NCBI GenBank assembly: GCA_030052745.1
Contig: JANBVO010000012.1
Span: 248,001-312,000 of the forward strand
From: Pleurostoma richardsiae
Taxonomy: Eukaryota; Ascomycota; Sordariomycetes; Calosphaeriales; Pleurostomataceae
Direction: 5' to 3'
DNA: 64,000 bases
Under the pieces are notes generated by a model. That model ran no database searches and was not told the DNA's origin. It was given only the letters and a program-made list of their open reading frames with translations. Below are positions 1 through 64,000 of the stretch, piece after piece. Each line of letters opens with the position of its first letter. Position 1 is the first letter of the stretch. The translations under genes and the position numbers were made by a program.

Positions 1-17
1 GATTCAACGGTCACTGA

Positions 18-4333
<4,316 letters not shown>

Positions 4334-6672
4334 CTAGGCGTAGGCTCGCACCCTGCCCCCGCCTACCAGGTTCGTGGGCAGCTTCCTACCGTTCACGAGG
4401 GGCACGATTCGCTTCTTTGGAGGCAGCGAGGTTACAGCGTTCCACATCTCCACGATCCCGGCTCTCTTCGCCGGCAGCATGCTGTACTGCAGGCTGTACA
4501 GGTTCTTGCGGTTGATCGGCGGGACGAACTTGCCGGTCAGGAGGCAGAGGAGGACCCTTGGCGAGAGGTAGTGCTTGCGGATGCGGTGGGCCAGCTGGAA
4601 GTACTGGTGGAACATAGCTCTGAAGTCGAGGGGGATGGACTGGGAAAGGTTAGAGGAAGCGATTACGCCGGGGAAAAAGGGGGCTTTCACCTTCAGGTAG
4701 ATTACGGATGTTACAGGGATGTCCGACGCCGAATTAATCGCAGATCTATTATCTTGGGTATCTCGAAGTTCAAAACGTATGCCGCCTAGACAAGGTTAGC
4801 ATCGGGAGTGGGAGAGGGAGGCAAGCCACTGACCCGGGAGCCTCCTTGGGTCCTTGACCCGGAGCATGAGGGCGAAAAGGGGAAAGTGATTGAGGAAAGA
4901 AAGGAGAGTGTCGAACACAGCCTTCAGCGAGATGATGGCCATCCGCGCGACGGCGAAGTTCAAGTAGAAGACAACAACGGTCGGGAGGAGGAAGAACAGC
5001 AGCGTGAAGAGGATGGTGCCGACGAGAAGCTGGTCGAGGTCATAGTCGCAAGAGTCAATACGGTTCCGGAGTACATTATGCTTCTTCCCGCGGAAGAGAT
5101 GGAAGAGAGAGATCAGGATTGTGAGCTGCCAGTGGAATATACGTGCGGACGCCAGGTAGAAAGAGTAGATATGGACCGTGAGGAGGGACAACAAGTCCGA
5201 GAAGAGGGCGATTGGCATGCTGGCTCCGGCGAAGCTGGAAAATCCTATGAACCAGATGATATGCGGCAATGCCGGGCGAAGAGTCTCGATGCAGCCTGAA
5301 GCTCGATTAGCAATGACGGTCGCTGATGGACATAGACGGAGGACAACTCACTAGACCAATAATCGATCACCCAGAGAAAAAGATCACCAAGAAACGCAGC
5401 AAGCTCGCCGTTTAGCTTGAGACCGGCGGGCCAGCCCATTAACCAAGATATGCCGCTCTGCAGGGCCTCGACTGTGTAGGTGCCGAGGAGGGAGCTGATC
5501 TGCTCAGAAACCCAGCCGGCATTGTCGATGATGTACGAGCCAAGAGCAATGCCGATAATCACGTCGTTGGCAACAAGCCAAAGGCTGTTGTAAAAACGAA
5601 TGTAGTCCGGATGACTCGTCGTCACACTCTCCCAGTCCGCTTTTCTCTGTCTCAAGGTCACGTACTGCATTGGCCAGTAACAGAACTGCTGCAGCCGTAT
5701 CTCCACCTGCTGGGCCGTCGCCGAGATATCCTTCAGAGCAGCATAGTTGGGTTGCGCTCGCCACTCCAAGATGACGAGCAGCATCTCCGCGGCGACTCGA
5801 TGACAGACCAAACCAAGCACAAAGGCTCTTGTGATGACAGGAAACACGTAGGAGGTGATGATCTCCCATAACCACACCAAGACAAAGTCCTTCATGGTGT
5901 TCGCGGACTCAACCATCCGCTCAGACACGCTGAGGCTACGCTTCGCCCTTGTCCCTATCCTCGACACGTTCTTCTGTAGTAACTGTTCCAGCTCCCAAGC
6001 CCAGTTGACCTGATTCACAATCTTGGGCAGAGCCTTCTCTTTCGCAGTGGGTGCTCGCTTGATCACTGAGTGCTGCCTAAGCTTCTCGACGAGTTGGCGC
6101 TTCTTCTCCTTATGAAGCCGCTCCTGCTTCTCTTGCTCCGCCTCGGCAGTGTCAGCGGGGGCCAGCCTAAAGCCCCCATTCTTGTCTGCAAGCGCGAGAG
6201 AAATAGGATTCAAGGAGATGTACTGCATTTTGGTCGGCCGAGGCCGGTCGAACATGATGAGCTGGATACTCGACGCCTTTGCGCATCGCACCTGAGGCAC
6301 ACGAACGCCGCGACCAGTCGTGACGCGAACCCATGACGGATCAATCTCCAGGGAGTCAGGCGCATTTGACACGCCGAGTACATTCATATGCGGCTGACCG
6401 CACAGTTCAAAGATCCGCCCAACGGGATGAGGCGCGCTTCGGAAGAGGGTGTGGGATTTCAACGCGCCTTCGACATTGCGAGCCTATATACCGTCAGAAG
6501 GTGGGCGGAGGCGTAACTAAGGGGTTGGCACACTCACATCGACGCCGTCCAGAACGGCTACCACAAAAACATCCAGACTCGAATTTCTCCATCCAACCAC
6601 TACCCCGGTTTGGTCAGATCGCGGGATGTCGGTGGGCCAGAAGATCCGCATTAAGGCATCTTGCTCTGGCAT
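4334..6672 (-). CDS. GPI1: GPI1: subunit of GPI-N-acetylglucosaminyltransferase (PIG-Q family)
   Basis: Subunit of the ER-membrane complex that transfers GlcNAc from UDP-GlcNAc to phosphatidylinositol, the first step of GPI-anchor synthesis. Model, 709 aa: exons 6538-6672, 5352-6483, 4834-5295, 4691-4785 and 4334-4639. The start gives MPEQDALMRIFWPTD and then VVVGWRNS, typical of fungal Gpi1. The family signature begins with HPDYIRFYNSLWLVANDV and continues through a Gly/Leu-rich stretch to FLWVIDYWS, with several hydrophobic segments through PHIIWFIGFSSFAGAS. The C-terminal block GKFVPPINRKNLYSLQYSM is also conserved. Introns are 54, 56, 48 and 51 nt; the last (4640-4690) is stop-free and a multiple of three. 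All exon phases fit. The downstream boundary of the protein past NAVTSLPPKK is less certain because families vary there. Confidence 0.92.
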
Positions 6673-7946
6673 GACCGACGGTCTACAGAGTAACACGGCC
6701 TAGAACGACCCTCTGCGCCTGAGCTGTTCCCGCGCAGATATGCCCGAACCAGGAGACCGGGGGTGCTTGCAGCATGGGATCAGTAGAGCTCGTGAGACAA
6801 GGAGGGTCGGGGTGCGGCAGTACCAGGTTCGATTCTCTTGTCGCCAGGCGTTCCACGGGTATGAAGAGAAGGAGGAAGACGAGCGAGAGTGCCGCAAATC
6901 CCTTAGCGGCACGAGACTACAGCCAGGGACGAACTGGTTAGCTTTAAAGGCGAGGCACGGCGGGGTTGCTATACAGGAGGAGCAAGCTCCTTGAGGAGTG
7001 GCATTTGGGGACATACGACGACTCCGTAATCCCATGCAAAGATTGCAAGCTCATAAAGACGTGTAACCAGGTCCCATCGAGCAGTTATGTAGCCGGCTAC
7101 GAAGATTCCAAGTGTGAGGGTGGAAAAGGGGTGCATAGAATCGCCGTCGCCGTCGCTATGAGAAGCGCATTCCGAGACTCGAGGGGTCGCAAGGGGGCCA
7201 AAGAAGGGGAGAGGAACGGTTTTGGGTAGAGGTTAAGCTTCAGAAAAGGCCTGTCGTCGGTGGAGCTATGCTTTTCTCTCGTTGAAGCATCAGAGAAGCA
7301 GTGTGAAGTCGAGAAACCGAGAGCAGCGTGGTAGTCGTAGCTCTGTTGTCGCGCTGGCCTGAAGCGTAATGGACGTGATAGCGCGTGTGGAGCCGCTTGC
7401 GCAATGGTTATTTGCAAAACCCCCTTGTTTCTGCATTCGGGTACAGGTACCGGGCGAATTGGGGAATTTCCTCCAATCACGTGTACGCAGTACCTTGAGC
7501 ACTCTTCAGCCGTCTCCTCAATGACGGCGTCTTCCACGATAAATGCTCTTCACAGAGGCCTTCCTGACTTGATGCAGAATGGAATATGTCGACTAGCTTA
7601 GTACCGGTGATCTTTCAGGCTCAATGGCTTCACAACCGCAGAAAGGAAGAACAGGCATGCACATACAGACTGGCTTGTTTACAGGTGCGCCAGAGCAGAG
7701 TCCGACAGCGCGATTACAAGGCAAGGAGAGTGAATCTAGATGATAGAAGCATGTTCTCGCTATTTCATCTTATATGAAATGAAAGATGAGTGAAGCTGTG
7801 CTGCATCGAGCCATATCCTGAACCCCTCAGTTTAGTCAGGAACCGAGCTGAACTCCAGAACTCCAAGACGATGCTAGTGGTGATGATGCTAGAGGCTTTT
7901 GAGCCGCCTTCAAGCGCCAGCCGACGAATGAAGGGACAAAGAAGTG
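6673..7946. other. Intergenic: GPI1 promoter side and MDM35 3' side
   Basis: No gene was recognised. The left part should hold the GPI1 promoter and leader. A CACGTG palindrome occurs near 7480 in a CCAAT-containing context. A B-box-like GGTTCGATTC near 6827 does not belong to a foldable tRNA. Confidence 0.45.
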
Positions 7947-8390
7947 TTATTTCCGTGATAGGTAGACGGCATCGTTGTCTTTGTTGTCTTCCCTGGCCTC
8001 GTCCAGTAGCTTGTCGATGCCTCGTTGCTTCAGTGCTGTCTTGGGAAAAGTTAGCCACTGTGCATCTTGCTGACAAGCAGAGTCTCTTTCAAGACGCGAG
8101 AGAGGTCTCATTTCTCACATTCAAGCATTTCTGGTAGTCCTTGAACAAGTTCGCGCACTCATTCTCGTCTGCTTTGCCGGCTCCCCTAAGGTACTCTGTG
8201 AAGTGAGTGAGCATCTGCCCTTCAGACATGGGCAGCGGAGGGTTATCATACTCTCGCTATACCATTTCAGAAAGCAGGTATCATATCGCCTTTGCAAATA
8301 GTCAGTGAGAAGCTTCTCGCCAGCTGTGGGTTGGGAGCGCGGAGCTCACTCTTTCACCTCGTTGCACTCCGGGGCAAGTGACGCCGCCAT
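7947..8390 (-). CDS. MDM35: MDM35/TRIAP1-like twin CX9C intermembrane-space protein
   Basis: Small mitochondrial intermembrane-space protein. In yeast, Mdm35 binds Ups1/Ups2 and lets them shuttle phosphatidic acid or phosphatidylserine between membranes. The gene is too fragmented to show as one open frame: exons 8350-8390, 8252-8289, 8119-8195 and 7947-8039 (introns 60, 56 and 79 nt) join to 82 aa. Seen: start MAASLAPECNEVKERYDTCF; two helical hairpins with CX9C pairs at Cys9/Cys19 and Cys40/Cys50; motif FLKWYSEKYLRG; tail GIDKLLDEAREDNKDND. Length and cysteine spacing match the family. Two acceptors are AAG rather than CAG/TAG (before exon 2 and before exon 4), but phases and homology fix them. 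It is divergent from RRP6 with 471 bp between start codons. Confidence 0.92.
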
Positions 8391-8861
8391 CTTGGACAGG
8401 CTTTCTGGCCGAGTCTCAGTACCCCTCACAACGCCCGTCTCAGCGACAGGCACTGAATTACTTTTGCTGTCGTTCGCCGTGTTCGCGTAGCTGAAGGATC
8501 CGGTGTCGTGTCTTCTTGTTTCTTCAGTGGCAAACAGATCGGGTTTCCGGGAGGCTTCAAGCTGCCTGTGCTCGATATAAGAGCGCCTTATCTTATCGTT
8601 CGCGCGCCTAGCTAGCCAGGTGAGCAAGTACCACTACAAAAGTCGCTACCATGAGATGACCATTGCAAAGGTACTGACAACCTTGCCAGGATCCACTAAA
8701 ATTTGAGCTTCGCAGTCGTCTCTAACAAACGCTTCTGGAAATTTTCTGGCCGTGGAAGCACCTTTAGACGTCGCGAGTCTATGAGGGGTCTGCGCTCCAC
8801 CTACGATCTTCCCTCCTGCAGATCCTGTCTGGGCGCGATCGGGCGTCTCTGTGTAGCGAAG
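8391..8861. promoter_or_regulatory. Divergent promoter region between MDM35 and RRP6
   Basis: 471 bp separate the two start codons, so both promoters and 5' leaders must fit here or overlap. Open frames extend upstream of both ATGs (to 8627 on minus, from 8703 on plus). They lack family similarity and are read as leader sequence. Confidence 0.5.
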
Positions 8862-11577
8862 ATGGATCCCTCGAAAGACTTCAAGTCCTTACAGGAGAAG
8901 GTTCAAAAGGCTCTCGTGTCGACCACCAAGTCTGCGAACCGGATCGCGAACGAGGACCTTAGCTTCCAGCGCACTGTCAATCCTGACGTTGCAGAGAGGT
9001 TAGACGAACAAACGTCCCGCCTACTCAAACTATCGGGGGACCTTCTCGAATCTGCGGCGAAGGCGACGGATCAGAATGCTCCTTCATCATTCGACGACCC
9101 CGAAGATGTTGACATCCAATGGCGCGCAGTTGTGGACGTGATCGATTCCTTGCTCGAGAGGGCCGACACCTGCTTGGATGAATACACCGGCTTGGTCAAG
9201 AGAAAGGATGCGCCGACAAGCGCAGATGCGGTGAGTCCAAGGAGCGCAGACCGGGCGTGCAAAAGCACTGACTGGGACCCTGCTTTTAGAATCCAAAGCG
9301 GCACAAGACGAACGACAGGTTGGATCGCAACTTCCGCAGGGCCAATATCATCAAGCCCCAGAACGCATTCGAACACAAACCCAACAATTTCGAGACAGGG
9401 CCCTGGAAGCCCATACTTGGGACGAAACCACACGCTACTGTCCCACTGGACGAGAGCCTCAGCACTTTCATCGACGAATATGATCATCTACAGTACGACT
9501 ATACACCTTTCTTACCTCTCCTATTCCGAAAAAAAACAGGGCCTGTATGGGCTGGCTTGAAGTCAGCCCATCCCAGGCGGCGCGTGAAGCGACTGCGCTC
9601 ATCGCAAAATGCAGGTTCTGGCCGACACGCTAACAGCATCATCAGATACAAACATCCATACGAGACAGAGATACTTAACCTGGAGTACCCAGCCAGCGTA
9701 TACCAGAAGAAGGATGCTATACCCTATCTTCCTGTCGAGACAACTACTGCAATATGGGTCGATACCTACGAAGGGGTGTTGGAAATGCTGGAAGAGCTCA
9801 AGAAGGCAAAGGAAATCGCTATTGATCTCGAGCACCATGATTTCCGCACTTACACGGGGCTTCTATCACTTATGCAGATCAGTACTCGAGAGAAGGACTG
9901 GATAGTTGACACTTTGAAGCCTTGGCGGCATAGACTCGAGGTTCTCAACGAAGTATTCGCGGATCCGAGTATCGTCAAGGTAGGAGATATTCCCAACCGT
10001 TTTCTTCGTGAGCTTTCCGTACTGACAAGTTGCAGGTCTTCCACGGCGCCTTCATGGACATCGTCTGGTTACAAAGAGATCTAGGCTTGTATATCGTTGG
10101 CCTCTTTGATACATTCCACGCAAGCGGCGCGCTCGGGTACCCCGGGAGGAGTTTAGCATACTTGCTGAAGAAGTTTGTCGATTTCGATGCAGACAAGAAG
10201 TACCAGATGGCCGACTGGCGGATAAGGTGAGCTCAACAGTACGTATCGCAGTACACCGCTAACTTGCGCAGGCCTCTTCCTGAGGAGATGTTCTACTACG
10301 CCCGTTCCGATACGCACTACCTCCTCTACATATATGACAAGCTGCGCAACGAGCTCCTTGAGCACTCCGACCGGAGCGATCCTGAAAAGGACCTCATTCG
10401 CACCGTTCTACAGAAGTCCAAGGAGACATCGCTACTCCGTTACGAGGCCCCTCTGGCAGATCCTGAGACCGGCCATGGCTCTCGAGGGTGGTTCAACACT
10501 TTGGTGAAGACCCCTTCTCTGCTCAAAAACGAAGAGTTCGCGGTGTACAGAGCAGTGCACAAATGGCGAGACGATCTGGCTCGCCGTGATGACGAGAACC
10601 CGGCGTTCGTCATGCCACAGCAGACTCTGATCGAAATAGCGAGGATCATGCCGTCAGACCAAAAGGCGTTGTGGAGTCTGCTGAACAACTCATCACAGTC
10701 TGTGAAGAAGTCACTAGATGAACTGTTTGCGCTGATCCAGGAAGCGAAAGCTCAAGGAGCAAATGGACCATCCATGATGGACTTCTTCCGCGGTGACACA
10801 GTTGGATCATTGGCTAAGAGGCTCTTCGCCAAGAAAGACGAGGACCCTGATGCGGGACTCCCGAGCGCTAAAGAGTTGAAGAGTGAACAGTCCCAACTAT
10901 GGGGGAACGTGCCTCTTAGTAGCCTCTGGGATGCGTCGTCTTCCCTCTTGAAGGAGGCGAATGGCGTCCAGATAGCCGTGCCCTGGTCGAATTTTGTCCA
11001 GGGCGCGACAGTGGACCTGGGAAGGGATGAGTCTACTCAGGAGGTAGAGCCAAAGGGCATGGAATCGGACATGCTCCCTCTTGAGACGAAGAGTGCTCCA
11101 AAGCCCGCAGATGACGAGTTCACGCTCCGCGCGGGAAGGAAACGAGAGCACGATGAAATATCACAGGACCCGACGTCTACGCCAGGCCCAGAAGCCGAGG
11201 CTGAGACACCCATTCAGGATGATCAGGATGTAATAACGCTGAAAGACGATGATGAAGAAAAGAGGCGGCGGAAGGCGGAGCGGAAGAAGATGAAGAAGGA
11301 GAAAAAACAAGAGAAGAAGAGGCAGAGACTCATCACAGATCAGGCAGCGCCTGACGGCCAGAGCCCGGGAGTCGGGGCTGCAGAGGATGCAGAGGAGGAG
11401 GATCAGCCTTTCGATTACAGCACGGCCGAGTCGGTCCTTCACGCGAAGAAGGCCAACGGCGGTGAGACGTCGAAGGTGTTTGACCCCTACGTCTCGAAGA
11501 TGACGACAGAGGGACCGAAGGCGGCTCGCCGGATGCACGGAGAGAAGCCGGGCAAGAGCCACACGTTCAAGAAATGA
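8862..11577 (+). CDS. RRP6: RRP6/EXOSC10: nuclear exosome 3'-5' exoribonuclease
   Basis: Distributive 3'-5' exoribonuclease of the nuclear exosome. It trims rRNA, snoRNA and snRNA precursors and degrades aberrant nuclear RNA. Model, 800 aa: exons 8862-9230, 9290-9492, 9646-9979, 10036-10226 and 10272-11577. Domains in order: N-terminal PMC2NT (start [14 protein letters not shown]); DEDD-Y exonuclease with Asp251 and Glu253 (IDLEHHDF), Asp310 ([10 protein letters not shown]), Tyr375 and Asp379 ([10 protein letters not shown]); HRDC domain around 430-510; and a long charged tail with a Lys/Arg-rich block ([16 protein letters not shown]), probably a nuclear or nucleolar signal. Intron 9493-9645 is 153 nt, stop-free and in frame, but splicing restores the family sequence [12 protein letters not shown]. 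The gene is divergent from MDM35. Confidence 0.94.
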
Positions 11578-12589
11578 TGCTCCCACAGCAAAATAGGAGG
11601 AGTTCGCGCATTGCGCGTCGCTGGGCCGGTCTCATGTCAGCAGGATTCTCCATGATGGAGGGCGGTGACACTGGCTTGCTTGTGCAGCAGATGTCCTAGG
11701 GCTGCGCCATTGTTATTGCTGGCTCTGTCGGAGTTGTCCTTTGCCCCGCTGGGATGACGATCTGCTCAGGTTGAACTGGATATGGCTGCATCAGCCCTTA
11801 TTACTTACTAGCAGCCGGATACCCGGCAGCACCGTGTCTCCCGGCGGCCCGGAATGAAATAGCTATGATATCCCGGGTATCTAAAGTTCTAAACGGGCAT
11901 CACTGTGATATTATGTTTAGCAAGACTCGTCCGGTGCACGATACAACCTACACTCAGGTCATATAGAAATACAGCATTCACACGGTTACATTCGGGGATA
12001 GGAGATTACACGACAACTTCTGGACTCCTGCCAGGTTGCTCAGTAAGAATTTCGGTGCGTTTGAGCTCGTAAGCAGTCATCCCGGAAGGTTCTTCTCATC
12101 CTCCTATGCGGCATATCGTACCGCGCCTGCCGATTCCCTACCTCATAGCCAGACTATAAGGCATGCTTCAGCAAAGTGATACAGAATACGGTGATGTCAG
12201 CCCCACTGCTCTCACAGGGTGGGTAAGGTGTGCGCCCTGGCAGCAACAACTGCATGGCGTCGAAGTCCGCCATTTTAGGCCGTGTAGAGTAATCTTGCCC
12301 TTTCGGCGGGCACTGTTCTGCAGCTAGCCCGTCGCCGGCACTGGATTGCCGTCCCAACCTCACATCAGCTCAAATGCGTACAGCGCAGCTTGCTCCGCCG
12401 GGCGTCATCCGGAGCCTGTGGAGATCCCTAGGAGACCTCGGAATATAAAAGCTTCGCGTTTTGCCCTTCCCCAGCTTCGCAACGGGAAGCTGAATATACC
12501 CTGAGGTCATTCGTTTCCCACTAGGGTTCCCAGCGCTCATCTTGGACACGCACCACCGTTGCTGAAGTATCGTAAACCCTCCCGTCACC
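11578..12589. other. Intergenic: RRP6 3' side and dehydrogenase promoter
   Basis: About 1 kb with no convincing ORF. The left part should be the RRP6 3' UTR. The right part carries a TATA-like element (12444-12449) ahead of the next gene. Confidence 0.45.
12444..12449 (+). promoter_or_regulatory. TATA-like element upstream of D-2-hydroxyacid dehydrogenase
   Basis: TATAAA, within GAATATAAAAGC, lies 141-146 nt upstream of the ATG at 12590. The distance allows a leader of about 110 nt. The assignment rests on sequence match and position only. Confidence 0.35.
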
Positions 12590-14058
12590 ATGGAAAGCAT
12601 CCTCAGACCCAAGAAGCTCCCGGACGAGACACACGAGGTCATCGTCGTGCTGGAGGCCATCCACGTGGCCATGCCTGAGGTCGACACCAGTCCCCGGACC
12701 CACGAGGTCCTGTCCTACCCGCGGACCAGCCCGGCCGACGACGTCGCTGCCCGCGTCAGGGACGCCAGCATCGTCATCGTCACGACGTGCGCCATCAACG
12801 CCAAGACCCTGGGGGAGGCGCCCTACCTGTGAGACCATATTACCGACCAGCCCTCCTCGCCCCCCGGGCCGTCTTTCCTCGCTCCTCCGTGAGGCGGAAT
12901 GACCCGGCTGGGAAGCGAGGGGGGAAGCAGGAAGCCAGCAAGTGCTGATGTTGTCTATCTCGCGTGCGTGCAGGAAATGCATCATCAGCCACCCGACGGG
13001 GACGGACCACATTGACCTGGACGAGTGCCGCCGGCGCAACGTCCAGGTGATGAACTCCCCCAGCATCAACATCGAGGCCGTGTCGGAGCACGCCCTGGCT
13101 CTCGTACGTCTCTGCCCTGGCTCCCTTTCCCACGCCGGCCCCTGATCGCCATTGCAGCGATGAGTGATCAGGAATAGACGAAGCGAAAAGCAAGTCAGAG
13201 GAATCCGGACTAACGGACGGACAGTACTTCGCGGCAAGGAGAGGCCTGGTCAAGCTGCACAACACGCTGCTGGACTACAACGAAGGCCGGCCGAACGACT
13301 GGAAGGCGAAGGGCAGCCTGACGTCGCTGCTGAGAGACGCCGAGGGCCGGGCACCGAAGACGTGCTCGCAGGAGACGGTCGCCATCTTCGGCTACGGTGC
13401 GCTGGGTATGTGCGCACGACGGACAGACGCTCTCCAAGACCCGGCTCCCCGGCCGTTCCCTGCCATTCTGCAGCTCAAGGACTAACAGCTCGTCACAGGC
13501 AAGCGCATCGCTCAGCTCTGCCGCGCCCTAGGCATGAAAGTGATCATCTCCGCCCGCAAAGACAGCAGCGACACCCCTCCCTCCTCCACGCCTTCCACCA
13601 CCTCCTCCAGCGAACCCCCCGTCGCCCGCGTCCCCTTCGCCGAGGCCCTCCGCACCGCCACGGTCCTCATCCTCTCCCTGCCCCTGTCCCCCTCCACCCT
13701 CGACCTCATCTCCGCCCCCGAGCTGGCCGCCATGCGGCCCGACGCGGTGCTCGTCTCCGTCTCGCGCGGCGGCATCGTCAACGAGGCCGCCGCCGCCGCC
13801 GCCCTGGCGGAGCGCCGCATCTACGGGTACGCGACGGACGTGCACGCCATCGAGCCGGCGGGCTCGGGCGCCGACAGCGCGCTGCTGGCCGCTGGAGAGA
13901 GGGGCGAGCGGGAGCGCAGCCGGCTGAACATGACGCTGACGCCGCACCTGGCGTGGTTCGCGGACACGACGCTGCTGAACATCCAGAGGACGGTGGTGGA
14001 GAACGTGAGGGCGTTTGTGGAGGGCACCGGGGGTTACATAGTGGTCAAGAGGACGTAG
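12590..14058 (+). CDS. D-isomer-specific 2-hydroxyacid dehydrogenase (NAD-binding)
   Basis: NAD(P)-dependent oxidoreductase interconverting a 2-keto acid and a D-2-hydroxy acid. The substrate cannot be told from sequence; glyoxylate/hydroxypyruvate-type reductases are the closest functional class. Model, 369 aa: exons 12590-12828, 12974-13103, 13225-13405 and 13499-14058. The nucleotide-binding motif GYGALG follows Phe178 (Gly179, Gly181, Gly184). The catalytic set is Arg273 in SVSRGGIVNE, the acidic residue in HAIEP and His333 in TPHLAW. The N-terminal catalytic part has HPTGTDHIDLDEC and SEHALALYF. A Ser/Thr/Pro-rich insert of about 20 residues follows ISARKD and is probably a surface loop. 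GC at third codon positions is very high in the last exon. Its 3' end converges on SHMT. Confidence 0.87.
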
Positions 14059-14520
14059 GTTTATTTTCTTCTACGGCGTGAAAGTGACAAGGGACTCTCT
14101 GCCTTTAGACATGCACGGAACGAATGCCCTGCTCAATAGGCTTCGGCTTAGATGACAGCAATTTGATGCGCTCAGGAGCGTCATCGTTCGATTGCGTAGC
14201 TCATAGGACTTGCACCTGCTTGTATCGCGTGTATCAACAGCCCCGACTGCGTTGAAGCAGTCCCATTCTCCCAAGGGACAAAATGCCAAACTCCGTAGAG
14301 GACTGCAACGCCTGGTGAAATGCTTGCATATGGCACTTTTCCTATTTTCCCAACATTTAAACTGAAACCTCGGCCCCCCAGCCAGACAAACACAGAAACC
14401 GTTTTCCAAGGCTGTGGAGAGCCTGGAATGCAAGCCAAACACCGTTGTTGAAGATCCGCAACCAGACCGTGCCTATCCCATCCACCATATCAGTCCAATC
14501 CATGGACGACACTAGCATCC
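14059..14520. other. Convergent 3' region between dehydrogenase and SHMT
   Basis: 462 bp shared by two converging 3' ends. It is expected to hold both 3' UTRs and polyadenylation signals. No ORF here is supported. Confidence 0.5.
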
Positions 14521-16183
14521 TTAGATACCAGCATCCATGCGCCAGCCCTCAAGCGGGAGAGGGAACGTGTGGCACCAAGCGGCGATCTCGGCCTTCGCCT
14601 CGTTGATCTTGGCAACCTCACCACTGGCAACCTTGGCCTTGAAATCCTTGAGCTTGTTGGCCTCCTTGGGCAGAGAACCCTGGACCTCCTTGCAGATCTT
14701 GACGGCCTGGTCGATATATTCAGCGACCCGCTCGAAGTCCGCCTCGCCGAAGCCACGGCTGGTCATGGCTGGGGTGCCAATGCGCAGACCGCACGGGGTC
14801 AGGGCACTCTTGTCGCCGGGGATGCTGTTCTTGTTGCAGGCGATGTTCATCTGCTCGAGGACCGCCTCCACACGGGCGCCGTCAAGGCTAACGGGGCGCA
14901 GGTCGAGTAGGACCATGTGAGAGTCAGTGCCGTCGGAGACAAGCTTGTAGCCCAACGACTTGAACTTGTTCTCGAGGGCCTTGGCGTTGGAGACAACCTT
15001 CTGCTGGTACGCCTTGAACTCAGGCGTAGCAGCCTGCTTCAGGGCCACGGCGAGAGCAGTGATGGTGTGGTTGTGGGGTCCACCCTGGTGACCAGGGAAG
15101 ACGGAGAAGTTGATGGGGTTCTCCAGATCGTACAGAGTCTCCTTGCCAGTCTTGGGGTCCGTAGACCGGACGCCCTTGCGGAAGAAGATCATGGCGCCAC
15201 GAGGGCCACGGAGAGACTTGTGGGTGGTGGTCGTGACAACATCGGCGTAGAGGAACGGAGAGGGGATTACCTCAGAAGCGACCAGGCCAGAGATGTGAGC
15301 GATATCCACGACGAGGTAGGCGCCGACGGAATCGGCAATCTTGCGCATGCGCGCATAGTCGATCAGGCGGCAGTACGCGGAGGTACCAGCGACAAGGACC
15401 TTGGGCCGGTAGAGCTGAGCATTCTTCTCGAGGGTGTCGTAATCAATGATGCCGGTCTCAATGTTGACACGGTAGGGCATGGTCTCGAAGTATGTCGAGA
15501 CGGCGGAGATCCTGGCAAGGCTCTGTTAGCTAGGGCTCATCAAACGAGGCGCACCTTTACGTGGAAATCATGGCTTACTTCTTGGCGGGAGTCTGGTATC
15601 CGTGGCTCAGATGGCCACCGTGGGGGAGATCGAGACCCATGAGTCTGCCATGGGGCGGCATCAGAGCCTGGTAGACCTGCAGGTTGGCAGGGCTCCCACT
15701 CAAGCTCTGGACGTTGACACCCCACTTCGCCGGGTCGAGGTGGAAAGCCTCGAGGGCACGCTTCTGGCAGAGAAGCTCAATCTCGTCGATGTGCTGGTTG
15801 CCGCCGTAGTAGCGAGCGCCCGGGAGACCCTCGGAGTACTTGTTGGACATGGGAGAGCCAAGAGCATCGAAGACGGCACGAGACGTGACGTTCTCGGAGG
15901 CGATGAGGATGATGGACTCCTTCTGGCGCTGGATCTCTTGTTTCTGATGGCGGCAGCAAGGTTAGACACGTACAGTTGTGGGGAAAGTAATGAGGGTTGA
16001 GGAGAGATACTGACCATGATCTCAGCAACCTCGGGGTCGGACTCGACAAGAGACTTCTCAAGCATCTGCAGCGGTGAGTCAGTCAACGACTGCCCTCTAG
16101 CAAAGGAACCAGTGATGGATGGCGGGGTAGCTCACGTCCTTGTGCTCTTGCGAGAGGGCATAGGTGGCACCGTTGGAAGCCAT
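14521..16183 (-). CDS. shm2: Serine hydroxymethyltransferase (cytosolic type)
   Basis: PLP enzyme that converts serine and tetrahydrofolate to glycine and 5,10-methylene-THF, the main entry to one-carbon metabolism. Model, 484 aa: exons 16136-16183, 16015-16065, 15579-15943 and 14521-15511 (introns 70, 71 and 67 nt). The start [16 protein letters not shown] has no mitochondrial presequence, which favours the cytosolic isoform; the Neurospora counterpart is the formate (for) gene product. Conserved blocks: [42 protein letters not shown], and the PLP lysine at Lys253 in [28 protein letters not shown] and the C-terminal [16 protein letters not shown] are also intact. The long plus-strand open frames opposite this gene are coding-strand shadows. 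Confidence 0.95.
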
Positions 16184-17977
16184 TGTGATGATGATATCTG
16201 GCCTAGGACTTCTTCTCTCTCGTAGAACGGGTCGTATTGTCTCTGACAGGTTTGCTGTTCCGTGGCTTGCAGAAGAGAAGAGGAATCGAGGTGGGCTGTC
16301 TGGAGAAGGCGGGATGGATGGCAGCACCGGAGCAAAAATTTCCAATTGACACCACGGTTAGTTAGGGGTCTTGGAGCACGGCGGGGCCTGATTGGTGGGG
16401 GGACTGCTGCTAAAAGTGTGTTACCAAGCCCGGCTACAGCGATCTCGCAAGCAACTGGCAGACAGACGACAACCTTGATGTCTTTCGTTCCTCAACTGCT
16501 TGTAGTCTGCCATGTGCGGTAAGCGGTGAGAGGCGTAACCCTCAGAGTTGGTAGTTTCTTAAGACACATCATGGCTTTCTGATTTCAGTGGAGAGGTATA
16601 GGTGTCAAGTCAAGTTCTTCCAGATGGTCTCAATGTAGCCTTCCCCATCTAGGTAGACAGTGTAAATGTCTCTTAAGAATCTCTCTGTACGTTCCTTCGC
16701 TGAGACCTGGAGGCCGAAACTTGCGCGAGTATGGAACTTCAAGATATAACACACTATCAGAACCATCTAACTAGATATTTATCTTCTTCTTTTACAAGTT
16801 AACGGCCAGCTTCGTCTTTCGAATGGAGATACCCTGGTATACCGTATAGGGCTCCACAATGAAGATGGTTCTAAGTGAACGAATAGAAGACGCAACAGCA
16901 CTATACTCAGACAGAGTGGTACTGTACGGCCCTCCCGAGGACTTTGTCACGTTAGCGAGGAGGAGGACAGGGACTTGTCGTGACCGCTTTCTTCCCTTCT
17001 CCTCACAGTCTCATGTGGATATCAACGGTATACGGGGCGTCCAACGGTTGTCTACTAGACAGATGTCTACTAGCCTGCTGCAAGGACTATGAAGTCAACT
17101 TGGTCGTTGGCTTACGTGCACAATCCAGCCCTCGTCTGCCTTAATAGAACACGTCAAACGTAGGTATCCCTCAACAGCTTGCGTGTGCGAACAACGGAGC
17201 TGCGGAATAGACCAAGAGGCACCTTGGGAACAGAAACAGATACACTAACGATCTTGTCGAGTTCATCCTACTGGTGTATGCCACCGTTGAGGTATCATCT
17301 GTTAGCATGCAGCTGTCGATTCTTTCTATAGCTTCATGGAGTAAAGTACAAGTGAAAGACGAGCGAGCAACTGCAAACATCCACCCCTGCATATCAGTCA
17401 TCAGTCATCAGTAGTCACTCAGACCAGTGATAAGGTGCTCTCGAGCTAGCCTCGGAGGTACCCTGGTACCTGACGTTGCACGCCACCTGGCAAGGCCCCG
17501 TGGCCCCGGATTTGGAGACGCCTGTGAGGCCGCCTTGGCTGCGTCATTGGCCAGAGATGGAGCTTCCACTAACAGCTCCAGTCAGCTACTAACATTGCTG
17601 CCACTAGGGAATGTGAGTTTCTGTTAGCCAAGGATTAAGTCCCGATAGCAACCAGCCTCTCAATTTCCCGTCACAGCTGGGTTGGCCAGATCACAAGACG
17701 CAGAAGGCAGCAGCAACACCTCACCCGCCGTCTCCACTTCCCTTACCTGAACGGCTCTTGCCTCCTCCTCCCCAACAGCCGATTACGTCCGCCCTCTTAT
17801 CTTCCACCTCCTCCTCTGCATCATCAACAACAACAATCACCACCATCCTTCCTCGCCACCACTCAATCACCCCCCAACGCCAGGTTCATCGCCAGAAGTG
17901 GTTGATTGATCACTTTCATTCTCTACTGCAGTCATTTCTTTTCTCGTTATTCCTTCCTTTCCCCGGAGTCGCCCAAC
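16184..17977. other. Divergent intergenic region between SHMT and pep4
   Basis: About 1.8 kb holding two promoters. The 250 bp before the protease start are pyrimidine-rich with CTCCTC and CAACAA runs, as in many fungal leaders. No ORF with family similarity was seen. Confidence 0.5.
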
Positions 17978-19301
<1,324 letters not shown>

Positions 19302-20424
19302 GCGATCCCAGAGTGTGAGCTTATACGACTGATGGACATAGGAGGCCGCGCAGCGACAGATTGGTTTGCGCCGGATGTCGGCGCGGAAGGATGACTGGTT
19401 GGAAGTAGCAACAACCGTGTATTCAATGTGGCATGGCCTGGTTTCGTATTGTTGGGTTCTTTCTCTGCACGCATTAATTCCCTTGGGTAGCTCATTGCCG
19501 GCCCTTCCTTGGTTGCCTCGGTCATCCGGCAGTGAGCTCCTGGGGCACACTTGCAACAGCCGCCCGCTACATCAGTTTTCCTTGTGTGTAAAGTAGTAGC
19601 ATCTCCAGGAAACCATCGCAAATACATGTTACTCATCGCCGCCTCGCTCGTGAAGTGATCCAGTCCGAGGTCCATGGTGTTATTATACCGTCGTTGGGAC
19701 AGCTACCAGTTGGTTTTGTGCAGGAATTGGCGGACTTGGCCCGGGAGAGTGGTCTCGACAAGAGCTCCGCATTAGATGGAAGGGATCTTTGAGCGCTTCA
19801 ACACAATCCGATTGAGGCGGTGGTTTCAAACTTGTCGCGATGCTCCAAGTACCGACTGACCTTATTTATTATCTACTGCGTATGTCACTCGGCGCCCATG
19901 ATAAGGCGAGAGTCGTCTTAATTACATAGTACCTAGGAGTCACAGAGCAAAGCAGAGGAGAGGAGAGGAGAGCAGAGACTGTGCTACACTGTGTTGGGAC
20001 CCACCCGTACCACGATGATTTGGCGCTAGACCGTTTCCGATTTAGCGCACAGAGCAGCGTTTTCCCAAGCCTCAGGACAGATTCTGGAGGACGACAGCCC
20101 CCTTCCTTTGCTCTCTCTGCACCAAACATTGTGACAACGGGAAAATAATCCGGAGAATCCGTGTGATGCCCCCGGATGCCATCGTCTTGACCGACTGCCC
20201 TGCCTTGTGAGTGCACGTGGCGGACTTGGATGATTTTCCCATCGATGTGCGCTCCGTTGTCGAGGAAGTTGTTGGAGTAGCACCAAAGACCCTCCTCCCT
20301 CGCCGACGCGACAGCGCGACAAACCACCCCCCGTGCGAACGAGGACCGGCGAACCGCCCCTCGGCTCGAGACCACGACCACCCCAACGACGACGACCCCC
20401 AAAACCGCCTGGCAATTATAAAAA
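19302..20424. other. Intergenic: pep4 3' side and promoter of the next gene
   Basis: About 1.1 kb. It contains a short GAGAG purine tract near 19950-19975 and a CCCC/CGAC-rich leader before 20425. An AATTATAAAAA run directly precedes the next ATG. No gene was seen. Confidence 0.45.
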
Positions 20425-23354
20425 ATGGCCGCTGCCGTCGCCGTCGCCCACGTTAACGGGCTGCCTGGCTCTTCCTCGCGCCCTGATTCCCCTCAATCCG
20501 TCAATTCCTCCACCAAGCGCAAGCGCGATGCGAGCGACGACGGCTCCGCCGACGTCAACGGCGCCGAGGACGAGAAGCCTCCGACCAACGGAAATCACAT
20601 AACTCGCGACGAGAAAGCGCTTATCCGCAATTATTTCGATGTCCTCACAAGGTATGCGCCCTCTTGGATCTTTATCTGTGATCGAGACGCCAGCCCGGCA
20701 CCCTGCGCGCTTTGCAGTAGCTCACCTAACTCTCGTCCAGTTATGACACGGACCCTCCCATCTTGAAGCGCCCAATCCGTGAGGCCTCGGCTGCAGATGA
20801 GCCGCAAGCGAAACGGCAAAAGTCCGATGACAATGCAAAACCCGCCAGCATCACCGACAAGATGATGCAGGACGGCTATCAGCTCATGGATGAGCTTGTC
20901 TTAGACATTAGGGAAGCGGTCAAGGCTCAAGTGGACGAGCTCCAGTCGAGTGTCTCCGAGGAGCCTTCCCCTTCCAAGGACGAGGCTGTCGCCAAGATAG
21001 TCAAGTTCAAAGAGAAAGCCCAGGAACTTTTCAGGCGGGAGATCTCATATCCGAAAGCCAACCCTGAACCTCCCAAAGTTGCGCTTGGGACCTCGCAGGA
21101 CCCGAATGCCAGTGGCAGCGTCGTTTTGACTGTCTACGGCAATGCCCCTCAAGCAAAGCATTTGTTCTCGAGCTTGCAGAAGAAGGTCTCCACCCCTGAT
21201 GATCCCGACGGTATCGCGCGGCCGTTCCCCGAGAATGCCTTACCCAATGGTATCAGCATCACGCGTCTTATCCCTCCACTTTCCACAGAGAAGAGCAGCC
21301 GGTCACTGACCCTGGGCGAACTCTTCCCTGCCCCCCGCAACCTACCTCCGCTGCAGCCGCCAAAGGCCCCTAAGAGCACTACCAAGAGCAATGTCCTGGG
21401 CTTTTACCATCCAGAATTGGCCGAGAAGTCTAAGTACCGATCTGGGTCATACTTCTCCCAACCGATATCTGCCGGGCATTGGCTTGATTACAGTAATGCT
21501 ACTCCCTCCTCGCAAATCAAGACGAAGCAACGCGAGAGAGCCCAGAGCCTTGCGGGACACAAGCCATCGTCTTCAGAGCTGGAAATGTCTGAGATGGAAT
21601 CCCTCTTTCGGGGTGCTTTCTCAAGTTTCGCACCTTCCAGAGACGATTCCGCTGCAATGGTCTCTTCTGGCCAAGTTAGCCGGATGTGGTGGCAGCGGTT
21701 CGGTCAAAGGAGTTTTCAGCGGATGATTGATGCTGAAGCTCTCGAAGACAGCGCCGAGGAAGCTCAGGCTGCAGAGATCGATGAGCCCATGGAAGTGGAT
21801 GAAGATTTGGTCAAGGATGCCATCGAGAACTGGGACGAGAGCCTCGTGGATCCGAGCCTCGAAGAAGCTCTGGGGAAGAAGAAGCCCGACGATGAGGATG
21901 ATGTGGAGGGGATTCTGCAAGAAGTCTCGGATCTGATTGAGACACTGTCGTCGTATCAGAGGAACAGGAATCTTGCTCTTCCGACAAGCCAAAACCGCTA
22001 CTCAGCAGACCCCGTCAATGGAGACATGCTAGCGAATGGCAACTTGGCGCAGCAACCGAGCGAGGAAGAAATGGTGACATACCAGGCCCTGAAGGCACAG
22101 CTTGCTCTGATCGTCAAGTCCCTCCCACCGTATGCGGTTGCACGCTTGAACTCGGACAAGCTGGAGGAACTTAACATCAGCACCAAGATTGAGATCCGCA
22201 CCGATGAGTACAAGGGCGTCATGGAAGAAGATGAGCCTGCAGCCAAGGCTCGGGCGATGGCTGCAGCTGCTACACCACGTCCGGTGCCACACAGGACTCC
22301 GAGCGTGTCGAATGCGGTGCCATATCCCGGTCAGTACGCGCGCCAGTACCCAGTGCAGGGTCAAACGCCCGTGCCCGTGGCAAACTATTACCCACAGACC
22401 CCGGCGCGGCCTCAAGGGCCGCCTTCTTACCAACGGCCCATGCAACAGCCGATGCCTCAAGCGCAGCAACGGTCGCCTGCCCCGCAAGCCTATCGTGCTG
22501 GTCCTAACGGATACCCTGTCTACGCCCAGCAGCTCGCGAAGGCGCAGACGCCCTATGGTCACAGCAACGTGGGATCCTACCAAGGTACACCAAATCAGCA
22601 GCGACTGGCACAGCACCCAGGCTATCCCAATGTCGCGCCTCCTGGCACTCCCGGACAACAAAGGTACACTCCAGGATATCCAGCAGGCTACGGCCCACCG
22701 CCTGGAATGCAACCGCCACACCACCCCCAACAGCCTGTATATCCCGGATACGCCAATGGGGCTATGCCTCAGAGGACAATGTCGCCTCAGGTAGTTGGCC
22801 AGCACCCCGGCTATGCCAGTCAGTCTCCGCAGCCCCCTCCACAGCAGCTGAGCCGAGCACCATCATACGGGACACCTGGGCAGGCGCCGATGCAACCAAA
22901 TGCTCCGCGCTATGTACAATATGCAAACAGTCCCGCGGCTCCCTCGCAGGTGCAGCCCGGCCCGGGACCATCAGGCTACCATAGCGTGCTGCCGGACTCG
23001 CAGCACCAGCGCATAGTCGACCAGACCAAGGCCCGATTCGCGGCGCACGAGCGCAGCATGGGGTTTGGGGACAAGCTGCAACAGGGTAACTTCCCGCCCG
23101 TCGCGGGGCTTGGCGGGATCGGACTGGGCGGGCACGTCGACATGTCGAAGCTCGCCGCCGCGCGGGCTAACATGCCGGGAGGGGTCGCGCACACGTCGCC
23201 CAGCCCCAGACTGCCGAACGCTGGTGCGGCTTCTGGGCAGTCTCCGGCGGTCAACGGGGGTTCGCAGCCGCCCGCGGCGAGTCCGGCTTCGATTCCGGCG
23301 TCGAGCGTCTCGCCTGCGCCTGCGCCGGGGTTTCAGCCGAAGCCTCCTTCGTAG
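20425..23354 (+). CDS. Unrecognised 946-aa nuclear-type protein with P/Q-rich C-terminal half
   Basis: I do not recognise the family. Model: exons 20425-20651 and 20741-23354, intron 89 nt, in frame across the junction (VLTSYDTDPPIL). The N-terminus is low complexity with a basic cluster STKRKRD and a second one at AKRQK, likely nuclear signals. A folded-looking part follows: helices around DGYQLMDELVLDIREAVKAQ; then VVLTVYGNAPQAKHLFSSLQKK; LGELFPAPRNLPPLQPP; a GHWLDYS stretch; and ESLFRGAFSSFAPSRDD leading to RMWWQRFGQRSF. An acidic region (about 330-390) is next. From about residue 500 the protein is Pro/Gln/Tyr-rich with repeated PGYP- and QQP-like units, and near the end QTKARFAAHERSMGFGDKL appears. 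This composition is typical of chromatin or transcription co-regulators, but that role is inference. Confidence 0.8.
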
Positions 23355-24107
23355 AGATGAAGGTCGGCTGAGCGGTGCTCGTTGAGTCGCACAAGAGGAC
23401 CTTGGGTTATTGAGGGCTCGCGCGGCGCCGCGGGATAGAAGGGGAACAGTCAAATGGGGCTCTAAACGTACCTATATGGCTCGGCTATTTGGACCACCAG
23501 AAGTGCAGAGAGAGATTGGGATTGACGAGTCTCAGGCAGTGGCCGGGGCAAGGGCGGGGGCGCGGTTGCGCGTTAGATGAGGGGAAGATTCAGGGGGAAG
23601 CCAAAAGTGACCCGTCGTTGAAGTGGCGGACAAGGTTGATTGCTATGGAGTCTGGGGTTTTGGCCAACGCGGGCAGAGTCCGCCTGGCTTTAGGCGGTTT
23701 GGGGGGAGGGAAAACATTGATTTTTGGTCTGGATTGTATAAGAATACCTGGTTTGAGAACCGCAGAGTTCCCATTTTTTTAGCTAATACTAGAACCGCCG
23801 CGGCGGATTCAATGAGCTTCTTTCTCGGAACCTGCGAGTGTGTTCGAACATGTGTGCGAAGTGGTGCGTGGATCTCCCGTGCTGTCATGCCTAGCGGAAA
23901 GCCCCAGATTATAACATCTTTCCTACGCCGACGAAGGGCGAGGGGAAAATGTGAATGTGGGGAGATTCGTGATATTGAGGTCTATAGTGCCATTAAGTCG
24001 TGCTACATAGTACAGAGTTGGGTATATCATTCCACACGGAGCCTACTCCTATCTACGCTCGAGCTCGACGCAAAGAGAGGAGGAAACCGGCTAGTAAGAG
24101 CGGCCGT
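23355..24107. other. Convergent 3' region
   Basis: Between the P/Q-rich gene and the minus-strand DUF155 gene. It probably contains both 3' UTRs. An AT-rich patch with TTTTTTTAGCTAAT lies near 23770. No gene was seen. Confidence 0.45.
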
Positions 24108-25427
24108 TCAACCACTGCCAACCACTTCCTCCACCAGCCTCTCGGCGCGCTTCTCCTCCAGGTAGTCCAGGTAGACCCTGCGCAGCTCGAAGACGACCTC
24201 GACGGTGATGAGCACGATGATGATCCACTCGAGGCGGGCGCTGTGCTTCTCGGTGGACATCTCGCGCAGCACGCTGGCGATCTCCTGGGCGTAGTCCATC
24301 TTCTGGTTGAGCGCGCGGATGCGCACGTTGACGTCGAGGGCGCGCCCGACCTGCTCGTAGTAGCCCTCGAGCCCGAGCTCGGACGACTGGTCCCAGAAGA
24401 TGTCCGGGAGCGAGTCGGTCAGCTCCGAGTAGTGGTTGAGCTGCGCGCGCAGGCCCAGCAGCTCGCCCGTCTTCTGCAGGATGAAGCGGCGCGACAGGGG
24501 CAGGCGGGAGCCGCGCGACAGCAGGGCGGGGATGCGCCGCGTGCTCTCGAAGTAGTCGGTCAGCGAGCTCTCCAGCACGGCGAGCTTGGTGCTGCGGGCC
24601 AGGCCGGAGGAGAAGGCGATCTTGGCCAGGGTGGTGTCGAGGCGGTCGCCGTGCGTCACCTCGCGGCGGGTGCCGAGCACGACCACGTCGCCCTTCATGG
24701 AGGAGCCGTCGCGCGAGGGGTCGGCCACGAACTCGAGGTCCTCGACCTCGCGGCGGCCGACGTGCGGCTCCCCGGCGGCCCGCAGCAGCTGCTTGGTGGC
24801 CAGGTTGTCGACGACGTCGGGCGGCAGCGACCAGCTGACGACGGTGCCCGAGGGGAACACGAAGATGTCGCCGTTGCTGACGCCCCGCGCGTGCACCACC
24901 TCGTGCGCGTCGAAGCCCGTGCCGTCCGGGTCGATACGGAACCCGTGCGCCTGCAGTATCTCCGTCACCAGGTCCATGTCGAACGACTCGGCCACGCACA
25001 CCGCGCTGATGATGTTGCTGCCGTCGTCGACCCCCGCCTCCGCGGACGCCTCCGCCGGGGCCGCTGACGTGCTGCCCACCCCGCCGGGGGCCCGGCCGCC
25101 GGGCTGCTGCGCGATGATGGCGACCCGGCGGAGGGAGTTCTTGGCGCCGGCGGCGCGGGTGGACTTGCGCTTCGCGGCGGGCGAGGAGGCGGTGGCGGGC
25201 CGGTCTGTCACCCTGTCGAGGTCACTGGCCGGACGCTGCTGCTGCTGGGACGAGGCATCGTCGCCGTTCTGGGACATGAGCGGGTTGGAGGTGAAGAAGT
25301 TGCGGCGGCGGGGGAGGAGGTAGGCGGGCGTCTGGTGGAAGTTCCGCTGCAGGATCCGGGGCGAAGACGCCCTGGAGCTGGTGTGCATGCAGCGGCATAT
25401 CGCAGCTACATTCTGGGGAGCGCGCAT
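24108..25427 (-). CDS. DUF155/RMND1-family mitochondrial protein (MRX10-like)
   Basis: Single-exon, 439 aa. The family (human RMND1, yeast Mrx10/YDR282C) sits in the mitochondrial inner membrane and supports mitochondrial translation; Mrx10 was found with the mitoribosome-associated MIOREX complexes. Seen: an Arg-rich N-terminus with few acidic residues up to about residue 50 (a targeting presequence), a Gln/Ser/Ala-rich linker, then the DUF155 core starting near ISAVCVAESFDMDLVTEIL. Core blocks include GDIFVFPSGTVVSWSLP, IAFSSGLARSTKLAVLE and LDVNVRIRALNQKMDYAQEI. A hydrophobic segment near 400-416 (WIIIVLITVEVVFEL) is followed by a charged tail, as in the family. The cytosolic paralogues Rmd1/Rmd8 lack such a presequence, so the mitochondrial branch is favoured. 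Confidence 0.85.
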   Translation of the reverse strand: MRAPQNVAAICRCMHTSSRASSPRILQRNFHQTPAYLLPRRRNFFTSNPLMSQNGDDASSQQQQRPASDLDRVTDRPATASSPAAKRKSTRAAGAKNSLRRVAIIAQQPGGRAPGGVGSTSAAPAEASAEAGVDDGSNIISAVCVAESFDMDLVTEILQAHGFRIDPDGTGFDAHEVVHARGVSNGDIFVFPSGTVVSWSLPPDVVDNLATKQLLRAAGEPHVGRREVEDLEFVADPSRDGSSMKGDVVVLGTRREVTHGDRLDTTLAKIAFSSGLARSTKLAVLESSLTDYFESTRRIPALLSRGSRLPLSRRFILQKTGELLGLRAQLNHYSELTDSLPDIFWDQSSELGLEGYYEQVGRALDVNVRIRALNQKMDYAQEIASVLREMSTEKHSARLEWIIIVLITVEVVFELRRVYLDYLEEKRAERLVEEVVGSG

Positions 25428-27286
25428 GATGAAGAGGGTGCAGCGGGAGCCATTGAAGGGTGCAATGGCGGGCGGCTGGTGGTGGAAGGTGGAAGTGGAC
25501 AGCGGTTTTGTGGTGAGCCGGGACGGTGGCCGAGAATAATCAGCCTGGGCACGGTGGTTCGGCAGACGCTCGGCTTGTCCCGCCTTGGTGGTTTGTCTCG
25601 TCGGCCAATAAGCACAACGCTCTTCTCATCACCACCTCTCCCATCACCACTTTGACTTTACGATACATATATTACAAAGAGACCTGCGAGTGCAGTTCAA
25701 GGTAAATCCTCGGTTAAGAGATAGAAGTAGAAGAATATTAATGAAAATAAAAAATTAAAAAAAGGGACAAGAAGGCAAAAACATACAACACCGGGTATTC
25801 GCTGGTCGTCACCGACCCAACTACTAATCCGGCCCTCAGCAGTTTAACGAGGGGAGAGCGGACGGGATCCCGTGTATTCTGCTGGGTATGGTCGTATGTA
25901 CCAGTTCGTCTCAATTTGGGAGATATATCCTCAGTACTCCCCTTCTGATACGCAGCATTTTAGGCCTTTTGGCTCCCAGTAACATTAGTTATACCGGGTT
26001 GTCAGCCTTTTACTTCTGCATGTGGGCCATCGGTGTCTAGAAGTCCAATATGGTGACACCAAAGTCTTCACTTGTTGCAGGGTAAGCCGACTGCAGGACA
26101 GAGGCACTTCAGATACTACACTATGACGTTTGCTGGCAACCTCTCAACAACAGTTTTCTTTGCCGTATCTCCACATCGAAAGAGGTGATATAGAGCAGAT
26201 GCTTTGTGCCGAGTCCGGCATGCCTTCGAATATGGCCGGAGCTAATGAACTCTGCCGCCGACAGAGCCAAGAGAGCGTTCCTAGATCTGAGCTTGTCCAT
26301 CGGGTCAAGTGGGTGCACGGCAGGGCGCTATGCTTGGGACTTGGGTGAAAAGCAGCCGTTCTTAGAAACCGACCTACGTCAGGGCGCATATCTGTGGTGG
26401 AGTTAAAGGGTCTTCCAGGGGTCATGCTGAGCTGCAACTCATGTATGTATGCGGGGTTGCGTGGGGAAAACCACAATGAATACGGTATAAGCTGCAGGTC
26501 GAGAGACCCGGCCGCAAGTAAAAGCCCTCCTAGAGTCTCGAGGGGATACGATCGGCAGCGGTGAGGTGTGGTGATGGTTACCCCGTGCTGTGTCGTTGTA
26601 GATCCACCGAGAGCACGCAAGAAGAGCCCGCCAAACCAGAACCGCCAACAAACAAGCCAGTGCTCCTATGCTCCTATTGCCGGGGAAAGTGCCGGTTTGA
26701 CAAGTCTGGACCACGAGGACACAGTCAAATGTTCAGGTTACGCTTTCCCGGTCGAGAAGGGAGCCTTTGAAAATCGTGGTCAATCGACTGGACGGAAACC
26801 CCACACGGTTTGAATGCACCCCACGAAGAACTTCCCCCCCCCTTTCTACCAAGGTCTGGAAGGCCAGCAACCGAGCAGACCACCATCGAACTCGCATCTC
26901 GCCACCTTTGCAGCTCACCGTGCAGCTCCCCGCTTACGCGCTTCGGCCTCTCGCGCGCCGCCGCCGCTGTTGATTGCTGCAACCCGCATGTCGTCAGAGT
27001 GGAGAGACAGAGACCAAGAGAGACGGGCGGAAAGCCATTGAGTCCGGGGGTGCAGCTGCAAGCCATCGCGAGTCTGGTATGCCCTTCTTGTGAGCTGTGA
27101 TTGTCTATAATGCCCTCCATTCCCGTCCTGTCCCATCCCATCCCACCTCTGCTCGACGTTCCCCTCGTCGCACCTCCAGAAGAGCCGTCATAGTCGCCTC
27201 AAACTCTGTGGCTGTGATACTCTGTGGAGACAAACGTGCAAACCATCGCAGAGTTACCGCCTTCACATCGTCCTCCACATTACAAA
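25428..27286. other. Divergent intergenic region between DUF155 gene and TBCC
   Basis: About 1.9 kb. It contains an A-rich low-complexity stretch at about 25735-25770. No supported ORF. A GGCCTTTTGGCT match near 25962 resembles the 5' part of U2 snRNA, but the flanks do not. Confidence 0.45.
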
Positions 27287-28590
27287 ATGGCCGACTCGCT
27301 CTTCATGGTCGGGCCCATGGCTTACAATTCCGCTTTCCCAGGGCTGCACACCAACATGGACCAAAAGGAGCTCTTCTACCGCCACTTTCAAGCGGCGGTC
27401 ACTTGTAAGGCTTTCCTCTCTCTCTACCCGTCTCCATGTTGTGGAACAGCCGCAATTAATACTATTCCCAGCTATCCAAGAGCAGATCAGCCAGCTGAGC
27501 TCGATCGCCGTCGCTGGCGGTGAGCGGCAGGACGCGATCGAGAACATCCTTGCTGGCATATCGAGGTTGTCTAATGAGGTCTCCGACGCCTCTGACTACG
27601 TCCCGGCCTACGATCAAAGGCTCTACTCTGAGGTCTGGTCTCATCTTGGTCCCGAGATTGCGTTCTCCTAACATTTCAGCAGGCAGTCAAGGCACTAAGG
27701 GAGCAACTCGATGAGGAGACAGCCAAGCTGGCACCCAAGAAGAGCCGCTTCCAGTTCAAGCCTCGCGTAGAGAATCCATCAAGCTCTGAGCCGCGGAAGG
27801 ACGATCCACGCCTCATGCTCAGTCGCCCTGACCAGGGTGCTAGTTCAACAGGATCGCAAGACGAGGCCGACTCATTGGGTGCACTGCCAAGCTTCAAGAA
27901 CTACAACGAAGAGATGGCTAGGCCTACAGCTAAGGGCATCCGGAAGCCGAGCTTCTCGAATGCTAAGAACATTGCCATCACGGGCCACACCGGCCTGCAC
28001 ATCATCCTTCCTTCGACGGCGTCCCACGCCACGTCTTCCGGTAGCTTGACGGACCTCAAGGGCTGTGTCGTCGACATGTCCGTGCCGACCGCCCGCGGCG
28101 CTCCCTTCGCTGGCCTCGCAGTCAAGAACATCGACAAGAGCCTCATCATCGCTGGCCACGTGGACGGCCCCGCTCACATCACCGGCGTCCGGGACAGTGT
28201 TGTCGTCGTGGCCGCCAGGCAAGTTCGCATCCACGAGTGCAAGAACGTGGATATCTACCTGTACTGCACTAGCCATCCCATCATCGAGGACTGCAGCGGA
28301 ATGCGCTTTGCCCCGCTGCCAGCCTGCTATGTAAGGAACCCTTCACTCGCATCTACCGTCGATACCCGCTTGCTAATGTCGTGCAGGCCGCCGCGGGTAT
28401 AGAACCCGATAAGAACCAGTGGGACCAGGTCGACGACTTCAAGTGGCTTAAGGCAGAGCACTCGCCGCATTGGCAGGTGCTGCCCAAGGAGGAACGCATT
28501 CCGGAGGACGTGTGGAAGCATTCGGTTCCTGGAGGCCCCGGCCTCGGTGTTGAGGACGTCCTGAAGGTTGTTGGCATCTCGGCGAAGTAG
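27287..28590 (+). CDS. TBCC: Tubulin-folding cofactor C (TBCC domain)
   Basis: Cofactor C joins the tubulin-cofactor supercomplex and stimulates GTP hydrolysis by beta-tubulin to release folded heterodimers. Model, 376 aa: exons 27287-27404, 27472-27632, 27683-28330 and 28387-28590. N-terminal spectrin-like helices run from LFYRHFQ through QEQISQL to RLSNEVSDAS and AVKALREQL. Then come a linker and the beta-helical C-CAP/TBCC domain (about 170-300) with SLIIAGHVDGPAHITGVRDS and the catalytic-arginine region AARQVRIHECKNVDIYLYC. The C-terminal WKHSVPGGPGLGVEDVL is typical of fungal members. The start at 27287 has a good context (AAAATGG); an internal ATG at 27356 is possible. Intron 2 has a weak GTCTGG donor and a tandem CAGCAG acceptor, so Gln may be added at the junction. 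Confidence 0.9.
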
Positions 28591-28880
28591 CGCGTGCGAT
28601 ACCCTTGGTGGCCTTTTTATGATTTTCTTATCCTCCTTTGTCTGCATGGCGTTGGCCCCGAAAAGACGGTAGTCGGTATCAAGTAACAAAGTGGCCATGG
28701 CGCGTATGGTATCATCTCCTCACGCAAAATTCAGTCTCTCAAAAACGCCTCGCTATGCATGCCCAAGTGCCATCCGATGCCGTGCCAGCCTGACAAACCC
28801 GTACTCCTCAGAAGGCGGAAGGTAGCGTGATGCCATGTCCCAGTAGCGAAAAGCAGACTCGTAGTTTCCCCCCTCCTGCC

Positions 28881-29402
28881 TCACATCTCCATCTTCTCCT
28901 CCCTCCCACCGGCCTCCTCCGCCGCGAACCTGGCGCCCACCTCTCTCAGGCGGGCCAGTACCTCGCGCTGCCTGGCGATCCGGCCCTCCAGCTCCGCCGC
29001 CTCGGCCTCCTGCTCGGCGATGCTGCGCGCCACGTCCGGCAGCGCGCGGATCTGCGCGCGCGCCCGCTGCAGCTTGTGCTTGAGGTTGTCGGTCGCGGCG
29101 GGTACGTCCTTGAGCGAAAGCGAGCCGCCCCCCGCGGCGGTGGGCGCCGATGCGCCGGAGGGCAGCGGCGTGGTGCCCGTCACGGCCTGGTTGCTGGCGC
29201 CGGCGCCGGTGCCGTTGCCGGTGGTGCTGGTGCTGGTGTTGTTGGTCGCGGTGGTGGCGTTGGTGGTGCTGGGGGACTGTGGGGGCCGCAGGCGGGTGAG
29301 GATGGCGGCGAGCTCGGTGAGCGTGTCGATGGAGTCGGGGGAGAGGCCGGGCGGGAGGGCGAGGGGGTGGGTGGGGGGTTGGGGGGATGAGGACGAGGGC
29401 AT
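28881..29402 (-). CDS. MED9: Mediator complex subunit 9
   Basis: Component of the Mediator middle module, which bridges activators and RNA polymerase II. Single exon, 173 aa from the ATG at 29402. Seen: LPPGLSPDSIDTLTELAAILTRLR, the first Med9 helix; a Thr/Asn/Gly-rich linker that varies between species; then a long coiled coil from LKDVPAATDNLKHKLQRARA to REVLARLREVGARFAAEEAG. An in-frame upstream ATG at 29477 would add 25 residues of no family similarity, so the shorter form is preferred. Its 3' end converges on TBCC with 290 bp between stop codons, and its 5' side faces the phosphoglycerate mutase gene. Confidence 0.85.
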   Translation of the reverse strand: MPSSSSPQPPTHPLALPPGLSPDSIDTLTELAAILTRLRPPQSPSTTNATTATNNTSTSTTGNGTGAGASNQAVTGTTPLPSGASAPTAAGGGSLSLKDVPAATDNLKHKLQRARAQIRALPDVARSIAEQEAEAAELEGRIARQREVLARLREVGARFAAEEAGGREEKMEM

Positions 29403-29948
29403 TGTGCCTTGAGTTGGAGACGGAGACGCCGCCAAGGAGATGCAGCAGGTTGGGGGAGGCTGAGTTAAGATCTCCAAGAGTCCCTGAGTCCCTGAGAGAG
29501 AGGGCCGGGCCGGAATATCGGAAGCGGGAGTGCTAGTCCTCAGCCTTGCTAGAAGCGCGTTGTTGCGACGGGCAATTGTCTGATCTGGAACCGTCGATCG
29601 GGCCTATTTTCCTCAGCAACAGCTCAGAACGCAGAAAATTTGAGCCCCGCGCTGGAGTTGTCGGCACTGTGAAGACACCGACAATTCGTGAGGCAGAGAC
29701 GGTGCTAATCCCTCGATAAGGCTGCGGCGCACTGTCCGCTACCTGCTGATACGGGACGACGTCAGGACAACCCCACCACCACCGTACAAATCTCTCAACA
29801 ACTCCTGATCGCTTTCTCTCAGCAGGTTGCCCTTTCCCGTACATACATAAATCACGCAAAGACAAGACTGTTTCTGTCGTTGGTTTTCCCCCTAGACCTT
29901 GTTGAACATCCCAGGTTTCACGTTCAGAACATAAGAAAAACAGACAAA
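29403..29948. promoter_or_regulatory. Divergent promoter region between MED9 and iPGM
   Basis: 546 bp between the two start codons. The stretch just before the mutase ATG is A-rich (AACATAAGAAAAACAGACAAAATGG), a typical fungal leader. No further element was assigned. Confidence 0.5.
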
Positions 29949-31862
29949 ATGGGCAAAGTCGAGCACAATGCCTGCCTGAGTACGTCGCTGTCTCCCACTA
30001 TTCCTGCCCCGCCATCAGCTGTTGTCGAGGAGTCGGAGTCGTCGCCGGAGAGACGATCCACGAGAGAACACGGGGAGCCGGAGAAGACAAAGACAAAAAA
30101 ATCGTCACCATCCCGACGGCAGTCCGACTTCTTCCTCGTCTGCTGCTACGCCCTCATCTATCTGGAGCTTGGATGGCTAATTCTCGTGCTCTTGCGCACC
30201 TATAGTCGTCATTGATGGCTGGGGCATCCCCTCGGAGTCGTCCCCCAAGAACGGCGACGCCATTGCCGCCGCCAACACCCCTGTCATGGACGAGCTCTCC
30301 AAGAGCAGCACCGGCTTTACCGAGCTCGAGGCCTCTTCCCTCGCCGTCGGCCTGCCCGAGGGCCTGATGGGCAACTCGGAGGTCGGCCACCTCAACATCG
30401 GCGCTGGTCGCGTCGTCTGGCAAGACGTTGTCCGCATCGATCAGTCTATCAAGAAGGGCGAGTTCAGCAAGAACGACGTCATTCAGAAGACTCTGCAGTC
30501 CGCCAAGGACGGCAATGGCAGGCTGCACCTCTGCGGCCTCGTCTCCCACGGTGGTGTGGTACGTTGACACGCTTGCCCCTCGTCTTACTTATGACGCTTG
30601 TCTCAGAGATGCTGATGATCCGTGTGTAGCACTCCAAGCAGGAGCACCTGTACGCTCTCCTAAAGGCCGCCAAGGAGGCCGGCGTCCCGAAGGTCTTCAT
30701 CCACTTCTTCGGTGACGGCCGTGATACCGACCCCAAGTCCGGCGCCGGCTACTTGCAGGAGCTCCTTGATACCCTCAAGGAGATTGGAATCGGCGAGCTC
30801 GCCACTATTGTCGGCCGCTACTACGCTATGGACCGCGACAAGCGATGGGACCGGATCGAGCTCGCCCTCAAGGGCATGATCCTCGGCGAGGGCGAGGCCA
30901 GCAGTGACCCGGTTGCTACTGTCAAGGCGCGGTATGAGAAGGGCGAGAACGATGAGTTCCTGAAGCCCATCATCGTCAACGGCGACGAGGCCCGTATCAA
31001 GGGTGAGAACTCTTGATTTGTGCATCGTTGACAAGATCATGGCTAACTTGGAGCAGACGGAGACACTGTCTTCTTCTTCAACTACCGATCCGACCGCGTC
31101 CGGCAAATCACCCAGCTTCTCGGAGACGTCGACCGGTCACCCAAGCCGGACTTCCCCTACCCCAAGATCACTCTCGTCACCATGACCCAGTACAAGCTCG
31201 ACTACCCCTTTGAGATTGCGTTCAAGCCCCAGCACATGGGCAACGTCCTGGCCGAGTGGCTGGGCAAGCAAGACGTCAAGCAGGTCCACGTCGCCGAGAC
31301 GGAGAAGTACGCACACGTCACCTTCTTCTTTAACGGCGGCGTCGAGAAGGCCTTCCCGCTGGAGACGCGCGACCAGAACCAGGACCTCGTCCCGTCGAAC
31401 AAGAGCGTCCCGACCTACGACAAGGCCCCGGAGATGAGCGCGGACGGCGTGGCCAACCAGGTGGTCAAGCGGCTGGGCGAGCACGCGTTCCCGTTCGTGA
31501 TGAACAACTTCGCGCCGCCGGACATGGTGGGCCACACGGGCGTGTACGAGGCGGCCATCGTGGGCTGCGAGGCGACGGACAAGGGCATCGGCAAGATCCT
31601 GGAGGCGTGCAAGAAGGAGGGCTACGTGCTCTTCATCACGGCGGACCACGGCAACGCCGAGGAGATGAAGTTCCCCGACGGCAAGCCCAAGACGTCGCAC
31701 ACCACCAACAAGGTGCCCTTCATCATGACCAACGCCCCCGAGGGCTGGAAGCTCCAGAAGGACGGGGGCGTCCTGGGCGACGTGGCGCCCACGGTGCTGG
31801 CGGCCATGGGCCTGCCGCAGCCGGAGGAGATGACCGGCCACAGCCTGCTGGTCAAGTCGTAG
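29949..31862 (+). CDS. gpmI: 2,3-bisphosphoglycerate-independent phosphoglycerate mutase
   Basis: Glycolytic/gluconeogenic enzyme that interconverts 3- and 2-phosphoglycerate with two manganese ions and a phosphoserine intermediate. Model, 520 aa: exons 29949-29979, 30206-30558, 30630-31002 and 31057-31862 (introns 226, 71 and 54 nt). The first exon is only 31 nt and joins to MGKVEHNACLIVIDGWGIP, whose Asp is a metal ligand. Ser68 in LMGNSEVGHLNIGAG is the phosphorylated serine. Other blocks: LVSHGGVHSKQEHLY, HFFGDGRDTDP, FFFNYRSDRVRQI, NFAPPDMVGHTG and the metal-binding TADHGNAEEM. Length fits the family. This enzyme is unrelated to the cofactor-dependent mutase of yeast and vertebrates. Confidence 0.95.
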
Positions 31863-34800
31863 GCTGTTGTTAACTTCCCGCGGTCGGGTGCTGTTTCAGG
31901 GGTTGGGGGTGGGTGTGGACTGGGTGGTGTTGGGGACGAGCGCGCATCGTGTTACGAGGTTATGATAGATAATAGACCAGTCAAGGACTCTATCAAGTGC
32001 TGTGATTCTACAGTCTCGGAATCCCAAATGCTACGTGGGCTATTGACTTTGCTCGCCTCCGATTCGGGGGCCTGTCCTTCTTCAATTCTAGGACCAGTAT
32101 CTACGGTCTCAAGTCTTCCATCACCGCCTTACCGTGACGTGTCGAGTCGTCGACAGCGTCAATTGGCATCTGAGCCCAGCTGAGCGGTAGCAACAGGGGG
32201 CTGGTACGGTAGTGACGGTTCCTGCAAAGGGAAAGGGGATGTACTCAAACGACTATGGCGCCCGGTGGTCGCGGTAAAGACCGGCGCATTACGGAACAGA
32301 AAGAAAAAGGGGACCACATGAAGGGGGGAAGAGAAGGATGAACATGAGGGCTGATCTCGGGTTTGGGTTCCCGGGAGCACGCGACAGCCGGAGCAGTGGC
32401 CCGAGACAGACCCGAGGGAGGGGCCGAGGTCTGTCAGAGAGGGTGTGAAGAAAGCCACGATGGAAGAGAGCCGGGATAGAGGGTGTTAAGTGGAAGGGCA
32501 GGAAATGGCACAAAGGCTCGGGGCTCGGCCGAGGTTGCTCTCCATGATAGCAAGACTATCAGGATCGCTCAGGGGTGCATACATACATGCCGCGATCCGT
32601 CGTGCAGAACCGGTTCCGGGGTATTTTCTTGGGCGGCGGCGCAGGGCGGGCGGCGGAACGCGGGGAACGTCGACAGGGGTTGCATGATGTGTGTGTGTCT
32701 CGCGTGAGAGAAAGAGAGAAGAGGACGTCCATGCTCGGGGGAGACGGGCTGGACAGACTGACCTGACGCTGTCTCTACCGACGGCGTTCCGGACTTGAGA
32801 GTCTGTTCTTGTTGCCGTCGCAGACCGAACATGCCAGCCTACCACAGTAGTGTGACCAACTGAGCCCGGGATACAAAGCGCTGTTGGTGCCGTTCCACAG
32901 AGGCTAAATAAAGCAACGCGGATTCCTCTAATCTCGCCTGCGACGCAGCGGCCGTGTGGGAAACTGAAGTCTGGGTTAAGTGCTCAGTCGAGCAGCCGGT
33001 GACGCGCGCGTCCCCGGGGGGAAAGGAAATATTGCATGCATTGATGATGGCGGGAGAACCAGGGGGGCCACACCAACAGTCCAACAGCGGAAAGATCCGT
33101 TTAACGTACACCGTTAGAAGGTCAGAAAGGAAAGGCCCGATGAATCTACTGTGTACTCTATTAGGGCGGGCGGTATCACCGCATAGAGCTTCTAGAAGGG
33201 CGGCATGGCATTGCGGGGATGCCTGCAGACCTGCGGAGTGTCCCGTTCTCGACCTTCCCGTGTTTCGATAAGGACAATCGGACCGTAGCGGCTAATGTCG
33301 TTCGCGAGGACGTGCTGCTAGTTGCGACGTCCATCTGGATATTCGCAGCCGCCTGGTACGAGAGGCTCTCTCCCGTCCTATACTATTTACTCTAGAGGAT
33401 AGGAGCGCCGTCACTGCTGTCTGGAAACCCCGAAGATGACTATTCCGGCATACACGCCAGTAGGAGAAAGTCACAAGAAGGGGCTCCCACCGTCTATTTT
33501 GAGGAGACGGCCGCCCACGTCGTGACCTCGCACTGCTGCGGCCCGTTGCACAGAGTCAGACGAGCTGGGACGCCTACCTGGCGGTGCTGGTTCGCGCAGG
33601 ATTGAGATCCTCTCTGAAAGATGTCGGCCCGACATGCTGATCGCCGGGGAGGGTTACGCAGCGCCGCAAGCCCCCCCTTGGCCCCCTTTCTGCGTTCTGC
33701 ATCGTGGGTCGAACGTGAGACGACGGGCGGGAGGGGGCGTTGGAAGCGACGGTGACGATCAGAATCCGGGGTGCATCATCGACTCTTCACATGCGCATGG
33801 AACAAGTTGCCTGAACGGGCGCCTGAACTTATCCGGACGTGTGGAAGGCGTGTCACGGATGTCATGGGTGCCCAAAGGGGCAGCTGCCGGAAATAGAGCC
33901 GTTGGGCTTCTGGACTCAGGGGGGCAGGCCTGGCAGGGGACGACGGGGAGGAGGGGGGGACGCCGTTGTTCTCGGGGAGTGGGAAACCCGGGACGAAGCG
34001 GGTTGGGCTGCGCACATGGCAAACACGCGCCGCCGATAGTAGAGTACGTAGCGTTAGGTACATTGATTACACTACGGTAATACTGCAGTAATTCTGTATC
34101 TGTACGAGTAGTTAATAACGGCGGGCCAAGGGTCCTCCTATCAGAGCACGGACATTACTGTACTCGGGAACAAAGCAGCTCTCCCTTATTACTGTCACTG
34201 CAGGTGTACGGAATGGCTCCGTGTGACGGGCTCACTCGTGTGTATCCGTGATGTATTTCGATGCAAGCACGTCGCCGCTGCTGTTGTGCGACGGAAACAC
34301 AGACGGCGACGAGCGTTGCGCGGCCGCTTGCGCATCGCTTGTCGCACTGAGACTCCTGAGGGATCTCCACAACTCCCGAGCAGGGGGGCGATGACAGAAG
34401 GTGATGCACCGGTGAACTCCCCGGACGCTGTATAGCAGGGAGATGATACATTCTGTCAGTAATTAGAGTAAGTGCATTGTCGGAACCCTCCGCCAGATAG
34501 GAGAAGCATGGATACGCTATCAGTTCCCGTGTCAAACTGCCTATCACGTCAATCACGTCAACACACAGTCAAGTGCAGAGTAGAGTACACGTAGAGAGAG
34601 ACGGACGAGCTGCTGCTCTCCCGAGTATTACCAACCCATGAGCAATCAATCAATCATCACCCTGAGGCCGCTCGCCATCTCCGATCTGCTGTTAGCGCCG
34701 CAGACAACCGGTGAGGGAATTGGGGCTGGCGCATCCACGGAAACCCATCTATGGAAACAAACAACCCACACGGGGAGGCTTCCCCGAGCCGGACCAGGGC

Positions 34801-36248
34801 ACTTTCGGGCAAGCGCTGGTGGTGGTTGAAGCGGCGCATCCCCGGCCAGCGCCAGTTAGTTACGTCTCCGGTCTCAAGTCTCGAGGAGGGCAGGGGGGTT
34901 GGGTAGAGGGTCCGAAAGCTGTGACTGCTGCTTGTACCCATCCAACCATCCGCCCAGCCCATCCATCCATCTTTTCGGATATCCTTCTGGTCCCCGTCAC
35001 CGGCAGATGTGGCTCAATTCAGCGCGGACATCGCTGCCTCTCGCTGACGATCTCCTCTCCTGGTGTGGCTCTCGCTAGACGGCGGGAAGCCCGCTTATCA
35101 TGCTGGATGGGAAGCACGCTATGATGGCGGCGGTGATAATGATGATGGTGGAGTGATGGCCGCAGCGCCTGTCGTGGACGGCAGTCCTCACAGCGACAAC
35201 GGAGTGTGTTCCGGGCAATTGTATGGCGTCGCATCTGCATGTGGGAGCAGGAGGAAGTCGTCCCACTCTGACGATCCGTTCCCCAGATCCAGAGCCTCGA
35301 GTTGTGTGGTCCGACTCTGTGACCCGGGTCTAGGTGCTGCGTCTCGCCATTTGCCAAAATCGATTCAATGAAAAAAGAAGATCAAAATCTGGAAAATTGA
35401 TCTACACTATATAGGGGAGCTGGACAGAGATGCCAACTCCAGGCCGTCTCCATGACCGTCCAGAAGCTGTGACATGAAAGGGCAATGCGATGGTGCCATG
35501 ACTCTCCGGCGCAATTCCCGGATGTGTATCGGTTCCTGTTAGACATTATTACTCCGTACCTCTCGGTTTAACCTCGAGAGGCTCTGTGGAATCGGACGGT
35601 ACAGTCTCTTCCGTAAGAGTGACTTCAACTTGCTTGTAGCTGCTGCAACAACAATAACAACGACAGCACCAACCTCGGATAGGCACAGTTGGTTCCTCCT
35701 CGGCAGCATGGCGGCGGGTTCATCCCGATGGCTCCTCTTCTTCTTCCTCCTCTTCCTCCTCCTGCTCGTGCCGAAGCAACCTTGGGGCTGGCTGCCCCAC
35801 CACCCGACCACCCCCCGGTCTGACCTCCAACTTGGGCTGCTCCGCTCCGGTGTCAGTATGTCTCTGGCGGTCCCGACAATTGTACGTGGGACGGGGTACT
35901 CGACACTATTCCGGGCACTACCTGTGCCTTAGCGTAGCAGGGAGATGATCTGATGCGCCGGCTCGCCGGTTCAAGGACCGCCTGTCCCCATATTATCTGC
36001 CCTATACTCCGTACGCTGTTAGGCTGCGATGCCCACCCGCTCGAACCCCTTTTTTCAAGAGTCCGGCTTCCCGCCCTGCGCTTCTGGAAAGTCTGGAAGC
36101 TTTTTGGGGCGACCTTTGTGAGGAGACTTGTGAGGAGAGACCTCGCCTTATAATCCTTCGGCCACCCCCAGTCGCCCGCCGACCGCGTCTACGAGAGATA
36201 CATACATACATACAACTCCAACATCTCCTACGGCGGTCTTGTTTTGGA

Positions 36249-36271
36249 GTCAGTCAGTCAGTCAGTCAGTC
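36249..36271. repeat. CAGT tetranucleotide microsatellite
   Basis: Five consecutive CAGT units with partial units at both ends, in the region upstream of LST7. A short CATA run lies about 40 bp to the left. Confidence 0.9.
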
Positions 36272-37686
36272 TAGCAGCAAACTGAAAGACCGACAGACTG
36301 ATAGACAAGAGAGAGACACCTGCCGTTGTCTTACCCGGACCACTTACATCACGACCTCCGGGGCTTATTCACCCACGATCCTTCTGCCCCTCACTACACA
36401 CCACTCTTGGGTGCTCTAGGAAGAGCCCGGGTATAGCTTCACTGCCCCGGTCCGCAACTGCCGGACAAACTTGCGAAACCTCATCCACACCTCACGAGTT
36501 TCTCCAACCGAGGGCAGCCGAGACCAGCGGAAGATCTTGCGGCTCTGTCTGCGTCTTCTGCTTATTCACGCCCTCCTCACTCAAGGCATTAAAAGAGCCA
36601 AGACACCCTCCCTCTCTCTCCCTCGCTCGCTCCACGATGAATCCGACAGCACGCGACGAGTGGGTCTGAAAGGTGCGCCGTCGACTTCGGCACACTACGG
36701 AGAGTCGGAGTAGTCCCGATCCAAAGGGGCCTTTCTTTTGCCTACCTTAGCAGCACCTTAGCACTCACTGACTCGGGCGGCGGACCGGTTTCTCTTTGTC
36801 GTGCCTGCTTTTGCGCCCACCCGACTCAGCTTTTCCCGGTCTCGGCAAACAATTCTCTCCCTCCAATCCAACAAAACAGTAGGCCGACCAGAGGCGTGCC
36901 GCTGCTGTTTGCTGGCCGGAGGTGGCTTTCGCGAGGCTTGCCGGTGGTCGAATAGCTGGACGAGCAGTTCAACAAGGAAAACCCAGCTGTCATCCTCCTC
37001 TTCCTTTTTTTTCAGGGGCTCTCTGCGAGCTCTCCTGGTGTTCCTCTCATCCTTGCCTCTCGTTTCTTATAATACGAGAACTTGGGCAGCCCGCCGGTAT
37101 CCACCACGCCGCGCCGCGAGATCCTGACCACGACGGGACCTCGAAACAGCTTCCCTTCTCGACCTGGCCTGCCGGCTGCCGTGGCCTTTATCTGCGACGT
37201 TAAAAGACAGATCTGATCCAGACAGGGCTGCCGGCCAGATCAGCGGCTATCAATTGCTCCTGAGTGGCCTAACGCTGCCGGCACCGGCCATATCAGACGC
37301 AGACAGGCAGACAGACATCTGCACCTTCGCCCACGCGGGCGTCGGAGAGTTCCATCTTTGCATGGGCCGCGCGCTTTCGAGAGATACTGCGCAGCGATAC
37401 GATACGTTTCCTTTTAGGCAACGCAGGCGAGCACCGACAGTAACAGGGCGATAAGATCGATAGTCGATAGGCGTCATGACGTCGATAGTGAGTTTCAGAC
37501 CCTCCCTTTTCCCTTGTGCTGCGCTGCCCGGTGTGACGCTACCCCCATCTCCAACCCTCCTGTGCAATCCCGGCGTTTGGCCCTGCGGTGTCCTGGGCAG
37601 CCTGGGTATCCATCCATCCCACGCGAGACCCAGAGCCAGCCAGACCTCACACACCGCCTCACCGCCTCACCGCTGCAAGTGGCCCT

Positions 37687-37721
37687 CCCTCACCCTCACC
37701 CTCGCCCTCGCCCTCACACTC
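37687..37721. repeat. CCCTCA/CCCTCG hexanucleotide tract
   Basis: About five tandem pyrimidine-rich hexamers, with CACCCT units changing to CGCCCT units, roughly 420-450 nt upstream of the LST7 start codon. Confidence 0.8.
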
Positions 37722-38137
37722 AAGCATTAAGCTCCCGCCTGACACCCGCGGCCCCCGGTCTGGCGCTGGTCTGCGCTGGTCTCTGGCCCCCACGTTGCAC
37801 ATGTCGCACCGTTGTGCAAACAACTCAGACCCGGGGCGGGCAGTGCCGCCTCCCTTTCTGATCCTCTGGCATCCCATCGTTGCTTTTCCAGATTCCACCC
37901 CCCCCTGCGGACGGAATGATTGCTATTTGTACCCGGCGAGCCTTGTATGGCCCGCCTGCATATAAGGAGCTGCCACGATGCCGCTGCCTGGCTGCGAACG
38001 GTTTCCGTCTCCTCTCGTACCTTGACACTTGCATGATGACGATGGCCGAGAACACCCCTTGTCCCCCTGATCCCAGCATACGCAAACTACATCAAACCTG
38101 ACACGGCCGTGACGCGGCGCTTCTGGCTGTCGCAAAC

Positions 38138-39730
38138 ATGATACTGACTGCCGGCATCCAGTTATGCCTCGCTCACTACTGCGACGTGCATGGCCCCACA
38201 CCCCTGATGGTCACCGAGGGCCTGCCCGTCCCCTGCAGCGTCTGCTATGATCAAGACCTGCCAAGCTACGCCGGCAACGACCGGCCGCACAGCTCGCAGA
38301 CGTCGGCCTCCGCGAACAGCGCCACTGCCATCGCCGACGCGCTGCGGAGGCTCGACCTCGGCGGCGTCACCCGCAGCTCGTCCGTGCCCGCCTCGGAGCG
38401 GGACATGCAGGCGCAACGCGCCGCCCTCCTGCGCACGACGCAGGTGAGGACGGCCACCGGGTCCGCCGTGGAGACTCCGCCCGCCAGCCCTCGCTACCCG
38501 CCGGACGCACAGCAGGTACCGCCGCAGGTGTCCAGGCGCGACTCGCAGTACAAGAAGACCTACGACGAGCACACGACCAAGCGGGCGGGGCCGTGCGAGA
38601 ACTGCGCACTCACGCTCCCGCGGCGGCAGGAGGCCGCGAGCTGCAAGGGCGCCGGCGGCCTCGACGCCGGACCGACGCTGCGGACTCGCGCCCCGTACGC
38701 GCGCGTCTACGGCCACGCGGGCGACGCCTCGCCGCCCACCTCGACGTCGACGTCGACAGACACGGAAGAGGAGGACGTGCCGAGCCGGAGGCGCACGCAC
38801 CGGCGGACGGGGACCATAACCTCCTCGATATCCCGCTCGAGCTCGAGCTCGGCGTCGCGCCTCAACAGCCACACGCACTACCTGGACTACACATCCACCC
38901 ACGAGCCCGTCGTGCCCTCCTCCTACTCCATCGTGCGCGCCTCCTGCCTGCGCACCCTCTCCTTCGAGACCCTCCCGCGGCACGCAGCCGCCACCACCGG
39001 CGCCGGGGGCAGCAGCGCCGCCCTTCCCGCGGGCCCCTTCACCAGCGGCGTCCCGCCCTCCGCCCTCTCCTCACCAGCCGGCTGCAGCAGCACCTCCTCC
39101 TCGCCCTTCATCACGACCCACAGCCCCGGCACGGCCGCGGCCGGCGGGCCCATCTTCTTCGGCGACCCGACGGCCGGGTACACGACGGCGTACATCTTCC
39201 GCATCCCGGACGTGCACGCCCGGGGCCACAAGCGCGTGTACGCCTTCCTGGCGCTGAGCACGCACCGCGAGCGCCAGGCCATGCGGGCCTTCGGGTTCAT
39301 CGCCGCGGCGTTCCGCGACCTGGCGGCGTGGATCCAGGCGCTGGCCGAGGCGGCGGCGGAGCGGGCGTACGACGATAGCGGCGGCGGGGGCAGCGCGGCG
39401 AGCAGCCCCGTCGCGTCGAGCGTGGGGTACAACAACACCGCCGCGGCCGCCGCCGGGGGGCTGGGCATCATCTCGCAGTCGCAGCCGGTCGGGGACGGCG
39501 CCGGTGCTGCTGCCGCCGGGTCGACTGCCAGCGGCGTGGGCGGGAGCAGCTTCCTGACCGGCGGCGTGGGCGGCATGTCGCGGCGGATGGGCAGCGGGTT
39601 CGGCGGGTCGGGCGTGTCGCTGCGGGCGCGCGGGCTGCCGGAGCTGGTGGGGCTGCCGGACTTCTTCATCGAGCTGCACGCCAAGTTCGTGAGGCTGCTG
39701 CTGGAGCTCGGGGTCATGCTCAACTCGTGA
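38138..39730 (+). CDS. LST7: LST7/folliculin-like longin-domain protein
   Basis: Fungal folliculin homologue. In yeast, Lst7 with Lst4 acts as a GTPase-activating complex for the Rag GTPase Gtr2 and so signals amino-acid supply to TORC1 at the vacuole. Single exon, 530 aa. Seen: N-terminal LAHYCDVHGPTPLMVTEG, the folliculin longin start; a CSVC and a later CENC pair that could bind zinc; a long Ser/Thr/Ala-rich disordered insert; then the longin continuation SSYSIVRASCLRTLSFE, GPIFFGDPTAGYTTAYIFRIPD and KRVYAFLALSTHRERQAM. After FRDLAAWIQALAE a Gly/Ala/Ser-rich loop precedes the terminal helix LVGLPDFFIELHAKFVRLL. No DENN domain follows, as usual for fungal Lst7. The start may differ: an acceptor-like CTGAC...CCAG ends at 38161. 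Confidence 0.87.
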   Translation: MILTAGIQLCLAHYCDVHGPTPLMVTEGLPVPCSVCYDQDLPSYAGNDRPHSSQTSASANSATAIADALRRLDLGGVTRSSSVPASERDMQAQRAALLRTTQVRTATGSAVETPPASPRYPPDAQQVPPQVSRRDSQYKKTYDEHTTKRAGPCENCALTLPRRQEAASCKGAGGLDAGPTLRTRAPYARVYGHAGDASPPTSTSTSTDTEEEDVPSRRRTHRRTGTITSSISRSSSSSASRLNSHTHYLDYTSTHEPVVPSSYSIVRASCLRTLSFETLPRHAAATTGAGGSSAALPAGPFTSGVPPSALSSPAGCSSTSSSPFITTHSPGTAAAGGPIFFGDPTAGYTTAYIFRIPDVHARGHKRVYAFLALSTHRERQAMRAFGFIAAAFRDLAAWIQALAEAAAERAYDDSGGGGSAASSPVASSVGYNNTAAAAAGGLGIISQSQPVGDGAGAAAAGSTASGVGGSSFLTGGVGGMSRRMGSGFGGSGVSLRARGLPELVGLPDFFIELHAKFVRLLLELGVMLNS

Positions 39731-40922
39731 TCCGGGCTGTTGTCGTCGTGCCCGTCGTCGTCGTCCGTCGACTGCTATGGGTGTTGCTTTGAGCTGTGTT
39801 AGTCAACCTCCTAGCCACCCGGTTACGGGCCGAAGAGAGAAGAGAGAAGAGAGAGAAAAGTAATGGGACATGAAGAATGGGTAATGGTAATGGCGAGGAT
39901 GGAAGAGACGGCAACCACTTTTTCCTCACGCAGACGACGAGGGAGGCGAAGAGAGCGAGCCTGTTGCTGGTGTTGTCGTTGATCTTGTGTGTTGTTTTCA
40001 CCAGCAGCGGAGAGCGAATCAGCGAGACATCTTGATTTTTGGGATGTGCATACGAAGAGGACATACGAAAGGGAAGAAGGATAAGAGGAGGGAGGATATA
40101 CCCAGCGGGCAGACGACGGTCTTCCCACAGGAGGGTTGGGCGGGGACTCGAAGACGTGCGAGCGTGCTTTTGTCCCATCCTGGACCCATTTGCATTTTTC
40201 CCTTTGGAGTCATGAGGAAGAGCGGGTTGGCATGGTTGCTTAGATGGGCTGGCTGGCTGGCTAGTTGGCTGTGAGGCCGCTGAGGGCTCGCTCAAGCCAG
40301 TCTTGATGAGGCGATAGGGTCTCCACGATGGCTCGCGGATACGATGTCGGGGATAGGATTCCACATCATCGTCCTTGGCACTTTGAATTTGTAACATTAG
40401 CTAGAGAAATTGGGAAGAGCGTGGATCTCCCGAAGAGAGACAGACGGAAGATAAACCGGGCTGGGATCAAGACAGAAGGGATAGACAAAGATTATAGGAA
40501 CATCAAGGTAGCTGCTATTAGCTGGGCAAGCGAAAAGCGTTTCGAGATTCAATGTCTGCTTCACACACTCGCACAGCCGTTGTTACGTGACACGTTATAG
40601 CTCAGTGTGAAGCAAGTGTTTGAAGTGAGACCGCAGTCTATTAGTGTACAGACAGAGTACATACAGCCGGTTTCCGCCCCTGGGAAACCAGAACAACCTT
40701 TGTTACTGCTTCTAGCCCGTCCTGCTGTTACCGCCAACGAGGATGACCAGGATAATCTCCATCGCCTTCCTCCAGCAACTTTCTCGCCCTCTGCTCCGCC
40801 ATAGCTCCACGGGCAAGCAGACCTTCTTCCCCATCGTGCCACCCCCTGCTCCAATTCCCGTACGCACTCCCCTGGATTCTCTGGATCTCTTCCAGGAAGT
40901 AGTAGCAGGCGTAACCGCGCGC
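39731..40922. other. Convergent 3' region between LST7 and RPT3
   Basis: About 1.2 kb. A purine-rich AGAGAAGAGAGAAGAG tract lies near 39835 and a GGCT repeat near 40245-40265. Both 3' UTRs are expected here; no gene was seen. Confidence 0.45.
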
Positions 40923-42255
40923 TTATTTGTAAAAGTCAAACTTGTTCTCGTCGGTCGAGCCCTTGACCTGGCTGCTGTACGCGTCCTCCAAGTCGCTCTG
41001 GATGATGTTGTACCTGTTCTTGCGCACGGCGCGCAGGCCGGCCTCCTGCATGATGGCGGCGATGACGGCGCCCGACAGCGGGTCGTTGCGGACGATCAGG
41101 CTGTCCAGGTCGACCTCGGGCGCCAGGCTCATCTTGCCGGCGATGGTGCTGAAGATGAGCCGGCGCTCGCGGCGGTCGCGCAGGCTGGGGAACTCGATCT
41201 TGCGGTCGAGCCGGCCGGGCCGCAGCAGGGCGGGGTCGAGGGTGTCGGCGCGGTTGGTGGCCATGATGACCTTGACGTTGGCGCTCTGGTCGAAGCCGTC
41301 CATCTGGTTGAGCAACTCGAGCAGGATGCGCTGCACCTCGCGGTCGGCGCCCGTCTGTGCGTCGAACCGCTTGGTCGCGATGGCGTCGATCTCGTCGATG
41401 AAGATGATGGAAGGCGCGTTCTCCCGCGCCATGCGGAACACGTCTCGCACCATCCGCGGGCCCTCACCCAAATACTTCTGAACGAACTCGGATCCGACCA
41501 CCCGGATGAAGCTCGCCGTCGTGCTGTTCGCTACCGCCTTGACCAGCATGGTCTTGCCGGTTCCCGGGGGTCCGTACAGCAGCACACCCCGGGGAGGGTC
41601 GATGCCAATCTGCTTGTAGAGGTCGAAATGCGTGAGGGGAAGCTCGACCGCCTCGCGGATCTCCTGCTTCTGCATGTCTAGGCCACCAACGTCGGCATAT
41701 GTCACATCCGGCTTCTCGTCTGCGCCAAGCATGGCAATGGAGGAGTCGGCCTCGGGAGGCAGAATGTCGACGAGTGCATTGGAATGCCGGTGCAGGGCGA
41801 CGGAAGAAGAAGGCTTGAGCTTTTCCCGGTCGAGCGTCGAGAGGATGCGAACGACGTAGTTAGAGCCGGTGCTGGACTGGACGATGCCGGTGCTAGATCG
41901 AAGTGGACAACCATTAGCTTTCCTCACTCGTTTTACTACCCATGATGCAGAGAGCGACCTACTTCTGATCGATAGCCTCCATGAACTGGCCGATGACTAG
42001 CGGCACGCTCTGGATCCTCTTGATCTCCTCTTGGGCCCGGACGAGCTCCCGCTTCAGACTCCGCTGCTCGTCCTTGATATACTCCTCCTGCAGCTGGATA
42101 TACTCCAGCTGCCGCTGCAGCTTCTTGAGCTGTGCATAGTCGTCTCCCTCGCTTGATATGCCCTCGAAGCTCTCGATGCTCGGTATCGTGGACGCGGCGT
42201 TCTTCTTCTGAGGGAGGGCGTGGTTGCCCGGGTTTTCGACCAAGACGTCAGCCAT
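40923..42255 (-). CDS. RPT3: 26S proteasome regulatory ATPase subunit RPT3 (PSMC4)
   Basis: One of six AAA+ ATPases of the 19S base that unfold ubiquitinated substrates and open the 20S gate. Model, 420 aa: exons 41963-42255 and 40923-41892, intron 70 nt; the junction restores [18 protein letters not shown]. Seen: N-terminal coiled coil from [20 protein letters not shown], an OB-fold region, Walker A GPPGTGKT at 205-212, Walker B IIFIDEID with Asp264/Glu265, the ATNRAD sensor, and arginine fingers in [13 protein letters not shown]. The C-terminal HbYX motif FYK (418-420) docks into the alpha-ring and is intact. The open frame on the opposite strand is a shadow. Confidence 0.96.
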
Positions 42256-43699
42256 TTCGGCTGCTGGGTGGGGATCGGAGCGGTGAAAGGGAGAGAGGTG
42301 TTGGGATAAGAGAGGGGTTGAGATGTTGATTATGGACGGTGCTCGGGGATGGACCGGGAGATCGACTGCAGATGGCGCGTTCTTGGGCGGGTAAGAAGAG
42401 TGATGACAAGCTTGCGAGGTGTTGAGCTGTTCGATGTCCTTCCAGCTCCACGCAGCAACGCAGCCTCTCTCAGCCTAGAGTTCAAGTTCCACTCCCTAGC
42501 TGCACGGCACGTGATTCGAGCCTTGAGTACCTGACGTAAGCAGCCAAACAGGTACCTAGGTACCCGTCCTTACGGAAAGACACAGGCTTGTCCGACGTCG
42601 GCAGGTCCCTTTGGTGGCGTCTCACAGATCCCGTGAATGCGAGGCGTGTCTCTCCATCTCTGTCTACGGTGTGATCGCTTCGAAAGCCTCGATTTGCGGT
42701 TGAGTCGTTCCGTCGGTAGAGACCTGTCTTGTCACACATGTCGACGTCCGATTCGGTGGGAACTACATGAGAATTACAATACAAAGGCTGCATATACACG
42801 TGGAATCCACCACCACCTGTCTGTAGCTTCAGTCTGTACGGTGTATGAAGGAGTACTTGGTCGAGGGCCAACGACTTTTAGATTTGGTGGTGGACAGCGC
42901 TCACATCAGTGAGTGCTTGCATTGCGTTGCGCTACGTCGGGTAGCCCACTGCCGCCCAATGCCGCCCCGTGGGTAGTGTTACTTAGTGCTCAGACTTGGC
43001 GGGATGGCCCAGCCAGCGAAGTGGAACTGAGAACCTCTTAGGCAGGCGGGCTCGCCCTGTTGGCTGCTGGCAGCTGCAGCTCCAGACGCAGTGTGGCATT
43101 TAATAAACCAGCATGCAAGTTGAACAATACATCGCACAGGATGGGAGGCAAAACAGATTTGCCCTAATCCGCCGGCATAGAGTTTGAGACCATGTAGAAT
43201 TCTCTATCAACAAACTGAAGAGCTGAGAAAATGGACGGCAGGCCTTCGACGAGGGCAACACGAGCGGCCGGATGTAGGAGAATGATGAGCAGGCAATAGG
43301 CAACAAACCCCGGTTCTCCATGCCCAAGGAACGCCTAATCCCAAACCATCGCAGCTACTGTGGCGATATAACAGCTGCCTTAAGTGAAATAGAAATACCG
43401 TGACTCCCGGCTTCCCTTCCGTGCCGTAGTAAAACCCCCTTCGATATCATGAGTCGTAGACAGCTTCAGCTGGCGTCCTTAAGGGAGCAGGGACGGATGT
43501 GTTTGGTATACCGCTGAAGTGTGCATGTCGAAGGGGAACAGGGAGATTGCCAGTCAACCCGGCCAACCAACGAAAACGATCATAGCCAAGGTCCAGACGC
43601 CGTAGGTGTAAGTGTAAGTGTCGTCGTGAGAAGCATGGGTCTAGAATGTTCGTAGATAAATGGGCACAGTATCGAAACCTGACGCCCCCGTCCGCTGAA
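42256..43699. other. Intergenic: RPT3 promoter and 3' side of the 140-aa gene
   Basis: About 1.4 kb without a supported ORF. A nested palindromic run of GGTACC and CCTAGG occurs at about 42550-42566. Confidence 0.45.
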
Positions 43700-44397
43700 T
43701 CAATGCGGCAGCATGTTCTTGATCTCCTCGTCGCTCAGCAGGATTTCGTGCACCGGTTCTCGGCGGTTCTCGAGCGGGGTGTAGTCGCAGTCGACGTAGG
43801 AAGGCAGGAAGATCTCTGAAGCACTGTTAGTGCGCTTCACCACATTAAATCAGAAGCACACAACGACGTACCCGGATTCCAGGCGAAGCCCTGGCTAGAG
43901 GAGAGGTATGAGATCTGTGTGGACATGTGAGTAAAACGGTTGACCCTGCCACCTCTTGTTCAGACGGGATTATGACACATACCAAGCGAGGCGGACCATC
44001 CGGCTCACCGATGTTGATGACGGTGCACTCCTGCTTCGAGATGGCAGTGCCTTGGCGGAGATATTGTTAGCAAGTTGCCTGCGGACTCGAAGTACCTGAC
44101 CAAACCCCAGGAAGACAATTATCACGGCAAATGTTGAGTGCGTGGGCCGTCAAGGTACTAGGAACGCACGACCTCGGAACTGGCGGGGACGAGGGACTCA
44201 CTCAGAAGACTAGGTCGACGCTCGTGAGAGGCCTTTTTGCTCGGCGTTGGCGTCGACGCGGCAGACGACGGTGTACGAGGCGACGTTGAGTATGTCGAGG
44301 ACGAGGAGCTGGCAGGTGTCTTGCTGCCGCGGTGGTGGTCGTGGCCGTAGGCCAGAGCCGCAGAGGGCGCAGTCGGGATGGCGATAGACGAAGACAT
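43700..44397 (-). CDS. Conserved-looking 140-aa protein of unknown function (four exons)
   Basis: I cannot assign a function. Model: exons 44202-44397, 43983-44050, 43872-43914 and 43700-43815 (introns 151, 68 and 56 nt); all phases close. The N-terminal half is Ser/Thr/Pro/Ala-rich and probably disordered (TPASSSSSTYSTSPRTPSS), followed by a basic KKASHERRPS. The C-terminal half is compact and reads like a conserved core: TAISKQECTVINIGEPDGPP, then RLISYLSSSQGFAWNPEIFLPSYVDCDYTP, then LENRREPVHEILLSDEEIKN, ending in MLPH. No signal peptide or membrane helix. Confidence in the gene is good because four exons join to one low-stop, structured protein; a role would be guesswork. Confidence 0.78.
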
Positions 44398-45495
44398 GGT
44401 GACTGACACAAGGCCCCGACGATAAGGCAACGCTTTGTTGGGCAAGTATGCAGTAAGGGACAGCAGATGGGTTCAGCCGAAGAGCACAGGAGAGGCAGAC
44501 GTCACGATCGAGCGTTGACCGACGGAAAGCGTTGAGGGAGGCTGAGTCAACCGTGGGGTCGGGACGTCAGAGGTCTGGTTTGAGGAGGAACGAAGACTAC
44601 AGGAGAGGGAAGATCGGGAACTAGGAGAGGTGAGGAAGTCACGAAAGAAGACGACAGGCAGGTAAGGCACTCCTGGAAGGTCAAACAAAGGGTCGCGGAC
44701 CTTGTGATCTGGTGTTAGTGGTGGTTAGTCGGTGGTGAAGTAAGGCAGGGTCAGGTAGGATTCAAGGAGAAGTGAATGCAGGTCGACCAATTCCCGAGAG
44801 CCAGTTGGCGCAGCCTGATGTGATTGATCGGGGGAAGCACAAGAGCAGGCAGAGGGGCGGCTTGATAGAGCAGCTGCCTCAGATGCCGCCTGATCCTTAA
44901 CAGCACAGTATGAATCACAGCCGGACTCGCATCATCGTCAGTGCGGGAGGGTGGGGAAGCTTGCGGTACTTGGTACAAGCTGAGCTTGTCCGTTTGACGC
45001 TGCTGGCGCTGAGGATCACGCGGGATGCCAGAGAACCTGGCCCAATACGGATAAAGTATGCAGTACCCGCGGGTCCTTGGTGGCTGGGGCACCTATCGGA
45101 ACCCACCGGAGCTGCTGTTGTGTCAGTATTGCTCCACCAGACAGCATCGCGGACAGTTACGGCAGATATCAGATCGACTGCATGTTTATGCGGGTTTCTG
45201 TTACGGTCCCTAGCTGCTGCAGGGGCATCTTTAGCGTCAATCTGCCACCTAGTCCGCCTCGTCACGGGAGACACCATGAGCCAATCAATTTCAGGCGGGT
45301 CTGATAACGCTTGCGCACAGACCAGGAAGTCACGATAAGGAAGGCCATTCCCCCGCTAACAATCTGCTCCGCGTATGGAAGTAAACACGCGAATCACTAG
45401 CAGGGCTGCATCTGTAGAGAGAGCAACGGTTGACAACATCTATCAACCCTGTAACTCTGTTCTTCTCAGGACGACGTTCCTCTCAAACACCGAAA
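44398..45495. promoter_or_regulatory. Divergent region between the 140-aa gene and MIS14
   Basis: About 1.1 kb between divergent start codons. The minus strand next to the 140-aa gene is pyrimidine-rich (44470-44690), fitting a leader. No ORF was accepted. Confidence 0.45.
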
Positions 45496-46361
45496 ATGGA
45501 CCCAGATTCCGGCCACCGGCCAATTGAGCTGCAGGCTCCCGAAGATTTCACCTACCTCATCAACAACGTCCGGCGCGCCGCCGCCGAGCACATCAACGCC
45601 GCCTTCCCGCCGGTAGAGGGGCAGGACGGACAGGAGGACGAGCTCCGCGTCCGGATAGAGCAGCTAGTATACGACGTATGTCCTCTCCCAATCCCTCCCC
45701 ACGCCGAGTTTCTTCCAATGTCCCCCCTCCTGCTAACCTCGAAAAACAGTACATCAGGCAAACCTTCACCCTCGCCTCGCCGAACCTCACCATCAACGGC
45801 CTCCCCGTCGCCCCCGAGCCCTTCCTCTCCTCCGTCCACCCCTCCTCTGGCGGAGGGGCCTCCCCCCCGCCGCCGCCGGAGGAGCACTACGAGCCCTTCG
45901 ACGCGCGCAAGCGCCAGCGCGTGCAGGACCTCGCCCGCGAGGAGGAGGCGCTGCTCTCGCGCATCGCGGCCCTCAAGCGGCGCGTCCCCGGGGCCGCCGC
46001 GGCGCGCCACGCCGAGGCCTTCCGGGCGGCGCTGCGGGCGGACGAGGAGGCGCTAGAAGCCGCGCGGCAGAGGGCCGTCGCGGAGGTGGCGGGCCCTACC
46101 GCCGCGGTGACACCGCAGGAAGATGGTGGTGACGGTGATGAGGTCGGCGCTGGGGGGAAGACGAAGAAGGTCGCTGCTCTTCCGGGAAAGAAGAGGCGGG
46201 TCATGATCGATGTGGCGCCGCTGGAGCGGCAGGAGAAGATGGAGGAGGCGTACGCCGGCGCGGTGAAGACGCTGGGCCGGCTGAAGAGGGAGATGCCGGC
46301 TACCGTGGCGAAGATGGAGAGGGCGAGGGCAGCTGGAGAGTATGTGGTTACGCAGAGGTGA
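45496..46361 (+). CDS. MIS14: Kinetochore protein MIS14/NSL1 (MIND complex)
   Basis: Subunit of the Mis12/MIND complex that links centromeric chromatin to the Ndc80 complex at the outer kinetochore. Model, 263 aa: exons 45496-45675 and 45750-46361, intron 74 nt. Seen: PIELQAPEDFTYLINNVRRAAAEHINAAFPP, the Mis14 N-terminal helix, with the characteristic DELRVRIEQLVYDYIRQTFTLASPNLTINGLPV spanning the exon junction. The DARKRQRVQDLAREEEALLSRIA coiled coil starts near 125. A variable acidic and Gly-rich linker and a C-terminal helical block LGRLKREMPATVAKMERARAAGEYVV complete it. It is divergent from the 140-aa gene and convergent with SEC14. Confidence 0.9.
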
Positions 46362-46927
46362 AGAAATTGGAGTCGAATGGCTGTTCTTGGGGATTTCCCG
46401 GGACGCTCTTGCACATGGGGTCCGTCGCCGAATGGACAAGGGGGCTGCCTATAAAAGGAGGGTGGCTTTGTCTCAGGGCGGGATTGGCGTTTTTGGAGTC
46501 CTTGGTTACAAGCGGGCGTGGCACAAAGATAAGGGGTAAGGGACATCAGATACCATTGGCACTTCATGACTTCATGCGTTTGGCCAAGCACGTACACTAA
46601 GGCTAATGATACTGGGTATGAGGGCACTGGTCTGGATTTTATAAGAGAGGCCACAAAAAAACTACTGCTCCCAAAATGCCAAGGGCGAGTTTCTATATTA
46701 CCCGGGAAAGTGTAAGCAGCCCTTGACAAGGTAGCCTCTCAAAGTTCTTAAATGTATACGCCATCTCCTGACCAGAATGGACATCTTCATGCACAAGCGC
46801 TATTCTATCTCCCAGCGTGGGAGGAACAGTGCTCAACCGCCAACTCCTTCTCTCCTCTCGCTCTTCTAGCCCTACATCCCCAAGCAAAACTACACCTGTA
46901 TCCCGCACCTTAGACTTTCACAGCACT
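46362..46927. other. Convergent 3' region between MIS14 and SEC14
   Basis: 566 bp between two stop codons, expected to hold both 3' UTRs. No gene was seen. Confidence 0.5.
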
Positions 46928-48211
46928 TCAAGCCGCAGCGGGGGCAGCGGCACCAAGCGTAACCTCAGCACCATCGGCCTCGGCCGCAGGGGCAGCTTCA
47001 GTGGCGTCCGCCTCCTTGACCTCGGAACCCGTGTTCTCAATGGTGGTGCTCTCCGCTTGCGTCTCCCACTTGGCCGGCCGGGCCCACTCCTCCTCGCGCC
47101 AGGGGCCCATGTCGCTGAGAGAGCAGCCGCCGGGGCACTCGCAGGAGCCGCCGAAGACCTTGGGCAGGTTCTCAGGGGGTACCTGGGCGAGCAGCTCCTT
47201 CTGGTATCCGGAGCCGATGATGTGGATCTTCTGGGCGGTGACAGGGTCGATCCAGCCCTTGATGACGCTCCAGATGGCAGAGAAGCCCCACGGCGCGTTG
47301 ATGACGTACATGCGGCCCAGTCGCTCCGGGTAGTAGTTGTTGGACATGGCAGACGCCTGTCGGAGGTAGCCGTAGACCTGCGGGGCCTTGGAGAGGCCGA
47401 CGCCCTTGAGGTCCATGATGGTGCAGCACGTCTCGAGCAGGTGGCCTGCTTTGCGGCTGCAGGCGGGCAGCCGCGGGTCAGCGAGCCGCTCGTACTCGAC
47501 GGCCAGGTTCGTCAGCATGCGCTCCGGAGTCGTGATCTTGTACATAGCGGTCAGGTCAATATTGCCAAGCTGCTCGATGTACACAGGCCGGCCATCCTGG
47601 AGACAGTTTTTCAGTTAGCTACTCCCGCCACACCGATATATGCTGTGAAAACAGGAGGGCTGCCTCCTTACCTTGTCCGTCTTGTGGTAATATTGCGGAT
47701 AGTACTTGAAGATCTCGACCTTCTCGGGGAAATCCCAGGTGGGCACGGTCTCGTCCAGCTTGGTCTCTTTCCTCCAGTTCTCGCAGTCGACGAACCTGCA
47801 TCCTCGTGTCAGCACCGAGCGGCTCGCGCAACGATGTATATCCCTGGTGTTCCTACATCTTCAGCGACGCGTTTACGTCGAACTTCCGTGCTCGCAGGAA
47901 TCGCAGCTGGAACAAAGCACATGGGTCAGCCACAGACGCCCGTTTGGAGCCCAACCGACGCGCCAGTGATGAGAAAAGGGGCTGCTGGGCAGCGAGGGAG
48001 GGAAACACACCAGCGTCAGAGTGTCCAGGCGCTTAGTGAAGCCCTGAGCCTCGAGCATCATGCGGAACTGGTGAACCTGCGCCTGCTGCTGGGGCGACAG
48101 GTGGCCCGGGTGGCCACTCAGCGTGACGGTCGAGACGACGGGGAAGTCATAGTCGTCGTACTTGGGGTCGAGCTCCATGGCGGGGCTGGACTCGGTAGCA
48201 GCAGCAGCCAT
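46928..48211 (-). CDS. SEC14: SEC14 phosphatidylinositol/phosphatidylcholine transfer protein
   Basis: Cytosolic lipid-exchange protein that couples PtdIns and PtdCho metabolism and supports Golgi export. Model, 347 aa: exons 48011-48211, 47857-47906, 47672-47795 and 46928-47596 (introns 104, 61 and 75 nt). The CRAL-TRIO N-domain reads TKRLDTLTLLRFLRARKFDV across the first junction and continues ENWRKETKLDE. The lipid-binding fold has DGRPVYIEQLG, CCTIMDLKGVGLS, ERLGRMYVINAPWGFSAIW and the string-motif end GGSCECPGGCSLSDMGPW. The C-terminal 45 residues are Ala/Glu-rich and low complexity, longer than in yeast. No membrane segment. Several ATG-less open frames overlapping exon junctions are read-through shadows. 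Confidence 0.94.
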
Positions 48212-49235
48212 GGCGAAAAAGGGGTTCTGTCAAGTTGGGGTGAAGGTCGAGAAGGGAAGAAAGAAGGCCGTAAACAAGGTGTTTGGCAGAAGGAGATATC
48301 AAAAGGAGAGTCGGCGGTTTTGATGGGCCACTAGACCTGGGGAGGGAGCTTGTGGAGGAGACACCGCGATTAAATTGGCACGGCGTATTAACTATGGTTT
48401 GGTGGTCTCTAGCTGCGGGTTTTCGTCATAGCGAGGCGATGCCCTTGTAACGAGGTGCGACCCCACAAGTGCCCTCTACCTGCGGCTGGAGCTGCTGACA
48501 CTGCTCGAGTGATGGGTTACGTAACATGGGTGAGGTATTGTGTACGCCACGTACGATGACCCAAACCCCTGAGAGTACAATCCTCCATTCAGCAACTTCA
48601 ATATCAGCACGATGCCGCTATCTGCGCCTAGACGAACGCCATATTGAAAGTCCAACACATACCTACGATAGATACTACAGGTAGCACTACAGCACTGAAG
48701 ACAGGCGGCGTAGCCATGACCTGGTCACTGCATCACAGGCCCCGGTAACTGCAGCTATCGCATCGTCATGCCCGCCTTTAGGCAAAACCCCCTACTTTGT
48801 AGCACGATAGGCGGACGATGTCACCAGCGACTCCAAAAAGTCAAAATCGCTGCACTACTAAATGACGTCAACCACATGACAACGCAGCTGACGATGATGA
48901 GGCGCAGAGCAAGGACTCCTGACGGTGATGCCAGCTCCGAGATTGCTGGGATTTGTTTTCCATGAGCTTTTATGGTATTCTTGACACTCCTCCAGTGGTG
49001 GAGGGCATGCGTGTCTGCTTGTCTGCCTGTCTGCCTGGTTCTCTCAGGAGCCAAGAGCTCGAGCCATGGGACAAGCTCCACAGGCTTCACAGGCTTCAAG
49101 TTCCCTCCCCTCCTAGCCCTCATACTGTAGAAGGCGCATCCCTCGTTCCCCTCACATGAGGAGCCTCCATCACTCCTGGAATTAGTCCGTTTCTTCATCG
49201 TCCGGGCCTTGTCTCTGCAGATGACGTATCCGAGC
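48212..49235. other. Intergenic: SEC14 promoter and prefoldin 3 3' side
   Basis: About 1 kb. A long minus-strand open frame crosses into it from the prefoldin gene, but it follows retained-intron reading in the wrong frame and is not a gene. Nothing else was supported. Confidence 0.5.
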
Positions 49236-50317
49236 TCAGCCCTCGTCTTCTTTCCCCTTGCCTTTGCCTTTGGCCTTCTCCTCGTCTTGCTTCTCCTTCC
49301 GCTTCTGCACCACCTCCCAGTTGTACACCCTCGCCACAGCGACCTCCATAGTCTGTAGGCAAAGTCAGTCAGCAAACATCCACATGTCAAGGGGGTGTTG
49401 CACGAGTCCTGTACCGTGATCTGCTCCCGCAGGAAGTCCAGGTCCTCTTCGCAGTTCTCCAGGCTCTGCTTTGCGGCTCGTAACCTCTTGTCTAGTAGCT
49501 CATCCGCCTCGTCTATCGGGTACGCCAGCATGACGTTTGCCTGCAGGGAAGGCGAGGTCTGTCAGTGTCCATTGTCCACGACCGTCGAATAGGAGGTATA
49601 AGCCAGCACATACTCCTAGCCAGAGATAGACCTCATCCGTGGGCGGCACCTCGGCCTTTGCGTATAGGGTGTCGTTCAGCTCGAAGGTCGTTTCTATGGG
49701 GTCGGACTCGTCCTGCTCGGGGGTGTCAGCTCCGCTGGTAGTCGAATCTCCGCGCTCATCACCGCGTCGCACTCCCTCGTGTCACAGCCGCAGACGTACC
49801 GTCCTAGTATTCAAGAAGCGCACCGAGTCCAACGTCTTCTGTATGTCCGGCATCTTGTCCTTCAGCCCCGCGACCCTCCGCTGCAAGTTCGACTCCATAA
49901 ACTGGTATTTTCTGAACGCAGTACCAAAGCTGTCAGCCCCCTATACTATATGATCCTCCGCGCCCGGTTGGCCCCTGGCGATGCCACCAAGACGTCTTCG
50001 ACGGCTGGGAGAAGGAAGCCAGAAGACGCGGGGAGCAGGGTCGATGTGGCTCTCCTCCTGGGAGTGTCCGGGCGCAGGAACTCACGAGATCATCTCCTGG
50101 AAGCTGCGCAGCGTGGGCTCGACGTCCTCGCGTGACGAGACGTAGTCCTCGACCTTGTCGACGAACGGCGCATACGGGATGCCACGCGGATTGGTGGGCG
50201 CATCTTTGCTCCTGGTGATCGCAAGGAAGTTAGTTTCTCGTGCAGAGCAGAGACGGCGGGATGGAGGGGGTGTGGTGGCGCATACTCTGATGCGACTTCT
50301 TTGCCTTTACTCGCCAT
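49236..50317 (-). CDS. PAC10: Prefoldin subunit 3 (PAC10/VBP1)
   Basis: Alpha-class subunit of the hexameric prefoldin chaperone that hands nascent actin and tubulin to the CCT chaperonin. Model, 203 aa in six exons: 50286-50317, 50086-50211, 49800-49911, 49614-49712, 49415-49540 and 49236-49352 (introns 74, 174, 87, 73 and 62 nt). Seen: NPRGIPYAPFVDKVEDYV; the first coiled-coil helix through KYQFMESNLQRRVAGLKDKMPDI; the beta-hairpin region FELNDTLYAKAEV, then PPTDEVYLWLGANVMLAYP; the second helix EADELLDKRLRAAKQSLENCEEDLDFLREQIT; and a Lys/Gly-rich tail. Exon 4 must start at 49712, because the alternative CAG further upstream meets a stop. With cofactor C, it is the second tubulin-folding gene in the window; linkage is probably chance. 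Confidence 0.92.
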
Positions 50318-51255
50318 GGTGAGGGATAGAGACCGTTCTGCGAGACGACGGCGGGTGGAAGGCGGGAGGAGGAGGTGAAGCTGGAGATTTTCTGGAGCTT
50401 CAGGGATGTGTGAGCTGCTCGCCGGTCAGGCCTGATGTGGGGCACCGAACGGAGTTGATATTTGGCGGGGTACCTACCCGTCGTTTACCTGACAGTGTGC
50501 TGATGAGATGTCGTCTCTGCGTATCACTCTACGAAGTACGGAGTACCTCGGGACCTTACACCGAATTTAGAGTCAATAAATCATGAAATAAATATCGTTC
50601 GCCCATGTAAGTCCTGTATGGAAGAAGGTTGCCCTGAGTAACAGTTTTAGACCCCGTCGACAAGAACTACTGGAACACAACATCGCCGAGTAAGGGGCTG
50701 CTGGCATATGGTCGTATCAACACCACTTATCCTAGCGAAACACCCAGTGACACAATTACAAGAGAGTCCTAGTAGTAGTTCCTGATTTTCTTCTTATATT
50801 GCTCGCTCCAAAGCGGCGGCGTACTATCGTCAATCTGCGGCTGATCCGCTCTTTTTGAGAAAGCATCAACTTAACTCCTGGTTTCGTCTGCATTCATAGC
50901 ACAGATCAACATGGCACCAGCAATCCGTAATAGCACAGTAATCGATCCCAGTTCTGGACACGCTCTTCAAGTTTCCCATTCAGGTTTCCCAGAGCAAGAC
51001 GGGCTGCACGTCTTGTGAGCCGCAAATGAAAAACTCCAATGACTCCCCCGTCGCTTCACAAGGCCAATGTTGCCCTTCCAGACCGCGCTGTTTGGTATCA
51101 AGAGTCCGCCTCATACGGCATGGACATGTAAAGAAAATATCCCCAGGAATCAATACACTCTCGGACTGCAGTCCACCTCCAGTATCACTACTACCCTGGG
51201 CCACGCCGTTAGGCACAGCCCGGTTGCGGCTGTCCCTCGCACGCTTTCATCCTTT
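50318..51255. other. Region between prefoldin 3 start and frq stop
   Basis: 938 bp. It must contain the prefoldin 3 promoter (minus strand) and the frq 3' UTR. In Neurospora crassa a light-induced antisense transcript (qrf) starts beyond the frq 3' end; the equivalent promoter would lie here on the plus strand. No clear element was found. Confidence 0.45.
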
Positions 51256-54200
51256 CTAATCATCGTCCATCTCTTCGCTGCTACTGTAGCCGCTCTCTTC
51301 TCCACCGGCAGTGGCGACCGAGCTGCCGGTATGCAGCAACTCCCCGCTTCGGGCCCTGCGCCCGACACTGCCGCTACCGCTTCGTCGGGCATCGAGGGGA
51401 ATCCGTCGCGAGTGGCTGTGGGGCGGCCGCACGCTTGAGCTGTTTCGTGTGTTGCCCTCTTCACGACTGTTAAGGGGATCTTCATCTTCCTCGTCACCCT
51501 CGTCATTGGCGCTCAGTTCCTCCTCCTCCGCAAAGGTATTATCGGATTGATGAGGATTGGCCTTTTGAGAAACGGCTTCGATCTCTGCAGAAGACTCCGC
51601 CATCTCCTCATCGTCCTCCTCCGACTCCTCATCCGACTCAAGGAAGTCGAAGCCGGTTTCCGACTCCGAGCTCGAGCTGAAGGGCGGGTAGAACATAGCA
51701 GGTGCTGGTAGAGAGGCTGGCTCCAGTTTCTGCGGCGTGATGCGGAGATACTCAATTTCCACGGGAGGACTCTCTTCACGCAATTGAGTTGTCGCAGTTG
51801 GGGAGGCAGCGGACAGGGTAGCCAGCCGGGAGATGATGGAATCGGCAGTCTCCTCGGATACCGTCCGCCCTAACTGAGGTCGCCCTTCTGAGGTTCGGAC
51901 ATTGCGTGGTCGCCGAGTCAGGCATGCTACCCTGAAATGATCTTCCGGTATGACACCGCCCAGGCCGCAAGCCTCGAGACATGGCTCGAATTCTTCGAAC
52001 TTGGGGGTTGCGGGTTCATCGCACCATGGGAAATCACCTTCAACACCATCTGAATCCGTGCCATCGGTGATGAGCTCCGGCTCTGGCTGTCTGTCGGAGA
52101 CATCATCGCTATCCTGGTGGAGAGGGGTGGAACCGTCGCTTAAAGGCCTGAACGGCAGTGATGAGCCGGACAATGTCCTGCCAAATTGTGGCTTGTCCCC
52201 CTCGGTCGGGTCCGACTCTTGCGGCTGGCTCGTGGACGTCATCATGTACGTTGTCGGGGAGAGATCCCCAGCATCGCCTGACAGGTCAATACAGAACGGT
52301 GCGCCGCTGTAATAGACAATGGCCCCATCGTTTCGACGCCGCTTGCGTTGAGACGAGCCAGAGCCAGTGTGAGAATTAGGCATACGGTTGCTGTCACCTC
52401 CCCCACCGTAGGAACCTTGAGATGCCGACTCCTCCTCCGTGGACTCCTCAGCAGATGACTGTCGGTGGATGAACAGCGGCTTATAGTGGAAGCTTTCAGC
52501 CGAAGATCCGGAAGTTGTCTGCGTACGCAGGTTCGGCTGGTCTTTCGATGAAGCTTGTGTCGATCCTTCGGTCTTCCGTTTCTTCCGCTGCCCTTCCTCG
52601 TTCGAGCCCTCGGTATCATCCGTCGAAGAGCCCTTGGAAAGCTCACCGCTGCTGTCACTGCTGAACTTGGTCCCATCTATCCCACCACGCCACCTGATCT
52701 TTTGGCCGTCCGGCGACAGCTGGAACTTGGCGCTTTTCTCACTGACTGCGCTCCGGATGAAATCCTGAGTGACATTGGCGATGTGGAGTTGAGCCAAGTT
52801 GCTGAGAAGGTTCAGATACACCCAGCCTTCGGCATCCACACCCACGTCCCGTGGCTTGAAAGTGCTCTCTGAAAGATACTCGGGTGGTATGACACCTAGG
52901 TGGCGAATGTAATCCATGTTCTCCGACGGCATTTGAGCACGATCGGGATCCAAGTCGCGCGGCCTAGTTGGGCGCTGGTCTGCCAGTGGCACCGTGGGTG
53001 GTGAGGTGTCGTTGCTGCTCCTGCTCCCACTACCACCTCCGCTGCCTCCCGCCTTACCTCCAAGCTCCGTGTTTTCTCCGTTTGAGTTAGATGCGGATCT
53101 ATTATCTCTCGACCGGCTCTTCTTCCCAGAATCCGTAGATTGCATGACGGCCTCCCTGGATGCCTCCCCACTTGAGCCAACTACCGGCAAACTGGGCGGT
53201 ATGAAAACGGTCCCGGCCGTGGCAGGTGCTGCTGATGGATCTAAAGCCGGGGTCTGCTGGTTCTGTTGAGCGGGTTTGCCACCTAACTTCCCTGTAAACA
53301 GCTGCTCCAGCCTTCGGACCACCCATTTCTTCCTTTCCTTCTCGGTCATCAACATGTGACGAGGATACAGGCCCTCCGGAATATCCTTAAGGTAGGACTG
53401 GACCTTCTGATTTGATGATTTTGACCGCCCTGAAAACGGTCGACTCACGGAGTTTGAGGAGTTCGGTGCACCAGAGCTGGCACCCGTCGACATAGATGCG
53501 TAAGCCGAATCGGTAGGGCGGGACTTGGAAGAGGACGAAGACGCATGCTTCGAATTGGATAAGCTCGATCCATGGAGGCGCTTTGTGTGCTTCGGGGACG
53601 GCTTTCGCGGTGAGGATCCGGCGGAGGCATCACCGATGCCTGCAGCGAAATCGCGCAATGTCTCTTCGAGCTCCCGCTTCTTCCGTCGTGGCAGGCCATG
53701 CATTTTGATCTCGAATAACTTGTCTTCGTTCATAAGATCTCGACCGAACTGCTTGTAACGCTTCAGTTCCTCCTTCAATCGTTTGTTTTCAATGGTTAAG
53801 TCGTCGATAACACTCCGGAAGTCTGCAGCACTGCTACTACGGCTTAGAGTCGGCCTGATCTGAGAAGATGGTCCCAGGGAGCCAGGCGGGGGGTACGGCA
53901 GCATTGACGCCGGAGGAGGCACATGGCGCTCCTCGTTGGATGAATCGGTTTCGTTCTGAAAGAATGGAGGATCGACTACAGCACACTCTCAGTCAACGTG
54001 CTCAACGCAAGGCTGACTACTGGGGTGAGATGCTTACCGTCCATTGAGGTCGAATCATAGTTCACCGCCGCGTTGCGGTTCGAGCGATCAAACCATTTCC
54101 TGGCATCACTCTGGCCAGTTTGATGGCTCTCACCAGACGACTGACGTCGCGGCGGGCTGCCCTCGGCCGCCGCGGCTCGACTTCCTGGACTAGCTCTCAC

Positions 54201-54341
54201 TGATGCATCTCTGGAAAGTCTGTGGTGATGCAGGGTCACCGAGTTCTCCGGCGAAGCTCTTCTCGGCAAACAATGACCGAGGTCTTCCATCTCGGTTGGC
54301 GGCGGCTGAGTACTGTGCGGCCTGGATTGCGCATCTCCCAT
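51256..54341 (-). CDS. frq: FREQUENCY: circadian clock negative-arm protein
   Basis: Scaffold of the fungal clock repressor complex. With the helicase FRH and casein kinase 1 it inhibits the White Collar activator, and progressive phosphorylation sets period. Model, 1007 aa: exons 54038-54341 and 51256-53975, intron 62 nt; the Neurospora protein is 989 aa. Seen: [18 protein letters not shown] near the N-terminus; Met100, matching the short-form start (AUG-S); [16 protein letters not shown] coiled coil runs about 155-178 ([19 protein letters not shown]), followed by [19 protein letters not shown]. Next come [27 protein letters not shown] with MDYIRHLG at 455, [34 protein letters not shown] and a KKRKTE basic cluster. 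The FRH-binding region lies near 705-800 ([20 protein letters not shown]). Acidic PEST-like stretches precede the conserved end [21 protein letters not shown]. Ser/Thr density is very high throughout. Confidence 0.96.
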
Positions 54342-54396
54342 AGCGGCGAGATACAGAGAGGCCGAGGTGCTCTGGTCCAATTTCGGAGAAGGGCAT
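54190..54396 (-). promoter_or_regulatory. Overlapping upstream ORF across the frq long-form start
   Basis: An ATG at 54396, 55 nt before the long-form frq ATG and out of frame with it, opens 68 codons that end at 54190. The stop lies about 146 nt before the Met100 codon (54044-54042). If present in the mRNA, it would disfavour the long form and allow re-initiation at Met100. A GTACAG donor-like site at 54410 could instead start an intron that removes this ATG and the long-form ATG. Confidence 0.4.
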
Positions 54397-55503
54397 GCTC
54401 AGGCCTGTACCTCGACGCGAGGAGAACCGACTGGCACCACTGGGGTGCCGACGAGACAGGCAATCGAAGGTATGCAGCCCCGATCAGATGGAAGCTGGCG
54501 GAAGCTGGCGGAAGCTACTGAAGGCGCCGACGGTGCGAACGCACTTGTGTGTCTCGGTTCAACCGCTGTGCTAAAAAGAAATCGCGGAAACAACTGTGCT
54601 GGCGGCCAGGAAGCCGCGCAGTGCAAGGCCAGATATCGGCGACGATATGAGAAGAGGAGGTACCTAATCGAAGGTGTAAGACCAACGCATCCTGAGATGT
54701 CGGAGACCACAACATATACCAAGCGGGGTGTGAGTGACAGGGTAGGGAGAGAAGGAGGAGTGGAAACGAGGGCTAAGGGTAGTAAAGAGGACTACACGCT
54801 TCCTCCACTTGCCAGCTCATGAAAGAGTGGTTCGCGCCGCTTCGTTTCCTTGGGGATGGTATCTGGCCGTGGTCTGAGGAGCGGCCGAGACCAGCTCCAT
54901 AAAACGCCGGGCGACGTTTATACTGGTAACGTGTCGAAGGGGAAGGGGGATAAAGTCTTTGCAGGAGGGGGGCAGCCAGCTGGGACGAGGGGGTGGTGGA
55001 TTCGCTCTCACCTCAACTGAGACTATACAGTTCTGCAGGGCTGCAGCGCGATCGTCGTCGCCGTCGTCTTGCGTGTGTACGGACTACAATGCCGGACCAA
55101 CCAAGTCGACATGGACAGCAGGAAGAAATGGGGTTTAATACAAAGGAAAGGCTGGATTAGGGTCAGCCAGGAGAGAGATGGCCCCAGGAACGGGCCACAG
55201 AGCAGCGGCGCTGTGTGCCACACAAACAGGTGAGATCAGGCGAGCCGGCGGGCAGAGCAACAGCAACCGTGTAGCTGAAGATCCGGGCCCAAATCGAGAT
55301 CGAGGAACGGGAGCCGAGACGTGACAGGCGTCTAGTTGTTTTTAAGGTCGTGAGTGTCCCTTCGGCTGTGTGGACTGCAGTGAAGTGCCTAATGGCCTCT
55401 CCGCCGTGATGGTTTGAACTGGCAAAGAGGCCACAGAGTCTCTTCGCGTCGTCGTTGGAAATTTCTGTCTTCGATGTGTCGTCGGTCTTCCAGATCGCAA
55501 GCT

Positions 55504-55570
55504 GATTGCGCCGATTCTGAGGAGCGGTCGAGGGAGCCAGTCCAGATCGGCTGCGATCGAGGAATTATAA
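55504..55570 (-). promoter_or_regulatory. Candidate proximal light-response element cluster with TATA-like site
   Basis: Within 70 bp there are GATTGCGCCGATT (55504-55516) and GATCGGCTGCGATC (55545-55558), each pairing a GATN with a CGATN carrying the same N. These differ by one base from the White Collar consensus GATNC..CGATN. A TTATAA at 55565-55570 lies on the upstream side as read for frq. If used, the leader would be about 1.2 kb, close to the long leader known for Neurospora frq. The assignment is by pattern and position only. Confidence 0.35.
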
Positions 55571-56234
55571 GGGTCTTTTCCTACACACGGAGTACCTCCG
55601 TACGCTACTGGGTAGAGTCAGGACCGGTTCCCGCCTGGCAGGCCGCCACTCAGATGGGGGGGTAGATATAAGGTGCACCAGGTACCTTGCGTGAGGCGCG
55701 TGCGGCACTGGGCCGCGGTGCACTTACCACTCCCGGTCTTAGGCGGACGGCCTGTCTGCGCTAAAGCACACTGGCTCCGACCGTATCACCGTATTTCTCG
55801 ACAACATTCACGGCTGCAGGCTGAAAGGGGTCTATTCAGCACGTACATACTCGAGCTATGTGCGATGTCTTGAATGGATTCCGTTACTCCGTACCTGATC
55901 ACTCTCCGTCGCTCGGCCCATTGCCTGGCTGCTGCTCAAGCACCGTCTGTCTCCCTCGCCGCTCATGGACACACACACACACTGTGTGACCGCGAAATCG
56001 AGATGCTCGTGCCCCTTCCCTTGATTGGTTGTGGAAGCTTGACTTGCTGACTCTGCTCTGCGTTGCTGACTTGCCTTGCTGCGATTCTTCCACCCGTAAA
56101 AAGCCCAACCGCACCGGTGCCGTTTGCGGGTCTGAAAGTGGCACGCTAGTGCGCTTAGCAGCACAACCTTGTCGAGCCGAGGGCGGGGCCACATGGCTGA
56201 GGGGCGGCGTGTGTTTAGTGGCTTGACAGAAGCT

Positions 56235-56278
56235 TGACGTCATGCTTCCCCAGCTCAGAGGGATCGAGATCGTCCCTC
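56235..56278 (-). promoter_or_regulatory. CRE-like palindrome and GATC hairpin upstream of frq
   Basis: A perfect TGACGTCA (56235-56242) is followed by GAGGGA/TCCCTC inverted arms (56258-56263 and 56273-56278). These frame a tandem GATCGAGATCG (56262-56272), read on the minus strand as CGATCTCGATC. It lies 1.9 kb from the frq ATG and could be an upstream control site. No functional evidence. Confidence 0.25.
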
Positions 56279-56780
56279 AGTGGCCAGCCGCCATTTGCCT
56301 GCACTCTAGCCAATCAGGACCGGCACGGCCCTGTCCACAGCCCCGTCTGGCCCCGTCTGCCCATTCTAGGCCTCGTTATGCGCACGCCCTACTTTTCTTC
56401 TCTCGCGCCACCCGCCCTGGCCCCGTTACCACTGTTCGTGAAGATCTCAGTTCATTATGGCTGATCGAAGCCTCACGAAACTGGGCGTCCGCCTCCCCGT
56501 CAGGCACAGTGAACGCAAATGCCCATGTCACACCCCTTTTGAGCAAGCAGACAAAAGGGGGGATCACCTCCGCTACAGCACGCCCTCGCTCTAATCCAGA
56601 CTCTTCTTGGGCGAGGAATGAAACAGCAATGGTTGGAGATTTGTCCTGCTGGTCGAAATGAGAGTTCACGATGCCTTCGTGTCGAGAATCGCAGGCGAAT
56701 TGATTCACTGGGGGATGGTGTCGGGTTAGCGTGCACTTCTACGCCGAAGGTACACATACACGGACCCCAGTGCAGCAATA

Positions 56781-56806
56781 GCATGTCTGGCATGTCTGGC
56801 ATGTCT
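56781..56806. repeat. GCATGTCTG direct repeat, about three copies
   Basis: Two full nonamers and eight bases of a third are perfectly tandem, in the frq upstream region. Confidence 0.9.
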
Positions 56807-59800
56807 CTCATCTTCCTTCTTCCACCCGATTCCCCCCGTCTGTGGAAGGTGCCAGGTGCCGTCCGGTTCGGCCCACTCGTGTGTCTACTGCGCGCACAGT
56901 AGTGCAGAGAACGAGTCGCTCAATGCGCGCCAGACTTCACGATCGAGGCTACGGTGGGTGCTCCTCCTTGACAGGGCATCCAACTTTCTGCGCGGCAGTC
57001 CCATGGCCTCACGGGCTCAGGTGTCATACGACCGCGCGACGTCGTGACCACGCCTGCCTGCCGTCTCGACCTCCATCGCCAGCGTCTCGGACATGACACC
57101 CCCACCCATTCCCATCACAATTGACAATGCGCTACTCTCTCTCCCACTCGTCTGCCGTTACTGGTAAGGTTTGCGCCGGCAGGGTGGTGGCCGCATCAGG
57201 GCATCGAAACCCCCAAGCTACGGCGTTTCATCAAATCACAATCGGCACATCCAGCCCCGTAAGAAACCTTAGAATGCCGTGGGCCGTCCGCGTGTGCCTC
57301 GTGTCTCGCTCCGCATGCCACCAGACCCGACATCCGGCTTCTCAGAAAGCCCCATAATAACGGGATCATCAGGCATCCTACTTGATCAGGATGAATCGGG
57401 GTCTTTCTAGCCGTCAAAGCAGAACCCCTACGACGTTGTTAGCGGCGACCTCAGCTCTGCAGCCAGCGCTTGCGATCCCGGTGAGCCTATCACAGGCGCT
57501 GGATGTCGTCCCGACCTGCCAGACGGTGTGCCTCTCTCCCCGTGTATCCTCAATTTCCCAGCACAAGATCATTGGTAACGTATCAAAAACATCGGCGCTC
57601 GCTCCGCTCGCCGACTGCCGCGGACCACGCCGTTGTCTGCACTCCGCCGCGTCACGGAAGATCGGGGGAATCGGACCCCATGCCCACTCCCTCCTCATTA
57701 GGGGCTCACCTGGCCGAGTCAAAGTAGGGATCCAGCAGGATTTCCACACCGGAAATGCCGCAGAAAACAGGGTAGTGGAGGCATCTGGAGCCGGCGTGGC
57801 ATGTCGCATGCGTTACAACACGCACACGTCAGGCAGATGTCACTGGCAGCTGGGGAAAACAGCTACTTGGGCGCCAGCTGGGAGCTCTCGCGGCCACGGC
57901 AGCGTACAACGGATGCCGCAATTACTGCCGTCCGATCTCAACCTTCTCCCTCCTTGGAAAAGGGGGATCTTCGGAATGTGTACCGAGAGTGGTTGCCGCT
58001 GTTGTGTTGATAGAGCCCTTCGGATTCGTCGGTGTGCGGATATTCGATAGGGATCACACAACCGTCTGCCAAAGGGGCGCCATCCTTGCCGTCTCTCCTC
58101 TCAAGATCTCCCGATCTGGCTCCCACAGGCATCAGTCATGGTGCTAATAGGAGTCTCCCGGATCCAACGGCATCAACTCCAAGTTCAGACGTGGAGATGG
58201 GCTCTTGCAGCTTTCCGTTGGCCCCACGTGACTTGAGGAGTGACTTCTCCTCATGTGATATCGACCATTGCAGAGGACAGTCTTGACGACTCCTAGCACT
58301 ATCCAGGATATCGCTCTGATTATTTTCTACACAGATGGTGGGACGATTTCTAATCGGACACATTTAAGATACCATATCTCTGAGCGCAATGCGTGCTGAT
58401 CAGGCCCTGTGGACTTCAAGAGCTTCTCCCGAGAAGGCACATGGAAAAGACATGCCCAATCAGCAGAAGCCGGGCCGCAGTTCAACGACTATCTAGGTAA
58501 AATTGAATGAACCTGCAGGATTATGAGTGACTAGTGAAACGGGATCGAGATTCGAGATTCAACTCACCAAACCTGCTCGTCCAGATCCTGGCCTTGCATC
58601 TTAGACGGGATGGTCTCTTCCGGAACGCCAGTCCTTCAGCGCTGCATCTGCCCTGCGGCATATTCTTTTGTCGATGCTTCCGAAGCCACAGTGACCTTTC
58701 TCGCAAGATGCCGCTGCCACGCTAACTTCCTGGGACTCAAGGTCGAAGTTGAGATCAACACCAATGTCTGTGAACAGAACATCTAGAGACACTAAGAACC
58801 AACGAGCTGAGGCACTCGTCCGATGCCCGGCCGGTGATCTTGCACTCCATAGACTCGACATTTACTTTCACTGATGTAGACCTTGATACCCACCACCTTT
58901 GCGAGAATATTCTGTCCCAATTAGAAATTATACATCATCGCCCGTGATAATCGGTGGCTGCGAACTGGTTCATCCACGCCGGTGGCTCTGCCGGCCGCTC
59001 GAAATTAGTTGGCGGCAAGAAATACTTCGAACCCAGCGCCACTACTGAGGTCGACGACACAGTCGTCCTTGTCTACCGTGTGCCAGGAGCTGCATGTCAA
59101 AGAGGTCAGGGTGTTAGCTACTAACAGAGGTTCCATTTCTCTCAGAGAGTGGCCGTAGCCAGAGGGTTACCGCAACTCAGACCCAAGTTTGCGCCCTAGG
59201 GTAAGCTGGCCAGTTCTACCTTTGACCAGCCAAAGGCTCTCGCTATGGAGTTTTCGATATCATTTCCGATATCATCATTTGTGCGTCGCGCCCCTGGCAG
59301 GGGGCGCATGTGATGCTCACTCTGCTGCTACGCCGGGCCAGTCGACCACAACGGGGCGAGGCGGCGTATCATCCGGCAACATAACTTCAGTAACCTAGAC
59401 CTCTGCACCGTCCAGCGGTGGCTAGAGCCGTGATACGTGAAGACAGAGAGGGCAGGAGCTGGGTGCAGTGTTGGGACAGGACTGGTGTACGCGCTGCTGG
59501 ACCGGCTGTGTCCGCTTTGAGGGAAGTCTGTCGAAGAGGAATAACGTTGTTTGGGTGATTTGGCTGTAGATGGCTTAGGAGATTACCGGGGCCCCTTTCT
59601 GCGGCACGGGTCTGTCTACTCAGTCTCTGTTACGCCAAGCTACGATCGGATTCGTGGTGGATAGGTGAGGAGGTGTAGCGGCGAGCAAGTGGTCACTGTC
59701 TCATCACAGTTCTGTCAAGAATAGGATCCGCCTGCCTCGGAGCACCTGTAGGTGAAAGGGGTGGAGAGAAATACAACTACCCGTAAATCCCAGATCGATC

Positions 59801-61250
59801 GATTTGAAGCATTTGATTCTCCATTAGTGCACTGGACGTTGAGCTTGCTCCTCCCCAGTGTATCTAGGTCATTCTCACGGTGCATCTAATATCTGCACCA
59901 ACCAACGGTCTACAGTCCACCAACACTCGCAGATCACCGTGGGGGGTGGCTCTAAGCCGTGGCCACCGGCCTTGCGGCCCTACAGAGTCCTGGTGACACC
60001 AAGAAAGACCCTGACGATCGCTGGCTCGATCGCTGATCAGCAACAGCCCGCACTCCCCCCCTTTCCCTCGTCTTTCTAGACCGCCTCTATCTTCTGTCTC
60101 AAGATCGGGATCGGTGGCGCAATTCATCGCCTCCAGGTCTTTGCCACCACGTGCCCGCCCAAGTTGCATTGCAGCAGTTTCTTTTTTGCTTTTCATTTTC
60201 GCCGGCCGACCAGCATGAAACAGGGGACCGGAATTCTGAATATCGGTAGGGCCGGCCGGGGAGTTGGTTTCGGCACGGCCCACTTGGCCCATCTGGCGGG
60301 CTGGCGGGCTGGCGCTATAAGTTCTAGAATCGTCGCAGGCCGTTAGTTGGGAGAAAGAGCCCCCTTTGCTGGGTTCTCTCCTTGCCACAGGACGCCTCTG
60401 GAGAGATCCTCTAGTTTAGTTGTCTTCGCCACGAGTGTAGTGTGGAGAAGATCGCAGGATTCATCGTCTGGGGAAGCGGACGTAGGAGGGGGCAAGACAT
60501 GACTGCCCCTGGCCTCATTGGGGACGGCGTGCGAGGATTGAGAAACGGAGCGACATCCTGGCCGTCCTATTGAGGAATCCTCCTTCGCAGGACGCAACAG
60601 GATGGAACCTAGCCCTTGTGCAAGTCGTGCTCAGCCGGGCTGTTGTGATACGGAGTTGCATGCAAGGTATGCGATATCCTCATGGTCTCTTCTATCAGTG
60701 TACCCATATCCATATCTTACACCAGACCATGAACCCCCCTCTACAGCGAGGATCTCTCTCTCTCATGTACCGCCTCGCCGTGTTCCTCACTTAACCAACC
60801 ACTCTTCCTCCACACCAACACTGCCGGTTGCGCGGGAGTGGAAGGACTCCCAGCACAGTCGAACCCTAAAGGTCTCAATAAACAAAGCCGCCTTTGACCC
60901 CGATACCTTTCGCAGTCCTCCGGGGATGCAGAGAATCATGCCATTGCCATGCCACGCCATGCTACTCAAAGACAGAATTCAATAGTAAATGCAGTGCCTG
61001 TCCCTTATGTACCTTCTTCCTATGCGTGTTATGCCGTCCGGAACTTCAGCCCCATGTCTTCCAACGCCCAATGACACGCAGTTCGTCGGATGCAAATCTC
61101 ATCCTTATTTTTTTGTACATTTTCGCCAAGGCCCATCTGAGACGACTCTCTCGCTGAGCCCGAGCTTTTTTTCTTTTCTTTGTGCTCTTGGTATCATGCC
61201 ATGCCGCCTCGAAAAGCAGCGCCACAACGGGAGGACAGCGGTAATCATTT

Positions 61251-62919
61251 TCAACGCTCGACAAAGGGGTCGTACTCCAGTCTCTTAGCTGCGGGCTCCG
61301 CCTCTTCCAGGGCGCCGTACTTGTCCTGCCACAGCTTGCGCATGACCTGGTAGATGAACAGGAACTGCGACTCTGCCTGGACCATGTTGCGGCGCTGCTC
61401 GCGCAGCTGGTTGACTGTGTAGAAGATGAGGTCGTCCCTCTCCGCTTCCTCGCTGCCACCCTCATCCCGGTCATCGAGCGTGCCGTCGGACTGCTCGCCG
61501 GCGTCATCCTTGCCGCGAGCTAAGTCGTAGTTCTCGAGCGTGCCGCCGTCCAGCTCGCGGATCAGGTGGTCGAGCGCGATGAAGGTGCCGCTGCGACCGA
61601 CGCCAGCGCTGCAGTGCACGACCCGCGGGTTGTCTGGGCCTGAGTTCTTCTCCCGCGAAAGGCGCATCAGGGTGAAGAAGCTGCCAAGGTCTTCAATATT
61701 GGGGACGCCGAAGTCGGGCCACTTCTTGTAGAGGAAGTGCCAGATGATGCGCTCCTCGATGCCATCCCGGATGAAGGCCTCGTCAGTGTCCGTATCACCT
61801 CCGTTGTTCACTGGCTGCTCCGTCGCTTCTTTCCGCGGAGACAGCATGGCTACATCGCCATTCTCGTCCTCCACAGGGACTCCTGTCCCGTCGGTGCTGT
61901 GTCCGTTAACACCCTCCTCGGCGCGCTGATGCACTCGTACAACCAACTTCCGCAGCTCAATTGCATCGCCCGCCGGGGTCTCCTCCAGGCCCTCACATCT
62001 GACGCTCGCCCGGAAGCCGTCGCCAAACTCATCAAGCTCGTTCACCTCCAGCGGTGGATCCTCTGGGCTCTGGGGGAAGTACGGAGCACATTTCTCGACA
62101 TTCGCTTCGTGCGTCTCGGTAAGCATGACGATCACGCCTGGTGACTGGAGCTGCTCGACGACCATGCGCCAGACGTGGTCGATGGAGCTCTGCTTGGGAC
62201 CCTGCATGGCGATGTATCGATCGGGGGGTCTGCTCGATGGATCTCCGGGAGAGTTCAGCGTTATCGGCGAGGCGTTGATGTAGTCGATGTGGCCCGGCGG
62301 GACCTTCAGCTTGATCCTATTGTTGTGCCACGGCTGGATGTTGACATAGCGGTCGAGTGCCTTCAGATGGGGCCCGGTGACGCGTGCCCACTGGAAATCG
62401 GGGGAGGGATTGGTCATCGACTTCATTAGCCGGTTACGCTCGAGCCAGACAATGTCCTGGAACTTCCGGTAGATCTCTGTAGTGAAATCGACTTGTTAGC
62501 TTTGCACACTCGTGGCAAGGACCGGCGCTCAAAAGGATGGGTCAGGTGTTACCATCCGTAGACAACGTTAAGAACGCTGGTATCTTGGGCGGCTTCCCAA
62601 CTGTCTGTGGTGTCTCGTTGGGCGCGTCCTTCTTCACAGCCAGGGGAGAGCTCGGCGGCCGCTCGCCCGTGCCATCGTGAGAATGTAGAGTAGCAGAAGG
62701 GGACTGCGGCAGCGACGCGGGAGGTGGCGAGCGGCCACGTTTTCCGGAGCGATGGAAGTGGAGGTTGCGGAACGGAGACGGCTTCTTGACTGGGACTTGA
62801 GGCGGGGGAGGTGCCAGGTTCGGTTCCGGAGTGGTATTGCCAGTTCCCCTGCCGTCGCTGACGGAATCGGATGCAGTCGGGGAATCCTTCTTGTTACGCC
62901 GGAAGCGCAGCCGATCCAT
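61251..62919 (-). CDS. Non-receptor protein tyrosine phosphatase
   Basis: Classical phosphotyrosine phosphatase; fungal relatives such as Pyp1/Ptp2 down-regulate stress MAP kinases, but which paralogue this is cannot be told. Model, 530 aa: exons 62553-62919 and 61251-62476, intron 76 nt. The N-terminal 120 residues are Pro/Ser-rich and basic (MDRLRFRRNKKDSP). The catalytic domain shows RYVNIQPWHNNRIKL, YINASPI, YIAMQGPKQSSIDHVWRMV, the WPD loop KKWPDFGVP, the P-loop HCSAGVGRSGT with Cys411 and Arg417, and the Q-loop region QLREQRRNMVQAESQF. An acidic insert of some 50 residues precedes the WPD block and another lies between the P-loop and Q-loop. The in-frame upstream ATG at 63195 would add 92 unlike residues and is not preferred. 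Confidence 0.9.
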
Positions 62920-64000
62920 CGTGTTATGTGTCAAGTCACCGGCTGCAAAGTGAGAGCAGCGGGCGATGAAGTGAAATGCGACACCGGGGCAAAAGCGCCG
63001 GGCGAGAGCCGTCTCAAAGGGTGACAGGGGAAGGTGTGCCAGGGGACCTAGTTGGGGGCCAAAGGAGGGAAATTGAGACCAGACCGGAAAAGTCGAGGGT
63101 CTACTATTTAGAGAAGTTGAGTGAAGGGTCGGCGTGCGTGAAGCGGGCAAGGCGCGACCGAACAGCTCTTCGAGAGTGAGGTCCGCTGACGACAAAAGCT
63201 GGGGTTGTTGCGGGAGGAGGCACGTGCGAGTGATGATGATTCAAAAAAGAGAGTGACGGTGGTCCGGGTGGAAGAGGGTGAGAAATCAAGACATGATAGT
63301 TGACACCAGACGGTCCCGTGCGAGTCTCGCGAAAGAGGCGCCGCCCGTTGCTGGTTCGGGGGATGGAATAGGGACGTGCAGGAGCAGCAACAAAAAGTTG
63401 TCGTCGCAAAGTGCAAGAAAGTTTGGGGTGAACGCTGGCGATCTTTTGGGCGCTTGGGGTGGAGGGAGGGTGACGTTGGTCGCACCCGAGTGGATTCGAC
63501 AGCTGCCACACCTGCCTTCTTCACCCACTGACAAGTGACAACGGGGCTTTCATTGGTCTAATAAAGAAGCACCTCCTTTACCGCATGCACGCCTACGGAG
63601 TACATAGTACAGTATATAGGTACCTACCGTCCCTGCCTACCTTAGGTACCTACATACATGGCAAGCAAATATCGTCCAGGTCAGCTTCAAGTCAGAGGAG
63701 ATGCCTGGTGCGTATGCAATACCCGGAGAGGTCATATCAAATATCGCTTGCTATGGACGTTAAGCATGTTCATGTACCTAGGGAGCTCTTTGCTGAGACG
63801 GTAGGTACTTATGAAGGAGGGGAGTCCCAATACTGCTTGCTGTTCACACCGAGTCAAATCTGCCGAACCTCCCACCTCATCCGATCCTCCTTTTCCTACA
63901 ACGCCCGACCCAAGGGATGCCATCCAAAAGTGTGCGAGTACAGCTATGGTACAAACTGTTTTTACATCATTACAAGCTCAACGGTAGTGACTGGGAAGCG
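62920..64000. other. Promoter side of the tyrosine phosphatase gene
   Basis: About 1.1 kb up to the window edge with no supported gene. A palindrome-rich TAGGTACCTAC cluster lies at 63617-63659. The leader next to the gene is purine-rich on the plus strand, so pyrimidine-rich on the coding strand. Confidence 0.5.
63617..63659. repeat. TAGGTACCTAC inverted/direct repeat pair
   Basis: Two copies of AGGTACCTAC are separated by about 20 bp. Each is centred on the palindrome GGTACC. Similar nested palindromes occur near 42555. Confidence 0.75.

Follow-up and report, generated by a model that had tools for sequence, protein, structure and literature searches.

In Neurospora crassa, FRQ is made in two forms that differ by 99 N-terminal amino acids (excerpts of PMC10140173 and PMC9911066; one legend in PMC10140173 instead reads 'M at 99 aa'). 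Of three AUGs in the frq ORF there, the first and the third serve as starts (excerpt of PMC6829141), and the short form arises when intron I-6, which carries the first AUG, is removed (excerpt of PMC10140173). In the window, i.e. the whole 64,000-nt stretch of DNA that was analysed, a minus-strand frq gene encodes a product of 1007 aa with a methionine at codon 100. An earlier note on this DNA had taken this methionine, at an exactly kept spacing, as a sign of a conserved two-isoform design. Is Met100 a second start codon in this gene, or is it kept for another reason?

The frq gene and its surroundings

Coding exon 1 (54038..54341, minus strand) begins MGDAQSR and encodes residues 1-101, ending one base into codon 102; 20 codons 5′ of its first ATG there is an in-frame stop. 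Residues 18-101 matched positions 4-90 of the FRQ family profile PF09421 (2.2e-32; 112.6 bits, cut-off 26.6). Coding exon 2 (51256..53975, minus strand) completes V102, which falls on profile position 91, and runs to the stop codon TAG; from D103 onwards it matched positions 92-983 (1014.2 bits, cut-off 26.6). A 62-nt phase 1 intron (53976..54037, minus strand; GTAAGC...TGTAG) separates D101 from V102, and this splice is supported because the PF09421 model continues across it from exon 1 to exon 2. The product belongs to the FRQ family, matching PF09421 above the cut-off and over nearly the whole length of the profile. Searching the 39.4-Mb assembly with PF09421 gave two matches (2/2 candidates scored), which were the two exons of this same gene, and a 212-aa frq query returned the same two exons at E values up to 1 (3/3 candidates scored); no second frq copy was seen in the assembly by either search. 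No FRQ relative was found in prokaryotic or viral contig collections, which say nothing about fungi, and the exon-2 protein had no relative in the PDB at E up to 1, solved structures likewise saying nothing about fungi. As an orthologue of frequency, the circadian clock gene, this one is unexceptional.

Residue 100 of the long form is indeed a methionine (54042..54044, minus strand), and the coding intron begins, as the earlier note had it, one codon after it; more exactly, Met100 is followed by D101 and then by codon 102, which the intron splits, a distance of one codon and one base. This visible intron lies after Met100, so it cannot remove the first in-frame ATG (AUG_L). Its retention would end the long frame after 121 residues, at the acceptor TAG, and the coding intron therefore does not choose between forms.

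Downstream of frq and on the same strand, a multi-intron gene was read by eye at ~49500-50317, which may encode a prefoldin subunit. About 1.2 kb upstream of AUG_L, at 55545-55559 (minus strand), lies a direct repeat, CGATCGCAGCCGATC, resembling a White Collar light-response element; this type of repeat had one match in the window against 0.23 expected, with at least one in 22 of 100 shuffles, and so is a weak signal. Elsewhere in the genome (G000; C59, C91, C73 and C134), DSHCT gave three matches at two places, which are FRH/Mtr4-type candidates, and PAS_9 gave eight, the best two nearly equal and located at C73 and C134. These DSHCT and PAS_9 matches are possible clock partners.

Conservation and numbering of Met100

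Conservation was assessed by replacing residues with X in a 212-aa piece of the protein, or for residues further along in a 251-aa one, and recording the bits lost against PF09421, from unmasked baselines of 296.8 and 288.4 bits, respectively. The losses are relative weights rather than residue frequencies and express conservation as held in Pfam's model, whose seed is not visible. The protein has 18 methionines, of which 11 were masked singly (all except 1, 633, 679, 680, 862, 893 and 1004). Masking Met100 cost 4.4 bits, the second highest loss among the 11, after M455 (4.6) and ahead of M311 (4.0), M263 (3.7), M183 (3.7), M309 (3.1), M193 (2.0), M379 (1.4), M450 (0.7), M126 (0.3) and M18 (0.3). 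In the profile, Met100 stands at the start of a conserved block, with D101 at model position 90. This comparison is with the family profile, and it supports Met100 as a conserved position of the FRQ family. As a conserved family column, the methionine is present by homology rather than by chance. With 18 methionines in 1007 residues, one would fall at a given codon with a likelihood of ~2%; however, the loss of 4.4 bits at Met100 compared with 0.3 at M18 and M126 makes it very improbable that a methionine merely happens to fall at codon 100. We rejected chance for the residue on this basis; its exact number, 100, could nevertheless be a coincidence. The residue most likely corresponds one to one with N. 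crassa Met100, the short-form start.

Conserved residues flank Met100 on both sides. Upstream, masking cost 0 bits at N94, 4.5 at Y95, 2.1 at D96, 1.2 at S97, 0.1 at T98 and 0.4 at S99, so that the three residues just before Met100 are weak; downstream, the losses were 3.1 (D101), 3.8 (V102), 3.2 (D103), 4.5 (P104), 4.9 (F106) and 4.6 bits (F107), P105 having been left out of single-residue masking. Further away, W83 lost 7.4 and R28 3.6 bits. Met100 is probably kept as part of a conserved stretch from about Y95 to F107 (Y-D-x-x-x-M-D-V-D-P-P-F-F) that would also be important in the long protein. That Met100 exceeds its left neighbours S97, T98 and S99 can be read as retention of a start, and a conserved methionine may be both residue and start, since methionine has a single codon and the profile cannot separate the two roles. 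Against retention specific to a start, five other FRQ methionines have like weight (M455, M311, M263, M183 and M309). We consider it rather probable that this is an ordinary frq gene in which Met100 is homologous but is kept as part of the conserved stretch, and the long form from AUG_L is presumably its main product.

Conservation of the N-terminus was surveyed by masking residues 1-100 five at a time (20/20 blocks). The earlier note had called the first 99 residues poorly conserved, which these data contradict: each of the 16 blocks in residues 21-100 lost between 4.1 and 16.8 bits. From 21-25 to 56-60, the losses were 9.6, 15.9, 13.8, 14.2, 10.5, 9.9, 4.1 and 4.9 bits, with the weakest scored part at residues 51-60, and from 61-65 to 96-100 they were 7.1, 13.5, 12.1, 13.1, 16.8, 11.7, 7.5 and 8.2 bits. 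Only residues 1-20 are without profile support (0, 0, 0.3 and 0.1 bits for blocks 1-5, 6-10, 11-15 and 16-20), and residues 1-17 lie outside the match, which makes them unscored, not shown to be variable. All seven blocks in residues 66-100 cost 7.5-16.8 bits, and the region corresponding to N. crassa 71-99 thus appears conserved. In N. crassa l-FRQ with the third AUG mutated, deletions of 71-77 and 78-99 are arrhythmic (excerpt of PMC10140173), which would explain why the segment preceding Met100 is itself conserved.

The codon number itself rests on the choice of the first ATG and on the 20 residues that lack profile support. Up to Met100 there are three in-frame AUGs, namely M1, M18 and M100. 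Met18 (54288..54290, minus strand) is the outermost residue of the profile match, and were it the start, Met100 would be codon 83. As an internal landmark we used the only SSxxS in residues 1-100, SSGES at residues 68-72 (54126..54140, minus strand), which is the apparent counterpart of the N. crassa phospho-serines 72, 73 and 76, themselves an SSxxS pattern (excerpts of PMC10140173 and PMC9911066). Its serines are at 68, 69 and 72, in blocks that cost 13.5 and 12.1 bits, and the correspondence is suggested by numbering rather than by aligned letters. By this measure, the part from the start to the serines seems 4 residues shorter than in N. crassa and the part from the serines to Met100 4 residues longer. 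The equal total of 100 is then probably a coincidence, two spacing changes of 4 cancelling each other. Of the proposed exact spacing, the total of 100 stands, but its parts seem shifted. The two-isoform proposal is plausible as a reasonable, ordinary hypothesis, and the argument from exact spacing fails.

Possible routes to a short form

If a short form is made, the most likely route would be that of Neurospora, in which AUG_L is lost with a 5′ intron that is spliced inefficiently. A conserved design of the Neurospora type would have an inefficient, temperature-sensitive intron spanning AUG_L, whose removal leads to initiation at Met100 and to FRQ lacking 99 residues. The conservation of Met100 agrees with such a design, as do its place as the third in-frame AUG, described likewise for N. 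crassa, and the AUG-spanning regulated introns of N. crassa and Pyronema confluens (excerpts of PMC10140173 and PMC3778014). However, we found no consensus intron over AUG_L, as the interval from there to Met100 has no acceptor accompanied by a consensus branch point. A relaxed search gave one candidate that would remove AUG_L (54211..54354, minus strand; GTATCT...CTTTCCAG, 144 nt), which lacks a consensus branch point. In 500 dinucleotide shuffles, such candidates numbered 1.52 on average, with at least one in 54% of shuffles, and the candidate was rejected as evidence for an AUG_L-removing intron, being at chance level. Intron I-6 of N. crassa has nonconsensus splice sites, and a scan for consensus sites could therefore miss its homologue. 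We abandoned a splice model built from ~130 kb of the organism's own genome, because the introns were too few and their signal was inseparable from background. RNA folding of 54341-53976 revealed nothing notable (z -1.32; matched by 11 of 100 shuffles).

Besides the intron search, the start contexts also bear on this design. A purine at -3 favours initiation. AUG_L (54339..54341, minus strand) has the context GCCGCTATGG, with G at -3 and +4, while the candidate short-form start at Met100 (AUG_S) has the context ACCTCAATGG, with T at -3; by the purine rule, the first is strong and the second weak. Furthermore, codons 95-96 (TAT GAT) form an out-of-frame ATG 14 nt upstream of Met100 (54056..54058, minus strand), which has A at -3 and whose reading frame, 50 codons long on the spliced mRNA, extends over Met100. 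Since there is no AG between this ATG and Met100, it cannot be spliced out by itself. Five out-of-frame ATGs occur in the 297 nt that precede Met100, and synonymous resampling predicts 2.85 (P of at least 5 = 0.073); they are not depleted, giving no sign of selection clearing a path to Met100. An ATG within 30 nt upstream of Met100 is in itself unremarkable, as it occurs in 57% of synonymous resamplings. Together, the weak context and the out-of-frame ATGs weigh against efficient production of a short form by scanning, although this is not proof. Overall, a short form from Met100 is quite possible, with no indication of it in the sequence, and a conserved Neurospora-type design is possible too, if somewhat on the doubtful side.

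The Tyr95-Asp96 codons could also be viewed as a cis element, with TAT GAT holding down the short form in this lineage, which we think unlikely. Tyrosine is encoded by TAT at 7 and by TAC at 10 of the 17 tyrosine codons of frq. As Tyr95 is conserved, a silent choice between TAT and TAC would tune s-FRQ or nearly switch it off between species, and if such a brake were real, the isoform ratio could evolve through one synonymous site.

Six ATGs lie upstream of AUG_L, at 55112, 54900, 54820, 54715, 54690 and 54396 (minus strand), and are candidate uORF starts. The last of these has A at -3 and opens an out-of-frame stretch of 68 codons (54190..54396, minus strand) that overlaps AUG_L. In principle, the choice between forms could be translational: ribosomes caught by the 54396 frame would resume scanning, and some would start at Met100. 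The favourable -3 position of this AUG and the end of its frame at 54190, upstream of Met100, would allow this; however, 54396 may lie outside the mRNA, and three more out-of-frame AUGs (54106, 54096 and 54058) stand between the 54190 stop and Met100. We hold a translational choice to be quite improbable. The reading that we prefer is still an ordinary frq gene whose Met100 belongs to a conserved stretch of the long protein.

Comparison with known systems

Colot et al. are said to have reported in 2005 that alternative splicing of frq is conserved within the Sordariaceae. Residues 1-100 of N. crassa FRQ have been aligned with FRQs of other fungi in a published figure (Fig. 4A of PMC10140173, known from excerpts), and an alignment of the N. 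crassa and Verticillium proteins is named in an excerpt of PMC10381341. The excerpts of a Verticillium paper (PMC7493669) hold no mention of an isoform, AUG or start codon, and for the two FRQs of Beauveria, an origin as isoforms of one gene is described as unlikely (excerpt of PMC7140403). Among the titles and abstract openings listed, none described a test of a short-form start outside Neurospora and Pyronema, which is weak evidence of absence. Should fungi that have FRQ generally initiate at Met100, adjusting the clock to temperature through the ratio of isoforms would be an old trait and not one peculiar to Neurospora. What is new here is only that Met100 and its surroundings fit the conserved family profile; of the two-isoform design, the conserved methionine and its place as third in-frame AUG stood up, but a good AUG_L-spanning intron, and with it the regulated step, was not found.

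Like N. crassa frq (NCU02265), the gene encodes an FRQ of ~1000 aa (1007 here and 989 there; excerpt of PMC10140173). As with l-FRQ and s-FRQ, it has three in-frame AUGs, the third ~99-100 codons in, and what appears to be the same serine cluster precedes the third AUG. Unlike in N. crassa, there is no convincing intron over AUG_L, and the distance from the serine cluster to Met100 seems 4 residues longer. The 62-nt coding intron directly follows Met100, and it differs in kind from the N. crassa short-form intron, which overlaps the first AUG. In P. confluens, RNA-seq and RT-PCR demonstrated an AUG-spanning frq intron (PCON_09365) with light-dependent splicing and a minor transcript whose product would be 32 residues shorter (excerpt of PMC3778014). 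Like that gene, the frq studied here belongs to a filamentous ascomycete and has a downstream in-frame AUG that would be usable if AUG_L were spliced out; in contrast to the 32 residues in Pyronema, 99 would be lost here.
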